In this document: in pieces, positions 1-64,000 of the stretch
How positions within the stretch are numbered: the stretch's first letter is position 1
Layout: every line of letters begins with the position of its first letter
Assembly: GCF_016917355.1 (NCBI RefSeq)
Contig: NZ_CP070304.1
Location: forward strand, 4,650,001 to 4,714,000
DNA from: Glaciimonas sp. PAMC28666
GTDB lineage: Bacteria > Pseudomonadota > Gammaproteobacteria > Burkholderiales > Burkholderiaceae_D
DNA length: 64,000 nt
Direction: 5' to 3'
Notes under the pieces: generated by a model
The model's input: the letters and a program-made list of their open reading frames with translations, nothing else
Databases searched by the model: none
Told to the model about the DNA's origin: nothing
Position numbers and translations under genes: made by a program

Positions 1-516
1 GCCGGTATTGACTATCGCAGACGCGCAATGGATTTGGTGGACAGTTACTACACGCCACTCAATGGTGATAGCGATCGCTCCTTGCGGCATGCTTTCGCCG
101 GAGTGGCTGAAATGGCAGACCAGGATCCGGTGGTTGACATTGAAGCGCGTAAAATCAAGTCATTGCGGCGTGCGGGTGGTGTTATTTGGTTTGATTTCGC
201 AACTTTGTGTGGTGGGCCACGTTCACAGAATGATTATCTCGAACTCGCCAGTCGGTTTCATACAGTAATATTGTCCGGTATCCCACAAATGTCCGCGGCG
301 ATGTCTTCCGAAGCACGCCGGTTTACATGGCTGATTGATGTGTTTTATGATCACAAGATTAAATTGATTATGTCTGCTGCGGTGGTGCCAGAAGAACTCT
401 ATACCCAAGGTATGCTGGCAAACGAATTCCATCGGACAGTGTCACGGATTAGTGAGATGCAATCGCAGGAGTATATGGACTCCGAGCAACGTGGCAGTGC
501 GGACGCGATCGCTTGA
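1..516 (+). CDS. zapE: Cell division protein ZapE, AFG1-like ATPase (C-terminal part)
   Basis: The reading frame is open from the first base of the window to the TGA at 514-516, so the N-terminal part, including the Walker A motif, lies outside. The visible 171 residues match the C-terminal part of the ZapE/AFG1 family: the segment around IWFDFATLCGGPRSQNDYLELA followed by the sensor-like VILSGIPQMS and the stretch RRFTWLIDVFYDHKIKLIMSA, both hallmarks of this family. ZapE is a cytoplasmic P-loop ATPase associated with the FtsZ ring in Escherichia coli. The short Ser/Gln/Glu-rich tail after the conserved domain is not informative. A start at the internal ATG (28) would be only an artefact of the cut. 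Confidence 0.9.
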   Translation, partial: AGIDYRRRAMDLVDSYYTPLNGDSDRSLRHAFAGVAEMADQDPVVDIEARKIKSLRRAGGVIWFDFATLCGGPRSQNDYLELASRFHTVILSGIPQMSAAMSSEARRFTWLIDVFYDHKIKLIMSAAVVPEELYTQGMLANEFHRTVSRISEMQSQEYMDSEQRGSADAIA

Positions 517-639
517 CCGTTCAGGTCAAGGCAGATTGAAACGTCTGTTATCTTCCTGCATAAAGCGATGGCATGCGTCATCCTTGGGTGACAGCGTTGA
601 AGAACCGAATAATGCAATGTAAGAAATGGATGGAAACAC

Positions 640-1725
640 GTGAGATTCGCTACTTTTGTTATGAAAACGCCGCATACAATGCATTCAAAGATTACGCAAT
701 CCTCCCATAAAGCCACCGGGGCCGTTGATTCTCAGGGCGTAAAACCAACGCTACTGCTGGCTGCGATGCTGCTCTTTGTCGGGTGTGGCCTCACAGGCAT
801 GATCCATGCGCAAGAGGTAGCGAAACCGGTTCAAAACGGCAGTATCACGTCCGAAAGCGCACCCAGCAATAATGGTAGCGTCCAAGTCGGTGCTGATCAA
901 GTTACACCAAACATCAATGCAAACAAGCCCAATGCCGAGGTGGGTGGTACGGCGGGCGTCAACGGAAGTATTAAACAATCCGATAGTGCGGTTGCCAATC
1001 CTGATGCGTTAAGAGATCCTAATAAAGTATTCGACGCGTCGATCCCCGCTGCCGAATTTGTCGCGCGTCATCCGCCCGGCTCCATTAGCTCAGTGGTCGG
1101 CGCTGACGATGTGCTGACCGATGTCACCAAAGCGCGGGCTGAGGTCGAATTACGTAACACCAATGAACGACGCGTTTGCTATAAAAAGTTTTTTACGAAT
1201 CACTGTTTAGACGCCGTAAAAGAACAACGTCGCCTGGCGTTAAAGCAAATTCGCCCGTTGGAAGTTGAGGCGAACGCATTTAAGCGTCGCGCTACTGCGG
1301 ATGACCGCGATAAAGCGCTCGCAGAACAGCAAGCAAAAAACGACATATCTGCGCCCAAGCTGCAACAGGATCAAAAGGACAAAGAAAGTTCGATTGCCGA
1401 TAAAGTGAAACAAGGCGGCGAACACGACGCGGCGGTGACAGCGAACACCAAGCTTCACGCAGGTGAAGCTGAGAAGCGGGTCTCGGACAATGCAAAAAAA
1501 TTGCAACAGATTCAACAAAATGAGACTGCAAAAACCTCTGAACGAGCAGCCAATAGGGCTGCGTTTGCCAAAAAAGGCCAGGATGCGGCGGACCGTCAGC
1601 GCGACATAGCTGAGAAAAAAGCAGAAAAGGCGCGTCAACTGGCCGAGAAGAAGGCTGGAGCAGCGCCAACCGCCACTTCGCCAGCACTAGCACCCACAAC
1701 CACAAAATTGCCGGCGCAACCTTAA
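640..1725 (+). CDS. Exported or membrane-anchored coiled-coil protein of unknown function
   Basis: I do not recognise a named family. A hydrophobic stretch at about residues 37-52 (TLLLAAMLLFVGCGL) ends near an AQ/E signal-peptidase-like site; the Cys in VGCG could alternatively be a lipobox. It is followed by a low-complexity Asn/Ser/Val region and, from about residue 160, a charged Lys/Ala/Glu/Gln-rich helix with VCYKKFFTNHCLDAVKEQRR near its start (two Cys), then long coiled-coil-like repeats and a Pro/Thr/Ala tail. The first possible start is GTG 640; ATG 661 and ATG 679 are in frame, none has a convincing ribosome-binding site, so the N-terminus is uncertain. It sits between zapE and the two-component system, same strand, separate from both. 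Probably a periplasmic structural protein; no enzymatic role is visible. Confidence 0.65.
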   Translation: MRFATFVMKTPHTMHSKITQSSHKATGAVDSQGVKPTLLLAAMLLFVGCGLTGMIHAQEVAKPVQNGSITSESAPSNNGSVQVGADQVTPNINANKPNAEVGGTAGVNGSIKQSDSAVANPDALRDPNKVFDASIPAAEFVARHPPGSISSVVGADDVLTDVTKARAEVELRNTNERRVCYKKFFTNHCLDAVKEQRRLALKQIRPLEVEANAFKRRATADDRDKALAEQQAKNDISAPKLQQDQKDKESSIADKVKQGGEHDAAVTANTKLHAGEAEKRVSDNAKKLQQIQQNETAKTSERAANRAAFAKKGQDAADRQRDIAEKKAEKARQLAEKKAGAAPTATSPALAPTTTKLPAQP

Positions 1726-1921
1726 ATATACCGAACCCAACGCTGGCACATTATTGCGCCGGTCAGATCGCATGGAAAGGTTTTTCTCTTAAGCCGAGAA
1801 CCACGTCTCTGGTTCGCACCGAATAGCGGTGAATTCTGATCGGTATTGCGCCAGATCAAAAAACGGTTGACGCGTACTCCCCACATTTGCTCCCGGCTTT
1901 ACGCCGAGTGCCTCGTGCGGC

Positions 1922-1954
1922 CTTAAGACTGCCTTAATCCGGCTGAGGTACTAT
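1922..1954 (+). promoter_or_regulatory. PmrA/QseB-type box and -10 of the qseBC promoter
   Basis: CTTAAG (1922-1927), five bases, CTTAAT (1933-1938) fits the PmrA/QseB direct-repeat consensus YTTAAK-N5-YTTAAK exactly. A -10-like TACTAT follows at 1949-1954, so the box overlaps the -35 position. The predicted transcription start falls about at the qseB ATG (1962), which would make the message leaderless or nearly so; only a weak CAGG precedes the ATG. The likely meaning is autoregulation of the two-component system. Confidence 0.6.
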
Positions 1955-1961
1955 CAGGCTT

Positions 1962-2627
1962 ATGCGTATCCTCCTTGCAGAAGACGACCCCTCGCTAGGC
2001 GCGACCGTACAATCCTGGCTTCAGCTTGACGGCTATGCGGTAGACTGGGTTCAGCGCGGCGATTCTGCCGCAATGGCACTTCAAACACACAATTATGATT
2101 GCTTGTTGCTCGATCGCGGCCTGCCCGGCATATCCGGCGATCAGCTTCTGACGCAATTGCGCGCCAATAAAGATCTCGTTCCGGTGCTAATGTTCACGGC
2201 CAGAGATACCTTGGGAGACCGGATCGGCGGCCTTGATCTCGGCGCTGATGATTATCTGATCAAGCCAGTAGACCTGGAAGAAATGTCCGCGAGAATTCGG
2301 GCGGCGATGCGGCGTCATGGTTACCTTGCCGACAACCTCATAAATCATGCAAATATCACCTTGGATATCGCCAGCAAGCGGGTGACATGTGACGGCGCGC
2401 TGGTCGAATTGACCGCCCGTGAATTCGCGGTGTTGCATGCATTGATGTTACATCGTAAGCAGATTGTTACCCGCGCCCAAATCGAGGAAGCATTGTATGG
2501 TTGGGGTGAAGAGGTGGAAAGTAATGCAATCGAAGTGCACATTCATCATCTTCGCAAAAAGCTGGGCGCATCATTGATTATCACGGTGCGTAACCTCGGT
2601 TATCGCTTAAAAGAAGATCATGTCTGA
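1962..2627 (+). CDS. qseB: OmpR-family response regulator, QseB/PmrA type
   Basis: The 221 residues contain an N-terminal receiver domain with the acidic pair D8-D9, phosphoacceptor D51 in LLLDRGLPG, T79-like FTARD and the conserved Lys in YLIKP, then a C-terminal winged helix (LTAREFAVLHALMLHRKQIVTRAQIEEALYGW ... IEVHIHHLRKKLG). Length and sequence style match the QseB/PmrA/TctD group. It overlaps the downstream kinase gene by 8 bases, which indicates co-translation. A PmrA-type box lies 24 bases upstream and a second one upstream of the ygiW-like gene. The assignment to QseB rather than PmrA rests on the QseC-like partner and the nearby ygiW homologue; it should be read as family-level. Confidence 0.88.
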   Translation: MRILLAEDDPSLGATVQSWLQLDGYAVDWVQRGDSAAMALQTHNYDCLLLDRGLPGISGDQLLTQLRANKDLVPVLMFTARDTLGDRIGGLDLGADDYLIKPVDLEEMSARIRAAMRRHGYLADNLINHANITLDIASKRVTCDGALVELTAREFAVLHALMLHRKQIVTRAQIEEALYGWGEEVESNAIEVHIHHLRKKLGASLIITVRNLGYRLKEDHV

Positions 2628-4023
2628 AGCGCCGCCGGACAAGGTTAACCATGATCGTGCGGCACACCAGCGCGGCGCATATTCGTTACGGTTACGGCTG
2701 CTATGGACGATTCTCGGCACCAGCACGCTCATGTGGATCGCCAGCATCACCATCATGGTATTCATCGCCTGGCATGAAACCAACGAGGTGTTTGATGATG
2801 CGCTCAAGGAGTCCAGTTATTTGATAATGGCTGCTACCACCGACTTCAATGAGCGTGGCTTGCTGGCTGAAACCGGCGCCGGCACCAACGAGCCTCGCAA
2901 AGTTGATATCCAATATCAGATCGTGGTGAATAATCGCGTGATTCAACGCACCAATAAGGCGCCGGATAGTCCTTTCGTTCCCCGTTTTGACAAGCGCAAG
3001 GGCTTTACAAATATTGTGATCGATGGAAAAAGCTGGCGTATTTTCGTGGTGCGTAGCAAGGATGCCCATTTTGAAGTGCAAGTCGGTCAAAGGCTAAAAA
3101 AGCGCCTGGATATTTTGGAGGAACTAGCGGGTAGCCTGACCATTCCTGCATTGTTACTCCTGGCAATGTTGGGCTTGGTGAGTTGGTATTGCGTTAATCG
3201 TGTGATGAAGCCGATCAACTTCACGGCCGATGCGCTGTTGCTGAAATCACGCGATGACCTCACCCCTTTGCTGGTGGAGGGGCAGCCGACTGAACTTAAG
3301 CCGATCGTCAGCGCCTTAAACGGCATGCTGTTGCGTCTGGATACGGCAATGCAGTCCGAACGTCGCTTCACAGCCGACGCGGCACATGAGTTGCGAACGC
3401 CACTTGCTGCACTGGGTATGCACGTGCAATTATTGCAACGTCAGCACAGCGGATTGGCAGTGCCTTTTCAAAAACTACGTCACGACGTTGATCGCATGAC
3501 CGCTCTGGTCGAAAATCTTTTGGCATTGGCGCGACTTGATCCAATTAATCGCGATGGACTAGCGCGGCGAGCGGTCACGCTGGCACCGTTCCTTCAGGAT
3601 TTAACGGCGGTGCATTCGGCCGCTGCGGGACGCCGCGATATTCGCCTTGAAATACAGAATGGGGTGAATACGATGAACATGAATCCGGAATTGATTTACA
3701 TTGCATTGCGTAATCTTCTGGACAATGCGATGCGTTATTGTCCAGAAAAAAGCACGGTCCAGATTAGAACCAGCAACTGGGCGGGAGGCGTACGCATCGC
3801 GGTTTGTGATGATGGTCCTGGGGTTGATGAGGACCAACGCGGGCGACTGAGCGAACGATTTTTTCGGGTGCTGGGAAGCCGGGAGGCTGGCAGTGGATTG
3901 GGCTTGTCGATCGTGCGCCAGATCGCTGAGTTACACGGCGCGAAGTTGACGTTTGGGAGCGGCCTTAATGATCGTGGTCTCGGCGTTTATCTGGACTTCC
4001 CGCCCGAACATCTTGTTTGCTAA
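2620..4023 (+). CDS. qseC: Sensor histidine kinase, QseC type
   Basis: A 467-residue membrane kinase. A transmembrane helix (about residues 27-50) is followed by a periplasmic sensor region of roughly 110 residues, a second helix (about 168-190), a HAMP-like linker, the dimerisation/phosphoacceptor helix with H256 in DAAHELRTPLAAL, and a catalytic domain with N box (NLLDNAMRYC), G1 (DDGPGVD), F box and G2 (GSGLGLSIV). The order and the ERRFTADAAHELR sequence are typical of QseC. The start overlaps qseB by 8 bases. It should phosphorylate the QseB-like regulator; the signal cannot be read from the sequence. The next gene, a YgiW homologue, is a neighbour of qseBC in enterobacteria too, although on the other side. 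Confidence 0.88.
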   Translation: MSEAPPDKVNHDRAAHQRGAYSLRLRLLWTILGTSTLMWIASITIMVFIAWHETNEVFDDALKESSYLIMAATTDFNERGLLAETGAGTNEPRKVDIQYQIVVNNRVIQRTNKAPDSPFVPRFDKRKGFTNIVIDGKSWRIFVVRSKDAHFEVQVGQRLKKRLDILEELAGSLTIPALLLLAMLGLVSWYCVNRVMKPINFTADALLLKSRDDLTPLLVEGQPTELKPIVSALNGMLLRLDTAMQSERRFTADAAHELRTPLAALGMHVQLLQRQHSGLAVPFQKLRHDVDRMTALVENLLALARLDPINRDGLARRAVTLAPFLQDLTAVHSAAAGRRDIRLEIQNGVNTMNMNPELIYIALRNLLDNAMRYCPEKSTVQIRTSNWAGGVRIAVCDDGPGVDEDQRGRLSERFFRVLGSREAGSGLGLSIVRQIAELHGAKLTFGSGLNDRGLGVYLDFPPEHLVC

Positions 4024-4063
4024 AGTGATTGACCGTTCGACAAATAAGGAGGAATTTTTGGTT

Positions 4064-4096
4064 CTTAAGATAACGTTAATGTTGAGGGAGTTTAAT
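4064..4096 (+). promoter_or_regulatory. PmrA/QseB-type box and -10 upstream of ygiW
   Basis: CTTAAG (4064-4069), five bases, GTTAAT (4075-4080) matches the YTTAAK-N5-YTTAAK box with one mismatch. A -10-like TTTAAT lies at 4091-4096. The 10-base distance from box to -10 is identical to that in front of qseB, which argues that both are real targets of the adjacent regulator. The leader before the ygiW ATG (4170) would be about 65 bases. Confidence 0.5.
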
Positions 4097-4169
4097 AGCA
4101 CCAGGTTCGGCGAACAAGAAGAATGCGCTGGCCCCACTAATACACTCATCGTTATCAAAAGGAACCCTC

Positions 4170-4574
4170 ATGAATCGCATCGCTAAAGTTATTGCCATCA
4201 CTGTCTTAACTGTTTCCTCCGCAGCGGCGATGGCGCAAAGTTATACCGGGCCTACCGCCAGTTCGGCAGGCGCCAGTCCGCACTATACCGGCCCGTCAAC
4301 GATTCCGAAAATGACGGCAAAACAATTGCTGGATAACGGCACAGACGATCAGTACGTCACGTTAAATGGAAAGCTGATTAGCCATGCGGGAAGCAAGGAT
4401 TACGTTTTTGCTGACGCCAGCGGGCAAATTAAGGTAAAAATTTCGTCAAAATATTTTCCGGCGAATCAAATAATTGACGGCAATACGCCGGTCGAAATCA
4501 CCGGAAAATTTGATAAAAACCGTTTTGGGACATCCAAACTGGAAGTCAAGCAAATCAAGGTGACCGCTAGTTGA
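4170..4574 (+). CDS. ygiW: YgiW/YdeI-family periplasmic OB-fold stress protein (BOF domain)
   Basis: The 134-residue product starts with a clear Sec signal peptide (about residues 1-22, cleavage after AMAQ) and continues with a bacterial OB-fold domain: MTAKQLLDNGTDDQYVTLNGKLI, DYVFADASGQIKVKIS, NTPVEITGKFDKNRFGTSKLEVKQIKV. This is the layout of E. coli YgiW and Salmonella VisP, small periplasmic proteins linked to stress tolerance and QseBC/PmrAB signalling. A short YTGP motif occurs twice in the linker after the signal peptide. The gene follows the QseC-type kinase on the same strand and has its own candidate QseB box. A strong ribosome-binding site (AAAGGA) precedes the ATG. An intrinsic terminator lies about 130 bases downstream. 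Confidence 0.88.
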   Translation: MNRIAKVIAITVLTVSSAAAMAQSYTGPTASSAGASPHYTGPSTIPKMTAKQLLDNGTDDQYVTLNGKLISHAGSKDYVFADASGQIKVKISSKYFPANQIIDGNTPVEITGKFDKNRFGTSKLEVKQIKVTAS

Positions 4575-4706
4575 TGCAAATCGGTGAACGGCAAATTGCG
4601 ACGCATTGACGACCTACTTTTGTTCGATGCCATCAATGTGGTAAGGAAGTTGTTTCTGTAGCAAGCTGCTATTTTATTTGTCTCTTCCATTCTTATTAAA
4701 GTCTGC

Positions 4707-4741
4707 GCAGACGACCTCGTAAAGAGTCGTCTGCTTTTTTT
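4707..4741 (+). terminator. Intrinsic terminator downstream of ygiW
   Basis: A perfect 9-bp stem GCAGACGAC (4707-4715) / GTCGTCTGC (4726-4734) with a 10-base loop is followed by seven T (4735-4741). It is the nearest strong terminator for the ygiW transcript. Confidence 0.85.
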
Positions 4742-5035
4742 GCGTATTTTTCTTCCGAATTGGTGCCTGCCGCTTGCCCGCATCGACTTTGTATTGGCGC
4801 ATTCATCCAGGTAGATTAAACTGATCCTTTAATAGAGTTGGCTGACAAGCGGCCAATCCCGCGTATCTGGCGGCTCAACGAGGGATGCATTAAAGAAAAA
4901 GAAAACGAAAGCAACTCGCAAACGGACGCCAGCAGTCAATGCTTGTCATAAAAAATTATTACACGCAGGAATAACTTGTATTAAGTACAAGCCAAACCCT
5001 TCACATTTATTGAATTTCATTGCAGGGAAGTGACT
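4742..5035. other. Intergenic stretch, no gene seen
   Basis: Together with 4575-4706 this gap separates ygiW from the YdcH-like gene. No ORF with a plausible start and no further strong hairpin was found. The last 100 bases are AT-rich and probably hold the promoter of the small gene that follows. Confidence 0.4.
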
Positions 5036-5236
5036 ATGCTAGATCGGGAAGATATTCACCGGCGTATCATTGAGCTAGAAGTCGAACATCGCGATCTTGA
5101 TTCTGTGATTGATGTCATGGCTAACGAGGTCCGACGCGAAGAGTTACAATTGCGACGTTTGAAGAAGCGCAAATTGCAATTGAAAGACCACATTACGCTG
5201 TTAAGAATGCAATTAATTCCAGATATTCCCGCATAG
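5036..5236 (+). CDS. YdcH-like (DUF465) small coiled-coil protein
   Basis: A 66-residue, highly charged, fully helical protein: DIHRRIIELEVEHRDLDSVIDVMANE followed by RREELQLRRLKKRKLQLKDHITLL. The two-helix pattern and ending IPDI match the YdcH/DUF465 family, small cytoplasmic proteins of unknown function common in proteobacteria. A GTG at 5030 is in frame, but the AGGGA at 5024-5028 is best spaced for the ATG at 5036, which was chosen. It is followed after 73 bases by the helicase gene on the same strand; co-transcription is possible. Confidence 0.75.
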   Translation: MLDREDIHRRIIELEVEHRDLDSVIDVMANEVRREELQLRRLKKRKLQLKDHITLLRMQLIPDIPA

Positions 5237-5309
5237 ATACTATCGTCTGCACCCGGATCGTCAAGTTGCACTCAACACTAGTTCAGCGCCGCTACCGGAC
5301 GCAGCGACA

Positions 5310-7406
5310 ATGTTTTCGCATGGTTCTGAACCTCCTAGCCTATTACCGACAGTTACCTTGACCGAAGATACATCCCACCCCATTGCCGAAAACGCCACTC
5401 CCGCCGGCACGCACGATGCCGATATCGATCAATTATTTGGTCCCGGAGGGCCACTCGGCCAGATCGTTGGCGGATTTCGGCCACGACTCGCCCAGACAGA
5501 AATGGCGAAGGCAATTGCTGAAGCTATCGCGCAACAGACGACGCTGATTGCCGAGGCGGGCACTGGCACCGGAAAGACGTTTGCTTATCTGGTACCGGCC
5601 CTGCTATGGGGCGGCAAGGTCATCGTCTCAACCGGCACCAAAAATCTGCAGGATCAATTATTTTTACGTGATATTCCCACAGTACGCAAAGCGCTCAGCG
5701 CACCGGTATCGATTGCGCTATTGAAAGGACGCGCGAATTATGTCTGCCATTTTCATCTGGAACGGACGCTTCAGAATGGGCGCATGACATCGCGCGAAGA
5801 CACAGGTCATTTACGTGAAATTTCCCGTTTCATGAAAACCACAAGCTCCGGCGATAAGGCGGAATTGTCAAAGGTCCCCGAAACGGCTTTAATCTGGAAT
5901 CTGGTGACTTCGACCCGCGACACCTGTCTCGGCGCCGAATGTCAGTACTATCAGGATTGCTTTGTCATGAAGGCGCGCAAAGAGGCGCAGCAAGCCGATA
6001 TCGTCGTCGTCAATCATCATCTGTTCTTTGCTGATGTCGCGTTAAAAGACACGGGTGTAGCGGAACTGCTTCCCTCGGCGAATACCATCATTTTTGATGA
6101 GGCGCACCAGTTACCCGAGGTCGCGACGTTATTTTTTGGCGACACGGTCTCAACTTCGCACATCCTCGAATTATGTCGAGACGTACTGGCTGAAGGCCTT
6201 TCGCATGCCCGAGACGGCGCCGACTGGGCCAAGGTCGTGATGCCGGTCGAGAAAGCTGCCCGCGATTTACGGTTAGCGTTTCCGCAGGATGTCGTACGCC
6301 TTGCGGTCAATCAGATCGCACCGTCCAGCATATTCTTTTCGGCGCTGGAGACGTTACGACAAGAGTTTGACGGAATGATCGCCACGTTGGAAAAACAAGC
6401 TGAGCGGGCTGAGACCATTGAGCAATGCCGTACCCGGGCAATCGAACTTGGCATGCGGATTGATGCGTGGAACAAGCCGGAATCGGGAAAAGCCAAAGCA
6501 AAGACCACTAGCATTAAAGATGCGGTGCATGGTGACGCCGAAGGTCGCGTGCTGTGGGTGGAGGCTTTTTCGACCTCTTTGCAATTACATCAGACCCCGC
6601 TATCAATCGCGCCAATTTTCAATAAACAGCGCGAAGGCGTTCCGCGCACCTGGATTTTTACGTCCGCAACGCTTGCAGTCAAAAACGATTTTCAGCACTA
6701 TGCCTCACAAATGGGGCTGACAGGCGAACCGGCGCAATCCTGGCCGAGCCCGTTTGAATACGGCGAGCAGGGGTTGCTGTATGTGCCCCAAAACTTGCCG
6801 CAACCAAATTCGCCTGAATACACCGATGCGGTGATTGACGCGGCGCTGCCCGTGATTGAAGCGGCTGGTGGTCGCGCCTTCTTGCTCTGCACGACTATTC
6901 GGGCGGTCAATCGGGCCGCAGAGAGGTTGCGCACCGAGTTCGAAGAACGCAAACTCCCGTTTCCATTATTTGTGCAAGGCGAAGCAGGGCGTACCGAATT
7001 GCTCGACCGGTTTCGCGCCGCTGGTAACGCGGTATTGATCGGCAGCCAGAGTTTTTGGGAGGGGGTCGACGTCCGCGGAGAAGCCTTGTCGCTGGTGATT
7101 ATCGATAAATTACCATTTTCTCCGCCCGACGATCCGGTGCTCGCAGCGCGTATCGAGGCGCTCGAGAAAAAAGGCATGAATGGTTTCATGCACCATCAAC
7201 TGCCTGCCGCTATCATCAATCTGAAACAGGGGGCAGGGCGTCTGATTCGCGACGAGACGGATCGCGGCGTGTTGATGATTTGCGATCCACGACTTATTTC
7301 AAAGGGTTACGGCAAACGTATCTGGCAAAGCTTGCCACCGTTTAAACGGACTCGCGATTTGAGTGTAGCGACCGAGTTTTTTAATACCGTACCGCTCGCT
7401 GTCTGA
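5310..7406 (+). CDS. yoaA: DinG/YoaA-family ATP-dependent DNA helicase (iron-sulfur, DEAH)
   Basis: A 698-residue superfamily 2 helicase of the XPD/DinG type, which unwinds DNA 5'-to-3' at forks or damage. Walker A AGTGTGKT is at about residues 82-90 and the DEAH box begins at D263. Four cysteines suited to hold a 4Fe-4S cluster are C146, C206, C211 and C217, in the usual place between motifs Ia and II. The C-terminal motifs include GSQSFWEGVDVRGE and the arginine-finger motif QGAGRLIRDETDRGV. LIAEAGTGTGKTFAYLVPALL resembles E. coli YoaA more than DinG, hence the symbol; a DinG label is equally used for this family. The first 25 residues before the conserved region look variable. A short GC stem (7405-7417) after the stop may be a weak terminator. 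Confidence 0.9.
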   Translation: MFSHGSEPPSLLPTVTLTEDTSHPIAENATPAGTHDADIDQLFGPGGPLGQIVGGFRPRLAQTEMAKAIAEAIAQQTTLIAEAGTGTGKTFAYLVPALLWGGKVIVSTGTKNLQDQLFLRDIPTVRKALSAPVSIALLKGRANYVCHFHLERTLQNGRMTSREDTGHLREISRFMKTTSSGDKAELSKVPETALIWNLVTSTRDTCLGAECQYYQDCFVMKARKEAQQADIVVVNHHLFFADVALKDTGVAELLPSANTIIFDEAHQLPEVATLFFGDTVSTSHILELCRDVLAEGLSHARDGADWAKVVMPVEKAARDLRLAFPQDVVRLAVNQIAPSSIFFSALETLRQEFDGMIATLEKQAERAETIEQCRTRAIELGMRIDAWNKPESGKAKAKTTSIKDAVHGDAEGRVLWVEAFSTSLQLHQTPLSIAPIFNKQREGVPRTWIFTSATLAVKNDFQHYASQMGLTGEPAQSWPSPFEYGEQGLLYVPQNLPQPNSPEYTDAVIDAALPVIEAAGGRAFLLCTTIRAVNRAAERLRTEFEERKLPFPLFVQGEAGRTELLDRFRAAGNAVLIGSQSFWEGVDVRGEALSLVIIDKLPFSPPDDPVLAARIEALEKKGMNGFMHHQLPAAIINLKQGAGRLIRDETDRGVLMICDPRLISKGYGKRIWQSLPPFKRTRDLSVATEFFNTVPLAV

Positions 7407-7722
7407 GGCTCCGCCTCCTTATTTAGAATGGCAGATTCCTCGTTGTCATTCGTTTGATCGTTCCATTTCGCGGGATGATGTTACAGTCACAGCGAGTGTC
7501 ACCTCGCCATAAGCAGGACTTCGGCATGTCTGACGCGAACTTTTAGAGTGGTTTGCCCGTCTGTCATTAACTGGTAACAATCAGGACCTATGGTTCTCAA
7601 AGCCAGAAAACGTCGATCTTCTCTTTTTCATCTTAATTCCCCCTAAAATCTTTCAAGTTACTTGTTGGTCATTGTCGAAATTGTTGAAAGTAGTGCAGTA
7701 TTCAGTAGATTGTGAGGATGTC
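7407..7722. other. Intergenic region upstream of ppx
   Basis: No gene is seen. It holds a small stem GAGGC/GCCTC (7405-7417) right at the end of the helicase gene, and a Pho-box-like sequence at 7561-7578. The ppx frame is open upstream of the chosen start to a TTG at 7672, but this lacks a ribosome-binding site. Confidence 0.4.
7561..7578 (+). promoter_or_regulatory. Possible Pho box upstream of ppx
   Basis: CTGTCAT (7561-7567), four bases, TGGTAAC (7572-7578) matches the two 7-base half-sites of the E. coli PHO-box consensus at 11 of 14 positions (7/7 and 4/7). It lies about 145 bases before the ppx start. Only one good half-site is present, so this is a weak prediction. Confidence 0.25.
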
Positions 7723-9177
7723 ATGTTTGCAGCGGTAGATCTGGGTTCAAATAGCTTTCGGTTACATATCGGTAAATACAATGGCGATGCTATTCGTGTC
7801 ATCAAGAGTGCTAGAGACCCGATTCGTTTAGCTGGCGGGCTTGATAGTAAAGGTAACCTGACCGAAAGTGCGATGCAGACTGCGTTAGATTCACTCGGTC
7901 GCTTTCGCACTATTTTGGAAGACTACCAGCTCGAGGCGGTCCGCGTCGTGGCGACCAACACGTTGCGTATCGCAAAAAATGCAGCGGCTTTTTTACCCGC
8001 GCTAGAAGCGGCTATCGGGTATCCGATTGAGATTATTTCTGGCGAGGAAGAGGGCCGACTGATTTATATGGGCGTCGCCAGCATGTTGCGCTTGCCGAAT
8101 GAAAAACGCTTGGTATTGGACATTGGCGGCGGATCCACCGAATTGATTTTGGGTCGCGGGCAGCAAATTGAACGGGTGGAATCGTTTGGTATTGGCACAG
8201 TCAATCAAAGTCTGGCATTTTTTGCCAATGGCAGCATCACCGCTGCAGCCTATGATGCCGCGATACTTTCTGCCCGCAGTCACTTTGAAGACGCTGCTCC
8301 GCCTTATCGCCCGCAAAATTGGACCAACGCTTACGGTTCATCGGGAACCATTCGCGCCATTGCCGAGACTATCGAAAAGAACAACTTGGGGGATCGGCGT
8401 TTATCGTATAAAAGCCTCGAAGCCCTGAAAGAGCGTTTTATTCAAATGGGCGATGTTAGCCGGATTGACATGGTCGGCATGAAACCTGACCGTGCTTCGG
8501 TCATTGTCGGCGGCGTAGCGGTCTTGAGTGGGTTGATGCAAGAACTGGGGATCGAGGCGTTGACACCCATCGAGGCAGGCTTGCGCATGGGCGTGATGTG
8601 GGATCTGCAGTTACGCGGCACGCGTCTGGATCGGCGTGAGCAATCGGTGCGGGATTTTGCCCAGCGCTTTCACGTTGATCAATTGCGCGCAAATCGGGTC
8701 GCGGAGACTGCCAGTGCGTTGTTTGGCCTGCTGAAGCCAAGTAACGATGCGCTTGAAAAATATCTGCATTGGAGTGGCTTGTTGCATGAAGTCGGTTTGG
8801 TTGTATCGCAAAGTGGCTATCATAAACATGCTGCCTATCTGATCGCTAATGCGGATCTTTCCGGATTCACGACCAGAGAACAAAAGACAATGAGCCAATT
8901 GATACTTGGCCAAAAGGGAAACTTACGTAAGATTAGCGAGAGTTTGCTGGACGGCGATTTCTCAAAAGCTGTCCTGTCATTACGGCTCGCAGTGATGTTC
9001 CTGCACTCCCGGATAGAAGTGAACCTTGATGAGTTACGCGTCAAGATGAAAAGCAAGATTGAACTCGATATCAAACGAGCGTGGGTTGCAGATCATCCCA
9101 CCGCGACTTACTGGATGGAAAAAGAACGAGAATGGTGGCGCGAAATCGGTGTGGAATTCGCCATTAAACGCGTTTGA
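7723..9177 (+). CDS. ppx: Exopolyphosphatase / pppGpp phosphohydrolase
   Basis: A 484-residue Ppx/GppA-family enzyme that releases phosphate from the ends of polyphosphate chains in the cytoplasm. The N-terminus carries the ASKHA ATPase-like motif FAAVDLGSNSFRLHIG; GEEEGRLIYMGV and VLDIGGGSTELILG follow, and the C-terminal half contains the HD-like region HWSGLLHEVGLVVSQSGYHKHAAYLI expected of long Ppx forms. ATG 7723 was chosen because GAGG (7714-7717) is correctly placed and the family motif begins right after it; the TTG 17 codons upstream has no support. No ppk lies in the window. A possible Pho box lies upstream. Confidence 0.93.
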   Translation: MFAAVDLGSNSFRLHIGKYNGDAIRVIKSARDPIRLAGGLDSKGNLTESAMQTALDSLGRFRTILEDYQLEAVRVVATNTLRIAKNAAAFLPALEAAIGYPIEIISGEEEGRLIYMGVASMLRLPNEKRLVLDIGGGSTELILGRGQQIERVESFGIGTVNQSLAFFANGSITAAAYDAAILSARSHFEDAAPPYRPQNWTNAYGSSGTIRAIAETIEKNNLGDRRLSYKSLEALKERFIQMGDVSRIDMVGMKPDRASVIVGGVAVLSGLMQELGIEALTPIEAGLRMGVMWDLQLRGTRLDRREQSVRDFAQRFHVDQLRANRVAETASALFGLLKPSNDALEKYLHWSGLLHEVGLVVSQSGYHKHAAYLIANADLSGFTTREQKTMSQLILGQKGNLRKISESLLDGDFSKAVLSLRLAVMFLHSRIEVNLDELRVKMKSKIELDIKRAWVADHPTATYWMEKEREWWREIGVEFAIKRV

Positions 9178-9379
9178 TACCCGCATTTCATAACTAAATT
9201 TTCGATTGAAGGCCTGCTCAATGATCGCGTAGCAGACAGGGCCGTTTTCTCCATCGATTGAAGTTTTTGGCCGTTATCTTCTTTTACCCTAACCGTCAAA
9301 TTAAACTCCGGGAATGTTAAATATTCTCAGCTAAACTGGTTGCGTGTCGATGAAACACGGTGACCATTAGAAACAGTAG

Positions 9380-9408
9380 TTGCTAATTTTAAATAAATTG
9401 CATATATT
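9380..9408 (+). promoter_or_regulatory. Predicted sigma-70 promoter of the histone-like gene
   Basis: TTGCTA (9380-9385), a 17-base spacer and TATATT (9403-9408) form a good housekeeping promoter in an AT-rich stretch. The predicted transcription start near 9415 leaves a leader of about 23 bases including AGGAG (9428-9432) before the ATG at 9438. Confidence 0.5.
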
Positions 9409-9437
9409 ATTTATACTATTAAATTTTAGGAGTATCC

Positions 9438-9962
9438 ATGGTTACCCGCGCATCCACTAAACCCGCCACCGCATTGACAAAAAAGCCGCCGGTAAAAGCC
9501 AGCGTAAAGAAGGCAGTCGCGACGAAACCGGCAGCGAAGGCACCTTTGAAAGTATCGAAAGCGCCGGTTGTGGCCAAAAAGCCCGCCGCGGCAAAAAAAG
9601 TAACATCAGCAAAAGCGGTCACAGCAGCCCCTAAAAAAAGTGCTGTCAGTGCTCCTGAACCAGTCCTGCAAGCACCAAAAACTAGTGCCACACCAGTGAG
9701 CCCGGCTAAACCAGCTATTGAGCCAAAAGTAAAAGCCAGGAAAGCCAAGTTGGTGCGCGATAGCTTTACAATGCCAGAAGACGAATATCAAGTGCTGAGT
9801 GACGTCAAAAAAGCCTGTCTTAAAGCCGGTTTAGCAGTGAAGAAAAGTGAATTATTGAGAATCGGCGTGGCGTTGATCAAGCAACTGGATAATGCGAAGT
9901 TGAAAGCCGCGATTGCTAGTCTGCCGCTGGTTAAAGCCGGACGCCCTAAAAAAGAGAAATAA
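9438..9962 (+). CDS. Histone H1-like Lys/Ala/Pro-rich protein with possible ribbon-helix-helix tail
   Basis: The 174 residues fall into two parts. Residues 1-95 are a low-complexity Lys/Ala/Pro/Val/Thr tract with AKK, KPA and KAP repeats, similar to eukaryotic H1 tails and to AlgP/BpH-type bacterial proteins. Residues of about 98-165 form an ordered domain: a short strand-like RDSFTMPEDEY, a helix VLSDVKKACLKAG, and a helix KKSELLRIGVALIKQL, the order of a ribbon-helix-helix fold, ending in the basic GRPKKEK. It is probably a nucleoid- or RNA-binding protein; the tail may dimerise or bind DNA specifically. AGGAG gives a strong start and a good promoter lies upstream. A bidirectional terminator follows. 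The RHH reading is inference. Confidence 0.75.
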   Translation: MVTRASTKPATALTKKPPVKASVKKAVATKPAAKAPLKVSKAPVVAKKPAAAKKVTSAKAVTAAPKKSAVSAPEPVLQAPKTSATPVSPAKPAIEPKVKARKAKLVRDSFTMPEDEYQVLSDVKKACLKAGLAVKKSELLRIGVALIKQLDNAKLKAAIASLPLVKAGRPKKEK

Positions 9963-10053
9963 GTTCAGTATTGGCGAATGGTCGGGCTGTGCCATCGAGC
10001 ACCCTGAAATCGGCGCGCAGGTCACGCAAAAATCGATAGACCAAGCCTCTATC

Positions 10054-10090
10054 AAAAAAAAATCCCGATATCGCTATCGGGATTTTTTAC
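10054..10090. terminator. Bidirectional intrinsic terminator between convergent genes
   Basis: The stem AATCCCGATA (10061-10070) / TATCGGGATT (10075-10084) has a 4-base loop, is preceded by a run of A and followed by a run of T. It can therefore end the plus-strand histone-like gene and the minus-strand oxidoreductase operon, which converge here. Confidence 0.85.
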
Positions 10091-10147
10091 ATTTCCGCAT
10101 CCAGCCACAATGTCTTCAAAAAAAACACTATATCTGAGCAAGATTAT

Positions 10148-12529
10148 TTACGCTTTTCTTAGTTGCTCACGAATTGGCAGGTCGCGGATACGCTTGCCAG
10201 TGGCCGCAAAGATCGCATTACACAACGCCGGTGCAATTGGTGGCGTCCCTGGCTCTCCCACGCCACCTAATGGCATGTCGTAGGCATGTTGTACGATATG
10301 CACCCGGATATCCTTTGGTGCAGAGAGCGCACGCAATACCTCGTATTCATGGAAATTACTCTGTACCACAGCACCATTTTTAAAGGTAATTTCACCGCTC
10401 ATCGCCAGACTCAGGCCCATGATGCAAGCGCCTTCGACTTGTGAGCGAATCCGATCTGGCGTGATAGCCGGACCGCAGTCAATGGCGACGTCAACGCGCG
10501 GAATGCTGATTCCTCCATCATCGTTCACCACGACCTCGATCACCGCCGCCACGTAGCTCATAAAGCTATACGCGACCGCAAGACCTAAACCGTGACCTTT
10601 GGCAACCTTACGGCCCCAACCAGCTTCGCGTGTAGCAAGTTCCACCACGTTCCGCATGCGGCCGGCATCGAGTGGATATAATGTCGGCGATTCACCGTAG
10701 TTGGTGTTATCGGACAAATCTTTCGGCGCGATCTTACGGGCCGGACCAATTAATTCGAGTAGATATTCGCGATGATCCCGGTTGGCGGCAGCAGCCAGTT
10801 CAGCGACGAAAGATTGCACGGCAAACGCATGTGGAATGTTGAATACCGAGCGGAACCAGCCGATCCGCGTATGCGCCGGGACCGGCGGTGCTTCCACTCG
10901 AATATTCGGAATCACGAACGGAATATTGATGGCGCTCATTCCCAGTTCGCCCGCCGATTCACCCATCGCGCCAAGCACGAACGTCGATGAAATAGTCGGT
11001 GCTGCGCTGCGATGCAACCATGCCAGCGGCATGCCTTTCTCATCAAGCGTGCTTTCCAGATGCTCTAGCGAAACAGTATGCAGATAGTCGTGACGCAGAT
11101 CATCCTCACGCGTCCACGTCAGCTTTACCGGTTTGCCATCCATCGCTTTTGATAGCAGCGCGGCCTCAGCAGCGAAGTCTGGCTTCGATTTGCGACCAAA
11201 GCCGCCACCTAATAAAGTAACGTTGATTTTTACGTCTTCCGGTTTCAGCCCAAGAGTACCAGCAACGGTTGCGCGCGTTGCCTGCGGATTCTGGACGCAG
11301 GTCCAGACTTCACATTTTCCATCGACAATACGGGCTGTCGCCGCTGGCGGCTCCATACTGGCGTGTGCCAGGTGCGGGATGTAGTATTCTGCCTCTATCC
11401 GTTTGCCAGCTTTTTCAAGTACGCCCATCGTGTCGCCGTCATTGCGCATCACTTTAGCCGGTTTGCGTACTGCATCCTGCAGCGTTACCTTGAAAGCGGT
11501 GGAGTCATAACTGCCATTTGGACCATCATCCCAGGTAATCTTCAATGCTTCCCGCCCCTTGATTGCGGCCCAGGTGTTGTTCGCAATCACCGCAATTCCC
11601 CCTAGCGGATTGAATAGCGCTGGCGGCGGACTACCTTTCAATTCGACGATGCGGATCACGCCTGGGACCTTCATGGCGTCCGCTGCGTCAAAACTGGCGA
11701 CTTTCCCGCCGAACACCGGTGGACGCGCAATCACGGCGTAGACCATGCCATCCAGACGGGTATCGATACCGTATTGCGTATTGCCGGTGACGATATTCTG
11801 AAAATCAATGCTGCCGAATTTATCTTTACCGATATACCGAAACTGGGCCGCATCCTTCAGGTGAATTTGATCTGGCGTCGGCAATGGCAACTTGGCGGCA
11901 TCTTCTGCCAGCAAACCATAGCCTAACTTGCGTCCCGATTTGGTATGATGCACTTCATGATTTTTTGCGCTAACTTCTGATACCGGCACGTTCCAGCGGC
12001 TCGCAGCGGCAGTTTCCAACATTAAGCGCGCAGTGGCGCCAACTTGGCGCATTGGCATAAAGAAGTGGCGCATGCTGCGAGAGCCGTCCGTATTTTGGTT
12101 ACCGAAACGACTTTCGTCAGCGGTTGCCTGCACTACGCGCACGCGGCTCCAATCCGCTTCAAGTTCTTCCGCAACGACCAACGGCAGACTGGTACGAATA
12201 CCCTGGCCCATTTCTGAGCGATGGGCAACGATCGTCACGATCCCATTAGTGCCGATTGAAACAAAAACCAGCGGATTGGCGACAGTGCCACCCGGCATTG
12301 CCGCGGAACCATATTTTTTCTCCGGAACCGGTGCATCCGCTGCGCTGACGATACCGTTGATCCCAACAGTCAACGCCAGTCCGGTGAACGCGCTCACACC
12401 TTTTAACCAGCTGCGGCGCGAAATGCTATTCGCTGCGCCCACGTCCGCGCTCATATCCGCGCTCATATTCGCGTTAGCATCGCCCGTCGATTGCATTGAC
12501 GCGATCGCATTGTCAAAGGTTGCACTCAT
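10148..12529 (-). CDS. iorB: Molybdopterin-binding large subunit, isoquinoline 1-oxidoreductase/aldehyde dehydrogenase type (IorB-like)
   Basis: A 793-residue member of the xanthine-oxidase family that carries the molybdenum cofactor and hydroxylates N-heterocycles or oxidises aldehydes. A twin-arginine signal (R38-R39 in SRRSWLKG followed by a hydrophobic stretch ending SAADA) shows export in folded form. The C-terminal GGVGEPGTPP contains the catalytic Glu of molybdenum hydroxylases, and ENLLGGGFGRKSKPDF-like cofactor motifs are present (TLLGGGFGRKS). The 36 residues before the Arg pair contain an ANMSADMSADVGA repeat, unusual before a Tat signal; a start closer to the Arg pair (M22 or M26) is possible. 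The gene begins one base inside the stop of the 2Fe-2S subunit (TAATG), so both are translationally coupled. Substrate is unknown. Confidence 0.88.
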   Translation of the reverse strand: MSATFDNAIASMQSTGDANANMSADMSADVGAANSISRRSWLKGVSAFTGLALTVGINGIVSAADAPVPEKKYGSAAMPGGTVANPLVFVSIGTNGIVTIVAHRSEMGQGIRTSLPLVVAEELEADWSRVRVVQATADESRFGNQNTDGSRSMRHFFMPMRQVGATARLMLETAAASRWNVPVSEVSAKNHEVHHTKSGRKLGYGLLAEDAAKLPLPTPDQIHLKDAAQFRYIGKDKFGSIDFQNIVTGNTQYGIDTRLDGMVYAVIARPPVFGGKVASFDAADAMKVPGVIRIVELKGSPPPALFNPLGGIAVIANNTWAAIKGREALKITWDDGPNGSYDSTAFKVTLQDAVRKPAKVMRNDGDTMGVLEKAGKRIEAEYYIPHLAHASMEPPAATARIVDGKCEVWTCVQNPQATRATVAGTLGLKPEDVKINVTLLGGGFGRKSKPDFAAEAALLSKAMDGKPVKLTWTREDDLRHDYLHTVSLEHLESTLDEKGMPLAWLHRSAAPTISSTFVLGAMGESAGELGMSAINIPFVIPNIRVEAPPVPAHTRIGWFRSVFNIPHAFAVQSFVAELAAAANRDHREYLLELIGPARKIAPKDLSDNTNYGESPTLYPLDAGRMRNVVELATREAGWGRKVAKGHGLGLAVAYSFMSYVAAVIEVVVNDDGGISIPRVDVAIDCGPAITPDRIRSQVEGACIMGLSLAMSGEITFKNGAVVQSNFHEYEVLRALSAPKDIRVHIVQHAYDMPLGGVGEPGTPPIAPALCNAIFAATGKRIRDLPIREQLRKA

Positions 12530-12993
12530 TATGCGACTCCTTTGTTGGCGGCTACCTGTTTGATAGCGGCTTTGATACGTGTATAAGTGCCGCAGCGGCA
12601 GATATTTCCGCTCATGGCACTGTCGATTTCTTCATCTGTCGGTTTTGGTGTGGTCTTAAGTAATGCAGTGGCCGACATGATTTGTCCTGCCTGGCAGTAG
12701 CCGCATTGCGGTACGCCAAGCGCGACCCACGCTTGTTGAATAGCTTTGCCGACACCATCATGGGCGATCATTTCAATAGTGGTAATTTTTTTCCCCACTG
12801 CGGCACTAATTGGCGTCACACATGAACGGATCGGTGCTCCATCAAGGTGAACCGTGCAAGCCCCGCATAAGGCCATTCCACAACCGAATTTTGTTCCCGT
12901 TAGTCCGACGTTATCGCGCAGTGTCCAGAGTATTGGTGTGTCTCCCGGCAAATCAATAGTGTGTTGTTTGCCATTTATATTTAATAGTGTCAT
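12529..12993 (-). CDS. iorA: 2Fe-2S subunit of the molybdenum oxidoreductase (IorA-like)
   Basis: A 154-residue protein with the plant-type ferredoxin cluster motif [15 protein letters not shown] and the second 2Fe-2S motif [10 protein letters not shown] ... GNICRCGTY, exactly as in IorA/CoxS small subunits. It passes electrons from the molybdenum centre of the adjacent large subunit; it has no own signal and presumably hitchhikes through Tat with it. The start at 12993 (MTLLNINGK) was chosen because GGAAG lies just upstream and the fold begins there; the frame is open to 13038 without family similarity. The stop overlaps the start of iorB (TAATG). No cytochrome partner or maturation gene is adjacent. 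Confidence 0.92.
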
Positions 12994-13242
12994 TTTTCTT
13001 CCAGCTTGAGATGTTTGCCTAATGGTGGAGTAGGTCATGACTCAGCCAGGCCCTGGCATGAATGTTAATAGATTGTAATCTTGCTTTGGGTTCCATGTTT
13101 AAGAAGAGCGATTTTGTGGTCTTTGAGCAATCGTCGCGGTCGTCATTTTGAGCGCCGCTCTCCGCACGCGATGCAAAGTTTGGTTCGCTCCCGTTCACAT
13201 GCTGTAATATCCACCCATCAAAAATTTGCTTTAAAGGGATTC

Positions 13243-13875
13243 ATGACCGTTTATCAGAAACCGATAGTCATGCTGGATTTCGAGACTACCGGATTGAGTC
13301 CAGAGATGGGCGATCGCATCACCGAAGTCGCAGCCTTGCGGATAGTTGAAGGTAAAATTGTCGAGCGTTTTGTATCGCTGGTGAATTGCGGCGTATCGAT
13401 CCCCCCGTTTATTTCGCATCTGACCGGCATCTCCCAAGCGATGGTCGATCGGGCCCCGTCGGCTTCTAAAGTGATGCCGGAGCTTCTGCGGTTCATTGGT
13501 AATGATGCACTGGCCGCACATAACGCCAGCTTTGACGCCAAGTTCTTATTGAAGGAGAGCGCTCTGTTGGACTTACAGCCGCGCCATAGCGCGCTGATCT
13601 GCTCTCTTAAGTTGTCGCGGCGGGTTTTCCCCGGCATGAAAAGCTACAAACTTGGGTTGCTCGCCTCCGCGCTACAGATTCCGTTTTTAGGTAACGCGCA
13701 TAGAGCGGAAGCAGATGCTGAAGTGTCCGCACATTTGCTGCTGCACGTTGCTAAGCATCTGACCGATCGATATCAGGTGACGTCGATACACCCTGATTTG
13801 CTGGTGGCGGTGAATAAGTTAGCTGCTGCCAAAGTGCCAAAATTCCTGGCGGGGCAGTTATACGGTCAATATTGA
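13243..13875 (+). CDS. DnaQ-like (DEDDh) 3'-5' exonuclease
   Basis: The 210 residues form one RNase-T/DnaQ exonuclease domain: ExoI D12-F-E14 (MLDFETTGLSP), ExoII with H93-N94 and D98 (AAHNASFDAKFL), and ExoIII HRAEADAE, giving the full DEDDh set. It is not fused to a helicase, GIY-YIG or polymerase domain and is too short for PolC. Such stand-alone proteins proofread or trim DNA or RNA; the exact role cannot be told. AAAGGGA (13233-13239) fixes the start at ATG 13243, although the frame is open further up to 13081. A 13-nt tandem repeat begins exactly at the stop codon. Confidence 0.85.
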   Translation: MTVYQKPIVMLDFETTGLSPEMGDRITEVAALRIVEGKIVERFVSLVNCGVSIPPFISHLTGISQAMVDRAPSASKVMPELLRFIGNDALAAHNASFDAKFLLKESALLDLQPRHSALICSLKLSRRVFPGMKSYKLGLLASALQIPFLGNAHRAEADAEVSAHLLLHVAKHLTDRYQVTSIHPDLLVAVNKLAAAKVPKFLAGQLYGQY

Positions 13876-13911
13876 GCTTAAATTCTAAGCTTAAAATTTG
13901 AGCTTAAATAC
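13873..13911 (+). repeat. 13-nt tandem repeat, three units, starting at a stop codon
   Basis: Units TGAGCTTAAATTC (13873-13885), TAAGCTTAAAATT (13886-13898) and TGAGCTTAAATAC (13899-13911) are adjacent imperfect copies. The first unit begins with the TGA stop of the exonuclease gene. Confidence 0.75.
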
Positions 13912-14068
13912 TGACGTTTTTAGTGGCGTTATGTGCGGACTCTAAGTACGGACATTCGATCAAGTCGTCAAGTGAACCTTTGGTGAAGTCGAAGCACTGA
14001 GCCTGCAATTGCGTGACCCAGTGGGTTTGCTTCCGGATTCTTCATGACGAACTGACGGTCAATCTTTC

Positions 14069-15478
14069 CTAGAGTTCGGAAATAAAGCGCATTTTAAAAT
14101 TGCGGCCTTTAATATTGCCGTTACTTAAGCGAGAAAACGCGTGCTTTGCCATGCGCCGTTCCAGTGCGACATACGTCATGAATTCAAATACGCTGATTTT
14201 CCCCACCTGTTCTTTGGTAAGGCCGACGTCGCCGGTCAGTGCACCTAATAGATCACCTGGGCGTAGTTTGTCTTTTTTGCCGCCCATGATGCATAACGTC
14301 ACCATTGGCGCTTGCAACGGTCCGCCTTCGGCTGGCTCCAATGCGGCCAGATCAAACCAGGACACAGGTCCATTCTGATAATCTTCAATGAGCTTGACCC
14401 ATTTTTTTTCATTCGGTGCACAAAGACTCAATGCCAGGCCTTTGTCATGACCGCGTCCAGTACGACCGATGCGATGAATATGCACTTCGGTATCTTTCGA
14501 CACATCCACGTTAATCACTGCGCCTAACGTCTGAATATCCAAACCACGCGCGGCGACATCGGTTGCAACTAACACCGAACAACTCTGATTAGCGAACTGG
14601 ACCAAAATTTCATCGCGCTCACGTTGCTCAAGTTCGCCGTACAACGCCAGGGCACTAAAACCCTGGTCGCGCAGTTCCGCAGCTAACTCGCGGCAGTGAA
14701 TTTTGGTGTTACAGAAAGCAATGGTCGACACCGGCCGATAATGATTAAGCAGTTGCGCAACCGCGCCGTTACGTCCATCGTAAGAAACCTCGTAGAAGCG
14801 CTGCTCAATCTGGCCCGAATCATGTTGTGCTTCAACTTTTACTTCCACCGGCTGACGTAAAAATTCAGCGCTCGCTTTTCGAATATCATCAGGATAAGTC
14901 GCGGAAAACAGCAATGTCTGACGGCGCTTTGGACAGGCGCTCACAATCCCCGAAATCTCTTCATAAAATCCCATGTCAACCATGCGATCAGCTTCGTCCA
15001 GCACCAGCGTTTGTACCGTCGATAAGTTAATGCTGCCACGCCCGATATGGTCACGTATGCGACCGGGAGTGCCGACGATAATGTGCGCGCCATGTTCTAA
15101 CGAACCGATCTGCGGCCCCATTGGCGAACCGCCGCACAGCGTCAATATTTTGACGTTATCTTCCAGGCGCGCCAATCTTCGCAGTTCTTTTGCCACCTGA
15201 TCGGCCAGCTCTCGGGTCGGACACAATACCAGTGCCTGAATCGCAAAGTAAGTGGGGTTCAGTTTATGCAAAATGCCGATACCAAAAGCGGCTGTTTTAC
15301 CGCTACCGGTTTTAGCCTGCGCGATCAAATCGCGTCGCTCCAGAATGACAGGCAGACTTTGCGCTTGAATAGTCGTCATCTCGTGGTAACCGAGACTATC
15401 AAGGTTGCGCAAAAGTGCCGGTGAAAGGGGAAGATTTGAAAAGGAGGAGGTAGTCACAGTGGCGTTCGTCGACAGCAA
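14069..15478 (-). CDS. dbpA: DEAD-box ATP-dependent RNA helicase DbpA
   Basis: 469 residues with all DEAD-box motifs: Q motif near IQAQSLPVIL, Walker A AKTGSGKT, PTRELA, TPGR, VLDEADRMVDMGF, SAT, ARGLDIQ and HRIGRTGR. The roughly 75-residue C-terminal domain (MVTLCIMGGKKDKLRPGDLLGALTGDVGLTKEQVGKISVFEFMTYVALERRMAKHA) is the RNA-recognition domain that targets DbpA to hairpin 92 of 23S rRNA during 50S assembly. The initiation codon is not an ATG in the conserved region: TTG at 15478 or GTG at 15457 are the candidates, and neither has a clear ribosome-binding site. The gene stands alone. Confidence 0.92.
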   Translation of the reverse strand: MLSTNATVTTSSFSNLPLSPALLRNLDSLGYHEMTTIQAQSLPVILERRDLIAQAKTGSGKTAAFGIGILHKLNPTYFAIQALVLCPTRELADQVAKELRRLARLEDNVKILTLCGGSPMGPQIGSLEHGAHIIVGTPGRIRDHIGRGSINLSTVQTLVLDEADRMVDMGFYEEISGIVSACPKRRQTLLFSATYPDDIRKASAEFLRQPVEVKVEAQHDSGQIEQRFYEVSYDGRNGAVAQLLNHYRPVSTIAFCNTKIHCRELAAELRDQGFSALALYGELEQRERDEILVQFANQSCSVLVATDVAARGLDIQTLGAVINVDVSKDTEVHIHRIGRTGRGHDKGLALSLCAPNEKKWVKLIEDYQNGPVSWFDLAALEPAEGGPLQAPMVTLCIMGGKKDKLRPGDLLGALTGDVGLTKEQVGKISVFEFMTYVALERRMAKHAFSRLSNGNIKGRNFKMRFISEL

Positions 15479-15839
15479 GGGGAAGGAAGTCTAACAGGCA
15501 GGCTTGTTTAGGGATAGTTTTGATGCGATTTTGATGGAATTTAGTGCTTTATTGTTATGCTTTAGGTGATTAAGCTGTTGGCAAACCGCAATTAGAGTAC
15601 TTTTCCAACGATTATCGGGTTATTCAATGCACCTCGTCACCCTACAAATGAATCATCTGAACGATGTTCGATTTTTTCGATAGTACGGATCAATATTTTC
15701 CGTTTTTCTTTTCAATTTTTGTCGATCATACTACGACTTATTGATACGTTTTAGCCTAAACCAACAAGCTAAACGAAGCGAATGGGAGTGACAAAACGGT
15801 TTGATCGAAATTATCGTCTATTAAGAAACGGAAAATATC
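15479..15839. other. Divergent intergenic region dbpA / pirin
   Basis: An AT-rich region containing the promoters of two divergent genes. I see no ORF, no strong terminator and no convincing operator. Candidate -10 sequences are too many to choose from. Confidence 0.35.
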
Positions 15840-16541
15840 ATGTTACAAGTACGTAAAAGCGGTGATCGCGGCGTTGCCGACCACGGATGGCTGCAATCGC
15901 GCCACACATTTTCTTTCGGACATTACCAAGACGCGCAACACACAGGTTTCGGCCCGTTATTGGTGATCAACGAAGATAGGGTTGCCCCCGGACAGGGCTT
16001 CGGCACCCACGGCCATCGTGATATGGAAATTATTTCTTACGTTCTCGACGGCGCTCTGGAGCATAAAGACAGCATGGGAACCGGTTCGGTTTTACATTAC
16101 GGCGACGTGCAGCGCATGAGCGCCGGAACGGGCGTACGGCATAGTGAATTCAATAGTTCTCCATCAGAATCATTGCATTTTTTGCAAATTTGGATCGAGC
16201 CGGATGTGAAGGGCATTCCTCCCGGATATGAAGAAAAGCATTTCACGCCAGCTTCAAAACAAGGACAGTTACGCCTCATCGCCTCATCAGACGGGCGTGA
16301 TGACACAGTGTTGATCCATCAGAATGCCTGTATTTACGCGGGAGTCCTTGGGCCGAAAGATCAAATCTCACATGATCTGGCAGCCGGTCGCACAGGATAC
16401 GTTCATGTGATAAGGGGCGCGATAACGGTCAATGGTATCGTGCTCTCAACCGGTGACGCGCTAAAGCTGACAGATGAGGCGTTAATAACGTTGGCCCAAG
16501 CGGACGCGGCGGAAGTATTGGTATTCGATTTACCGTACTGA
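15840..16541 (+). CDS. Pirin-family cupin protein (YhhW-like)
   Basis: A 233-residue two-domain cupin of the pirin family. The N-terminal domain has the metal-binding set in GTHGHRDMEIISYVLDG (two His) and GVRHSEFNSS (His and Glu), the residues that bind iron or another metal in YhhW, a protein with quercetinase activity in vitro. The C-terminal domain (GYVHVIRGAITVNGIVLSTGDALKLTDE) is the degenerate second cupin. The physiological substrate is unknown. It stands between dbpA (divergent) and ribA (515 bases downstream). Confidence 0.88.
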   Translation: MLQVRKSGDRGVADHGWLQSRHTFSFGHYQDAQHTGFGPLLVINEDRVAPGQGFGTHGHRDMEIISYVLDGALEHKDSMGTGSVLHYGDVQRMSAGTGVRHSEFNSSPSESLHFLQIWIEPDVKGIPPGYEEKHFTPASKQGQLRLIASSDGRDDTVLIHQNACIYAGVLGPKDQISHDLAAGRTGYVHVIRGAITVNGIVLSTGDALKLTDEALITLAQADAAEVLVFDLPY

Positions 16542-17003
16542 CTATGCAAGTTGTCAGCTCAAGTCTTAACTATTGCAGATATACCAACGGCCGGCCTTTT
16601 CCGGTCGCTGCCGCCTGAATGATGCGCTGCGTTAAAATCATCAGGCTAGCTTTGTCGCTTTAATTGATCCCGTCAGATGCGCCAGTCGGGCTTTCAACCC
16701 GCTAATTCCGGTCCGAACGGACTTGTTTTAGTGGGAAAGGACACTATGTTAATATCCGAGGCGACATTTTTTGCAATGTAACAGCAAAAGCCATGCATTT
16801 CCCTAAGACTTTTTGATGGATGCTTTCGACGTATCAGGGCTTTTGCTCTAACTTAATGACCCTATTTAGTGACCTTATTACTGATTTCACCCATACCGAT
16901 TGTCCTGACATCGCGCGAACAGGCAGTTACCAGCGCGCTTTTACATTCTCGGTGTACGATGACTGAATTAATTCCAGCCTGAATTATTAAATCTATTGAT
17001 AAG
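16542..17003. other. Long ribA upstream region with a possible 11-codon ORF
   Basis: No long ORF is seen and the conserved blocks of an FMN riboswitch are absent. AAAGGA ahead of ATG 16746 opens an 11-codon frame (MLISEATFFAM, stop at 16779-16781). Several small hairpins occur (for example CGGG/CCCG near 16698). The region ends in the terminator at 17004-17033. Confidence 0.3.
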
Positions 17004-17033
17004 GCACGTCATTCGTTCAATGACGTGCTTTTT
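17004..17033 (+). terminator. Intrinsic terminator 25 bases before ribA
   Basis: A perfect 10-bp stem GCACGTCATT (17004-17013) / AATGACGTGC (17019-17028) with a 5-base loop is followed by five T. It lies between the pirin gene and the ribA ATG at 17058 and could end the pirin transcript, a small RNA, or act as an attenuator of ribA. Confidence 0.75.
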
Positions 17034-17057
17034 ATATTTAAGTAACGTATCTATCTC

Positions 17058-17726
17058 ATGAGCACCCACATTACACCTAGTAACGCCGCCGCTGCCCAAA
17101 TCCACGAAACACTGGAGTACGTCACTTCTTGCGAGTTGCCAACGCCTTGGGCAACCTTTCAGCTCCACGCTTTTATCGATCATCCTTCCGGCAAAGAGCA
17201 TCTGGCACTTGTTCTGGGTGAGGTAACAGACGGATCGCCGGTGTTAGCGCGTATCCATTCAGAATGTCTGACCGGCGATGCGCTGTTTAGTCAGCGTTGC
17301 GATTGCGGTGCGCAGCTTGAAGGTTCGCTTCAGCAAATTGCAGCGGAAGGGCGCGGTGCGGTATTGTATTTGCGCCAGGAAGGGCGTGGAATTGGCCTGC
17401 TTAACAAAATTCGTGCTTACCGAATTCAGGATTCCGGGGCCGACACTGTTGAGGCGAATCAACAACTTGGTTTCGCAGATGATTTGCGGCATTACGGCAT
17501 GTGTGAGCCAATGCTGCAACATCTCGGGATCAAGACATTACGCCTGATGACCAACAATCCGCGCAAGATGGACGCACTAAAAAAGATGGGCGTGCCCGTC
17601 GTTGAGCGCATCCCGCTGATCTTGAATAGAAATCCGTTTAATACCCGCTATCTCGACACCAAGGCGACCAAACTTGGGCACCTGTTACCTAATGAAGGAG
17701 CGGAACACCAGGACGAGCCTACCTAG
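17058..17726 (+). CDS. ribA: GTP cyclohydrolase II (riboflavin biosynthesis)
   Basis: The 222-residue product catalyses the first step of riboflavin synthesis, opening the imidazole ring of GTP. The zinc ligands are C70, C81 and C83 in [17 protein letters not shown], followed by the catalytic-site motif [20 protein letters not shown] and by [13 protein letters not shown] and [12 protein letters not shown]. Length is normal for stand-alone RibA, with an N-terminal extension of about 20 residues and no fused RibB domain. No good ribosome-binding site precedes ATG 17058, and a strong terminator sits just upstream. The C-terminal 15 residues are variable. Confidence 0.94.
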
Positions 17727-17862
17727 ACCGCGTAGACTGCGCCAAATAACGGCAGTCTTAGTGTTGTCGATGAGAACAACGGTTCGGCGTTTTTGCGATA
17801 AGATATTTGTTGGAGTTCCATGCGGTCTTTTTTGGTGTTTTTTGGTCTTATTGGAGAGCATG

Positions 17863-18249
17863 ATGCGAAAATCTCTTTCATCAGCGTTAGTCGGCTGTGC
17901 GTTGCTATTGGCATCCTATGCTGCCAGCGCCGCTCAGATCGCTTTTAGCCAATCCGCATTCGACAAGTTACAAGCCGAAGGAAAGCCAGCGATTGTTTAT
18001 TTTCATGCTGACTGGTGCCCAACGTGCAAAGTGCAAAAACCGATCGTTGATAGTCTTTTGAGGCAACCGGACATGCAAAGCATCACCTTGCTGATCGCCG
18101 ACTATGACAAAGAAATCGCTTTAAAAAAAGCCATGCACATCAGCCAGCAATCGACCTTTGTCGTATTCAAAGGCGGTAAAGAAGTAACGCGCGCCACTGG
18201 TCAAACCACCAAACCTGCGATACAGGCGACGTTTGCTCAAGCACTTTAA
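17863..18249 (+). CDS. Periplasmic thioredoxin-like protein
   Basis: A 128-residue protein with a signal peptide (residues 1-24, cleavage after ASAA) and one thioredoxin domain carrying the redox pair C52-C55 in ADWCPTCK; FVVFKGGKEVTRATGQ follows the expected cis-Pro region, here STFVV with Thr in place of a clear cis-Pro. GGAG (17853-17856) is best spaced for ATG 17863 rather than the adjacent ATG 17860. The stop overlaps the start of the CcdA-like gene (TAATG). The pair resembles a two-gene DsbD: CcdA brings electrons across the membrane and this protein passes them to periplasmic thiols. Confidence 0.85.
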   Translation: MRKSLSSALVGCALLLASYAASAAQIAFSQSAFDKLQAEGKPAIVYFHADWCPTCKVQKPIVDSLLRQPDMQSITLLIADYDKEIALKKAMHISQQSTFVVFKGGKEVTRATGQTTKPAIQATFAQAL

Positions 18250-18977
18250 TGGATTTTGGATTCGCTAGTTATGGGCTCAGCTTTGCTGCTGGCGTCTTAT
18301 CGACCCTGTCTCCATGCGTTTTGCCACTCCTACCCATCCTGCTCGCCTCCACACTCACCGCTCATCGATATGGGGTCTTCGCACTGGCTGCGGGATTGGC
18401 CCTGTCGTTCGCCACGTTAGGCATCTTTATCGGTGCAATTGGGGCATCCATTGGGTTGGGCCAGGATGGATTTCGTTTGGTAGCCGCGATCCTGTTTATC
18501 CTGTTTGCTCTGTTAATGCTATCAACGCGCTTGCAGCAACGCTGGTCTGTGGCGTTGGCTGGCATCGGAAGGTTGGGCAGCGAGGGATTATCCCGTGCAC
18601 GAGTGGACGGGATGTCAGGCCAATTTATTATCGGACTTCTCCTTGGCATCATCTGGACGCCATGTGTTGGACCAACATTGGGAGCGGCTACAACGTTAGC
18701 CTCCCAAGGCAAGAATCTCCCCCAAATTGCGCTTCTAATGATCGTTTTCGGACTCGGTGCCGGTTTGCCTTTGATTGTGCTTGGAATGGCTTCACGGGCA
18801 GGAGTCGCTCGCGTGCGCGGCAAATTGCAAACCTTTGGACAGCTCGGAAAAACCTTACTCGGGACGATGATGTTGATCGTGGGCGGATTAATGTTAACCG
18901 GTTTGGACCGCACTATTGAAAGTTGGTTACTGTCCATCAGCCCGGAATGGCTGACTGTATTGACGACGCGTATCTAG
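18249..18977 (+). CDS. CcdA/DsbD-family transmembrane electron transporter
   Basis: A 242-residue integral membrane protein with six predicted helices and the two conserved cysteines C23 (LSPCVLP) and C139 (WTPCVGPTLG) that shuttle electrons from cytoplasmic thioredoxin to the periplasm. It starts inside the stop codon of the thioredoxin-like gene (TAATG), so they are co-translated. The PxCxLP context is standard for CcdA. The likely job is reduction of periplasmic disulfides or cytochrome c maturation; no ccm genes are nearby. Confidence 0.88.
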   Translation: MDFGFASYGLSFAAGVLSTLSPCVLPLLPILLASTLTAHRYGVFALAAGLALSFATLGIFIGAIGASIGLGQDGFRLVAAILFILFALLMLSTRLQQRWSVALAGIGRLGSEGLSRARVDGMSGQFIIGLLLGIIWTPCVGPTLGAATTLASQGKNLPQIALLMIVFGLGAGLPLIVLGMASRAGVARVRGKLQTFGQLGKTLLGTMMLIVGGLMLTGLDRTIESWLLSISPEWLTVLTTRI

Positions 18978-19047
18978 CTTATTGGGTAGAGTGGTGACGG
19001 GATGGACAAGTTGATTGAGCAATACGCAAAATAACCAGGAGATAGCA

Positions 19048-19563
19048 ATGACGAGTACCCATACAGTCGAGGACAGCGGCCAAGGCGCTGCCTCCACCGA
19101 AGCCACCCAGTTATCACAGTTGTATATGGAAGATATTGTTGTTGGCCAACAATTTCGGTCAGCGTCAATTCAGGTCACTGCGGAGGAAATTAAACGTTTC
19201 GCGCAGCAGTTCGATCCACAGCCATTTCATTTAGATGAGATTGCAGCAAAGAGCACATTCTTTGGCGGCCTGGCCGCAAGCGGCTGGCATACAGCCGCTC
19301 TCACGATGCGATTATTGGTGGAAAGCGGGATGCCGTTAGCTGGCGGTATCATCGGTGCAGGAGGAGATATTTCCTGGCCGCAGGCAACCCGCCCCGCAGA
19401 CGTGTTACATGTGGAAAGTGAAATTATTACCCTGGCTCCCTCGCGATCTCGTCCTGATCGTGGCATGCTGCAAGTGCGGTCCCAGACAATTAACCAGAGC
19501 GGAGAGGTCGTCCAGATATTGAATGCAAAGCTGATGGTGTGGAGCAAATCATCCAAAGCCTGA
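19048..19563 (+). CDS. MaoC-family (R)-specific enoyl-CoA hydratase-like protein
   Basis: 171 residues with a single hot-dog fold of the MaoC type. The catalytic signature RFAQQFDPQPFHLDEIAAKSTFFGGLAASGWHTAA contains the Asp and His of the hydratase 2 motif. It probably hydrates enoyl-CoA thioesters; no substrate is indicated by the neighbours. AGGAG (19037-19041) supports ATG 19048; an upstream in-frame TTG at 19015 is less likely. The first 25 residues are variable. Confidence 0.85.
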   Translation: MTSTHTVEDSGQGAASTEATQLSQLYMEDIVVGQQFRSASIQVTAEEIKRFAQQFDPQPFHLDEIAAKSTFFGGLAASGWHTAALTMRLLVESGMPLAGGIIGAGGDISWPQATRPADVLHVESEIITLAPSRSRPDRGMLQVRSQTINQSGEVVQILNAKLMVWSKSSKA

Positions 19564-19654
19564 ACTAAGAGCCATTAAACGGAGTACCCACGGAATACCA
19601 CCCGGAGGGCGCACTAACGACCATCAGACTAACAATCGAAACAAGGCATTTGTC

Positions 19655-20320
19655 ATGGCAAAGACACCGCAAGTTCTGACAATCGACGCATGTCTGGAAA
19701 AATTGCAGGCAGGAGTAGCGAATGGCCGACGCTTCATCCTTGGAATCGTGGGACAACCAGGTTCCGGGAAATCTACCCTCGCTCAAACGCTCATGGCGGC
19801 TTTTCCGGGCACCGCGAGCGTGCTTCCAATGGACGGATTTCATCTGGCCAATAATGAACTAGACCGTTTGGAACGCGCAAACCGGAAAGGGGCCGAAGAT
19901 ACATTTGACAGCGGTGGGTACGTAGCATTGCTTAAAAGACTGCGCGATCAGGCTGCAGACGAGATTGTGTATGCACCAGAATTTCGCCGGGAAATAGACG
20001 AGCCAATTGCAAATGCCATTGCGATCCAGCCAGAAACGCAATTAGTGATTACAGAAGGTAACTATCTACTGCTTGATCGCGGCCATTGGCGCAAAGTTCA
20101 ACGCATGCTGGATGAAAGCTGGTACCTCGAAATAGATACCGACTTGCGGCAACAAAGGCTGATCGCACGTCACATGCAGTTTGGGCGAGACTTTTCGACC
20201 GCGCAGGCATGGGTGCACCAGACCGACGAACCGAATGCGCGCTTGATTGCATCCACCCAGGATCGTGCCAATATGGTGATAAATTGGAGGCTCGGGGGTG
20301 AGGGACCACTTCCCTCGTAA
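19655..20320 (+). CDS. P-loop nucleoside/sugar kinase-like protein (YggC family)
   Basis: 221 residues related to uridine kinase and pantothenate kinase. Walker A GQPGSGKST is at residues 33-41; LPMDGFHLANNELDR and KGAEDTFDSGGYVALL are the substrate-site motifs of the YggC/FrmR-type uncharacterised kinases, and YAPEFRREIDEPI plus VITEGNYLLLD follow. It probably phosphorylates a small hydroxylated metabolite in the cytoplasm; which one is not known. Short tandem repeats follow its stop codon. Confidence 0.8.
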   Translation: MAKTPQVLTIDACLEKLQAGVANGRRFILGIVGQPGSGKSTLAQTLMAAFPGTASVLPMDGFHLANNELDRLERANRKGAEDTFDSGGYVALLKRLRDQAADEIVYAPEFRREIDEPIANAIAIQPETQLVITEGNYLLLDRGHWRKVQRMLDESWYLEIDTDLRQQRLIARHMQFGRDFSTAQAWVHQTDEPNARLIASTQDRANMVINWRLGGEGPLPS

Positions 20321-20337
20321 GAAAAAATAGACCCATT

Positions 20338-20385
20338 AAGGTTGTAAATAAGGTTGTAAATCAGGTTGTAAATAAGGCTAAAAAT
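20338..20385 (+). repeat. 12-nt tandem repeat (three copies plus one degenerate)
   Basis: AAGGTTGTAAAT (20338-20349), AAGGTTGTAAAT (20350-20361), CAGGTTGTAAAT (20362-20373) and a diverged AAGGCTAAAAAT (20374-20385) stand in a row, 18 bases after the kinase gene. It could be a leftover of replication slippage or bind a protein. Confidence 0.8.
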
Positions 20386-20560
20386 TTGCTTCTGAGCTAT
20401 ATCATTAGTCATTCCTCAAAACAGGTAAAATGGAATCGGGACAATTGTTGTAACTATGGGATCGACTGCTGAAAGCACTATTGGCGCGCGGCAAAAACTG
20501 TCATCTATAGCCCCCGTCTCTAGCCTACGTTGTCGATAGCAAACACCACCAGGAGGCTGT

Positions 20561-21133
20561 ATGTCACAAACTGTCGTTGGCGTTTTTGATAGCTATCAAT
20601 CCGCCGAAAATGCGCAGCAAGAGCTTATTTCATCCGGTTTTGAATCCTCTGATGTACACATCCGCATGCATGCAGCGCATGCGGTGGCAGCAGGTACCGA
20701 AAGCGTCGGTTCCAGTCTGGTCGATAGCCTCCGTGAACTTTTGGGAAATCTATTTGGCGGTAACCATGAAGACATAGGTCATTACTCCGAAGCGGTACGG
20801 CGTGGTCATGTGGTGGTCGCGATCACCGTGGCAGACGATGCATTGGTAACAGTCGCGCAATCAGCCCTGCGTGGCGCGGGCGCTTTAGATATCGAAAAGC
20901 AAGTGGAAACCTGGCGAGAACAAGGCTATAACAGTTTTGATCCTGCCTCTGCGCCCTATACTGAAGAAGAAGTGCGTGCCAACCGCGCCAGAGTTCAACC
21001 AGCGCTGGAAGACAACCCCGACATCGCCCAGCAGACGGAGACATATCCCTCCCGTGCTTATCCGTTCCAGATGGCACAAACTCCCTATGACGACATCATG
21101 GGCAAGTCGGGCGGTGTCAATACCGGTGGGTGA
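20561..21133 (+). CDS. General-stress-protein-17M-like protein
   Basis: 190 residues. The N-terminal 110 residues (TVVGVFDSYQSAENAQQELISSGFESSDVHIRM ... GHVVVAITVADDALVTVAQSALRGAGALDIEKQ) form a repeated alpha/beta unit seen in stress proteins of the YflT/GsiB-associated 17M type; the acidic linker and C-terminal tail (about 115-190) are Pro/Tyr-rich and disordered. A perfect AGGAGG precedes the ATG, suggesting strong translation. No enzymatic residues are visible. A role in osmotic or envelope stress is known only by family association. Confidence 0.7.
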   Translation: MSQTVVGVFDSYQSAENAQQELISSGFESSDVHIRMHAAHAVAAGTESVGSSLVDSLRELLGNLFGGNHEDIGHYSEAVRRGHVVVAITVADDALVTVAQSALRGAGALDIEKQVETWREQGYNSFDPASAPYTEEEVRANRARVQPALEDNPDIAQQTETYPSRAYPFQMAQTPYDDIMGKSGGVNTGG

Positions 21134-21218
21134 CTTCCTTAGCTGAGCCAAAGGTGTTGATTGCATGTTTTAAATGCGCATCTTGATCGCACCTATTGAG
21201 CGCACGTGAAAAATGCAA

Positions 21219-21246
21219 AAAATGGACGCACTGAGCGTCCATTTTT
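21219..21246 (+). terminator. Intrinsic terminator after the stress-protein gene
   Basis: The stem AATGGACGC (21221-21229) / GCGTCCATT (21235-21243) with a 5-base loop is flanked by A and T runs, so it could also work in reverse. Confidence 0.85.
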
Positions 21247-21443
21247 ATACCTGCTGGCCTGATCAATCCAACGATTTTTGAATTGACGCAATTGAATTAG
21301 CTTTCAGAATGGTTAAATTCCAGGTTTCGGTCCGCCGTACCCCGTTCCATATTCGTCCATCGCACTCCGAAAGTTATGCTGTCAAAAAAGCACGCGCCGC
21401 TGTATATTTATTTGCTAAAGGAAATTAAATAGAAAAGGGCAGC

Positions 21444-23054
21444 ATGCGACTTCACCTCAAATCGATCTTCAACGCCAGCTTGTTGGGAGCGCTCTGTTTG
21501 CATGGCGGTTTTGCCGTCGCTGCCAAAACACTGGTTTTTTGCTCGGAGGGCAGTCCAGAAGGATTTGATCCGCAACTTTACACCACGGCCATTTCTTTTC
21601 AGGCTTCTTCAGTGCCGGTGTTCGACCGATTGGTGGCGTTTGAAATTGGCACCACCAAAATACTGCCTGCATTGGCCGAGTCCTGGACGATCTCTGAGGA
21701 CGGCCTTACCATCACTTTTCATTTGCGGCACGGTGTACAGTTTCAAAGCAATGCACGCTTCAAGCCAACGCGTGATTTCAATGCCGATGACGTGGTGTTT
21801 TCCTTTAACCGAATGGGCGACCCCGCTAACCCATTTCACCAACTTCCTACCGGGCAAAGTTTTGCCTACTACCTGGATATGGGGATGGATAAAATCATCG
21901 ATAAAGTCCAAAAATTGGACAATTACACTGTTGTGTTCACCCTCAAGCATCCAGAAGCTCCGTTTATTGCGAATCTGGGAATGGATTTTGCCTCGATCAT
22001 GTCAGCCGAGTACGCTGAAAAAATGAAAACGCTCGGCATGCCGGAGGTAATTAATCGCGAACCCATCGGCACTGGGCCATTCCAGTTTGTGGCGTATCAA
22101 AAGGATGCAGTTATCCGTTATAAAGCATTTGCCGGTTACTGGGGTGGCCGACCGAAACTCGATAATTTGATTTATGCTATAACGCCCGATGCATCGGTGC
22201 GGTACGCCAAACTCAAAGCCAATGAATGCCAGGTAATGACCCTGCCGAAACCGGCTGATATTCCCTTGATTAAAGCCAATCCTGCGTTTACCTTGCTGAG
22301 TAAGGAAGGATTAAATGTTGGATATATCGCCTTTAATGTCGAAAAAAAACCGTTTGATAACAAGCTGGTACGTCAGGCGCTGACGCTGGCAACTGATAAG
22401 AACGCGATCCTCAACATCGTTTATCAAGGCGCAGGGCAGGCCGCGAAAAATCCGATACCTCCCACGCTCTGGTCATATAACGATAAAGTCGTCGACTATG
22501 CTTATGATCCCGCGAAAGCCAAAGCGTTGTTAACTAAAGCGGGGTATCCGAATGGTGCCGAAGTAGAGTTATGGTATCTCCCCGTTACTCGCCCGTATAA
22601 CCCGGATGGCAAGCGCATGGCCGAGTTAATCCAGTCCGACTGGGCAAAAATTGGCATCAAAACCAAGCTAGCCACTTACGATTGGGCAGAGTATGTCAAA
22701 CGTAGCAATCAGGGTGAGCAACAGGTTATGATGTACGGCTGGAACGGTGATAACGGCGACCCAGATAATTTTTTCGCGACACTACTAGGTTGTGACAGCA
22801 TCAAAGGCGGAGGGAATAAAGCGCGCTGGTGCAATCCTGCGTTCGAAACCTTGATTCAAAGCGCAAAACGCACCCCGCATCAGACCGAACGCGCACAACT
22901 TTACGAGAAGGCACAGCTGATCGTGCATGAAGAGGCACCGTGGATTACTATTGCGCATGCGTTACGTTATGCCGCCGTTCGGAAGAACGTGATTGGGTTC
23001 AAGATGTCGGTATTTAGTGAATACGAATTTCAAAAAGTCGACATGATGCCATAA
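21444..23054 (+). CDS. Periplasmic dipeptide-binding protein (SBP family 5, DppA-like)
   Basis: A 536-residue solute-binding protein with a signal peptide (about residues 1-27, cleavage at FAVAA) and the family 5 fold: KTLVFCSEGSPEGFDPQLYTTAISF, LAESWTISEDGLTITFHLRHGVQF, NREPIGTGPFQFVAYQKDAVI, AYDPAKAKALLTKAGYPNG, and MYGWNGDNGDPDNFFATLLGC. It is very close in style to E. coli DppA, which binds dipeptides or haem for an ABC importer. No permease or ATPase genes follow, so it is an orphan receptor in this window. No obvious regulator is adjacent. Confidence 0.9.
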   Translation: MRLHLKSIFNASLLGALCLHGGFAVAAKTLVFCSEGSPEGFDPQLYTTAISFQASSVPVFDRLVAFEIGTTKILPALAESWTISEDGLTITFHLRHGVQFQSNARFKPTRDFNADDVVFSFNRMGDPANPFHQLPTGQSFAYYLDMGMDKIIDKVQKLDNYTVVFTLKHPEAPFIANLGMDFASIMSAEYAEKMKTLGMPEVINREPIGTGPFQFVAYQKDAVIRYKAFAGYWGGRPKLDNLIYAITPDASVRYAKLKANECQVMTLPKPADIPLIKANPAFTLLSKEGLNVGYIAFNVEKKPFDNKLVRQALTLATDKNAILNIVYQGAGQAAKNPIPPTLWSYNDKVVDYAYDPAKAKALLTKAGYPNGAEVELWYLPVTRPYNPDGKRMAELIQSDWAKIGIKTKLATYDWAEYVKRSNQGEQQVMMYGWNGDNGDPDNFFATLLGCDSIKGGGNKARWCNPAFETLIQSAKRTPHQTERAQLYEKAQLIVHEEAPWITIAHALRYAAVRKNVIGFKMSVFSEYEFQKVDMMP

Positions 23055-23131
23055 GTGTCAATACCTTCAAGTATTTCAAGTTTCTCTCGCTATCTACCAA
23101 CCTAACCTTTTATCGACATAGGAATATGACT

Positions 23132-23560
23132 ATGAAAACCAGCGCCCGCAACCAGTTTTCCGGCAAGGTCAGCCAGATCAAGACCGGCGCCGTAAACGAC
23201 GAAATCGAAATTACATTATCAGGTGGCGACAAGCTCGTCGCCGTCATTACGCGCGAAAGCACGCAAAACCTCGGCTTGCAAGTTGGCAGCGAAGCGATCG
23301 CGTTGGTCAAAGCTCCCTGGGTAATCGTAGCTACCGCTGATCATGGCATCAAACTCTCTGCCCGAAATCAGTTAAGCGGTAACGTGACCAAACTAACGCT
23401 CGGTGCGGTTAATGCGGAAGTCGTCATTCAGTTGCCAGGCGGAAATTCCGTATGCGCCATCATCACATTGGATAGCGCAACTGACTTGGATTTGGCAGAA
23501 GGGCAGCCCGCAACGGCGATTTTCAAGGCGTCCCATGTTATCGTAGGCGTGGCTGCATAA
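23132..23560 (+). CDS. ModG-like molybdate-binding protein with two Mop domains
   Basis: 142 residues made of two similar halves of about 68 residues, each a TOBE/Mop domain: SARNQFSGKVSQIKTGAVNDEIEITLSGGDKLVAVIT and SARNQLSGNVTKLTLGAVNAEVVIQLPGGNSVCAIIT. Mop proteins bind molybdate as oligomers and store it in the cytoplasm. AGGA (23120-23123) fits ATG 23132 better than ATG 23126. A link to the molybdenum hydroxylase IorAB 10 kb away is possible. No modABC genes are in the window. Confidence 0.9.
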   Translation: MKTSARNQFSGKVSQIKTGAVNDEIEITLSGGDKLVAVITRESTQNLGLQVGSEAIALVKAPWVIVATADHGIKLSARNQLSGNVTKLTLGAVNAEVVIQLPGGNSVCAIITLDSATDLDLAEGQPATAIFKASHVIVGVAA

Positions 23561-23887
23561 TAGATAGCGCAATAGATACGGCCAATTTACAAGTATCGCG
23601 GAATTGGTGGGTTTGGTGATCTGATCTATTCTCACTCCCTTATACAGGGCGATAGGCAGAAACAGCACCGAAAAGGTGCAATTAATCCCAGTAAAAGGCA
23701 TCTGTTAGGAATCGATGTTTCTTAATCGAAACTTTAACATTACCTAAGTCTACTGATCTTCGATTTGATTGCTCCTTTTGCCTCACTCCAAATAATTTCC
23801 TCGTCGCGGCCGGGAAATTGAGTCCACTGGAACAATGCTTGCTTAGTGCTATATATTTTCATATACACTTTCTGAACGCCACGAATC
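23561..23887. other. Intergenic stretch before cobA
   Basis: No gene. A small hairpin GCACC/GGTGC (23665-23679) lacks a T tract. The rest is AT-rich and presumably carries the cobA promoter; no operator was recognised. Confidence 0.35.
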
Positions 23888-24670
23888 ATGACAAATCTCC
23901 CAAAAGTCTTTCTGGTCGGCGCCGGTCCTGGCGATCCGGACTTGCTGACCTTAAAAGCAGCAAAAGCAATCGCCCGCGCCGACGTGATTTTGGTCGATGA
24001 TCTGGTGAATCCCGCCATTCTTGAGCACGCCAAACCGAGTGCACGGATCGTGAATGTCGGCAAGCGGGGCGGCTGCAAATCCACGCCGCAAGCGTTCATC
24101 GAACGCCTGATGATCGCCGAGGCGAAAGCAGGGCAATGCGTGGTGCGGCTAAAGGGGGGCGATCCTTTTATGTTCGGCCGTGGCGGCGAAGAGCGCGACC
24201 ATTTGATGGCGGCCGGAATCGCTGTTGAAGTGATCAATGGCATCAGTAGCGGTCTGGCGGCACCGTCATCTATCGGAGTACCACTCACGCACCGTGATTG
24301 GGCTCAAGGTGCCATCTTCATCACCGGTCATGGAAAAACACCCGAGTCGAATCCCGACTGGGCGCTATTGGCACAAACCGGACTAACGCTGGTTATTTAC
24401 ATGGGCGTTGCGCGCTGCAACGAGATCCAGGCAGCACTGTTGGCTGGCGGGAAGGCCGCATCCACGCCGGTCGCCGTGATTCAGTCAGCGACCATGGAAG
24501 AGCAATCACAACTTATCACAACGCTGGGAGAATTGTCGAGCGCGCTGGCAGCTGCGCAACTTGGCAGCCCGAGCATCATCGTGGTAGGCGACGTGGTACG
24601 GTGTGCGATGAATGCGGTTTCTTTGGATGTCGCCGATAAATGCGGCCGATCCGCGGCCCACCATTCGTAG
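23888..24670 (+). CDS. cobA: Uroporphyrinogen-III C-methyltransferase (SUMT)
   Basis: 260 residues of the SUMT family, adding two methyl groups to uroporphyrinogen III to give precorrin-2 for sirohaem or cobalamin. Signatures are VFLVGAGPGDPDLLTLKA (SAM site), NVGKRGG, VVRLKGGDPFMFGRGGEE, GISSGLAAPSSIGVPLTHR and LVIYMG. It is a stand-alone enzyme, not the CysG fusion. No clear ribosome-binding site precedes the ATG. The HipA-like gene converges on it from the other strand, 45 bases away. Confidence 0.93.
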   Translation: MTNLPKVFLVGAGPGDPDLLTLKAAKAIARADVILVDDLVNPAILEHAKPSARIVNVGKRGGCKSTPQAFIERLMIAEAKAGQCVVRLKGGDPFMFGRGGEERDHLMAAGIAVEVINGISSGLAAPSSIGVPLTHRDWAQGAIFITGHGKTPESNPDWALLAQTGLTLVIYMGVARCNEIQAALLAGGKAASTPVAVIQSATMEEQSQLITTLGELSSALAAAQLGSPSIIVVGDVVRCAMNAVSLDVADKCGRSAAHHS

Positions 24671-24714
24671 TCAATTCTCGTAGTCAACTCGGGCGGTCTA
24701 TGCTCGAAACCTGT

Positions 24715-26115
24715 TCATGCCTCGTCAGCATTTTTGATCGGTCTCGCAATCGCCATCGCTGCCATATGCAACCTGGCAACGCGTTTAAAATCATCGGATA
24801 TACGGGTGTCTGCGCATACGCTGGCCCAAAACTGTTCTGCGAGCCCCAAAGCCTTGGGCAGTTGACGGAGATCGAGACGATCCAGACCCGATAAATTGAA
24901 CGACCGCTGCACCACTTCGCCTTGCGAGTTTGGTCGATACATCATTGGCAGCATGTCATATACCGGCCGCAACGCAAACAATCCCTCCGCAGTCCAGGAC
25001 AACGACAGATTCCCCGGATGGCGATCGGTGTTACCAATTAAAACCCCATACACGTCCAATAATTGAATCGCCGCCAGGTCGGCCTGAGATAACTTCTTCC
25101 GATTGGCAAGCAGTGTCGCAACATAGGACCAGGTTCTATCGGCAGCCCCGGTTTCGCCTAATAGCCCGGACAGAGAGACCATCGGGGTCCGCCCAAATCG
25201 CCCGACACGATCAAAACGGACCGATTCGAGGAATATGCGATTGTCCGCTACCAGAATGCTGGAAGCGGCGGCCAGAATGGCATTGTCACGTAACGTCGCG
25301 AGAGCAATATGTTCGGCAATCAGCAGATCGCCCCAACGCCGACCGCCGGCTGTGCGTATGTCAGGCGAGAATTTGACAATCACTGCGAGAGGATCATCTG
25401 TTTGATCATGCGCAACAGCGGCGGTGAATTTCGGTTGTTCGCCGCCGGCCGACGAGCCCACAGTTTCGCCTCTTAACGCACGTTCTGCCAATTGCGGATA
25501 ACGCACTTCGCGCTCGGATGCCGCGATAACGTTATGCTGAACGTTGTCATTAACGTTTTGATCAACGCCTGATTTTCTCTCAAAGAAGCGCCGGTAAGAC
25601 TCGTTGCCAATCACAAGATCGCCCATATTGTCTTCACCGCGGCGGGCCAGATAATACAACGCGTCATCATCCGTCCATTCCACAATATCGGCGGGAAGAT
25701 TCAGATCTTTATTTTCTCGCGGGGCCAACCGCCCCAGAAAGCCTTGCGGCCTCAGATCTTGCAGAAAATACGGCAAGCCTTCGCAGGTAAACACGCTGTT
25801 AGAACCCGCAAATTGATAAGCGTACCAATGTCCCGACAATATGGTGAGTTGTGCGAACTCTAACGGTTCGCCATGCGCATTGATGCGGAAGATCGGTAAC
25901 GATGGGCCGACATCACGAATCGACCGGGCCAGTCCATACACGGTTGCGCGCGCCGCACCGATTGCCAACACGTCGTCGCCAGCCATAGGCCACAAGCGCG
26001 AAAACGTGGGTTGGCTAATACCAAGCGCAACCGCCAGCGCCTTCGCGTTGGATGGCTCCCGGGTAAGGAGCTGACGCAATGTCGTTATTTGCTCTTTCTT
26101 ATTTTTGAATAGCAT
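24715..26115 (-). CDS. yjjJ: HipA-family kinase of YjjJ type (toxin-like, fused helix-turn-helix)
   Basis: 466 residues. An N-terminal helix-turn-helix of the kind in YjjJ (about residues 10-55; KALAVALGISQPTFSRLW) is joined to a HipA-type Ser/Thr kinase: flexible loop GSSAGGEQPKFTA (220-231), ATP-binding K248 in VIVKFS, catalytic loop N362-T-D364-R-H366-PGN and the metal-binding D387 (YDMLPM). HipA kinases phosphorylate translation factors to cause growth arrest. Here no hipB lies next to it, so the fused HTH may take over repression; three AT-rich palindromic sites sit directly upstream. No ribosome-binding site is visible before ATG 26115, which suggests weak translation. The kinase residues are intact. 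Confidence 0.85.
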   Translation of the reverse strand: MLFKNKKEQITTLRQLLTREPSNAKALAVALGISQPTFSRLWPMAGDDVLAIGAARATVYGLARSIRDVGPSLPIFRINAHGEPLEFAQLTILSGHWYAYQFAGSNSVFTCEGLPYFLQDLRPQGFLGRLAPRENKDLNLPADIVEWTDDDALYYLARRGEDNMGDLVIGNESYRRFFERKSGVDQNVNDNVQHNVIAASEREVRYPQLAERALRGETVGSSAGGEQPKFTAAVAHDQTDDPLAVIVKFSPDIRTAGGRRWGDLLIAEHIALATLRDNAILAAASSILVADNRIFLESVRFDRVGRFGRTPMVSLSGLLGETGAADRTWSYVATLLANRKKLSQADLAAIQLLDVYGVLIGNTDRHPGNLSLSWTAEGLFALRPVYDMLPMMYRPNSQGEVVQRSFNLSGLDRLDLRQLPKALGLAEQFWASVCADTRISDDFKRVARLHMAAMAIARPIKNADEA

Positions 26116-26117
26116 AT

Positions 26118-26192
26118 GAATAGATATTTAAAAAAACCGCAAGAATGAATAATTCATTTTTACAGTTTAATTGAATATCTATTGAATAGATA
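26118..26192 (-). promoter_or_regulatory. Palindromic operator candidates upstream of yjjJ
   Basis: Within 75 bases before the yjjJ start are a perfect 8-bp inverted repeat TATCTATT-G-AATAGATA (26176-26192), a matching half-site GAATAGATATT (26118-26128) and a separate palindrome AATGAAT-A-ATTCATT (26144-26158). HipB operators of E. coli have the form TATCC-N8-GGATA; the first site is TATCT-N7-AGATA. Binding by the protein's own HTH is inference. Confidence 0.5.
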
Positions 26193-26194
26193 CT

Positions 26195-26607
26195 TTATCG
26201 TGATATTGATGAAGAAGGGCAAGCGTCGTGAAAGCAAATACAGAGCTTATTTCCGTCCCGATCGAAGAAGTAAGCACCGTAATAATCCGGGTGGTAGTGC
26301 GGCCTCAAACCGGGCGGCCCGTCGCAGGTCGCGCCATTCGATAACGCTTTAGCATATACGGCGTCAACAATCGCGCGGCTGGGAGCAAGCAGGGCGATCA
26401 TCTGACCATTACCAGCGGAGGCTTTTACCCGTTGAAGGGTTTGCCGATGACGAATAGCGGTCTAGGCATGTCCGGCGCAACCCAACCGGCCCACGATTTT
26501 TCAGGTTCGTTGAATTTTAAAGTCAATCCAAGAACCTGCATAATGTCGGAATAGAAATGGTACGCCGACGGAAAATCTGCCACACCAACGAAAACGTGCG
26601 AAATCAA
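26195..26607 (-). pseudogene. VOC-family (glyoxalase-like) protein, disrupted by a single-base frameshift
   Basis: The first frame from ATG 26607 encodes ISHVFVGVADFPSAYHFYSDIMQVLGLTLKFNEPEKSWAGWVAPDMPRPLFVIGKPFNG and then stops. The second frame, from about 26430 to 26195, gives VKASAGNGQMIALLAPSRAIVDAVYAKALSNGATCDGPPGLRPHYHPDYYGAYFFDRDGNKLCICFHDA. Together they make one normal VOC-superfamily domain of about 125 residues. Adding one G to the GGG run (CCC at 26428-26430 on the plus strand) would restore the frame. It is either a recent pseudogene or a sequencing error in a homopolymer. The function of the intact family member is unknown. Confidence 0.85.
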
Positions 26608-26738
26608 GCTATTTCCTTCACTGATGATTTGAATGAAAATTTAGGCTTAGTTTCGCACTTTTTTAACGCGTATTTTGACGTTCCGATGCGCGGTGTAGAG
26701 ATTTCATCAGAATAATCAAAAATACATCTGCAATCGGA

Positions 26739-27941
26739 TTACACCCGTTCCAGCACAATCGCAATTCCCTGCCCAACGCCAATACACATAGTACACAAAG
26801 CATATCGTCCGCCCGTGCGTTGCAATTGATTCGCTGCGGTCATCACTAAACGTGCGCCGGAGGCACCTAACGGATGCCCTAAAGCGATAGCACCGCCGTT
26901 GGGATTCACACGGGGGTCATCGTCTTGCAAACCCAATTGTCTGAGCACGGCCAATCCTTGCGCGGCAAACGCTTCATTTAGTTCGATGACATCGAACTGA
27001 TCAAGCCGTAAACCGGTCAGGGCCAATACTTTTAAGGTCGCAGGAAATGGTCCGATACCCATCACCCGTGGTGCCACGCCTGCGGTCGCCATGCCGACGA
27101 TGCGAACCTTTGGCGTTAAACCATATTTCGATGCGGTGCTTTCATCTGCCAACAGCAGTGCACAAGCACCGTCGTTCACGCCTGAGGCATTTCCCGCGGT
27201 CACCGTGCCATCCGCTTTAACGATGGGTTTGAGCTTGGCCAGCGCTTCCATTGAGGTAGCACGAGGATGTTCATCCTTGCTAATAATAATGGGCTCGCCT
27301 TTCTTCGGCGTGAGGGTCACCGCCGTGATTTCACTATCAAAAACACCTGCTGTTTGCGCAGCAATAGCCTTCATCTGGCTGGCGAGCGCCATTTTGTCCT
27401 GATCCGCTCGATTGATGCCGTACTCGGTGGCCACATTTTCAGCGGTTTCCGGCATGGAATCGACGCCGTACCGGGCCTTCATCAGCGCGTTGATAAAGCG
27501 CCAGCCGATGGTCGTATCTTCAATCTTTGCAGCGCGTGAAAATGCGCTCTCAGCCTTGCCCATCACGAACGGTGCACGGCTCATACTTTCAACGCCGCCA
27601 GCAATCATCAGCCCCGCTTCACCGCTCTTAATGGCCCGTGCTGCAGTGCCAATAGCATCCAAACCTGATCCGCACAAACGGTTAACCGTTCCACCGGGCA
27701 CGTCAATTGGCAGACCTGCCAGCAGTGCTGACATACGCGCAACGTTGCGATTGTCTTCGCCAGCCTGATTGGCGCAGCCGTAAATGACATCCGTAATGGC
27801 TTGCCAGTCGACCTGTGGATTGCGGGCGATCAAAGCGCGGATTGGGATCGCGCCGAGATCATCGGCGCGAACGCCCGATAAAGCGCCGCCGTAACGGCCA
27901 AAGGGCGTGCGTTGCGCATCGCAAATGAAAGCGTGGGACAT
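26739..27941 (-). CDS. pcaF: 3-oxoadipyl-CoA / acetyl-CoA thiolase
   Basis: 400 residues with the thiolase catalytic set: nucleophile C90 (NRLCGSGLDA), H356 (GGAIALGHPLGASGAR) and C386 (CTMCIGVGQG). It is the last step of the beta-ketoadipate pathway, cleaving 3-oxoadipyl-CoA into succinyl-CoA and acetyl-CoA. It lies 62 bases after pcaJ in the same direction, so pcaI-pcaJ-pcaF is one operon. The length of 400 and the RTPFGRYGGALSGVRADDLGA start are typical of PcaF. Confidence 0.93.
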   Translation of the reverse strand: MSHAFICDAQRTPFGRYGGALSGVRADDLGAIPIRALIARNPQVDWQAITDVIYGCANQAGEDNRNVARMSALLAGLPIDVPGGTVNRLCGSGLDAIGTAARAIKSGEAGLMIAGGVESMSRAPFVMGKAESAFSRAAKIEDTTIGWRFINALMKARYGVDSMPETAENVATEYGINRADQDKMALASQMKAIAAQTAGVFDSEITAVTLTPKKGEPIIISKDEHPRATSMEALAKLKPIVKADGTVTAGNASGVNDGACALLLADESTASKYGLTPKVRIVGMATAGVAPRVMGIGPFPATLKVLALTGLRLDQFDVIELNEAFAAQGLAVLRQLGLQDDDPRVNPNGGAIALGHPLGASGARLVMTAANQLQRTGGRYALCTMCIGVGQGIAIVLERV

Positions 27942-28003
27942 GACTATCTCCGTGGACTAAATGGTTAGAATATTATTATTCGAAAGATGTTCGTTGCGCT
28001 CGC

Positions 28004-28648
28004 TTAGCGCGCCTGATTGATCAGTGTCACTGAAGTCAATTTTTGCAGGTCGTCGAACGTCATTCCTTCGACTATTTCGATCACTTTAGCACCTTCTTGG
28101 TCAAGATCGATGACCGCTAAATCGGTATAGATGCGACTCACGCACGCCACTCCGGTTAGCGGATACGTGCAAGCTTGCACCAGTTTGCTTTCGCCCGATT
28201 TGGTCAGATGTTCCATCATCACAAAGGTTTTCTTGGCACCGATTGCCAGATCCATCGCGCCGCCGACTGCCGGTATGGCATCCGGTGCGCCAGTATGCCA
28301 GTTTGCCAGATCACCACTGACCGAAACCTGAAACGCACCCAATACGCACACATCCAGGTGCCCGCCACGCATCATCGCAAAACTATCGGCATGGTGGAAA
28401 TAACAACCACCGTCCAACAATGTCACAGGCTGCTTGCCCGCATTGATGAGATCGTAATCTTCTTCGCCCGCAACAGGCGCAGGGCCCATGCCGATGACAC
28501 CATTTTCGCTGTGTAAAATAACTTCCCGGTCGCTCGGTAAATGATTCGCCACCAACGTCGGCAATCCGATGCCAAGGTTAACTACCGCGCCGTCCGGGAT
28601 ATCCTGCGCCACGCGCTGCGCCATTTGTTCTCTGGTCCATTTGCTCAT
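28004..28648 (-). CDS. pcaJ: 3-oxoadipate CoA-transferase subunit B
   Basis: 214 residues of the CoA-transferase beta family; the catalytic Glu is E48 in LHSENGVIGMG. With PcaI it moves CoA from succinyl-CoA to 3-oxoadipate. The start MSKWTREQMAQRV (28648) was chosen by family; the frame is open to 28699, which adds 17 residues without similarity. The gap to pcaI is 117 bases, long for this pair, and holds the palindrome CCGGATGCATCCGG at 28721-28734. Confidence 0.92.
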   Translation of the reverse strand: MSKWTREQMAQRVAQDIPDGAVVNLGIGLPTLVANHLPSDREVILHSENGVIGMGPAPVAGEEDYDLINAGKQPVTLLDGGCYFHHADSFAMMRGGHLDVCVLGAFQVSVSGDLANWHTGAPDAIPAVGGAMDLAIGAKKTFVMMEHLTKSGESKLVQACTYPLTGVACVSRIYTDLAVIDLDQEGAKVIEIVEGMTFDDLQKLTSVTLINQAR

Positions 28649-28720
28649 TTTATTCTCGCTTATTCTGGTATGCGGCTGGCTGAAACTGGTATCGTCCATT
28701 TTTCGCCGCTGGTTATCCGA

Positions 28721-28734
28721 CCGGATGCATCCGG
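28721..28734. repeat. 14-bp palindrome between pcaI and pcaJ
   Basis: CCGGATGCATCCGG is self-complementary over its full length and lies in the spacer of the operon. It may form an mRNA hairpin or bind a protein; there is no T tract. Confidence 0.4.
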
Positions 28735-28765
28735 CGATGATGTGCCTAAACTGATGCTGGCGAAG

Positions 28766-29464
28766 TTAAGCGGCTTTAAAGCCGGCCGGTCCGGTCGCAG
28801 TACGTGGAACCTCAACGACCCGCTGCACATATAGTCCGGGCGTAATAACCGCTTCTGGATCAAGACTGCCTAACGCGACGATTTCATGAACCGATGCAAT
28901 TGTCACCTTCGCTGCGCTCGCCATTATCGGGCCAAAGTTACGCGCTGTTTTGCGATACGTCAGGTTGCCCCAACGGTCCCCAAACTCTGCCTTGATCAAA
29001 GCGAAATCGGCATGAATCGGACTTTCCAGCACATACATGCGACCATCGATTTCCCGGGTTTCCTTGCCTTCCGCCAGCAAGGTTCCAAAACCGGTAGGGG
29101 TAAAGAACGCACCGATTCCAGCACCGGCGGCACGGATGCGTTCAGCGAGATTGCCTTGTGGAACCAGTTCCAGCTCCAGTTTGCCGGAACGATATAAGGC
29201 GTCGAATATATGCGAGTCAGCCTGACGCGGGAAGGAGCAAATGATTTTGCGCACCTGGCCTGCCTTGAGAAGGGCGGCCAATCCGGTTTCACCGTTACCA
29301 GCATTGTTGTTAACGATGACCAAATCTTTTGCGCCGTGCGCAATCAGGCCATCGATCAATTCGGCAGGTTGTCCAGCCCCACCAAAGCCGCCGATCATGA
29401 TCGTTGCACCATCATGAATAGTTGCCAGCGCTTCTCTAACTGAAGGAATAATTTTGTTAATCAT
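28766..29464 (-). CDS. pcaI: 3-oxoadipate CoA-transferase subunit A
   Basis: 232 residues of the CoA-transferase alpha family: GGFGGAGQPAELIDGLIA near the N-terminus, NNNAGNGETGLAALL, FPRQADSHIF, GLYVQRVVEV. It is the first gene of the pca operon on the minus strand and forms a heteromer with PcaJ. The upstream 100 bases contain GTTC/GAAC elements. No other pca genes (pcaHG, B, C, D) are here; an AAHS transporter at the right edge and an IclR regulator 2 kb away fit the pathway. Confidence 0.92.
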   Translation of the reverse strand: MINKIIPSVREALATIHDGATIMIGGFGGAGQPAELIDGLIAHGAKDLVIVNNNAGNGETGLAALLKAGQVRKIICSFPRQADSHIFDALYRSGKLELELVPQGNLAERIRAAGAGIGAFFTPTGFGTLLAEGKETREIDGRMYVLESPIHADFALIKAEFGDRWGNLTYRKTARNFGPIMASAAKVTIASVHEIVALGSLDPEAVITPGLYVQRVVEVPRTATGPAGFKAA

Positions 29465-29502
29465 GGTTTTTTTATGAACGTTGGGTTGAAATATCGTTTA
29501 AA

Positions 29503-29536
29503 GTTCTTATAGTGAACAAATATTCGTCCTTAGAAC
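29503..29536 (-). promoter_or_regulatory. Possible PcaR/IclR-type operator before pcaI
   Basis: GTTC (29503-29506), seven bases, GAAC (29514-29517) and a second GAAC at 29533-29536 lie 40-70 bases upstream of pcaI; AAGTTCT and AGAACTT also form an exact inverted repeat. PcaU/PcaR regulators bind repeated GTTCG-like elements, but the match is loose. Confidence 0.25.
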
Positions 29537-29951
29537 TTATTAAGCTAGAATAGACATCGGGCGCGTGGTTGTCAACGTTTGTTCGCATGCGTTTTGGTTG
29601 TTTTGTTGTTAATGAAGACGGACGGCGGAATGCACAACCGTGTAGAAACGCAGCCCATATCTTGCAACCGCACGCGTCCGTACGGATTGCCAGGCCGGCG
29701 ATGCGAGAAACGGCGGCTAAGAGTAGACATGGTCATCGAGTATAAGAACGATTGTGATGCCGTAAGTCGTGATGGGAATTAAACAATGGATCGTGACTAA
29801 TTGAGCGCGATAGCTGGCCGAACGTGACCACCTGTAGAGGAAATGTCAGGTGATTTCGCCAAGATAGCCAAACCCACCTGCAATAAGTTGATGTGATGAC
29901 GCGTCTTCATCAGGCGCCATGATATCGGGCAGAGGGATTGCTACCGACCGT
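29537..29951. other. Intergenic region between pcaI and the SDR gene
   Basis: Except for a possible operator next to pcaI, I see nothing that can be named. A plus-strand frame at 29579-29782 has no family similarity and no ribosome-binding site, and was not called. Confidence 0.3.
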
Positions 29952-30731
29952 TTAATTGGAAGCCAGATCGTTTTTTGGCTTCGTCATCTTCGCTAACTGG
30001 TTAAACATGAATTGAGGAGCAAGGCGGCTCATCATCTTCAGTACGTTAGCAAGGCCGGGCCGAATTTCCAGCTTGCCCGCTTCTATCCCGGCGATCGCAC
30101 GATCGACAAGCACCTTCACGTCCATTCCCTTTTGGCCCTTCATTTCCTCCGCAAATTCTCCCCGGAACAACGGCGTTTCGACTCCGGGAGGGGCCAGCTC
30201 AATCACAGTAACGTTGGTCCCTTTGAGCTGCGCGCGCAAAGATTGGGTGTATGAATGAATAGCGGCCTTGGTGGCGCAATAGACTGGCGATATTGACATA
30301 GGGATGAAAGCGAGCCCAGACGAGACGTTGACAATCAGCGCGCCATTACGCGTTTTGAGATGGGGCAAGAACTGCTGAATCATCCGCACCGGCCCGCTCA
30401 AGTTGATCTCGATCTCGCGTGTGACATCGTTCAGATCGCGGTGTAGATTAAGGTTTAGGTTGCGCATTATTCCAGCGTTGTTGATGAGCGTGTCGAGTGC
30501 TGGAAACTGGGTGAGCACCATCTCAAACAATATAGCGATAGCGGCGGGATCGCTCACATCGCTCTTAATGGTATGCACGCCAGGAAGTAGCTGCTTAGTT
30601 TCATCCAGCTTCTCTTGATCACGGCCAGTGACGATTACGGTATTGCCTCGTCGGTGAAGTTGCTTCGCCAATTCAAGTCCGATACCGCTCGTACCTCCTG
30701 TTATCAGGATCGTTTTATTCGCCAACTCCAT
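29952..30731 (-). CDS. Short-chain dehydrogenase/reductase, DltE-like
   Basis: 259 residues of the classical SDR family: NAD(P) motif TGGTSGIG (residues 11-18), NNAG, catalytic S-Y-K with SS (VNVSSGLAFIP), YCATK. Substrate unknown. The gene diverges from the HxlR regulator and is preceded by its likely operator, so it is probably the target of that regulator. The SDR/HxlR pairing is common in proteobacteria. The C-terminal extension ending KMTKPKNDLASN is family-typical for DltE-like proteins. Confidence 0.88.
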   Translation of the reverse strand: MELANKTILITGGTSGIGLELAKQLHRRGNTVIVTGRDQEKLDETKQLLPGVHTIKSDVSDPAAIAILFEMVLTQFPALDTLINNAGIMRNLNLNLHRDLNDVTREIEINLSGPVRMIQQFLPHLKTRNGALIVNVSSGLAFIPMSISPVYCATKAAIHSYTQSLRAQLKGTNVTVIELAPPGVETPLFRGEFAEEMKGQKGMDVKVLVDRAIAGIEAGKLEIRPGLANVLKMMSRLAPQFMFNQLAKMTKPKNDLASN

Positions 30732-30784
30732 ATAGTTCTCCTTACCTTTTATTAATCGTACTTGCTCTGCCTATTATTGCGCTA

Positions 30785-30868
30785 TACACTCTCTAAAAGA
30801 AAGTAGGCACGAAAAAGTTTCATACCTCCCTAAAAGAGAGTGTAAAAAGAGAGTTTGATAAAGAGAGT
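30785..30868. promoter_or_regulatory. HxlR operator region between the divergent SDR and regulator genes
   Basis: TACACTCTCT (30785-30794) and its exact inverse AGAGAGTGTA (30835-30844) enclose 40 bases; further AGAGAGT copies stand at 30848-30854 and 30862-30868. The first arm continues as ACTCTCT-AAA-AGAAAGT, nearly symmetric. This is a plausible binding site of the adjacent HxlR protein controlling both genes. Confidence 0.55.
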
Positions 30869-30873
30869 TAAGA

Positions 30874-31311
30874 ATGGCAAAAATTTCGCAGTTCACCGAG
30901 GCGCAAGTTGCAGCGGCAAAATTTTATGCCGCGCAAACGCCACCCGACGATCTCGATCCCAGGATTGAAAGCTTAGTAAAGGATTTAATCGGAAAAGTGG
31001 CTGACAAATGGACGATGCTGATTCTTGAGGTATTAACGGAAAAAGGCGAACTGCGATTCACTCGCTTAAGCGAATTTGTCGAAGGTATCAGCCAAAAAAT
31101 GCTTACGCAGACTTTGCGCCACATGGAACGCGATGGCTTGATTAAGAGGACCGTGCATCCCGTCGTGCCGCCAAAAGTCGAATATAAATTAACGCCTCTA
31201 GGCCTCAGCCTTGGCGCGGCTTTCTGCGGAGTATGGGTATGGGTCGCCGAAAACCTCAACCAGGTCGAGAAGGCGCGCAGCGAGTTTGACGGCAAGGCCA
31301 AGAGCGGCTGA
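30874..31311 (+). CDS. HxlR-family transcriptional regulator
   Basis: 145 residues with a winged helix of the HxlR type: LIGKVADKWTMLILEVLTEKGELRFTRLSEFVEGISQKMLTQTLRHMERDGLIKRTVHPVVPPKVEYKLTPLG. These regulators sense reactive aldehydes, thiols or other stress signals, often through Cys. One Cys occurs, in the C-terminal helix (FCGVWVWV). It is divergent from the SDR gene, and inverted repeats lie between them. Confidence 0.88.
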   Translation: MAKISQFTEAQVAAAKFYAAQTPPDDLDPRIESLVKDLIGKVADKWTMLILEVLTEKGELRFTRLSEFVEGISQKMLTQTLRHMERDGLIKRTVHPVVPPKVEYKLTPLGLSLGAAFCGVWVWVAENLNQVEKARSEFDGKAKSG

Positions 31312-31493
31312 TTAACGGCCGAACGAACGGAGGGCACAGTCCCGCACGCGTAAAAGACGTGACATTGCAAGAGTCAAACTTTTCGGTGTCCATCGGGCGG
31401 CCCTCAATAGGGCACTCAAACGAGAAGCAGCGCCGTAAGCCAAAGTTTGTTTGTCAGAACACAGAACACAGAAGATTAGAAAGAGCACCTACC

Positions 31494-32369
31494 ATGTCAG
31501 TTCCTGTCACCTTGGTTGATTCAGTTACCTCCGTCGTTGATCCGGCCGATACGGTGCCGGCTGAATCCCCGTTACTATCCACGTCGCTCACGTCTGACCA
31601 ACCAAAACCCGGCGATAGTTATGTGCAGTCGTTCGCACGGGGCCTCGCTGTGTTGCGCAGTTTTGGTGCCGATGCGCCAGCGCAAACGCTCACGGAAGTA
31701 GCAGAACGTGCCGCTTTGACGCGGGCCGGAGCCCGTCGTATTTTGCTGACCTTATTACATCTGGGCTATGTCGCAACAGAAGGGCGCTTGTTTCGTTTGA
31801 CGCCGAAGGTATTGGAACTTGGGTTTGCTTATTTGTCGTCTTTGCCGGTATGGACCCAGGCGCAGCCGGTGATGGAAGACCTGGTAGAAAGTTTGCGGCA
31901 ATCTTGTTCCGCAGCGGTGCTGGACGGCGATGAAATTGTCTATATTCTGCGCGTGCCTGCGCATAAAATTATGTCGATCAACCTCGGCGTTGGTAGTCGT
32001 TTACCCGCTTACTGTACTTCCATGGGCCGCGTTTTACTGGCTGGTTCGCCGCCAGCCACATTGCGCGCCCGCCTCAACGAGATGGCACGCACCCGGCACA
32101 CGCCACACACCATCGTCGATCCGGCCCAATTGGAGGCCGCAATCGTTCAGGTCAGAGTGCAGGGATGGAGTCTGGTAAGAGAGGAACTGGAACCAGGATT
32201 GGTATCAATGGCGGCCCCAATTGTGGATCGAAACGGCCGGGTAGTTGCAGCAATCAACATCAGTGGACAAGCAAATAATCCGAGTCCAACGCAGTTATTG
32301 GAAACCTGCTTACCCGCGTTATTGGCGGCTGCGGCCAAAATTAACATATTGGTGCGGGCACAACCGTAA
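31494..32369 (+). CDS. IclR-family transcriptional regulator, PcaR/PobR type
   Basis: 291 residues: a roughly 40-residue variable, Pro/Ser-rich leader, a winged helix (SYVQSFARGLAVLRSFGADAPAQTLTEVAERAALTRAGARRILLTLLHLGYV) and an effector domain (LRQSCSAAVLDGDEIVYILRVP, AYCTSMGRVLLAG, REELEPGLVSMAAPIVDRNGRVVAAINISG). These are the hallmarks of IclR regulators of the beta-ketoadipate or 4-hydroxybenzoate pathway (PcaR, PcaU, PobR). The frame is open to 31359, but ATG 31494 with AAAGAG upstream is taken. It is likely to control pcaIJF 2 kb away on the other strand. Confidence 0.85.
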   Translation: MSVPVTLVDSVTSVVDPADTVPAESPLLSTSLTSDQPKPGDSYVQSFARGLAVLRSFGADAPAQTLTEVAERAALTRAGARRILLTLLHLGYVATEGRLFRLTPKVLELGFAYLSSLPVWTQAQPVMEDLVESLRQSCSAAVLDGDEIVYILRVPAHKIMSINLGVGSRLPAYCTSMGRVLLAGSPPATLRARLNEMARTRHTPHTIVDPAQLEAAIVQVRVQGWSLVREELEPGLVSMAAPIVDRNGRVVAAINISGQANNPSPTQLLETCLPALLAAAAKINILVRAQP

Positions 32370-32452
32370 GCTGAGTACGGTGAATAAGGTACGGCAGTGA
32401 TGTCGGACCAATTCGGTTAAATAGCGACTGGCCCGGCATCTTGTAGCAAAAC

Positions 32453-33823
32453 TTAATGCAAGAGCTGCCAAAGTATCAATGTGCCAGCCAGTCCGACCAC
32501 CGAGACAATGGTCTGCAATACCGACCAGACCCACAGAGTTTGTTTCAGCTGCAATCCGAAGAATTCTTTCACCATCCAGAACCCAGCATCATTCACGTGA
32601 CAGAAAAACACTGAACCGGCACCGATTGACAGCGCGATCAACGAACCTTCCGTCGCCGTCATACCCATCGCCAGCGGTGCCAGAATACCTGCCGTGGTGG
32701 TAGTCGCCACGGTGGCGGAGCCAGTCGCCTGACGCAGCGCCACAGCGATTAACCATGCCAGCAAAATATATGGCAGATGGGCCATCTCCGCCGCCTTACT
32801 GATTGTCGTGCTCATGCCCGCATCCAGTAACGTCTGTTTCAGACCGCCACCGGCGCCGATGGTCAATAGCAGCACGGCAATCGGGGCCAGGCTTTTGCGC
32901 AATAAATCACCGACGCGCTCACGTGGCAAGCCGCTGCCCCAGCCCAAAAAGATCACCGCCGCCAATACCGCAAGTCCCAGCGCCACTAATGGTTCACCAA
33001 GGAATTTCAACATCAAAGCCAGCTGACTTTCTTTTGGCATCGCTACTTTCGCCAATGTGCTGCCTAACATCAGAATCACCGGCAATAAAATAATGAGTAA
33101 CGACAGCGCGAAACTCGGCTGCTGGTTCTTAGTTTCTTTAGCGCTATAAACGGCACCCATCGTGGCAGGCAGTTCAATCGGCATGCGACGCGACAACCAG
33201 ATTCCGTATACAGGACCCGCCAGAATGACGGCGGGCACGGCAATGATAAAACCCAGCAACATCGTTAGCCCGAGATCAGCATGCAAAGCGCTGACAGCGA
33301 TCAGCGGCCCCGGATGCGGTGGCATCAACGCATGCAGCGTCGTCATCCCAGCCAGTGCGGGAATCGCAATCTTCAACAACGGTTGACCAGAGCGGCGCGC
33401 AATCACGAAAATGATCGGCACCATCATTACCAGACCGACTTCGAAGAACAGCGGCAGACCAATGACCATCGCCACCAACGCCATTACCCATGGAAGAGAG
33501 CGCCCGTTGGCCTTGCTCAGCAGTGTGGTTGCGATTCTGTCAGCCGCACCGGACACGGCCATGAGCGCACCCAGCATAGCGCCGAGCGCAATGATAATGC
33601 CGGCTTCGCCCAAAATGCCACCGGCACCTTTACTAAAAGCTTTAGCAACTAATTCAGGAGGTAATCCCGCCCCAATGCCCGCGATAAAAGTACCGACAAG
33701 AATCGACAGAAAAGGCGGCAACTTGGTCGCGCTGATAAGGAAAATAATGGCCCCAATCGCCACCGCACAACAAACAATAAGACGGGTATCGTGGGCGATC
33801 CACAAGGCGTTTGACAGATCCAA
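32453..33823 (-). CDS. Gluconate:H+ symporter (GntP family)
   Basis: A 456-residue membrane protein with about 12-14 predicted helices and the GntP-family sequences GLPLFFEVGLVMMVPIIF, MPPHPGPLIAV and TGSATVATTTTAGI, which form the substrate path. It imports gluconate or a related sugar acid with protons. No gluconate kinase or regulator is adjacent; the neighbouring IclR gene belongs to a different pathway. Length is normal for the family. Confidence 0.9.
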   Translation of the reverse strand: MDLSNALWIAHDTRLIVCCAVAIGAIIFLISATKLPPFLSILVGTFIAGIGAGLPPELVAKAFSKGAGGILGEAGIIIALGAMLGALMAVSGAADRIATTLLSKANGRSLPWVMALVAMVIGLPLFFEVGLVMMVPIIFVIARRSGQPLLKIAIPALAGMTTLHALMPPHPGPLIAVSALHADLGLTMLLGFIIAVPAVILAGPVYGIWLSRRMPIELPATMGAVYSAKETKNQQPSFALSLLIILLPVILMLGSTLAKVAMPKESQLALMLKFLGEPLVALGLAVLAAVIFLGWGSGLPRERVGDLLRKSLAPIAVLLLTIGAGGGLKQTLLDAGMSTTISKAAEMAHLPYILLAWLIAVALRQATGSATVATTTTAGILAPLAMGMTATEGSLIALSIGAGSVFFCHVNDAGFWMVKEFFGLQLKQTLWVWSVLQTIVSVVGLAGTLILWQLLH

Positions 33824-34071
33824 CGGTATCTCCTTCGGGTGATATTTTTAAAATTAGGCGCTACGATATACTATTTTCCCTTGGCTGACCGACGTCCTTG
33901 ATCACAAATGGGTTATCCAGCGCGATTGGCCTATGGTTTGTACCTTTTCGGATAAGAAGTTTTAGGAGTAATGCCCTAAAAGTGGCCCTCAATGCTTCGC
34001 ACCATGGCGACCAGGCGCGGATAATCGTTAAACGCTTTCCAGAAGTTGCCGCAATGATCTATACTTCTTTC
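33824..34071. other. Intergenic region gntP / leader RNA
   Basis: The end of the gntP upstream region plus a candidate promoter for the leader RNA: TTTCCA (34036-34041), 18 bases, TATACT (34060-34065). No ORF is seen. Confidence 0.35.
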
Positions 34072-34303
34072 GTCCCTGAAAAGGGAACGGGTTTAGCAGC
34101 CTGACCGCAATCGAGCGCACAAACGGCTTCACGCCGTATCTTTACGTGTGTCTGCCTTCGTTCGCCCTCAAAGGGCGGCGGTGGTGGGGAAGCCTTCGGG
34201 CTTGCTGGGTTTTCTTCTTTTGCTCCAGTCTGCTAACCCCGCTATTTGCCGCCCACCCTACTTAGCAGCGGGGCGCGGTATCACCGCAAAAAAGGAATTA
34301 ATA
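34072..34303 (+). ncRNA. Highly structured leader RNA with alternative pairing, C4-like layout
   Basis: Between a candidate promoter and the ATG at 34304 lie at least five local hairpins: GTCCC/GGGAAC (34072-34088), ACGGC/GCCGT (34123-34137), GCCCT/AGGGC (34164-34176), AAGCC-TTCG-GGCTT (34190-34203, a UUCG tetraloop) and GCGGT/ACCGC (34275-34287). A central CTGCTAACCCCGCT (34230-34243) can pair upstream with GGGTTTAGCAG (34089-34099) or downstream with TTAGCAG (34262-34268) or AGCGGGG (34267-34273), and GGGCGGC (34173-34179) with GCCGCCC (34248-34254). Two copies of TTAGCAG compete for one partner. The layout, structured RNA before a small ORF coupled to a second ORF, is like phage c4-icd-ant, but no sequence homology is claimed. 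Confidence 0.55.
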
Positions 34304-34390
34304 ATGTTCAGCACCATCTTATCTATCTCACGTCGTTTTACTATCGTTAAGTCCTGCACCGCTCTCACCGGCCGGGGAGCACAATCATGA
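34304..34390 (+). CDS. 28-residue peptide in the leader of the next ORF
   Basis: ATG 34304, preceded by AAAAAAGGAA, opens MFSTILSISRRFTIVKSCTA... and ends with TGA at 34388-34390, which overlaps the ATG (34387) of the next gene as ATGA. The frame is open upstream to 34148 across the structured RNA, so an 80-residue form cannot be excluded. The product is basic and amphipathic. Its main role could be to let ribosomes reach the following gene. Confidence 0.5.
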   Translation: MFSTILSISRRFTIVKSCTALTGRGAQS

Positions 34391-34716
34391 GTAACCCACG
34401 CATGACGCCAACCGAATCTTCAACCGCACCGGACTCACTCCATCAAGCATTTTCCTGGGTCCCTTCCACGCATAAAAACGAAGAGGTTGCGGAATTTTAT
34501 GCTCTCACCAAGGATATCTGCCGTGGTCTGCAGACCTGCGTTGAGATCGCGCATTTCAGCACCATGGACAGAGATAGCGAGACCACGCCCATGCTCAATG
34601 TTGAAGACACAGATCGCTTGCTGCGATTAGTGGCAACGTCATCGAAGATGCTGGCAGAAGCTGCCGAGGCGCGAATTGACAATCTGGCGTGTGGTACTGG
34701 GAAGAGTGCCGAATAA
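34387..34716 (+). CDS. Hypothetical 109-residue protein, coupled to the leader peptide
   Basis: I do not recognise the family. The sequence is acidic and helical, with a Ser/Thr/Pro-rich first 20 residues, the segment HKNEEVAEFYALTKDICRGLQTCVEIAHFS and a C-terminal helix VEDTDRLLRLVATSSKMLAEAAEARIDNLA. No signal peptide or membrane segment is present. GGGGAGC lies before the ATG, and the start overlaps the stop of the 28-residue ORF, which indicates coupled translation. Together with the structured leader it looks like a small regulated unit. It could be a regulator or a phage-derived accessory protein. Confidence 0.6.
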   Translation: MSNPRMTPTESSTAPDSLHQAFSWVPSTHKNEEVAEFYALTKDICRGLQTCVEIAHFSTMDRDSETTPMLNVEDTDRLLRLVATSSKMLAEAAEARIDNLACGTGKSAE

Positions 34717-34814
34717 CGTCACATGCTGACGTCATAAATCATTCGCCGGTCGAAACTATACCGGCGAATGCATGACTGCGGGTCTTGATTGCGACCGCAG
34801 AATGATACGATTTT

Positions 34815-36464
34815 TTAGCCGTTCTCCAGCTCGCGCAGGCTTCGTCGCATGATTTTTCCGGTGACCGTGGCTGGTAGCATCTCCATGAAACTAATCTCGC
34901 GTGGGTATTCGTGTGCGGCCAAGCGTAAGCGTACGTGGTCCTGAATCTCTGTGATCAATTGCGCGGAGGGCGCAAATCCATCCGCCAGGACGATGAATGC
35001 TTTCACGATCTCGGTACGAGACGGATCCTTTTTACCGATCACCGCCGCCATTTTTACCGACGGGTGACTCAGTAGACATTCTTCAATGGGACCAGGACCA
35101 ATCCGATAGCCCGAGCTAGTGATCACGTCATCATCCCGACCAACATAGCGGATGTATCCGTCAAAATCAATTTCGCCTAAATCCCCGGTTAACAGATACC
35201 CACCAGCAAATTTTTCTGCAGTCGCGTCCGGATTGTTCCAATACCCCAAAAACATGACCGGGTTGGGCGACTTAATGGCGATATTTCCCGTAACGCCCGC
35301 ACTGACTGGAACGCCGTCGTCGCTAACAATCGCCACCTCATGTCCGGGGACAGCAAATCCAATGGTGCCGGACTTTCGCGGGAAGAGACCCGCACATCCG
35401 GAGACCACCATATTGCACTCCGTTTGTCCGTAAAATTCATTAATGGTGACACCTAACGCTGCTTGTCCCCACGTGATGAGCTCGTCACCCAGAGACTCGC
35501 CTCCGCTGGCGACTGTCCGTAAGGAAAATTGCCACTGCTTGCGCGGATTGGTTTCTGATCGCAACATCTTGAGTGCGGTCGGCGGGAAAAAGATATTACG
35601 AACCTTATGTTTTGCGATCAGGACGAATACGGCGGCCGGGTCGAACTTTTCAAAGCGTCGCGCCAACACCGGAACGCCGTGGTAAAGCGAGGGCATAAGT
35701 ACATCGAGCAAGCCGCCGATCCACGCCCAGTCTGCGGGCGTCCACATGAGATCATCTTCTTGCGGAAAAAAATCATGCGATATTTCTACGCCAGGTAGAT
35801 GCCCAAGTAACACCCGATGTGCATGCAGCGCTCCCTTGGGCTTGCCGGTCGTACCTGAGGTGTAAATGATGACAGCCGGATCTTCCGCAAATGTATCCAC
35901 TGGCGTGAACAAAGTCGATTCATTATGAAAGCTTTCCCAGAACGGCAGATAACCTTCTGTATCGTCCGCAGGATTCGCATCGGCGGCACTGTCAGAGTCG
36001 ATGCAATACACTGATCGTAAGAGAGGCAATTCGGGACGAATATCTTTCATTTTTTTGGCACCCGCGATGTCGGTAACCAGAATCGTGGCGCCACTATCGC
36101 TCAGCCGAAAGTGCAGGGCGTCGGGGCCAAAAAGATAAAATAGAGGAAGTGCAATGGCACCAAGTTTGTAAGCTGCCATATGCGCGATAACGATCTCCAC
36201 ACATTGCGGGGCAAAGATGCCGATTCGATCGCCTTGGGTGACTCCCTGCGAACGCCAATGATTGGCCAGCTGATTTGAAAGAGCTTTCAGCTGATCATAG
36301 CTGTACGTGGTGACATCACCAGCGCGATCCTCGACGATGATCGCGGGTCGTCCAGAACCATCGGCCCATCGATCACACGCTGCGACTGCGATGTTAAATC
36401 GTTCTGGTACTTCCCAGGTAAACTGGGTCTGTACTTCGGCGTAAGTCTGCTTCTTTTTGAGCAT
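34815..36464 (-). CDS. AMP-forming acyl-CoA synthetase (medium-chain/AcsM type)
   Basis: 549 residues of the ANL superfamily: core P-loop AVIIYTSGTTGKPKGALHAH, INEFYGQTECNMVV, LLTGDLGEIDFDGYIRYVGRDDDVITSSGYRIGPGPIEECLLSHPSV and the catalytic Lys near the end in LPATVTGKIMRRSL. It activates an acid to its CoA ester through an acyl-adenylate. WTPADWAWIGGLLDVLMP and the length place it with ACSM-like synthetases rather than acetyl-CoA synthetase. The substrate, possibly an aromatic or medium-chain acid, is not evident from the neighbours. The gene stands alone. Confidence 0.88.
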   Translation of the reverse strand: MLKKKQTYAEVQTQFTWEVPERFNIAVAACDRWADGSGRPAIIVEDRAGDVTTYSYDQLKALSNQLANHWRSQGVTQGDRIGIFAPQCVEIVIAHMAAYKLGAIALPLFYLFGPDALHFRLSDSGATILVTDIAGAKKMKDIRPELPLLRSVYCIDSDSAADANPADDTEGYLPFWESFHNESTLFTPVDTFAEDPAVIIYTSGTTGKPKGALHAHRVLLGHLPGVEISHDFFPQEDDLMWTPADWAWIGGLLDVLMPSLYHGVPVLARRFEKFDPAAVFVLIAKHKVRNIFFPPTALKMLRSETNPRKQWQFSLRTVASGGESLGDELITWGQAALGVTINEFYGQTECNMVVSGCAGLFPRKSGTIGFAVPGHEVAIVSDDGVPVSAGVTGNIAIKSPNPVMFLGYWNNPDATAEKFAGGYLLTGDLGEIDFDGYIRYVGRDDDVITSSGYRIGPGPIEECLLSHPSVKMAAVIGKKDPSRTEIVKAFIVLADGFAPSAQLITEIQDHVRLRLAAHEYPREISFMEMLPATVTGKIMRRSLRELENG

Positions 36465-36616
36465 GCGGGTCTCCTTATTCAGGCGCTTCGTTAGTTGTCT
36501 TTTTTGGTCATTTCTTATGTACTGTTAAACGATACGTTTTGCAGTAGCCCGGTCCTCAATTGCAGAGAATCGAATGTCCTCATCATATGCGCGATTTGGC
36601 CCATAAAACATCTAGG

Positions 36617-36638
36617 GCGGGTTTTTATAAAAACCCGC
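36617..36638. repeat. 22-bp near-perfect palindrome upstream of the GST gene
   Basis: GCGGGTTTTT (36617-36626), AT, AAAAACCCGC (36629-36638). It lies in the divergent region between the acyl-CoA synthetase and GST genes (36465-36804), where no gene is seen. It is followed by a purine-rich AAAGGAGAGG with no start codon at the right place. It may be a bidirectional terminator or a protein site. Confidence 0.45.
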
Positions 36639-36804
36639 TAAAAGGAGAGGGGACGCATTAGCGAATTTATCGTTGCGATTGAGGGGAGAGTGGTTTTGGC
36701 TGCATCAGGCCGGTAGGTCCATCGAAACGATGAAAAACCCGCAACATTTACACATTACTTCGGCCATACTAGCCGCATGTCAACAGCATTGGATTTTGTC
36801 TACT

Positions 36805-37479
36805 ATGATAATTCTTTACCATTGCATGAGCGCCCGTTCTTTCCGCCCGTTATGGATGCTCGAAGAACTAGGTCTGCCGTACGAATTACGGATGCTGCCA
36901 TTTCCGCCTCGCGTGACGTTCAGGCGCTATCTGGATGTGAATCCGCTTGGTACAGTGCCGACACTGCTGGACGGCGCGGTAAAAATGACCGAATCAGCGG
37001 CGATCTGCCACTATCTGGCGTCACAGGTGCCGGGCACGTCAATGGATGTGGCGCCGCAAGAGGCTGGCTACGGGGCTTATCTGAACTATCTGCATTTTGG
37101 CGAAGCAACGTTAACCTTTCCTCAGACCCTGATACTTCGCTACACCCATTTTGAGACAGGCGAACGTCAAGCACTTCACGTCGCCGAGGACTATACCAAA
37201 TGGTTTTTATCACGCCTGCGCAGCCTCGATCTGATTCTTTCCCGTAACGATTATCTGGCGGCCAACCGCTTCACCGCCGCGGATGTTTCCGTCGGATATG
37301 CGTTGCTCCTTGCGGAGCATCTTGGTCTGTCTGGTCGGTTCACGCCTGCCGTATTAGCTTACTGGCAGCGTCTGCGTGGGCGCGACGGCTTCCGGCGCGC
37401 AATGGACTCTCAAGAACGGGCGGCGCTGTCGCAGGAAATTGCGACCGTGCCGGCACCGGATTTTCGTCCGCCAGGATGA
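36805..37479 (+). CDS. Glutathione S-transferase
   Basis: 224 residues: N-terminal thioredoxin-like domain MIILYHCMSARSFRPLWMLEELGLPYELRMLPF with a Ser in the activation position, NPLGTVPTLLDGAVKMTESAAICHYLA (cis-Pro and the glutathione-binding E-S pair), then the all-helical C-terminal domain ending FTAADVSVGYALLLAEHLG. It conjugates glutathione to electrophiles or serves in a related reaction. The frame is open to 36673, but the fold begins at 36805. No ribosome-binding site is visible. The GST is close to the acyl-CoA synthetase but divergent. Confidence 0.88.
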   Translation: MIILYHCMSARSFRPLWMLEELGLPYELRMLPFPPRVTFRRYLDVNPLGTVPTLLDGAVKMTESAAICHYLASQVPGTSMDVAPQEAGYGAYLNYLHFGEATLTFPQTLILRYTHFETGERQALHVAEDYTKWFLSRLRSLDLILSRNDYLAANRFTAADVSVGYALLLAEHLGLSGRFTPAVLAYWQRLRGRDGFRRAMDSQERAALSQEIATVPAPDFRPPG

Positions 37480-38012
37480 ATTAGGTAAATAAATTATCGA
37501 ATCCGCACCTCGGGGTGAGTTTTGAGGAAATTGACTTCTATTATTTAACATAATACTAATTATGCGAAGTTGTGACTTCTTAAAAATCACTTGATCGAGC
37601 GTTTAGCTTGGCCCACTATATTGTCTAAAGGAAATAAAAATGAGAATCCAAGCGCTTGGTACGGTAGCCCGGCAGAGTTCCTCTATTTCTTCCAGAATGT
37701 ACCCTTTAACATTATCGCAAAAGAACCAAACCGGTTCGAAAAATTTGTGAGCGCTTGAAAGTTTGCGCCGCTGAGAGCAACTATCCAGCGCTGTAAAATC
37801 AAAATCCATGATTGTCTCTTGTCAACTCACAAGCCGCATACCAGCTGTTTTTGCTGCGTTTCCATCGAAAGTAACGGTAAGTTCACAACCTGCTCGGTTT
37901 GCGGATCGCTCGATCATAGATTGCAGATATTGCATGGTCTTCGTCTGATTTCGAGTTCTTAACACGCCAGCAGGGTTAATTCATTAATAACGATTTCGAG
38001 ACCCTAAAAAAC
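37480..38012. other. Intergenic region with two short minus-strand ORFs of unknown status
   Basis: On the minus strand a 37-codon frame (37935-37822, starting MQYLQSMIERSANR) is followed after 12 bases by a 68-codon frame (37809-37603, starting MDFDFTALDS and containing HKFFEPVWFFCDNVKG). The second has an AAGAGA before its ATG. Neither matches a family I know. They may be remnants of a larger gene. On the plus strand a 36-codon ORF at 37640 with AAGGAA upstream is equally possible. Confidence 0.3.
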
Positions 38013-40166
38013 TCAAAACCGATAACTCGCATTCAAGCCCGCTAACCAATTGCGTCCCGGTGCGCTTTCATAAAACTGGCTGCTGGCCTGATTAACGATC
38101 ACAGATCCTACGTAGGAGTGATCAAACACATTATCAACCCGCGCAAATTCGGAGATGGCCCATTTTCCAATCGTCTGCCGGAAAACCGCGCGCAGGTTCA
38201 TCAGGCTGTAGCCGCCGGCGTAGGCTTTGTTCAGGTCGTTAGCGGCCATGCTGCCTGCTGCTCTCCCCTCCACCGCTAGCTCAAGCGAATTGTCAGATTT
38301 ACGCCAGACCAACTCGGCGAATAATCCTTGTTTCGGCACGCCAGGAATGCGGTTGCCGCTCGCCACGTTGTAGGAAGTCGTCGCATTATTAGCGGTATTC
38401 GTAATGTTTTCGGTGTAACCCTGTGCCACCTTGGCGTCCAGCAGCGTGTAGGCTACGTTAGCTTGCAAGTGATACGGCAGTTGGAATTCCGTACTGAGTT
38501 CCAGCCCATCACGCCGTGTTTTGGGCGCGTTCATATACGATGATTTTCCGCCGTTGCTTGCCGCAATCACGATGTCATCGGTGGTGTCAGCGTGAAACAG
38601 AGCCACTTTTACCTGCCCGCTCTTGGAAATTTCGCTCTTAAATCCTATTTCGATCTGTCTTGTTTTGGCGGCGTTGATGCCAATATTGCCGGTATTCGTG
38701 CCGCCGAAATTGACATAGCCGGGGCTATAGATGATCTGATTGAGCGTCGGTGTATCAAAGCCGGAACCGAAAGACACGTACACGTTCGCATCTTCCTGCA
38801 CGTAATATTGTGCCGATGCCATCCCCGTCACCGCTTGATAGGTATGCGAGCCTAATGAGGCTAGACTATTGTTGCTATTCGCGCTCAGCGTAATTTGCGA
38901 TTGGCGTAATCCACCGGTGAATGCCAGGCGGTCGGTAGGACGTATCTCCCCCTGCAAATAGAAGTCCAGATTGCGCGCTTCCATCGAATAATCTTGATCA
39001 GTCGGCGCAATTTTCTCCTGACCTGCGATATTGGAGAACGTTAAGCGGTGATCTCTGTTTTCGTTTCCATCGATTCCGGCAACGACTTTCAGCGGCACGC
39101 CCCCGATATTTTCCGTGTGCAACCATTTGCTATCCATACCAAAAAAATCGCGCTTCAGATTCACAACGCCGTTCACCGTTGAGGCGAGATACTGCTCGGT
39201 TTTGCGCTCACCACCATACGGCGTAAAGGTAAGTGAGTCGGTAGCGCTAATACGCTGGTCCAGGGTTACGCCAAGCTGTGACTGATCGACACTTTTGCGC
39301 GTGTTAAACGTTGTTGCGCCCGTGCCCGCCCCTCTTGGATTTGCCTGTAACTGGGCGGCAGTCAATCCCAATGGATCAAGCGCAGTCAGATGCACCTTGT
39401 TGGCGACAACGGTAATGGCAGTGTCCGGCGTCAGTTTAAAATGCAACTTCGCATTTTCATTATTCCTATCGGTAGTACTGTGATCGCGGTATCCGTCTGT
39501 ATGCAACGCGCCCGCATCCAAGAGATAGTTGAACCCCTTTTCATCGCCGTCGATTTTTACGCCGTACTTGCGCTGTCCGAACGATCCTAACGAAAAATAA
39601 GGCATTATTTCCGCACCAGGCTTCCCATTCTCCGTGAAGACACTGATTACACCGCCAGCGGAATTGCCATACAAGACAGAAAAGGGGCCGCGCATGACTT
39701 CAATATGATCGGCGGAAGCCAGATCGATGTGCGAAATCTGGCCTTGCCCATCAGCCGCCGTCCCGGGTATGCCATCCACAAATATTTTGATGCCACGCGC
39801 ACCGAACGCGGAGTTCGCGCCAAAACCTCTTGAAGAAATCAACAAATCTTGCGCATAATTTTGCCGATTCAGCGCAAAAATACCGGGTGCGCGCGCAAGC
39901 GGCTCCGACATATTCTGTTCAGCGGTGCCGTCGTGAATCTGTCGAGAATTCACGACATCAATTGACGCAGCAGTGTCCATGACCCGTTGTTCAGTCCGAC
40001 TGGCTGACACCACCACTTCCTGAAGCGGCTGTGACGCGTCTTCAGCAGCTATACTCAAGGAGCAAAATGTGCTGAGTACGCCAAGCGAAGCCAACACGTA
40101 AGGCGAAGTCCTCTGTAGTTTTTTTAAGTTGGAACGTACAGAACCTGCAGAGAAATGCAAAAACAT
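38013..40166 (-). CDS. TonB-dependent outer-membrane receptor (YncD/PqqU-like)
   Basis: 717 residues. A signal peptide ends near residue 41 (SIAAEDA), the TonB box is about residues 49-55 (QEVVVSA), then comes the plug domain (LLISSRGFGANSAFGARGIKIFVDGIPGTAADGQGQISHIDLASADHIEVMRGPFSVLYGNSAGGVISVF) and the 22-strand barrel ending in the aromatic NASYRF. The plug sequence resembles the E. coli YncD (PqqU) receptor for pyrroloquinoline quinone more than siderophore receptors. The substrate remains open. AAAGAG precedes the start. No tonB, exbBD or uptake genes are adjacent and no riboswitch was seen. Confidence 0.88.
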   Translation of the reverse strand: MFLHFSAGSVRSNLKKLQRTSPYVLASLGVLSTFCSLSIAAEDASQPLQEVVVSASRTEQRVMDTAASIDVVNSRQIHDGTAEQNMSEPLARAPGIFALNRQNYAQDLLISSRGFGANSAFGARGIKIFVDGIPGTAADGQGQISHIDLASADHIEVMRGPFSVLYGNSAGGVISVFTENGKPGAEIMPYFSLGSFGQRKYGVKIDGDEKGFNYLLDAGALHTDGYRDHSTTDRNNENAKLHFKLTPDTAITVVANKVHLTALDPLGLTAAQLQANPRGAGTGATTFNTRKSVDQSQLGVTLDQRISATDSLTFTPYGGERKTEQYLASTVNGVVNLKRDFFGMDSKWLHTENIGGVPLKVVAGIDGNENRDHRLTFSNIAGQEKIAPTDQDYSMEARNLDFYLQGEIRPTDRLAFTGGLRQSQITLSANSNNSLASLGSHTYQAVTGMASAQYYVQEDANVYVSFGSGFDTPTLNQIIYSPGYVNFGGTNTGNIGINAAKTRQIEIGFKSEISKSGQVKVALFHADTTDDIVIAASNGGKSSYMNAPKTRRDGLELSTEFQLPYHLQANVAYTLLDAKVAQGYTENITNTANNATTSYNVASGNRIPGVPKQGLFAELVWRKSDNSLELAVEGRAAGSMAANDLNKAYAGGYSLMNLRAVFRQTIGKWAISEFARVDNVFDHSYVGSVIVNQASSQFYESAPGRNWLAGLNASYRF

Positions 40167-40522
40167 TTTACGTACTCTTTAGAGAAGCATCTGTCGGTAG
40201 TACCGTAGCCATCGATCAGTCGATGCTTCGGCGCCACCAGCATATGTACAACAATCAGTGTCAAAAGATGAAAACATCACTTTGTGAATATTTAAGAAAC
40301 ATTTTCGCAATTGCGGATTCTGCCATGGAATCGCCGATATCCGCATAAAGTTTTTATTAATTAAGTGAAAGAAGCATATCCTTCTGGCGTTTGTCGACCG
40401 TGTTCATCAAATTGATTTGTGGTTGAGCGTGTTGGCTCCCGGCATCTGACACAGTTGTCCCTGGATGGGCCGCCGACATTCGCAGTTCTAGCCGCGCTGG
40501 CACTCATCCTCAACCGATAAGA
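40167..40522. other. Intergenic region upstream of the TonB receptor
   Basis: No gene. A small hairpin CATCGA/TCGATG (40210-40225) lies before the receptor start. Fur-box-like or cobalamin-riboswitch elements were not found. Confidence 0.35.
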
Positions 40523-41191
40523 TTACTTCGATGGGTTCTGCGCTTTCTGCGCCTGTAACCGAGTAAGCGACTCCTTGATATCATCTTGTGCCAAGGTTAG
40601 CCAGCGTTCGCAGATGTTCAGCTCCGTGCGATAGGTGTGTGCCAGCGCGGCCCCTAATGTTCCTCGGGCAATGAGGTCGAGCGCTTTGTGAACCGCCAGT
40701 CGGCGGTTAGGCTGACTGACCTCACATTGGTAGGCAACGTGCCGTTGAAGATGCTCGCGAATCAAGTGGTAGGCCTCACCGGCAAGTTGGCGGGCGCGCT
40801 GATCAATCGCACCATCGACCACGGCCGGTCTGGCGATAGCAGGAGTGGCCATTCCTGTAAGCAAAAGTGTATTGACATCAATGGTTTCAGGGCCTTTGCT
40901 ATGATTTTCGTATTGGCCGTTGTTCAGGATGATGGGTAATGCTACGTGCGTTACCCATCGCTTGAATGCCTTGGCCCGATGGTGGCGACTGCGCAAGATT
41001 AAGCTGTACAGGCCTGAAGCGTTGATGAGGTTATTTTTTTGAGGATGACCTGTGGCATCATTGGAAATAACGCTATCCAGTTCGTCTGCATCGAGCCGAA
41101 ACAAGCTCTGCCCCGGATTCGTGATGTGCAATATCCCACTGATGTCGCTCGCGAAGAACCAGAATTGTCCGTTCTTTTTGATCGTGCGCAC
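40523..41191 (-). CDS. BRO-N domain (antirepressor-like) protein, phage-derived, start uncertain
   Basis: 222 residues from GTG 41191. The first 90 residues are a BRO-N domain: VRTIKKNGQFWFFASDISGILHITNPGQSLFRLDADELDSVI, NNLINASGLYSLILRSRHHRAKAFKRWVTHVALP. The rest is helical and resembles the DNA-binding or regulatory C-terminal parts of phage antirepressors. The frame is open upstream to a stop at about 41318, encoding ENAASTIYQSSNLPVILTYGTSS, which fits the usual BRO N-terminus (a strand before the first motif), but there is no ATG, GTG or TTG there; an ATT codon stands where a start could be. The gene is therefore N-terminally damaged, or initiates unusually. No other phage genes are near, so it is an isolated phage relic or a recruited regulator. 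Confidence 0.7.
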   Translation of the reverse strand: MRTIKKNGQFWFFASDISGILHITNPGQSLFRLDADELDSVISNDATGHPQKNNLINASGLYSLILRSRHHRAKAFKRWVTHVALPIILNNGQYENHSKGPETIDVNTLLLTGMATPAIARPAVVDGAIDQRARQLAGEAYHLIREHLQRHVAYQCEVSQPNRRLAVHKALDLIARGTLGAALAHTYRTELNICERWLTLAQDDIKESLTRLQAQKAQNPSK

Positions 41192-41405
41192 GGAGCTAGT
41201 GCCGTAGGTGAGGATAACCGGCAGATTTGACGATTGGTAAATGGTGGACGCGGCGTTCTCCCTTAATTGCTCAATGCCACAACTTTCGGGGTGGCATTCC
41301 GGCTCCTAAGGTGTGTTCAGCACCACTGGCAAAGAGTAAGCGCCGTGATAATTTCCGTCAATCAAAGACTCAAATTAGTCGACAGGGATGCATTCCTCGA
41401 AACAA

Positions 41406-41438
41406 ACTAGTACGCAAAATAACCTCGCGTACTAGTTA
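41406..41438 (-). terminator. Inverted repeat, possible terminator of the PEBP gene
   Basis: An 11-bp perfect stem AACTAGTACGC (41406-41416) / GCGTACTAGTT (41428-41438) with an 11-base loop lies just after the PEBP gene on the minus strand. It is followed by TGTTT rather than a long T run, so termination is only possible. Confidence 0.5.
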
Positions 41439-41458
41439 TAGTCGGCAAAGACTACGCA

Positions 41459-42013
41459 TCATTGCCCATATCTTCCAACCACGCTTTGCCCGGCAAACGT
41501 ATGGCCTTTCAAGGCTGCCAGCAGTTCGTCCCGATTCAAGCCTTTAGGCAGACTCATTGGTGCGAGGTCGGATGCAATGACGGTCATCACATAATGATGA
41601 GGAACATCACCTGCTGGCGGACATGCTCCGCGATAGGCCGCCGCACCAGAGATGTTTTTGCCAACGGTGACGTCTGCGCTATCAACCTGCCCGGCACCCT
41701 CTTTTAATTGACCCGCTTCACTGGCAATATTATAGGCAACCCAATGAGATACGCTAAGGCCTTTATTTCCATCCGGATCGAACAGCAAGATAGCGACTGA
41801 TTTAGTACCTGCTGGAAGATTTGACCAGGCAACCTGAGGCGACACACCTTTTCCTCCGCAGCCTGCGCCCTCGCCTGCATACAGCGCGGGCATAACGCCG
41901 TTGTCGGAAAATGCGGTGGAAGTCACGCGCATGCCTTCGGCATGCGCACTACCGATACACAATGACAGAATCGCACCTAAACCCGCCGCAGTAAAAATCT
42001 TGAAAGATGTCAT
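41459..42013 (-). CDS. Periplasmic PEBP / YbhB-YbcL-family protein
   Basis: 184 residues: a signal peptide (about 1-24, cleavage at AHAEG) and a phosphatidylethanolamine-binding-protein fold: VSPQVAWSNLPAGTKSVAILLFDPDGNKGLSVSHWVAYNI, AAAYRGACPPAGDVPHHYVMTVIASDL. DPD and PPxGxxHHY are the ligand-site motifs. The family binds small ligands; in bacteria the function is unknown. CGAGG fits ATG 42013. The frame is open further to 42172 without similarity. A Cys pair (GAGCGG, YRGACPP) may form a disulfide. Confidence 0.88.
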   Translation of the reverse strand: MTSFKIFTAAGLGAILSLCIGSAHAEGMRVTSTAFSDNGVMPALYAGEGAGCGGKGVSPQVAWSNLPAGTKSVAILLFDPDGNKGLSVSHWVAYNIASEAGQLKEGAGQVDSADVTVGKNISGAAAYRGACPPAGDVPHHYVMTVIASDLAPMSLPKGLNRDELLAALKGHTFAGQSVVGRYGQ

Positions 42014-42225
42014 GTGAGCCTCGAATGGTTGTGAACACGTGTATAAAACGACTGAAAGACGCTGAAAGACCACTGAAAGAAAGAGATGTCTGCAAGATGC
42101 AGTGAATGTCTGCCACCAAACTATTGTAAGCCAGGCAACGCCTGTTGTTACCGCAGTTTTTGCATTACACAAAGAACTTAATTGGTTTGAGGCGCACCTG
42201 CACGGCGCTTTAGAGTTCCGCCTAT

Positions 42226-42262
42226 AAAAAAAGGCCGAATACGGAGCTAACCGTTGCCGACC
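42226..42262 (-). terminator. Intrinsic terminator of the acetolactate synthase gene
   Basis: On the minus strand an imperfect stem of about 12 positions with two internal mismatches (42233-42262) with the loop TTAGCT is followed by seven T (plus-strand A run 42226-42232), right after the ALS stop codon. Confidence 0.65.
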
Positions 42263-42285
42263 TGTATTCTTACGAAGTAATCGAT

Positions 42286-44151
42286 TTATTTCGACAAGTC
42301 CGGGGGCTGTGCAACGACCAACCCTGTTCGGCTGTCATACCAACGGTTCTCCGCGAGCATGATCTGGTGATGACCACTACCGCCCGGTATCATCGGAAAA
42401 CAGTTTTCAAACTGTTCGACCGCAACATCTAGCAGGAACGGTCCGGGTGAAGACAGGCATGCGTCGATGGCTTCATCAAGCTCGGAAGCTAGCGTAACGC
42501 GACGACCTCCCCATCCGAATGCTTTGGCTAAAGCAACAAAATCTGGCAATGCCTCGTTATAACTGTGGCTATACCGCGCACCGTGGTGGAGCTCTTGCCA
42601 TTGCCGGACCATCCCCATGCAGCTATTGTTCGAAATAATGACTTTGACCGGACAGCGATGTTGGGCTGCCGTTGCCATTTCCTGGATGTTCATGAGAATC
42701 GAAGCATCGCCGCTGACACACACTACCAACTTCTCCGGATGGGCAATCTGAGCGCCAATTGCGGCAGGCAAACCGTAGCCCATGGTGCCTGCTCCGCCGG
42801 AGGTAAGCCAACGATGCGGCTCTTCAAATTGTAGATATTGTGCGGCCCACATTTGATGTTGACCGACATCGGTAGATACAATTGCGTCGGTTCCGTGAAG
42901 ATTATCGGCCAGTGTTTTCATGAGGTGCTGCGGCATGATTGTGGCCCGCGTGTTCGTATAGCCGAGCGAATCTTCTTTGCGCCATTGATCGATTTTTAAC
43001 CACCAGTCGGCCGTGCGGGTGGCATCCACCGGTAATAATGCCAGTTGTTCGTTCAGGGCGAGCAGTACCCTGGCGCAGTCTCCCACTAAACCAATATCTG
43101 TTTTGACCACCTTGCCGACCGAAGTCGGGTCGATATCGATGTGAACGATGCGGGCTTCAGGGCAAAAATCTTTTAACCGACCAGTCACCCGATCATCAAA
43201 ACGTGCGCCGACGCAGACGACCAGATCGGCCTCATGCATGGCAAGGTTGGCTTCCAGAGTGCCATGCATGCCCAGCATACCAATCCATTGTGAATCAGAT
43301 GCCGGAAAAGCGCCCAGGCCCATCAGGGTGAGCGTACACGGTGCATTACTGGTGTGCACTAGGGCAGCAAACTGTTTGCATGCCTCACGGCCCGAATTGA
43401 TCAAGCCTCCACCGCCATAGATAATCGGTTTGCGGGAGGCGGCGATCATCTGTGCCGCTTCTTGTACTGCAGCGTCGTCTGGCAGGGACGCCAATGCTAA
43501 TGCGGGCGCGGGTAATTCAGCAGAGAAAGCGTACTTGGCACGGGCGACAAACAGCTGCCCCTGAATATCTTTCGGCATATCGATTAAAACCGGTCCTGGT
43601 CGTCCTGTCGTCGCCTGCTCTACTGCGGTCAGCACCGTATCTGGAATGTCGGCGACGTCCCTCACCTGAACGTTCCATTTGGTGACCGCGCGGGAGATAC
43701 CCAGTGCATCGCATTCCTGAAATGCGTTGGTGCCGATCGCAGTCGTGGCAACTTGTCCACTGATGCAAAGGACCGGGATCGAATCACTAAGGGCATCGAG
43801 TAAACCGGAGGTTGTATTAGCGATGCCCGGTCCGGAGGTGACGAAGACGACCCCGAGACGTCCGGTTGAACGCGCGTAGCCTTGCGCAGCATGCACTGCG
43901 GCCTGCTCATGACGTACAAGGATGTGGCGAAGGCGTGGCTCTGTGTGGAGTGCATCATAAAGGGGCAAGACCGCACCGCCCGGATAACCAAAAACGGTGT
44001 CTACCCCGCACGCAATCAAAGTACGCAATAGAACCTGTGCACCAGTCAAGGAAACGTGATTATCAATTTGATGATCGATTTGAAAGGCGGCTTTAGAAGC
44101 GGATTCAAGCATCAAAGCGTCGTAAGTGGGTGCATTTTGGTGTGTTTTCAT
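42286..44151 (-). CDS. Acetolactate synthase large subunit (thiamine-diphosphate enzyme)
   Basis: 621 residues from the chosen start (634 if it begins at 44190). The catalytic Glu is in LVRHEQAA (E82 in this numbering), the FAD-domain region follows (ARFDDRVTGRLKDF), and the ThDP motif GDASILMNIQEMATAAQHRCPVKVIISNNSCMGMVRQWQ is complete. It condenses two pyruvates to acetolactate for valine/leucine or isoleucine synthesis. No small regulatory subunit gene ilvN/ilvH is next to it; it is divergent from an Lrp-type regulator. The start 44151 (MKTHQNAP) is preferred because an inverted repeat covers the region 44175-44199; no ribosome-binding site supports either choice. Confidence 0.88.
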   Translation of the reverse strand: MKTHQNAPTYDALMLESASKAAFQIDHQIDNHVSLTGAQVLLRTLIACGVDTVFGYPGGAVLPLYDALHTEPRLRHILVRHEQAAVHAAQGYARSTGRLGVVFVTSGPGIANTTSGLLDALSDSIPVLCISGQVATTAIGTNAFQECDALGISRAVTKWNVQVRDVADIPDTVLTAVEQATTGRPGPVLIDMPKDIQGQLFVARAKYAFSAELPAPALALASLPDDAAVQEAAQMIAASRKPIIYGGGGLINSGREACKQFAALVHTSNAPCTLTLMGLGAFPASDSQWIGMLGMHGTLEANLAMHEADLVVCVGARFDDRVTGRLKDFCPEARIVHIDIDPTSVGKVVKTDIGLVGDCARVLLALNEQLALLPVDATRTADWWLKIDQWRKEDSLGYTNTRATIMPQHLMKTLADNLHGTDAIVSTDVGQHQMWAAQYLQFEEPHRWLTSGGAGTMGYGLPAAIGAQIAHPEKLVVCVSGDASILMNIQEMATAAQHRCPVKVIISNNSCMGMVRQWQELHHGARYSHSYNEALPDFVALAKAFGWGGRRVTLASELDEAIDACLSSPGPFLLDVAVEQFENCFPMIPGGSGHHQIMLAENRWYDSRTGLVVAQPPDLSK

Positions 44152-44174
44152 ACTAAAATGATATTCTACTTGCC

Positions 44175-44199
44175 ACTGAAAAGGCTTCATATTTTCAGT
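44175..44199. promoter_or_regulatory. Inverted repeat, candidate Lrp-type operator
   Basis: ACTGAAAA (44175-44182), nine bases, TTTTCAGT (44192-44199) is a perfect 8-bp inverted repeat between the divergent acetolactate synthase and Lrp genes. The A/T content and size fit Lrp/AsnC-family sites. Confidence 0.5.
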
Positions 44200-44226
44200 T
44201 TAATTGGCACCACTTTGGAAAATAAA

Positions 44227-44709
44227 ATGGCTATTTCGAAAAATTACGGAAAAATGTTCGATATTCAGGATTTGGCGCTTTTGCGGATTTTATTGCAGGA
44301 TTCACGCACAAGCCTGCAAGACATGGGGCAGGAAGTCGGCTTGTCGACGACCTCATGCTGGAACCGCATCAAACGCCTGGAAGCATCTGGTGCGATTCAA
44401 GGCTATACGGTGAAGGTCAACCTCGCTCAGCTGGGTTATCAAGATACGGTGATTGTTCAGGTCAATCTGGAGAGCCACACAGATGAAACATTGTATGAAT
44501 TTGGCCGCACTCTTGAGTTGATACCGGAGGTGGTAGAGGCCTATCTGGTCTCGGGCGACTATGACTATTACATTCGCATAGCGGTGAAAGACACGCGGGA
44601 CTACGAGCGGTTATTAAGAGAAAAGCTGTACAAAATACCGGGCATTCGACATAGCAAGTCGAGCTTTGTATTACGCACATTGAAGAAATCGGATACGCCG
44701 TTTGCCTGA
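44227..44709 (+). CDS. Lrp/AsnC-family transcriptional regulator
   Basis: 160 residues: an HTH domain (FDIQDLALLRILLQDSRTSLQDMGQEVGLSTTSCWNRIKRLEASGAIQGYT) and a C-terminal RAM effector domain (IVQVNLESHTDETLYEFGRTLELIPEVVEAYLVSGDYDYYIRIAVKDTRDYERLLREKLYKIPGIRHSKSSFVLRTLKKS), as in all Lrp/AsnC proteins. It is divergent from the acetolactate synthase gene and is its likely regulator, perhaps responding to branched-chain amino acids. GGAA upstream fits ATG 44227; the upstream open frame overlapping the synthase gene is an artefact. Confidence 0.9.
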   Translation: MAISKNYGKMFDIQDLALLRILLQDSRTSLQDMGQEVGLSTTSCWNRIKRLEASGAIQGYTVKVNLAQLGYQDTVIVQVNLESHTDETLYEFGRTLELIPEVVEAYLVSGDYDYYIRIAVKDTRDYERLLREKLYKIPGIRHSKSSFVLRTLKKSDTPFA

Positions 44710-44816
44710 CCTATGAGCCACCGATCAGCGTTCCATGAAGATGAGGCGTCTCGCGATAACGCCAGACGCCTCGGTCTTCAGCGGCATAAGTGTCCCGTTG
44801 AAGTTCCTGTACGCGC

Positions 44817-46139
44817 TTACTTGTTGATCGCTGCGTACACCAATTGCTTAATCATGCGGCGATAGCCCGGACGACTAGGGCCTGGTGATTGCATCATCGT
44901 CACTACTGCCAGATTTTGCTTCGGATCAATCCAGAAGAAAGTACCTGCGGCGCCAGCCCACATGTATTCGCCTTCAGATCCTGGAACCCCCGCCATGCCC
45001 GCGCCTTGACGTACCATAAAACCTAAGCCGAAGGTATAGCCCGGAACGCCCATCAGCAATTCGCCGGGGCCGGGTGACAATACGACCTTGCTGCCCAGAT
45101 GGTCCGAAGACATCAGGCTGACGGTGGTCGGGCTTAAGATGCGTTTGCCACCTAGCTCTCCGCCCTGCAGCATCATTACCGCGAACCGAAGGTAATCGCT
45201 TGCTGTGGATACGCCACCGGCGCCACCGGAAGCGTTGGAAGGAACGATTGTGACATCGAGGAGTTTATTTGGCGCACCGGTGGCTGGGTCGATTGAAAGC
45301 GGCTGGGCGATGCGGCCAATGTCTTTTTGCGGGACCTGAAAGCCGGTATCGGCCATCTTAAGAGGCGAGAATAACCTTTCCTTCAAATAGATATCCAAGG
45401 GTTTCCCGCTGGCCGCTTCGACCACCCGTCCTAAAATATCCACAGACATGCTGTATTCCCAGGTGCTGCCTGGCTGCGTAGATAGTGGCGCTTTTGCGAT
45501 ACCGGTTACTTCCTGTTGTGGGGTGACTTTTCGATGATCGTAATCAGTGCCTTTTTCTTCGTAGACGCCGGCGTCGATGTAAGCCGCTTTAATGATTGGA
45601 TTGCGCGTGAGTTCGCCATACGCGATACCGGAAGTGTGACGCAACAAATCCTGCACGGTGATGGGGCGATTAGCCGGAACGATGGTGTACGTTGTCACGC
45701 CAGCGGCATCGGTTTGCGCAACACTGACGCCCATCTTCGTAAACTCGGGAAGAAATTTTGAGATGGGATCGGTGAGTTGAATTTTTCCATCTTCGACCAG
45801 CATCATCGCGCCGACCGACGCCAGTGGTTTGGTCATCGAATAAATACGGAAGATAGCGTCTTTTTTAAGAGGCGTTCCGGCCGCTTTATCCTGGAAGCCG
45901 ATAGCTTCCGAATACGCTAATTTCCCGTTGCGCGCGATCATTATCACTACGCCAGGAAATTTGCCCTGATCCACCTCGTGCTGAAGGGTCAATTTGAGTT
46001 TTTCGAGCTTCGCCGACGAAAGTCCCACTGTTTCCGGCGCAACCACAGGAAGGCCTTGCGCTTGCACCGTGACGGTGTTCGCAGCAAATAACAGCGCGAA
46101 TATTAATGGAATCGCATTTTTGGTAGAAAGTTGTCTCAT
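44817..46139 (-). CDS. Exported serine hydrolase of the beta-lactamase/EstB family
   Basis: 440 residues: a signal peptide (1-27, VQAQG) and a class-C-like penicillin-binding fold with S101-M-T-K104 (IYSMTKPLASVGAMMLVEDGKIQL), Y229-S (WEYSMSVDILGRVVEAASGKPLDIYL) and the C-terminal block YGFGLGFMV-like (YTFGLGFMVRQG, WAGAAGTFFWIDP). It is an esterase or peptidase of the EstB/DD-peptidase group, exported to the periplasm. Substrate not known. It precedes no partner gene. Confidence 0.85.
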   Translation of the reverse strand: MRQLSTKNAIPLIFALLFAANTVTVQAQGLPVVAPETVGLSSAKLEKLKLTLQHEVDQGKFPGVVIMIARNGKLAYSEAIGFQDKAAGTPLKKDAIFRIYSMTKPLASVGAMMLVEDGKIQLTDPISKFLPEFTKMGVSVAQTDAAGVTTYTIVPANRPITVQDLLRHTSGIAYGELTRNPIIKAAYIDAGVYEEKGTDYDHRKVTPQQEVTGIAKAPLSTQPGSTWEYSMSVDILGRVVEAASGKPLDIYLKERLFSPLKMADTGFQVPQKDIGRIAQPLSIDPATGAPNKLLDVTIVPSNASGGAGGVSTASDYLRFAVMMLQGGELGGKRILSPTTVSLMSSDHLGSKVVLSPGPGELLMGVPGYTFGLGFMVRQGAGMAGVPGSEGEYMWAGAAGTFFWIDPKQNLAVVTMMQSPGPSRPGYRRMIKQLVYAAINK

Positions 46140-46590
46140 GCCTGTTTTTCCTTTTTATTTTTGAAATATCAACACCGCCGGCACGTTGACGTGAACCAGG
46201 CTTCAGCTAAACTGAAACGACCTTGTTCATAACTGTGACGACGGATGAAGCCACATCGACGATGTTTAACCTGCCTGGACTAAGCAAAAAGTATAAGAGT
46301 TCGCGCTAATAAGCATTTAATGAGTGGGCGGCCATCAGAGCCAATTGCGTTGTGCGGGAAATTTTCGACTGTTATTTAAATTTTATGACATCGATTATGT
46401 GTGCCGCGAATTACCCATACCAATGACATTACGACATCTACGCATGGGAAAACTGATGAAATTCGATATTTTCTGATATGTCGCGCAGGCTACTTTCTGC
46501 TTACGGTTGCCCTGCCACCGGTGAAGCAACCAGCTGCAATGAGCACTACCGGGGGTACAAAAGCGTGTAACTATTCGTCAATCTGGGCGA
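46140..46590. other. Intergenic region between serine hydrolase and gspC
   Basis: No gene seen. Plus-strand frames in it have no ribosome-binding site or family similarity. The terminator of the gsp operon probably lies here but no strong hairpin-T-tract was identified. Confidence 0.35.
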
Positions 46591-47085
46591 TCACGATGAG
46601 CGTACGGGTGCATTATTGACTAAATCCGCTGAGGGTTGTGCCTTCTCGGGCAGGATTATCTTCTTGAGGATTCCCCCTTCCGAGACCACCACATAGGTCG
46701 CGTGGACTTCTCGAATGTTGGTTCCCGGCAGCACTTCTTTGCCAATTCTGAGCGACTGTGGAGGCTTACCGTTAACACTGATCACGACCACGCTTTGGGA
46801 TGCAGTCTTTGCTACCACGACGCCCATCAGGCGAAAATTGCTGGCCGTGACCGCCAACTCACCTGTTCCGCCAAACAAGCCTGCTGCCTGAGAAATGCTG
46901 ATCTCTGCAGCTTTCGCTTGCGGAATGGCCGTTACGATGCGTGATTTTGGCCTGATAAGCTGCGTGCCCCAATACGCGAGGCTGGAACATATCGACATGC
47001 ATAAAACCAGATTGATCAATGCGCTTAAATGTCTGGTATCACGGCGAATACTTTGTCGTATGTTTGTATAGAAATAAATGCCCAT
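46591..47085 (-). CDS. gspC: Type II secretion system protein C
   Basis: 164 residues, the last gene of the gsp operon. A single N-terminal membrane helix (about residues 22-40) is followed by a linker and the periplasmic homology region (AAGLFGGTGELAVTASNFRLMGVVVAKTASQSVVVISVNGKPPQSLRIGKEVLPGTNIREVHATYVVVSEGG). GspC links the inner-membrane platform to the secretin. It lacks the C-terminal PDZ or coiled-coil domain, as in other short GspC proteins of Burkholderiales. A 7-nt tandem repeat lies between it and gspF, only about 17 bases before the start. Confidence 0.85.
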   Translation of the reverse strand: MGIYFYTNIRQSIRRDTRHLSALINLVLCMSICSSLAYWGTQLIRPKSRIVTAIPQAKAAEISISQAAGLFGGTGELAVTASNFRLMGVVVAKTASQSVVVISVNGKPPQSLRIGKEVLPGTNIREVHATYVVVSEGGILKKIILPEKAQPSADLVNNAPVRSS

Positions 47086-47100
47086 GGGATGTCTCTGGAA

Positions 47101-47128
47101 TTGTTGGTTGTTGGTTGTTGGTTGTTGC
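47101..47128 (-). repeat. 7-nt tandem repeat (four units) between gspF and gspC
   Basis: TTGTTGG stands three times and TTGTTGC once in a row on the plus strand. It lies in the 55-base spacer between the gspF stop and the gspC start. Copy-number change would alter the spacing upstream of gspC. Confidence 0.85.
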
Positions 47129-47140
47129 TGTTAATTTTTA

Positions 47141-48361
47141 TTAATGGACCAATTGGTTGATTTCAATAATTGGCATCAGCACCGCCAGGACGATCAACAG
47201 GACCACCACGCCCATTGCCAAAATCAGTGCAGGTTCCAGTAAGCCGGCGATCGTCATGGCCCTTCGTTCGAGGTCTTGCTCTTGCGCATTTGCGGCGCGG
47301 TCCAGCATGGCGGGCAATTCTCCAGTCACTTCGCCTGCCCGAATCATGTGAATCAACATTGGGGGAAAGTGCTTGTGGAGCGCCAACGCGCGTGCCAACC
47401 CCACCCCTTCCCTGACACTGGCCGCCGCAACATCAACCTGATCCCGCATGGCGAGATTGGATAACGTGTCGCGGCTGGTTTCCAGCGCTTTCAGAATCGG
47501 CACACCAGAACCGGTCGTAATCGCCAGGGTACTGGCAAAGCGGGCAGTATTAAGACTACGCTCGAATTTGCCATATAACGGCGCGCCCAGCAGCCAGGTG
47601 TGCCATTGGATTTTGGTGGCGGGATTCTTTAGCGCGGCACGCGCACCCATTAACAATGCGACTACCGCCAACACGACAAACAAGCCATAGCGGCGTACAA
47701 AATCAGAGGTGTTTAACATCAGTACTGTTAATAATGGCAGCTTTTGTTTGGTGTTCGCAAAAACCGCGACTATCTGTGGCACGACATAGGTCAGCAAAAA
47801 AATCACAATCACGAACGCTACCACTGTCACGATGGCGGGATAGGTGAACGCCAATTTGATTTTTTGCACCAGTGCATTACGCCGCTCAATGTAATCTGCA
47901 AGGCGCGACAAAACCCGTGATAGCTGACCGATTTGCTCGCCGGAGGCGACCAGCGCTGAATAGATTTCAGCAAAGTCGCGAGGATGGCTCGCGAGCGCGC
48001 TGGACAGCGAACCGCCTCCTATAACGTCCGAACGAATCGAAGCAATCAGATCGCGCTGATAGGTGCGCTCAGACTGTTCCAGTAACGCAGTCAGGGCTTG
48101 CTCCAGCGGGAGGCTGGCTTCGAGCAGACTCGCTAGCTGTCGTGTGAACAAGGCCAGCTCAATGGTTGACAGACGTTCACCAAACCGGTGTCGCTTCGAC
48201 TTCCCAGCGGCATCGATTTGTTGCGCAAGCGGCTCCATCGCAATCGGTAATAACCCCTGCATACGTAAATCGGTGCGCGCCACTTTCGCGCTATCGGCAT
48301 TGAGCACGCCTTTAATCGTATTGCCGGCGGCGTTCACTGCTTCATAACGAAATGCTGGCAT
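47141..48361 (-). CDS. gspF: Type II secretion system inner-membrane protein F
   Basis: 406 residues of the PilC/GspF family: AFRYEAVNAAGNTIKGVLNADS at the N-terminus, FTRQLASLLEASLPLEQALTALLEQSE in the first and FASTLAITTGSGVPILKALETSRDTLSN in the second cytoplasmic repeat, and three membrane helices. It couples the GspE ATPase to pseudopilus assembly. Full length. It is separated from gspE by 43 bases containing part of an 11-nt tandem repeat. Confidence 0.93.
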   Translation of the reverse strand: MPAFRYEAVNAAGNTIKGVLNADSAKVARTDLRMQGLLPIAMEPLAQQIDAAGKSKRHRFGERLSTIELALFTRQLASLLEASLPLEQALTALLEQSERTYQRDLIASIRSDVIGGGSLSSALASHPRDFAEIYSALVASGEQIGQLSRVLSRLADYIERRNALVQKIKLAFTYPAIVTVVAFVIVIFLLTYVVPQIVAVFANTKQKLPLLTVLMLNTSDFVRRYGLFVVLAVVALLMGARAALKNPATKIQWHTWLLGAPLYGKFERSLNTARFASTLAITTGSGVPILKALETSRDTLSNLAMRDQVDVAAASVREGVGLARALALHKHFPPMLIHMIRAGEVTGELPAMLDRAANAQEQDLERRAMTIAGLLEPALILAMGVVVLLIVLAVLMPIIEINQLVH

Positions 48362-48382
48362 GCTATCTCACTTCACCTGGGT

Positions 48383-48415
48383 TTATTCTTTGGTTATTCT
48401 TTGATTATTCTTTGG
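48383..48415 (-). repeat. 11-nt tandem repeat (three units) across the gspE stop codon
   Basis: TTATTCTTTGG (48383-48393), TTATTCTTTGA (48394-48404) and TTATTCTTTGG (48405-48415). The gspE stop codon is the first three bases of the third unit. On the minus strand each unit reads CCAAAGAATAA and so repeats a stop. Confidence 0.85.
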
Positions 48416-49859
48416 TTACACGCAACAGTTCGGCTTGCGTGGTGATACCGGTTTCAAGCCAGCGTTTGCCGTCCTGCCGCATGGGTTGCATGCCGTCACG
48501 TTGGGCAACTTGTTCAATCTGCGCTTCGGAAGCGCGATTGTGGATCAATGACTGTATTTCATCGGTGGCAAGTAATAGTTCGTAGACGCCAATGCGCCCG
48601 TGATACCCGGTATGCCCACAGCGTTGGCAGCCCACTGCGTGCCACGTTTCGCCGTCACGACGGCGACAATCAGTACATAGTTTACGCACCAGACGTTGCG
48701 CTACGACACCCAACAATGATGATGACAACAGGAACGGCTCGATTCCCATATCCAGCAAACGCGTTACGGCCGCTGCTGCATCGTTGGTGTGTAGGGTTGC
48801 CAACACCAGATGCCCGGTGAGTGATGCCTGTACCGCAATTTGGGCGGTTTCCAGATCACGGATTTCCCCGATCATGATGACATCCGGATCCTGCCGCAGT
48901 ATTGCGCGCAAGGCCTTGGCAAAGCTCATGTCGATGCGGGCGTTGACCTGGGTTTGCCCTACCCCGGCCAGTTCGTATTCAATGGGATCTTCGACGGTCA
49001 AAATATTGGTTTGACTGGTATTGAGCTGTGACAATGCTGCATACAACGTCGTGGTTTTGCCGGAACCGGTTGGTCCTGTCACCAGCACAATGCCATGCGG
49101 CTGGGCAATCAGACGCTCGAACTGCGGCAGCATCGTAGTGCTCATTCCCAGTTGTTTCAAGTCCAACCGTCCGGCGTCTTTATCCAGCAAACGTAATACC
49201 ACGCGCTCTCCGTGCCCGGTCGGCAATGTGGATACGCGTACATCTACCGGTTTGCCCCCGATGCGGAGCGTAATACGGCCATCTTGCGGCAAGCGTTTTT
49301 CCGCGATATCCAGTTGGGCCATAATTTTAACGCGTGAAATTAGCGACGAATGCACAGCTTTCTTTGGACGGATGACATCGCGCAAGCCGCCGTCGATGCG
49401 AAAACGTACTACCGAAATCTGTTCAAATGGCTCAATGTGAATATCCGATGCGCCTTCTCGTAACGCCTGCGTCAGGAGCGCGTTGATCATACGAATCACC
49501 GGCGCATCGTCGGATGATTCCAGCAGATCCTCGATCGCTGGCAGATCTTGCATTAGCCGGGCAAAATCGAGATCTGACTCAAATTCGTCGACTACTTGTG
49601 CGGCATTGCCGCCAGCGCCAGCATAAGCTTTGGCAATAGCCTCTTCAAGCTGCATCTGAGGCATCATGCGTAATTTGATATGGCCAAAACACCGACTCAC
49701 TTCGGCAATCGCGCTCGGTGGCGTGACCTCGGACACCCATAATGCAAGCGCTGTATCGGGGCTAGCATGCGGTCCCTCGACGTGTTGTGCCAATAAACCG
49801 AATTTGCGTGCGAACGCGTAAGGAAGCAAGCGCGTGGCTTTCAATTTCAATTCGTTCAT
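48405..49859 (-). CDS. gspE: Type II secretion ATPase E
   Basis: 484 residues: Walker A GPTGSGKTTTLYAALSQLN, Asp box and VEDPIEYELAGVGQTQVN, Walker B region MIGEIRDLETAQIAVQASLTGHLVLATLHTNDAAAAV, and a tetra-Cys zinc motif near the end (CTDCRRRDGETWHAVGCQRCG). It powers the pseudopilus. Its ATG overlaps the gspD stop by four bases (ATGA). The N-terminal N1E region is present. The end is near an 11-nt repeat. Confidence 0.95.
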   Translation of the reverse strand: MNELKLKATRLLPYAFARKFGLLAQHVEGPHASPDTALALWVSEVTPPSAIAEVSRCFGHIKLRMMPQMQLEEAIAKAYAGAGGNAAQVVDEFESDLDFARLMQDLPAIEDLLESSDDAPVIRMINALLTQALREGASDIHIEPFEQISVVRFRIDGGLRDVIRPKKAVHSSLISRVKIMAQLDIAEKRLPQDGRITLRIGGKPVDVRVSTLPTGHGERVVLRLLDKDAGRLDLKQLGMSTTMLPQFERLIAQPHGIVLVTGPTGSGKTTTLYAALSQLNTSQTNILTVEDPIEYELAGVGQTQVNARIDMSFAKALRAILRQDPDVIMIGEIRDLETAQIAVQASLTGHLVLATLHTNDAAAAVTRLLDMGIEPFLLSSSLLGVVAQRLVRKLCTDCRRRDGETWHAVGCQRCGHTGYHGRIGVYELLLATDEIQSLIHNRASEAQIEQVAQRDGMQPMRQDGKRWLETGITTQAELLRVTKE

Positions 49860-52108
49860 GGTGCTCGGTCCATCGCTGCAGAGGCAGACGCTGGAGCCAG
49901 TGTCGTGTTGCCGGTCAACGTGGGGGAAGCTATCGCCTCCGACAACGGAATGCCTGGCAAGTTTTGTGGCTTCGCGGGGAGATGCATAAAGGGGCCGCCG
50001 TTTTGCAAGGCTGGGACTACCGCTGTGCCAAAATCCTTCATCAGACTTTTTCCTGGCTCCACGCTCATCTGCCCTTGACGCATGTAATCGTAGCGGTCTG
50101 CCACCACGGTGCCGCTTTGGTCCTGATTACGGATTACGGTGGGACGCAAGAAAATCATCAAATTGGTCTTGGCGCGTGAACCGCTTTGATATTTGAAGAA
50201 ATTACCGATAAAAGGCAAATCACCCAGCAGCGGCACTTTCTGGACCGAGTTTGATTTGTTATCGCCAATCAAACCACCCAAAACGATAATCTCACCATCG
50301 TTCATCACCACGTTGGTATCCAGCGACCTTTTGTTGGTGGTCAGTCCGGCCGGATTGGTCAGGCTAGTCGGATCAACGCTCGAGACCTCTTGAGAAATTT
50401 CCATCCGGACCGTGCCGCCCTCAGAAATGTGCGGTTTTACGCGCAAGCCAACCCCCACATCTTTACGCTCGATTGTCTGGAACGGGTTCTGGGCCGCGCC
50501 GCCTGAATTCGGTACGTATGATCCGGTAATAAAAGGGACGTTTTGGCCGACGATGATTTTGGCTTCTTCGTTATCGAGCGTCAGCAGGTTAGGCATCGAC
50601 AGTACGCTACTACCATCCTTGCCGTCCAAAGCGGTTGCCAGCGCACCTAAGCCAATTTTTCCGGCAATTTGCCGAAATATGCCGATCGTTAAACCATTGC
50701 TGGGTGGTAAAGCTGTGGAGCTACTTGCGCTCAGCGAGAGCGCCTGATTGACGATATTGTCGCCGTTGGTGCCGAAACTGGTGCCGCCACCGACTCGGTA
50801 GGTGCTTGAGGAGTTTCCACTCAAACCGAGCCACTGAACGCCAAGACGTGCTGTTTGCGCATCGGTTACTTCCACGATGAGCGCCTCGACGTAGACTTGC
50901 GCCCGGCGCGTGTCGAGTTGGTCGATAACGCCGCGAAGGTCTCGGTAAACCGGCTCGCTGGCAGTGATGATGAGCGTATTGGTGGTGTCGTCAGCCTGGA
51001 TAAATCCAGCGCCGTTGCCCGTGGAGCTTTGCGCCGAAGGTTGTATGGCGGCTGCGCCGCTTGTCGCAACCGCTGCGCCACCTCCGGAGTTTTGCAGCAT
51101 GCTTCCCGCGCTGGCTGCTGCACCGGGTGAAGACGCCGCAGTAGCCGTCAATGATGAGGTGTCCGACGACACAATTGAGCGCAAAGTGCGTGCCAGTTTG
51201 GTGGCGTCTGCGTTTTTGAGATAGACCACGTGGACGTCGCCCGCTTGCGTCGTCGGCTGATCCAGTTTTGCGATGAGCGATTTAGCGAGATTGGCACGGC
51301 CGCTGGACGGCGCGCGAAGGATGACAGAATTGGTGCGGGAATCGGCCAGAATAACGACTCTGCTGCTGTCGTTGCCACCAGGGGCGCTTGGTCCTGTGTC
51401 CAGCAACTTTCCCGCCATGACGGCTATGTCGCTGGCAACCGCGTAACGTATCGGTATCACGTCCAGGTCGCTCACCGCTGGGACGTCCATTGCGGCGATC
51501 ATTTTGCCGAGTCGTTGTAAATTCTCCGCGTAGTCGGTAACAATCAAGGTGTTGTTACCGGGGTTGGCATTGATTGTGTTGTTAGGAGAGATCAACGGTC
51601 GCAGCACAGGCAAGATATTTAGCGCCGACTCATAGTTCAGCGGAAAAATTTGCGTCGCTATCTGATCGCCTCTCACTGGACGTCCTTGTAGCGGCGATAG
51701 TTGTAACTTGGCATCCGCTTCGGGTACCACCTTCACAAATCCGTCACCACGGACCAACGCATAACCTTGCAAGCGCAACGTCGCTGCCAATAGATCAAAC
51801 GCCTGGGTTTTGGATAAGGCCTGTTCCGATGCCAGATTGATCGTTCCTTTAACCCGGGGATCGATAATGAATGTGGTCGCCGTATATTGACCCACCGCTT
51901 TAATGACCGACTCGATATCCGCGCCCACGAAGTTCATGACTGCCTGGCCATTTTGATTGTCTGCTACAGCGGCGGCATTGACTATCGATGCAAAGGGCAG
52001 CGTCAGCAAACAGATAACGGTAACGCTAATACGACTTGCGGCACCCCACTTGGGCGGCTTTAACGACGAAGGTACGACAGAAGACGGCTTGAACAATTTA
52101 AGTTTCAT
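49856..52108 (-). CDS. gspD: Type II secretion outer-membrane secretin D
   Basis: 750 residues: a long signal region (residues about 25-46, ASIVNAAAVADNQ), N0 domain (MNFVGADIESVIKAVGQYTATTFIIDPRVKGTINL), N1-N3 domains and the secretin domain (VLSMPNLLTLDNEEAKIIVGQNVPFITG, DVGVGLRVKPHISEGGTVRMEISQEVSSVDP, IVLGGLIGDNKSNSVQKVPLLGDLPFIGNFF). A low-complexity Ser/Ala insertion lies between N2 and N3 (about residues 313-365). The extra 60 residues at the C-terminus may bind a pilotin, and no pilotin gene is nearby. It starts inside the gspN stop (ATGA). Confidence 0.95.
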   Translation of the reverse strand: MKLKLFKPSSVVPSSLKPPKWGAASRISVTVICLLTLPFASIVNAAAVADNQNGQAVMNFVGADIESVIKAVGQYTATTFIIDPRVKGTINLASEQALSKTQAFDLLAATLRLQGYALVRGDGFVKVVPEADAKLQLSPLQGRPVRGDQIATQIFPLNYESALNILPVLRPLISPNNTINANPGNNTLIVTDYAENLQRLGKMIAAMDVPAVSDLDVIPIRYAVASDIAVMAGKLLDTGPSAPGGNDSSRVVILADSRTNSVILRAPSSGRANLAKSLIAKLDQPTTQAGDVHVVYLKNADATKLARTLRSIVSSDTSSLTATAASSPGAAASAGSMLQNSGGGAAVATSGAAAIQPSAQSSTGNGAGFIQADDTTNTLIITASEPVYRDLRGVIDQLDTRRAQVYVEALIVEVTDAQTARLGVQWLGLSGNSSSTYRVGGGTSFGTNGDNIVNQALSLSASSSTALPPSNGLTIGIFRQIAGKIGLGALATALDGKDGSSVLSMPNLLTLDNEEAKIIVGQNVPFITGSYVPNSGGAAQNPFQTIERKDVGVGLRVKPHISEGGTVRMEISQEVSSVDPTSLTNPAGLTTNKRSLDTNVVMNDGEIIVLGGLIGDNKSNSVQKVPLLGDLPFIGNFFKYQSGSRAKTNLMIFLRPTVIRNQDQSGTVVADRYDYMRQGQMSVEPGKSLMKDFGTAVVPALQNGGPFMHLPAKPQNLPGIPLSEAIASPTLTGNTTLAPASASAAMDRAP

Positions 52109-52935
52109 GATTTGAATGCTAATTCGATGACATTTTTGCCGTTTATTCGGCTAGGCTGGCCCAGAAAACTTAATACTCCTGCTAACTTATTTTCCTGGCC
52201 CTCTGCTGCTTGCGCGGTTCCTGCGAACTGTAAATGACCGTTCTCCAACGTTCCCTTCCCTTCTAACAACATGGCATTACTCGGTGCGGTGGCAGCGGTG
52301 AAAGAGTCAAGTGTGGTGAGGGTCAGCGCCGCATGTTGCCGCTCCCAGCTGAACTGCAAACGATAGCTACCTAGCGGCTTGACCTGTGACAACGGGGAAG
52401 CTAATGCCGCCAATTCCACGGACATCTCACCGTTTATGTCCATGCCATTCGGGTCTCTTTCAGCTTTGGCAATGTGCAATGGTTGCCAGGAAAATGTTAT
52501 CTGGCCGGAGGGCTGTAATGTATTCCACGGCGCGCCCAACGCCACCAATTGTCGCGCTGGCATAGATAGGCTGGCGGCCGTGATGCCCCATGCCCGCCAA
52601 TTACCGCGGACGTGGATCGGCTGGGAAAGCACAAGCGAATTGTCGATGCTCATCGCGATACGCCCGAATAGAACGCCTGGTGAAAAGCGCCAGACCATGC
52701 GCCCCGGTATTAGCGGCATGATCGTGTTGCCATCGGCGGCGTCATGCATTGGAACACCAATCACCGCCGACCCGCTCCATAGCGTGCCTTGCGTATCGCC
52801 TAACACAAAGCGACCGGCCGTGGTCCGTTCCATCAAAGGGGCTAACCACGCCGCAGGCAAAAAGACCATCGTCGTGATCAGCATGCTCAACAGCGCTGCG
52901 CCGATCCAGCAAAAAGTGCGATGGAAGTTACTCAT
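52105..52935 (-). CDS. gspN: Type II secretion protein N
   Basis: 276 residues; one membrane helix near the N-terminus (about residues 7-29, CWIGAALLSMLITTMVFLPAAW) and a large periplasmic beta-rich domain with RFVLGDTQGTLWSGSAVIGV. These agree with GspN, an accessory inner-membrane protein of many T2SS. It overlaps gspM by eight bases upstream and gspD by four downstream. Confidence 0.85.
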   Translation of the reverse strand: MSNFHRTFCWIGAALLSMLITTMVFLPAAWLAPLMERTTAGRFVLGDTQGTLWSGSAVIGVPMHDAADGNTIMPLIPGRMVWRFSPGVLFGRIAMSIDNSLVLSQPIHVRGNWRAWGITAASLSMPARQLVALGAPWNTLQPSGQITFSWQPLHIAKAERDPNGMDINGEMSVELAALASPLSQVKPLGSYRLQFSWERQHAALTLTTLDSFTAATAPSNAMLLEGKGTLENGHLQFAGTAQAAEGQENKLAGVLSFLGQPSRINGKNVIELAFKS

Positions 52936-53449
52936 GTTGTTGCTGTCTCAGCGTTACAACTGCGGTCACCGTATCGACCTGCGCATTGATGTTGATGTCG
53001 ATCACCTCCCAGTGCGCGGTTTTTTGCATCTCATCTAGCCAGTCCAACAATCCGGAAAAGGTGACGCCTGAGAATTGCACCGTGGCGTTATCGCCGCCGA
53101 TAACAATACTTTTTGCGATCAAATTCTTCTTCAACAATGCGCTTTCGATGGTCGCCTGGTTGAGTGGCAAGCGCATGGCTACGGGATGATCCGAAAATGT
53201 TGCCGCGCGCGAAATTAACGACTGGAGCTCGGCTGATTGTTGCCGCAATAAAGGTAAAATTTTCTCAAGGCGGGTGCGTCCGCTAACCGCGGGCGCGATC
53301 AAAAGCAGATAAAAAAGGACCGCTGAGAGTATCGCAGCGCCATAACGCAAGACGGTGCGTTCGCGCGGTTGTCTTAGTTGCCAGAATTGTCTAAATGGTG
53401 AGCCGACCTTATCTGTGAACTGGTCGAATGCCGTTATCAACGCGCTCAT
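52928..53449 (-). CDS. gspM: Type II secretion protein M
   Basis: 173 residues: a short cytoplasmic part, a membrane helix (about residues 33-51, YGAAILSAVLFYLLLIAPA) and a ferredoxin-like periplasmic domain (MRLPLNQATIESALLKKNLIAKSIVIGGDNATVQFSGVTFSGLLDWLDEMQKTAHWEVIDININAQVD). It pairs with GspL in the inner-membrane platform. Its ATG overlaps the gspL stop (ATGA). Confidence 0.88.
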   Translation of the reverse strand: MSALITAFDQFTDKVGSPFRQFWQLRQPRERTVLRYGAAILSAVLFYLLLIAPAVSGRTRLEKILPLLRQQSAELQSLISRAATFSDHPVAMRLPLNQATIESALLKKNLIAKSIVIGGDNATVQFSGVTFSGLLDWLDEMQKTAHWEVIDININAQVDTVTAVVTLRQQQHE

Positions 53450-54750
53450 TTAATGCTCTCTATCTGCCAGACACTGGCTTCGGACTGCGTCAGTTTTAAC
53501 TGCGCGGACTGCAGGATCTCCTTAAGTGGCGCGCGGTAGGCTTCAACGTTTGCGGATGGCTTAAATCTGACGAAAAGATGACGATCCCGATATTCCAGTC
53601 CTGCAATAGCATCTTTTTTGGTCGAGTGCATTTCAGGCAGGCGCGCCCATGCGCTGCCGAATTGCGTCACTAACGCGAGGAAGTCGTCGGCGTTAAGGTG
53701 GCCCGCCTGCTTTTCAGCAAATGCAATTTTTTGACGGGTCTGGGCAATAGGATCGACGACGACGCTTTCACGCGGATAGGCGCTGCGATAACGATGAATC
53801 ATCCCGGAGCGTAGAAGGTCAGCCTCGCTGCGCAGGTTCCACCACGCAACATTAAGAGCCACCATATTCACTAGCAAGAAACCGGCTGCCAGCGCCGCTG
53901 TCCACCGCCAATTTTTCCAGTTGACCGTGGAACTGCCCAGATTCAAGCCAGCAACAAGGTCAAGACCGCGATTGCGGCGCATCTCGCGCACTGCCCTCGC
54001 CCAATGCGACCAGTCGTCCGGCAGCACCGTCACATCGGAAACATCAAGTGCGGAGTAAAGCGCATAGCCAGATGCTGGGACATAGAGTGTGATGGGCAGT
54101 TGCGGCACCACTACGCGCAGTTCTTCCACGACGTCTGACGGCGTGGATTGTTCTTGCATGGTCCGAGTGGACCAACCGAAGCCTTGGTGCTCGGATAAAC
54201 GCAGCGCCAGATCAAGTTGGATACCGTGCTCCACAACGTGTTCCACACCGTGTTCGGCGACTACCGCAACCACGCCATCCTCGCGCCATGGCAGACAAAG
54301 CTGTGCAGGCAATGCTTGTATGGCCCGTGCGCCCAATGCGGTAAAGGTCTTCACCAGAGACTCCAGCCAGACGCGCTGAACCACGGCAATTTGCCGCAGA
54401 TTACTCAGCTTATCTTGTGCCGTATTTTTTTCTGAGGCGGCGACAATGATGCAATCGTCAGGAGCGATCAGTATGTGGTCCTCCACGAGGTGCGGTAGCG
54501 CCGCTTTTAATCTGGCCGCGGATAACGGCGGGACTTGCATTCGCAGCAAGGTGACATCAACGGCGGCAAGCAGCAACACCACCTGTTCCGACTGCACGAT
54601 CAATGCGCCCAGATCCGATAAGGGCGCGCATCCCTGCTCCATCAGCTCACCTTGCTCAGATACCAGCGCATGCAAGCAGGGAGGCGTCAACAATGAGAGG
54701 GCGTTGTCGCATATCGCCCGTGAAGGAAGTCGGATCAATAAAATACTCAA
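53446..54750 (-). CDS. gspL: Type II secretion protein L
   Basis: 434 residues: a cytoplasmic actin-like domain that binds GspE (MSILLIRLPSRAICDNALSLLTPP ... PPLSAARLKAALPHLVEDHILIAPDDC), a membrane helix (about residues 276-294, TAALAAGFLLVNMVALNVAWW) and a periplasmic ferredoxin-like domain. It starts 18 bases after the gspK stop. The protein is the hub linking ATPase and platform. Confidence 0.9.
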   Translation of the reverse strand: MSILLIRLPSRAICDNALSLLTPPCLHALVSEQGELMEQGCAPLSDLGALIVQSEQVVLLLAAVDVTLLRMQVPPLSAARLKAALPHLVEDHILIAPDDCIIVAASEKNTAQDKLSNLRQIAVVQRVWLESLVKTFTALGARAIQALPAQLCLPWREDGVVAVVAEHGVEHVVEHGIQLDLALRLSEHQGFGWSTRTMQEQSTPSDVVEELRVVVPQLPITLYVPASGYALYSALDVSDVTVLPDDWSHWARAVREMRRNRGLDLVAGLNLGSSTVNWKNWRWTAALAAGFLLVNMVALNVAWWNLRSEADLLRSGMIHRYRSAYPRESVVVDPIAQTRQKIAFAEKQAGHLNADDFLALVTQFGSAWARLPEMHSTKKDAIAGLEYRDRHLFVRFKPSANVEAYRAPLKEILQSAQLKLTQSEASVWQIESIK

Positions 54751-54768
54751 AACGTCTCACCCATTTTT

Positions 54769-55779
54769 CTATTCTTCTTTAGTCCACAATACGGCACTGT
54801 GATTCGATACGCGCTTGATCAGCGACAGAGTGTTACTGGTCGCACGGCCCATCCGGACATTGCCATTCACCAAAAAAAAGTTGGTCGAAAATGCGACTGG
54901 CTCCGCATTGCTGGTCGCGGAAATGTTCTTGTTTCCGGGTAGCCTGGTAGAAAAATCTGCGGCATCGCGAAAATAGGCAATCGTGCGACTGGAGATCAAC
55001 GATGCAGCATCGGCTGAAGTCAAACCATCGAAACATGCTGCCAGCACTTCGGCCGAGGCAGTATTCAGGTTGACCGGCGTGACTATCGGCAACACCACTA
55101 CAAAATTGCGCAAACTCCTGATCATCTCAGGGCTTATTCCGGGCACTGCCAGCAAATCGTCTATATAGATAAGTGGAGCGCTGATGATGTCAGTCGAGTT
55201 GCCGGTGTTGACCGCTGGCGTTACCTGCGGCTTTGATGACTGTACCGCTGCAACGGAATTAGCTACCGCCGTGGCGACCGCACTGGCGAGATCAGGTGGT
55301 AAATGTAAGGTCGTCAACAGGCGCCCGAAAGTCGCCAGTTCAACCGGATTCACTAGGCCGCCGCTTCCCAGGTTGGTCAGGTTATAACGCGACTGCGCAT
55401 CGATAATCTGACCGGATAGCGTGACCTCTCCCGCCTCATTGTCTTCGCTGCTGCCGCTGGTTTGATTTTCGTCGAGGTAGTTGTTGAGTCTGGTTTCGGC
55501 CAATGGAATGGACCAGGGCTGACCGAGATAATCAACATTGCTTGACCGGTTTGCATCACCGCGCAAAATGGCTCCCGCCCAGTCAAGCGCGCCACGTAAA
55601 ACCCATTCTTTTTGTAACTGCAACCGCTGGTTCTCGATTGAGCGGACTTGTACTTGTTGCTGCCAGAACAAGCTCGATACGATGGTGACCGCGAGTGCGG
55701 TGATCAATAACGCTGTGATGATCGCGACGCCTTCTTGCCGCGATGATGGCAGAGGCCGCGCTGACTGAATAAACGGCAT
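54769..55779 (-). CDS. gspK: Type II secretion minor pseudopilin K
   Basis: 336 residues. The prepilin leader ends in QEG and the helix is VAIITALLITALAVTIVSSLFW; Glu at position +5 is missing, as usual for GspK. ALDWAGAIL and the two-helix, SAM-like and DPxxRYNLTN (IIDAQSRYNLTNLGS) parts complete the fold. GspK caps the pseudopilus with GspI and GspJ. ATG 55779 is chosen over the in-frame TTG 55785; the gspJ stop ends just before (TGAAAATG). Confidence 0.9.
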   Translation of the reverse strand: MPFIQSARPLPSSRQEGVAIITALLITALAVTIVSSLFWQQQVQVRSIENQRLQLQKEWVLRGALDWAGAILRGDANRSSNVDYLGQPWSIPLAETRLNNYLDENQTSGSSEDNEAGEVTLSGQIIDAQSRYNLTNLGSGGLVNPVELATFGRLLTTLHLPPDLASAVATAVANSVAAVQSSKPQVTPAVNTGNSTDIISAPLIYIDDLLAVPGISPEMIRSLRNFVVVLPIVTPVNLNTASAEVLAACFDGLTSADAASLISSRTIAYFRDAADFSTRLPGNKNISATSNAEPVAFSTNFFLVNGNVRMGRATSNTLSLIKRVSNHSAVLWTKEE

Positions 55780-55781
55780 TT

Positions 55782-56453
55782 TCAAGCAGCACCGAGGAAA
55801 AATGCTTTCACCACAAGACCCTCCTGGCCGCGTAATTGAAGCGCGATCTCCAGGCCGGTCCAGTTAATCGAGGCTGCGGCATATTGCGTGCGGCCCGGCG
55901 TCACTGCGCCAGCAAGCCTCCAGTTCTGGAGAACCTGGTCCCAGACACGAATGCGCATGGATGCAATATCAGATTGAACCGCCACGGGTTGCGTATCGGC
56001 GGTACCGATATCGATTTCATTGACCGCCGCCTGCCAGGTCGCGTCCAGTGCGGCCAGATCGCGGGTTGGCACAGATTCTTGCCTTGTCAGTACACCGTTT
56101 TGTAAACGGTAGCTGACCACTTCAATCTGCGTTGGCTGTTGGTCGAGAAACACCATTCGAATCATCGCCACTCCATTGGACGTTGCGGCCAGAGCTGGCC
56201 GAGCTCCGATCAGCGTAGCCGGTGCAAGCTGCGCGCTGTCACTTTGCATTTGCGCAAAAGTCAGCTGCATGCTGCGCGTTTGCGCCAGCGCGTTGGTGAG
56301 CGCAACCCGTGCCCTGACGATACCGTCAAGACCGCGCCATCCAAGCACGGCTACCAACGCAAGTATGCTGATGGCGACAATCATTTCCACCAGTGTGAAA
56401 CCACCGGATGGGCGTTTGTTAACGATGCGTCGAATAGCAAACTCAGGAAGCAT
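55782..56453 (-). CDS. gspJ: Type II secretion minor pseudopilin J
   Basis: 223 residues. Prepilin signal SGG|FTLVEMIVAISILALVAVLGWRGLDGIVRAR with the conserved Glu at +5. Typical GspJ length and C-terminal beta domain. It overlaps gspI by 11 bases. Cleavage requires a prepilin peptidase not in this window. Confidence 0.9.
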   Translation of the reverse strand: MLPEFAIRRIVNKRPSGGFTLVEMIVAISILALVAVLGWRGLDGIVRARVALTNALAQTRSMQLTFAQMQSDSAQLAPATLIGARPALAATSNGVAMIRMVFLDQQPTQIEVVSYRLQNGVLTRQESVPTRDLAALDATWQAAVNEIDIGTADTQPVAVQSDIASMRIRVWDQVLQNWRLAGAVTPGRTQYAAASINWTGLEIALQLRGQEGLVVKAFFLGAA

Positions 56454-56853
56454 TCGGCACCACCTGGGTCAGTTTGACGATTTGCCGCTGCGGGTCGGCG
56501 GCATCGAACACCGACACCTCCACGCGCCGAAAGTAGGGATTCGGCGTTGATAGAACATGTTCTTGGCAGACCAGTTGCAACGTTCCTTGCGGACAGCCGA
56601 ATGCGCTATCGCCGATCGGTAGCCATGTATGGGAAAGGCGGATTTGCGTCAATCGGTTTTCGGCCGACCAGGTGGCCATCATCGTTGCGCGTAAGCCACT
56701 GCTATTTTTGGCCAGGCTTCCCACTGCACGTAAACTGGCACCCAGAGCGGTGCCAACGATGACAAGCGCTACCAGGACTTCCAGCAAGGTAAAGCCTGCT
56801 GCACATCGGATCACTTCAAATTTTTTGGTGGTTTGCATCGGGACAACGATCAT
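56443..56853 (-). CDS. gspI: Type II secretion minor pseudopilin I
   Basis: 136 residues. Prepilin signal AAG|FTLLEVLVALVIVGTALGASLRAVGSLAKNS, then ATWSAENRLTQIRLSHTWLPIGDSAFGCPQ, typical of GspI. The gspH stop touches its start (TAG then ATG). The ATG at 56838 is an in-frame alternative. Confidence 0.9.
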   Translation of the reverse strand: MIVVPMQTTKKFEVIRCAAGFTLLEVLVALVIVGTALGASLRAVGSLAKNSSGLRATMMATWSAENRLTQIRLSHTWLPIGDSAFGCPQGTLQLVCQEHVLSTPNPYFRRVEVSVFDAADPQRQIVKLTQVVPNAS

Positions 56854-57354
56854 CTATTCGGTCCAAAAGTGACCAAGGCCATCGGAGTGAACCGCCACCA
56901 TGGCGTCACCGGCATCAAAAGTCAGAACAAAAGGTTTGTCGATCGGTTCACGACCAAATGGTATTCGTAAGAGATCTGGGGTTCCAGCATCAACCCGTAC
57001 AGGAGTGATCGACAAATGAAGGGGAAATCGCGCAAATTTGCGGGGGCGCAATATGTCATTTTTGTCAAGTTCCTGCCAGCCAGTGGGCGCGCTTATCAGA
57101 AACCGGTAGCCGCTAGCGTCAGCCTCGAAGGCAGTGGGACGATTGCGCAGTATCGCTTCGTCACGGGTCAATTGAAGCAGCAAGGCAATCCGCTGTGCGT
57201 CGTTCTGCAGAGCTTGGCGATCATTATTGAAAGCGCTCAATGACACTGCTCCCAAGGTGATACCGGCGATGACAACAACAATCAGCAACTCCAGCAATGT
57301 GAAGCCCTGAGACCGTCTCATGCTGTGGAAACGACGATATGCTACCAGCGCCAT
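56854..57354 (-). CDS. gspH: Type II secretion minor pseudopilin H
   Basis: 166 residues. Prepilin signal SQG|FTLLELLIVVVIAGITLGAVSLSAF and the beta-rich GspH domain with LQLTRDEAILRNRPTAFEADASGYRFL. The in-frame GTG 57366 is possible, but ATG 57354 overlaps the gspG stop as TAATG and was chosen. Confidence 0.88.
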   Translation of the reverse strand: MALVAYRRFHSMRRSQGFTLLELLIVVVIAGITLGAVSLSAFNNDRQALQNDAQRIALLLQLTRDEAILRNRPTAFEADASGYRFLISAPTGWQELDKNDILRPRKFARFPLHLSITPVRVDAGTPDLLRIPFGREPIDKPFVLTFDAGDAMVAVHSDGLGHFWTE

Positions 57355-57812
57355 TAAAGATCCCACGAGCCGATATCTGCGTCGTTACCGTCGCCACCCG
57401 GCTGTCCATCGGCACCGTAGGTAAATACATCAATCTCGCCCTTGATTCCCGGCGATAGGTATAAGTAAGGACTGCCCCAAGGGTCTTTCGGCACCTTGTC
57501 GATATAACCGCCGGTTTTCCATCCATCCGCGGCGGTGGCTGGTTTCACTACCAGCGCCTGTAATCCTTGTTCAGTAGTCGGATAGCGGCGTGTATCGAGT
57601 TTGTATATTTTCAGCGCTTGCATCAATGTGGCAATGTCCTGCCGCGCCGCCATCACGCGGGCGTCGTCGGTCCGCCCCATCAATTTGGGAACGATCAGCG
57701 CTGCCAATATTCCCATGATGACCACCACGACCATGATTTCGATCAGCGTGAACCCGCGCTGAGCCGTGGCCGTATAACGACGCTGAGTGCCGGGAAACTG
57801 GGTATTACACAT
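57354..57812 (-). CDS. gspG: Type II secretion major pseudopilin G
   Basis: 152 residues, the first gene of the operon. Prepilin signal AQRG|FTLIEIMVVVVIMGILAALIVPKLMGRTDDARVMAARQDIATLMQALKIYKLDTRRYPTTEQGLQALV and the calcium-binding loop YGADGQPGGDGNDADIGSWDL at the end. It builds the pseudopilus shaft. AAGGA sits well upstream of the ATG. No promoter was identified with confidence; the region between gspG and the hydroxylase gene is 98 bases. Confidence 0.95.
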   Translation of the reverse strand: MCNTQFPGTQRRYTATAQRGFTLIEIMVVVVIMGILAALIVPKLMGRTDDARVMAARQDIATLMQALKIYKLDTRRYPTTEQGLQALVVKPATAADGWKTGGYIDKVPKDPWGSPYLYLSPGIKGEIDVFTYGADGQPGGDGNDADIGSWDL

Positions 57813-57910
57813 GTAAATCCTTGTCGAAACGGTTAGATCGCATAGCTAGTTCTGATACTTTGCAGAGGAAAACTCACAGTTTTCTGATAATCAGTGAGCC
57901 AAAAATGGCG

Positions 57911-58816
57911 CTACATTGACGCGCGTCCGGCTTCATCCGCAGAAATGAAACGGCGCTGTCGCATCCACTTCGTAGCGACCCATTTCTCTCCAGATTCAAC
58001 GATGCTGCTGGCATGCAGCGAAGCATGATCAAGTTGCTGCAAACTGTTGCAATACTCAAAATAGACAGCATTGCCGCGCAACGGTGAAACCCGGTATCCC
58101 ACTTCTGGAAAGATTGTTTCGCCGCCGGATGCAACATTGTTCAGATACGTCACCATGGTGCTGACGCGCTGACCGCTCCTTGCCAGCGAATCTCTATTTG
58201 CTACATTGGACGGCACCAGAAAATCAAAATGCGGCGCGCTTTGAGCCCCCGTCGGATAGAACAAAATTTGCAACCCTTCTCCATTTTCCAAAGGCAGGTT
58301 CATTACTTCCGAAATACGTCGATCAAGGCGTGCGATGAAATCATTTTCCTGCAATCGGAAGAACATCCCGAAACTGCTGCGTTGTCCGCTCACAACGTTC
58401 ATTCCAGTCTGCGGGTCGACAAAGGTTGATCGTGTGAGCCGGGGCTTGGCCAGCGCGATCAACTCGTCACATTCGTCTGCGCTAAGTACCCCTTCCAGCA
58501 CAGCCAGCATGGGACGTTCGGCTCTCGCTGCGATGCGCATTAGGCGGTCGGTAGTCTGGAATGAAGTTCCTGGCCGTAAAATCGGCTTTTCAACTACATA
58601 CGCTGGTGCTTGCTCGTCGAATTCGATCTGGTCGATGGGCACCGGCCGACCAGATCGATATGCGTCTACAAACGCTGCAACAATCGCCGATGCCACCGGT
58701 GTGGTCATCTGTTGCGCCTGCATTTGCTGGATAAGCGCCATGGGGTCGCAACCCTGCTGCAAATTATGCAAAATCCAGGTGCTTAAACCAGGTGAAAAAC
58801 GGATGACAGTGCTCAT
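57911..58816 (-). CDS. 2-oxoglutarate/Fe(II)-dependent prolyl-4-hydroxylase-like protein
   Basis: 301 residues. The C-terminal two thirds are a P4Hc double-stranded beta helix with the iron ligands H-x-D in APHFDFLVP and the distal His in LDHASLHASSIVESGEKWVATKWMRQRRF, the K/R for 2-oxoglutarate being near that Lys. MVTYLNNVASGGETIFPEVGYRVSP is the family signature. The N-terminal 75 residues are helical, DPMALIQQMQAQQMTTPVASAIVAAFVDAY. It probably hydroxylates a protein proline. No signal peptide. It is 98 bases upstream of gspG and may or may not be co-transcribed. Confidence 0.9.
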   Translation of the reverse strand: MSTVIRFSPGLSTWILHNLQQGCDPMALIQQMQAQQMTTPVASAIVAAFVDAYRSGRPVPIDQIEFDEQAPAYVVEKPILRPGTSFQTTDRLMRIAARAERPMLAVLEGVLSADECDELIALAKPRLTRSTFVDPQTGMNVVSGQRSSFGMFFRLQENDFIARLDRRISEVMNLPLENGEGLQILFYPTGAQSAPHFDFLVPSNVANRDSLARSGQRVSTMVTYLNNVASGGETIFPEVGYRVSPLRGNAVYFEYCNSLQQLDHASLHASSIVESGEKWVATKWMRQRRFISADEAGRASM

Positions 58817-58894
58817 TGGAAGTCAATTGAACCATTACGATTACAGTGCGTTAGCTGCGAGTACAGATGCAGGCTGGGAGCTGGGTGATTGGCG

Positions 58895-59551
58895 CTATAA
58901 GTTCGCCGCAACCCATCCTTTGTCCGTTTTGTGGAAGCTTTCTTGCAGTTGCATGGTTCCTGCACCGGTCACAATGCGGGCTACCATCGGAAATACCTTT
59001 TGTACCTCGGCATCCCTGGTCCAAGGTGCGGCGTCGATTTTGTAGGTGTAGGTGACCAGGGCTTCTTGTGCGCCCTTATCAGACTTGCTTAGCTCCCATC
59101 CAACAACTTTGTCCAGGGTAAGTTTAGCCGCGCAAAAGTCACCTTGGTGGACCAGAATACTGCCGTCGGATGTCGGACTCCGCATCTCTTTGGTCACGTA
59201 ATATTTCTTCCCCGCTGCGTTAAGTTCGTACCGTTTGACGGTCAACATGACACCCGTTCTGGCACCCGTTTCGGCATCTTTTTGGGCAACCTCTGTCATC
59301 GTAGACCGCAGTAACCCGACTTTTTCCAATACCGGCATTTGCAACGCGTTTCTTCCGCCTGCGGCATTTTCCTGCGGCGTTACGTCTATCGGCCAAGAGT
59401 ATTTGGCCAGGCACAAGTCACCTTTTTTTGCCAGATAGTCATTCATTCCGACGGTAAAATTGTCCAGATTCGCGTCTGACTTTGTGCTACATCCAGCAAC
59501 AGAGAGCACAACAAAGAGCAAACACGCTGCGGCGATAATCGTTTTTTTCAT
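58895..59551 (-). CDS. Lipoprotein of unknown function
   Basis: 218 residues with a lipobox SVAGC (Cys 21) after a hydrophobic signal, then ANLDNFTVGMNDYLAKKGDLCLAKYSWPIDVTPQE, and two more Cys (DLCLAK, DFCAAK) probably joined by a disulfide. The family is not known to me. The Ala- and charge-rich body has beta-rich character. It follows the peroxidase gene on the same strand, 33 bases after its stop, so both may share a transcript. Confidence 0.75.
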   Translation of the reverse strand: MKKTIIAAACLLFVVLSVAGCSTKSDANLDNFTVGMNDYLAKKGDLCLAKYSWPIDVTPQENAAGGRNALQMPVLEKVGLLRSTMTEVAQKDAETGARTGVMLTVKRYELNAAGKKYYVTKEMRSPTSDGSILVHQGDFCAAKLTLDKVVGWELSKSDKGAQEALVTYTYKIDAAPWTRDAEVQKVFPMVARIVTGAGTMQLQESFHKTDKGWVAANL

Positions 59552-59584
59552 AATGGGCTATAACTAAATAAAAGTGAGGTGTAA

Positions 59585-60940
59585 CTAGTTCACGCAGGAG
59601 CCGGAAATCGGTGGCGTTTTGGTGGCAACATAGTCATCGTTGAGGGTGCCGAGAAAGCAGATTAGATCCGCAATATCGTTATCCGACATCGGTGGTGCAC
59701 TTCCCGCTGCGCGACCATCAAGCGGCAATTGCGTGTCGATATTCGCTAGATAGGCTGCCGGTAAGTCGTTATATTTCTGTACTGTGCCACCAACGTACTG
59801 CGTCTGGATTAATCCATAAGTTGGAAAGTTCACGTCGTTGACTGTCTTTGCAACTCCGCCAATCGTCGGGTACCAGAGTTCCGGCATCGTGTCGCGGGTG
59901 TTGTAAAACTGAATGACCTGCTGCAATGAGTGCATGACGCCATTGTGAAAGAAACTTTTACGGTTGGTGACGTTACGGATTGTCGGTGCCTTGAACATGC
60001 CGCAGAATGCATCTTTGGCGTTGGCGCTGGTCGGGACATGGTCGCTCCTTATGGGGCCACATATACCCATGTCGTAATACAGGGGATTATTGTTGGCTGG
60101 AATAGCCAGATTGCGCGGTACGCTAATCGCCTCATACGAAAAATCAGTAAATAACGCCGAGCTACCGCCCAGTCCCGCGCCTTGATAATGGCAAGACGCG
60201 CAATTGCCGGTCGCAGGATCTGAAAATAATTTCAGTCCACGCGTTTCGGCTGCGGTCAGCGTGCCGCCGATCTTGTTGCCGGCGTAGAGGTCAAATTTGC
60301 TGTTATAGGGATGAAAACTGACGTCTTCCAGCTGGAAGGCCTGAAGCGCTGCCACTGCCGCATTAAATGCGGCGGCGGGATCGGCAAACACCGTGCCTCC
60401 AAACGCCTGCTGAAATAATGGCGCGTAGGTGGATACCTGAATTTTCGCAACCACATTGGCGGGACTGGTGTTCGCCATTTCATGCGGGTCCAGTAATGGA
60501 ATTTTGGCCTGATCTGCTAAGGAGTTAGCGCGGCCATCCCACGTAAATCCACCACCTGGACCGGGCACGCTAATGCCATCGGGATTGTCCAGCAGGTCTG
60601 CGTAAGCCGGGGTGTATTCTTTATACCGCAATGATGGAACAGCTCTGTCGCCGGATTCGGTCAGAGTGGAGCCTCCCAATTGCACCGCCAGATCGTTTGG
60701 CGGCCCGTAAGCAAACTTTGGATCGTGGCAAGTGGCGCACGACATTTTTCTGGAACCGGATAAAGTCTCATCAAAAAACATTTGTTTTCCTACCTGCGCC
60801 GCCAGACTCAGTGTGGTCGCGGGAGGTACGGGTGCAACTAACGCGGTGACGGTGGCGGTGGCGCTATCACCGCCGCTGCAACCAGCTAAGCTGAGTGCTA
60901 TGGAAGCAGCAAATAAGGAAATATTTAATCGGAAAAGCAT
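59585..60940 (-). CDS. Di-haem cytochrome c peroxidase family lipoprotein
   Basis: 451 residues. Lipobox SLAGC, then two haem motifs: C-A-T-C-H (MSCATCHDPKFAYGPP) and C-A-S-C-H (NCASCHYQGAGLGG), as in MauG/CcpA-type di-haem enzymes; QMFFDETLSGSRKMSC and GNPLYYDMGICGP-type regions (NNNPLYYDMGICGPIRSDH) follow. Oxidation of hydrogen peroxide or of a protein in the periplasm is likely. The start at 60940 (MLFRLNIS) was chosen over the longer open frame because it begins the signal peptide. It lies 121 bases after the phosphoesterase gene. Confidence 0.88.
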   Translation of the reverse strand: MLFRLNISLFAASIALSLAGCSGGDSATATVTALVAPVPPATTLSLAAQVGKQMFFDETLSGSRKMSCATCHDPKFAYGPPNDLAVQLGGSTLTESGDRAVPSLRYKEYTPAYADLLDNPDGISVPGPGGGFTWDGRANSLADQAKIPLLDPHEMANTSPANVVAKIQVSTYAPLFQQAFGGTVFADPAAAFNAAVAALQAFQLEDVSFHPYNSKFDLYAGNKIGGTLTAAETRGLKLFSDPATGNCASCHYQGAGLGGSSALFTDFSYEAISVPRNLAIPANNNPLYYDMGICGPIRSDHVPTSANAKDAFCGMFKAPTIRNVTNRKSFFHNGVMHSLQQVIQFYNTRDTMPELWYPTIGGVAKTVNDVNFPTYGLIQTQYVGGTVQKYNDLPAAYLANIDTQLPLDGRAAGSAPPMSDNDIADLICFLGTLNDDYVATKTPPISGSCVN

Positions 60941-61020
60941 GCTTCTTTCAATCAAAAAAACACCGCGGAATGACATAAAAGAGATAAGAAAAAGATTCAC
61001 TTTTACGATGCTCGCACCAA

Positions 61021-61054
61021 TAAAAATTACCCTGAAGTGGGGTGCACTTCAGGG
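61021..61054 (-). terminator. Intrinsic terminator after the phosphoesterase gene
   Basis: On the minus strand CCCTGAAGT / ACTTCAGGG forms a perfect 9-bp stem with a 7-base loop (61030-61054), followed by TAATTTTTA. It ends the phosphoesterase transcript and separates it from the peroxidase gene. Confidence 0.85.
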
Positions 61055-61061
61055 CAGGTGG

Positions 61062-63374
61062 TTATTTCTTTATGGCCCAGACGTTAGTCTGGGTTGCATC
61101 TGGACCGACTTGCGCCGCTATACTCACATCGGACGACTGTTTCGCCGTATAGCTTGCCGGAGCAATAAACGCGTGGTTGATCGGACGCACAGAGTCGAAG
61201 TGGGTATCGGCGCTGCCTGCGTATTCCGGCAAATTCAGAATATTCGCGGAGACAAATTTTTCTGAATACTTCGAACGGTTCATGTATGAAGCATCCACCG
61301 CAGGATCTGCCAGCTGGAACATATCCTGCAAGGTGCGAACAAAGGAAAAGTGGCTATAGGCGTCGTTATCGACAATGCCCGTCGGTGCATTGATCTGGTT
61401 TGTCAAAATACCGAAAATACTTTCTCCGTGACCGCGATTGCCCTTGGTGTAGGCACTTACCGTACTGTCAACCGACCATGAACCGTCGGAGTTTTGTCGT
61501 AACGGGTTGGCGACCGTGCTGTTGGCGGGATTCCAGCCACAGCAAGAGTTGAAACCTGCGGTAGCACTGCCTTCGTCAAACATCAACACGATGGCGACCC
61601 GTTTTTGCGGGTTTTGCCAGATCGGCGATGCCTCGATTTTTTTGACCACTGCGTCGACATAATTATCGCCACGGGTGATGATCGCCCCGCCCGTCGCAAC
61701 TGCCACATTGTTGGCGACGCTGCTACAGTCGCTGGCCGTTACCAACGCCGGATTGGAGCCGACGGTGCCTTTGACGGTAATGCCATGCATGTCATCGCAT
61801 TGATCCGGAACCAGAAAGTTCAATGTACCAATATTGCCGCTGACCAGATCGGAACTCAGTTGATCAAAATTGTAGCCGGCTGGAATGGTGTAATCCAGGC
61901 TGTTTTTCAATGCTGCATCCCACTGACCGCCACCCAGCGTACGATTACTGTAAAGGAACTCAGGGGCGCTGCGAACGTTCTGATAAGCCATGCCGGGGTG
62001 ATGTTTGGTGCGATACAGTTGTGCTGGCAATGGCAGATTAAGCCCTGCGGTGCCAACTGTCGCAGCGTTTCCACCCAAGGTGCCTGGCGCATAGATATTA
62101 TCCGCTGCAATAACGGCAGGATCAGCCACGCTGTCGATACGGAAATCTTGTCCCGGATTCATCGATTCGCTATAGGTGCGCCATGTTAATCCGGCCGCAG
62201 TCAGTGCGTTGAACAGGTTGGGCCGGCCCACGATGTTATGCGAGGCTCCGCCTGTGGCACAATTGGTCGGCGCAACCGGATTCGCTATAAATGGTGACTT
62301 CGCCAGTCCTGGCTGCGTGTTATCTGGCAATGGCAAGTCTTGCGGGGCATTGGGACCGGTCGCCGCACAGTTCCATTGGTTGTCATCGGTAATACCAAAA
62401 TCGTCTGCCCCGCCCAGCGCCGTGTAGTTCGGTTCGCTTGGGTTACCTGTTGCATAGTAGGTCGTGAGCTGATTACCGGCTTTCAAATAACCGTTGATTT
62501 TTGGTGCGAAGGCCGAATTCAGAATCGACGACGATGCTTTGTTTTCCAGCATGACGATAAAGATATGGTCATAACGCGGGATGCCTTCGACGTTAAAGGC
62601 GGCTTGCTGCGATTGAAGGAATGTAATCGGCGAACGGGTGTCCGTCACCGTGGCCGTTGCCGCCGTCACGTTAGCGAGACCTTTGAGCCGAGGATCGCCG
62701 CCTGGCACTGCTAAAGCGTCGGGAAACAAATCACCTCGATCCAGCTTGGTAATCGCGAAAGCAAAACGATTGGACAGCGCATTTGATTCGCTGATCATTA
62801 TTTTTTGCGTCACGCCGGAGGCTGTATTGACATCGCTTAGGATGCTAGTGACGGGCACACCTAAACGCGTCGCCAGATTTTGCTTCTCGGCGGCATAGGT
62901 ACTGCTATTGGCTTCCATCTGGCGCGCTACTTCCGAGGATAGCGGCCCGACCACTATCGCGCTGCCTTGTTCGTTCACCTGGTCAATTGTCGCCCGGAAT
63001 ACCGTCCGCGTGAGGACCTTCGCCCCGGTCGCGGTATTGATGGCAGTAGTTCCGGTATCAACTAAAACGGGTTGGACCGATGCGCTTTTTAAACTGAAAT
63101 GTCCTGTTGCGTCAGTCAGTACTGGATTTTCGCCCGGATCACACTTTCCATTGTTATTGGCGTCGACGCACACCATCGCGCCCTGATAATATCCCGCCAG
63201 TATCGTCGGGTCCGTAGTACTCCCCGGCTTGAATGCACTAGCGGTGACGACGCCGCCCATTTGTATGGTCCCACTGCTGACGCTATTACCGCCATTGCCG
63301 CAGCCAGTGAGCACGGAGGCCACTGCCAATACAGATAAAGATAAATTAAATACATTTCGTTTTACCACTATCAT
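61062..63374 (-). CDS. Phosphoesterase-family lipoprotein (phospholipase C / acid phosphatase like)
   Basis: 770 residues: lipobox SVLTGC; a beta-rich N-terminal domain with an EF-hand-like CVDANNNGKCDPGENPVLTDATGHFSL (about residues 67-95); then the phosphoesterase domain (RYDHIFIVMLENKASSSILNS, LGGADDFGITDDNQW, ASHNIVGRPNLFNAL, MFDEGSATAGFN, GNRGHGESIFGILTNQI). These motifs match the PF04185 family, which includes phospholipases C and AcpA-like acid phosphatases. Tethered to the outer membrane or released, it could hydrolyse phospholipids or phosphate esters. AAGGGAG gives a strong start. A terminator follows. Confidence 0.85.
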   Translation of the reverse strand: MIVVKRNVFNLSLSVLAVASVLTGCGNGGNSVSSGTIQMGGVVTASAFKPGSTTDPTILAGYYQGAMVCVDANNNGKCDPGENPVLTDATGHFSLKSASVQPVLVDTGTTAINTATGAKVLTRTVFRATIDQVNEQGSAIVVGPLSSEVARQMEANSSTYAAEKQNLATRLGVPVTSILSDVNTASGVTQKIMISESNALSNRFAFAITKLDRGDLFPDALAVPGGDPRLKGLANVTAATATVTDTRSPITFLQSQQAAFNVEGIPRYDHIFIVMLENKASSSILNSAFAPKINGYLKAGNQLTTYYATGNPSEPNYTALGGADDFGITDDNQWNCAATGPNAPQDLPLPDNTQPGLAKSPFIANPVAPTNCATGGASHNIVGRPNLFNALTAAGLTWRTYSESMNPGQDFRIDSVADPAVIAADNIYAPGTLGGNAATVGTAGLNLPLPAQLYRTKHHPGMAYQNVRSAPEFLYSNRTLGGGQWDAALKNSLDYTIPAGYNFDQLSSDLVSGNIGTLNFLVPDQCDDMHGITVKGTVGSNPALVTASDCSSVANNVAVATGGAIITRGDNYVDAVVKKIEASPIWQNPQKRVAIVLMFDEGSATAGFNSCCGWNPANSTVANPLRQNSDGSWSVDSTVSAYTKGNRGHGESIFGILTNQINAPTGIVDNDAYSHFSFVRTLQDMFQLADPAVDASYMNRSKYSEKFVSANILNLPEYAGSADTHFDSVRPINHAFIAPASYTAKQSSDVSIAAQVGPDATQTNVWAIKK

Positions 63375-63749
63375 ATGTACTCCCTTAAGAATGCAGTTGC
63401 GGTTCCAATAACTGAACGAAGCGCATTCTGACAGTTCTAAATGGGAGATTTATGAACGTTTTATGACATCTACTTTTTTGTTGTGTTTAAGCTTGAATCC
63501 GATTTTTCAAATATTACAGCCGCACACATAGCGTGCCTGGGATATCGACATTGGCGAATCAGGGGATGCTTGATGTGATGTGATGTGATGTGAAGCAAGA
63601 GCAACCTATCGCAGCACGCTCCCAGGTTGTTGAATGGGACGGGAACGTACTGGTGGCCATGTTGGCCAGAGGTTGATGTCAATAACAAGTGAGCCGAAGT
63701 AAGCCAACGTGCGCCAAAGTTAGCCATACAGGCCCACTTGAAATAAAGC
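63375..63749. other. Intergenic region with pentanucleotide repeat
   Basis: No gene was accepted here. TGATG stands four times plus a partial copy at 63571-63593. Next to it AGCCGAAGTAAGCC and GCGCCAAAGTTAGCC form weak direct repeats (63690-63726). Confidence 0.45.
63571..63593 (+). repeat. Pentanucleotide repeat (TGATG)4
   Basis: Four full TGATG units plus TGA in a row, in the spacer between the phosphoesterase gene and the MFS transporter. Confidence 0.8.
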
Positions 63750-64000
63750 CTATTTCGTGTTTTTACTCTGCGCGGATTGTTTGACTAACAGAGCGGCTGC
63801 GGCAATCAAGCCGGCGACAGCCAGAATCGAAAAAATACCGCCAATTCCAAACTGACGGCGCGCCAGTTCAGCCACCAGAAACGAGCCAGCGATTCCCCCG
63901 AAACGTCCCAAACCCAACATCCATGCAACGCCGGTCGCGCGTCCCTGCGTCGGATAAAATGCTGCAGCAAGGGCCGGCATCGATGACTGTGCGGTATTCA
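63750..64000 (-). CDS. MFS transporter, aromatic-acid:H+ symporter type (C-terminal part)
   Basis: The frame is open from the right edge of the window to the TAG at 63750-63752. The visible part NTAQSSMPALAAAFYPTQGRATGVAWMLGLGRFGGIAGSFLVAELARRQFGIGGIFSILAVAGLIAAAALLVKQ contains the last two membrane helices with the GRFGGI motif of the AAHS family (4-hydroxybenzoate/benzoate transporters such as PcaK). The N-terminal part is outside the window. A link to the pca genes 35 kb away is functional, not positional. Confidence 0.8.
   Translation of the reverse strand, partial: NTAQSSMPALAAAFYPTQGRATGVAWMLGLGRFGGIAGSFLVAELARRQFGIGGIFSILAVAGLIAAAALLVKQSAQSKNTK

Follow-up and report, generated by a model that had tools for sequence, protein, structure and literature searches.

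A C4-type antisense leader before a small uncharacterised gene of Glaciimonas sp. PAMC28666, one of many chromosomal copies with differing pairing codes

This study focused on a leader RNA and two small ORFs in a 64,000-nt stretch of the chromosome of Glaciimonas sp. PAMC28666 (the window), which most probably form a complete operon of the c4 antisense type that controls a cargo gene other than an antirepressor. By sequence tests, the leader is a member of the C4 family. A search with Rfam covariance models, proposed in the earlier note on this DNA, placed C4 (RF01695) at 34167–34260 (+) with 64.3 bits against a gathering cut-off of 45 (E 3.6e-10 over the window); it is the sole Rfam match above cut-off in the 64 kb, and the alignment covers the full model, with a UUCG-capped P2, P3 and the closing P1. 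The earlier note, made from the letters alone, had described a UUCG tetraloop hairpin, which is present (34195–34198, capping an AAGCC/GGCTT stem), and had seen the motif TTAGCAG on both sides of a single CTGCTAA, proposing that this central segment pairs either upstream or downstream. The two flanking copies (34093–34099 and 34262–34268) and the central segment (34230–34236) turn out to be the classical C4 elements a1, a2 and a′, and the a′ of the window has an exact 7-nt complement on each side. The second element, b′, makes a 7-bp run with b2 at the ribosome-binding region. The reading as a C4-type antisense leader with mutually exclusive pairings is thus borne out by the Rfam score together with a three-way co-variation across paralogues, presented below. 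The suggested likeness to phage c4-icd-ant operons holds in part: a C4, a small ORF and an overlapping uncharacterised protein are all there, but, as judged from sequence comparison, two defining features are missing. No Icd-like family is matched by the 28-codon ORF (28 residues give little power) or by a longer ORF in the same frame, and the 109-residue protein has no antirepressor match in Pfam, NCBIfam or PHROGs. By analogy with the phage systems, the C4 of the window probably silences the small gene behind it.

From its 5′ end, the leader region starts with a candidate sigma-70-like promoter (TTTCCA, 18 nt, TATACT) at 34036–34065 (+), found by a promoter scan; it is called a candidate only, since two such promoters were found in the leader region against 0.9 +/- 1.2 in shuffles. 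A −10-like hexamer occurs at the equivalent place in 37 of the 43 units of two genomes that have an a1, a count without shuffle control that used a hexamer list picked after the sequences were seen. The predicted short a1-b1 (isrK-like) RNA opens with the 5′ hairpin GTCCCTGAAAAGGGAA(C) at 34072–34087 (+), seen in the fold and as the first stem of two sub-threshold matches: c4-a1b1 (RF03163) at 34059–34107, with 31.0 bits under a cut-off of 46.7 (E 1e-5), and isrK (RF01394) at 34072–34143, with 23.8 bits under a cut-off of 50. There follow the a1 hairpin (34088–34103, +), which carries the a′ complement in its loop and is placed by co-variation and by the c4-a1b1 match, and b1 (34107–34115, +), placed by pairing scores as a partial complement of the C4 P3 loop. 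In the window copy the pairing of b1 with that loop is weak, the longest run being 5 bp. A terminator-like hairpin with a poor T-run (ACGGC-TTCAC-GCCGT, then ATCTTT; 34123–34143, +) is seen in the sequence between a1-b1 and C4; 35 of 43 units pass the terminator rule applied between a1 and C4 (no shuffle control), and the window copy fails it. Within the C4 domain, the C4 consensus structure and own-versus-other scores assign the b′ loop of stem P3 to 34209–34224 (+), upstream of the a′ specificity element on the same strand. Like a′, the a2 element (+) is placed by sequence and co-variation; it lies immediately 3′ of C4, and b2 (GCAAAA, within 34286–34296, +), recognised by its 7-bp run with b′, adjoins the Shine–Dalgarno-like AAGGA of the small ORF. 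This 28-codon leader ORF (34304–34390, +) occupies the position of phage icd or orf45 and shares its frame with a longer GTG ORF from 34148. As had been claimed, it is coupled by an ATGA overlap to a 109-codon ORF (34387–34716, +), which specifies a protein of what is here called family A, predicted to be a two-helix hairpin. The fold energy of the 232-nt leader (34072–34303), −88.5 kcal/mol, is moderately below that of shuffled sequences (z −2.16, with 6 of 200 shuffles equally low) and would by itself be weak evidence.

C4 is a classical antisense RNA of phages. In P1 and P7, for which it was worked out, it acts in trans, is processed by RNase P, and represses a small ORF and, through coupled translation, the gene that follows. 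The units described here have in common with it the P1–P3 fold, the a′ and b′ elements, an upstream a1-b1, a downstream a2-b2 at the ribosome site, and a small ORF followed by an overlapping effector, behind a C4 model match that is over cut-off; this likeness is to the Rfam model and to descriptions of P1 and P7. They differ in that the cargo has no antirepressor match and the small ORF no family match, in being chromosomal, in about 25 copies with diversified codes, and in that many have a terminator-like hairpin between a1-b1 and C4. The scale of this multiplication, the diversified codes and the cargo are what is new here. Many chromosomal C4-like RNAs with a variable a′ loop are also represented by the Group 1 sRNAs of Acinetobacter baumannii AB5075 (PMC5320573); the targets of the loop are unnamed in the available text of that paper, whereas most units here have two targets of their own and a protein gene. 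The CI RNA of satellite P4, with seqA and seqC, likewise is an antisense that pairs with upstream and downstream target copies (PMC4825925), although P4 acts by transcription termination and the likeness is by description only.

The window unit is one of many copies. The 5.23 Mb genome to which it belongs (G000) contains 26 C4 matches, 25 of them over cut-off. When 60 genomes, including this one, were searched, any match was found in 12, among them four congeners with 9, 1, 23 and 2 matches (23 in G003), and there was none in 14 control genomes. Matches to the family A protein number 25 places in G000 and 22 in G003. These two genomes together have 49 C4 units, of which 38 are followed within 700 nt by a family A ORF or fragment, one of them counted via the ORF of its tandem neighbour, and five by a member of family B (74–78 residues) instead. 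Behind eight of the nine C4 units of congener G001 there are ORFs of a family C (133–160 residues, by eye), and behind the ninth a fragment of it, and so the cargo differs between congeners. Loci L081–L088 of G001 combine a like leader and varied codes with this family C cargo (by eye).

The longest alignments between units at different sites begin about 100–150 nt before C4, in the promoter region, and end a little short of the stop codon; across all 780 local unit alignments the median is shorter, and a few pairs extend into shared flanks. Twenty neighbouring ORFs were scanned at 12 of the 22 own loci that hold the 26 C4s, and 16 were host-type, three matchless and one a phage integrase (L019:5905–7248), so a prophage context was rejected. 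Given the extent of the cross-site homology and the mostly host-type neighbours, leader and gene together behave as one dispersed cassette. The BRO-domain gene 6 kb away, which the earlier note had offered as a link to antirepressor operons, is a real one (40523–41191, −; Bro-N 60.7 bits; PHROG anti-repressor Ant, E 3.4e-27). Two genes at least, one GST-like and one for a TonB-dependent receptor, nevertheless intervene, and the window has no second C4, so that its nearness is not evidence and it was dropped as a part of the system. It sits among host-type genes; the six window ORFs scanned besides those of the unit comprised this BRO gene and five members of host-type enzyme, receptor or PEBP families.

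Four tandem C4 pairs occur in the own genome (3672481/3672776, 4406861/4407174, 5127994/5128687 and 3794325/3794607), each with two different codes; the first copy is without a gene of its own in three, and truncated in 5127994. An orphan C4 at G000:C1:711879–711968 (L024), which could act in trans only or be a relic, keeps its a2 but lacks an exact a1, and no family gene follows it. Among the 26 own units, an exact a1 is lacking in three (711879, 4406861 and 289151), a cargo gene of its own in four (711879, 4406861, 3794607 and 3672481), and the cargo gene is truncated or broken in two (289151 and 5127994).

The pairing codes were compared across the 49 units of G000 and G003 by calling a′ from C4 alone and then seeking its exact 7-nt complement in the flanks. 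It was found upstream in 43, downstream in 38, on both sides in 34 and on neither in two, while 10,000 random re-pairings of C4s and flanks gave at most 14 (a1) and 12 (a2) matches, and only 17 (a1) and 4 (a2) of 2204 ordered unit pairs with different codes match. Since nine units have an a1 but no exact a2, four an a2 but no exact a1, and two neither, some copies are decayed or differently wired. There are 13 distinct codes in each genome, and the window code, TTAGCAG, is found in four own units, the window unit included. The co-variation alignment was made from the 34 units with exact a1 and a2, and its percentage of pairing is thus a product of selection; the unbiased pairing figures are those of the 49 units. 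Within the alignment, five of the seven positions vary on both sides in each helix. There are 68 double-changed cells per helix and a covariation score of 0.751 against 0.22–0.23 in shuffles, with none of 500 shuffles reaching either value, and slid registers are 10–51% paired. Two other counts are reached by many shuffles: the pairs changed on both sides (5) by 330 and 342 of 500, and the further pair types (12) by 258 and 241 of 500. The earlier note had suggested looking for compensatory changes in a1, a′ and a2, and such co-variation is indeed seen across the paralogues of two genomes; for example, G000_1432302 and G000_2233217, with proteins 85% identical and units 83.5% identical over 680 nt, differ by an identical two-base change in a1, a′ and a2.

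For b′, the mean scores with the unit's own targets were 18.1 (b1) and 16.3 (b2) against 12.0 for others, the highest permuted mean being 13.8 (n = 43 of 49). Among 17 further units from other genomes, a liberal count gave an a1 in at most 16 and an a2 in at most 14, which are upper bounds because the register was the best of three; the G002 match within this set is spurious. In terms of a-site duplex energy, the own target was best or tied in only 12 of the 26 own units, so the codes are not cleanly orthogonal and a strict thermodynamic orthogonality was dropped.

The codes are almost unlinked from descent, because the numbers of changes needed on both trees are close to those of shuffled codes. 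A protein tree was built from 34 of the 38 family A rows, with a repeat of a tandem-neighbour ORF and three short or broken rows omitted; on it, 13 codes require 23 changes, where the minimum is 12 and the shuffled mean 25.0 (17 of 200 shuffles as low). On a leader tree without the code columns, for which those 34 units (of 49) were used in which both a1 and a2 are exact, 14 codes need 27 changes, with a minimum of 13 and 26.2 when shuffled (172 of 200 as low). As far as the sequences go, a1, a′ and a2 mostly stay matched though the codes hardly track the trees. Nine pairs of G000 and G003 units share more than 300 nt of flank, and codes at one site can be kept or changed, because these pairs go both ways: three have the same code (250351/3786324, 4263631/5006086 and 3134078/604318) and six different ones. 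The simpler rule that a site keeps its code and a duplicate changes it was therefore dropped. Five of the six code-differing pairs have the shared flank at unequal distances or on other sides, and may not be the same insertion. The sixth, G000_2689754 and G003_1041858 (L009 and L070), may represent a code that changed in place, as the two share the right flank at a near-equal distance and are sisters in the leader tree, with codes TTGACAG and TTAGTCG. The window unit and G003_4428924 have in common their code and also a neighbouring ORF (window 32453–33823), which is 3.6 kb off in G003. Leaders may also be exchanged by gene conversion.

The upstream half of many units resembles, in sequence, Rfam isrK. 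Of the 12 C4-bearing genomes, ten also gave isrK matches (E 0.001 or better), but only two of these matches reach the cut-off (one each in G031 and G055); no G000 or G003 match reaches the 50 bits (best 49.8). A hand count puts isrK directly upstream of C4 for 16 of its 17 matches in G000 and 17 of its 20 in G003, and the window unit is not among the G000 matches at E 0.001 or better. In a wider phylum sample, 19 of the best-scoring 20 of 30 C4 loci have an adjacent isrK or c4-a1b1 at E <=0.05 (L122 being the exception), and isrK is over cut-off at 10 of these best-scoring 20. In the Salmonella prophage Gifsy-1 (NC_010392, L104), all three models exceed their cut-offs at 34131–34329 (−), with 79.3 bits for isrK, 69.0 for C4 and 48.1 for c4-a1b1, and the order is a1b1/isrK, C4 directly behind it, then an antirepressor-like gene. 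This suggests that IsrK corresponds to the upstream part of a C4 unit, a1-b1, and that STnc1160 is its C4.

Short IsrK has been reported to activate translation of orf45-anrP in trans, with anrP up 139-fold, and STnc1160 to be a stable RNA of ~80 nt processed from a read-through transcript (PMC4825925). The Gifsy-1 locus and the units described here both have a short terminated RNA, a C4, a small ORF and an effector in this order, but Gifsy-1 is one phage copy driving an antirepressor-like gene, and the isrK matches of G000 and G003 are all below cut-off. The available text of the Gifsy-1 paper likens the IsrK locus to SeqA/CI/seqC of P4 and does not mention phage P1, C4 RNA, immI or a c4 antisense (PMC4825925); a 2025 Xylella paper has adjacent C4 and isrK in one table, without comment in its relevant passages (PMC12189769). 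Going by the available parts of these sources, the link between isrK and C4 is likely unpublished. If isrK is the target half of a C4 unit, this would join two literatures and suggest how IsrK activates its operon, as well as where pairing partners of the many C4-like RNAs of Acinetobacter might be sought.

A mechanism can be proposed by analogy with these systems. One promoter would produce a transcript running through a1-b1, the terminator-like hairpin, C4, a2-b2 over the ribosome-binding site, and the 28- and 109-codon ORFs. C4 would be cut out (as by RNase P in P1 and P7), and, through pairing of a′ with a2 and of b′ with b2, would keep the small ORF, and hence the coupled protein, from being translated. 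When transcription stops before C4, a short isrK-like a1-b1 RNA would be left, a decoy to which C4 binds; within one transcript, a1 and a2 would compete for a′. For units of the window type, processing and repression are carried over from P1 and P7, and relief by a short upstream decoy, which may also occur, from Gifsy-1. Something that misfits a simple decoy is that co-expressed C4-containing orf45 RNA made the IsrK-mediated arrest more pronounced (PMC4825925). Since code changes mostly affect a1, a′ and a2 together, each C4 would be expected to act chiefly on its own unit and on those few others with the same code.

Alternatively, the leader could be a purely cis-acting attenuator, in which a′ pairs with a1 or a2 within one transcript and so sets a terminator, a closed site or an open site, and in which there would be no free antisense RNA. 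The consensus fold of the 34 units itself selects a1:a′ in cis, which makes this a serious rival, if a rather unlikely one given that C4 works in trans in P1 and P7. The model published for Gifsy-1 has structures A and B switching in cis and comes with compensatory mutants (PMC4825925), yet other C4 homologues are processed and accumulate, both the Salmonella STnc1160 (PMC4825925) and the Acinetobacter Group 1 RNAs (PMC5320573). It could also be speculated that the units resemble type I toxin–antitoxin systems and are kept by addiction, with C4 as an RNA antitoxin and either the small ORF or the two-helix protein as the toxin. The small ORFs and many copies behind an antisense RNA would suit such an arrangement, as would the inhibition of host division by P1 Icd (PMC8198154) and the halt in growth through AntQ when IsrK is over-expressed (PMC4825925). 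Nevertheless, the 109-residue window protein matches no toxin or defence family, and the toxic gene of Gifsy-1, antQ, is a different gene, upstream (PMC4825925), leaving the analogy improbable.

Functionless remnants of decaying prophage immunity operons are a very unlikely explanation. C4 is derived from phages, the window copy has a weak terminator, and some of the 26 own units lack an exact a1, a cargo gene or an intact one (three, four and two, respectively), all as might be expected of decay, but amino-acid changes in family A are restrained relative to silent changes, the pairings mostly track each code change, and the neighbouring ORFs are mainly host-type, with a single phage integrase. 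The preferred reading remains that of a C4-type operon controlling its cargo gene. A tentative extension of it, possible rather than probable, is that phage C4 operons have been turned into an exchangeable chromosomal cassette, the ~25 copies of which form an RNA silencing network sorted by barcode, where diverse 5-nt codes would let units escape silencing by their siblings, much as in plasmid incompatibility groups and heteroimmune phages. Each unit would then make its mRNA, the C4 silencer and, as a third RNA, the terminated a1-b1 decoy. If so, an element arriving with a code already in use would either be silenced or set its sibling free. With ~25 natural variants on one chromosome, the rules of specificity, cross-talk and code change could be read and tested.

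A common regulatory context would also be gained for small protein families that are uncharacterised, including some members of DUF3077. The 109-residue window protein has no match in Pfam, NCBIfam, PHROG or PADLOC; none of 27 family A members is over cut-off in Pfam, DUF3077 (PF11275) included; and for the members tried of family B (Pfam, NCBIfam and PADLOC) and of family C (Pfam and PADLOC), nothing reached a curated cut-off or rose above the level of chance matches. PADLOC was run on a single representative of A, B, C and DUF3077 each and gave no defence match, and a defence role was set aside. Family A shows dN of 0.09–0.30 (13 pairs) and dS of 0.53–1.83 (11 pairs; saturated at 4.0 in one further pair and undefined in another), and by these estimates is under purifying selection, so that the gene is very probably translated and useful. 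An AlphaFold2 model of the window protein has helices at 33–60 and 72–103 (mean pLDDT 66, pTM 0.44), and Foldseek found nothing in the PDB at E 0.001 or better; with this low confidence and no PDB match, assigning a function by fold was abandoned. A tblastn search of phages and plasmids found no family A, and the remote matches are one in genome_contigs (Massilia rubra) and two in viral contigs. Provisionally, the family appears narrow, and records close to the window's genome may be absent from the searched sets. On one viral contig (L102 2480–2731), a remote relative (33% identity) lies near an int-alpA RNA, with no C4 over cut-off. In the unit G003_1796908 (L071), the family A ORF opens with a long CCCAA-type tandem repeat (TQPNP repeats), possibly a length-variable N-terminus.

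C4 is present in at least 62 of the 398 genomes of the phylum sample, a lower bound, as are its C4 counts, with 10 candidates scored per genome. A deeper search gave 24 matches in G342, 22 in G365, 36 in G188, 13 in G294, 5 in G121, 9 in G381 and 15 in G357. DUF3077 genes have 23 matches in the first four of these and none in the last three, and 11 of the 23 are within ~510 nt downstream of a same-strand C4. Since G342, G365, G188 and G294 together have 95 C4 matches against these 11, most of their C4 units drive something else; among ten C4-adjacent ORFs scanned directly, two matched DUF3077. In G010 (L097), a C4 at 1231–1318 (−) heads an operon in which a gene for a DUF3077 protein (22.5 bits against a cut-off of 21) comes first and one for a family A relative second. 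A similar plan is seen with another RNA family at L100, where tandem copies of sRNA-Xcc1 (RF02221; 1902–1987 and 3747–3834, +) have a C4-like arrangement. Their 7-nt elements, CACTTTG and CTGATTG, have complements upstream and at the downstream ribosome site, and all three places differ between the copies; a BRO-like ORF (by eye) follows the first and a family A relative the second.
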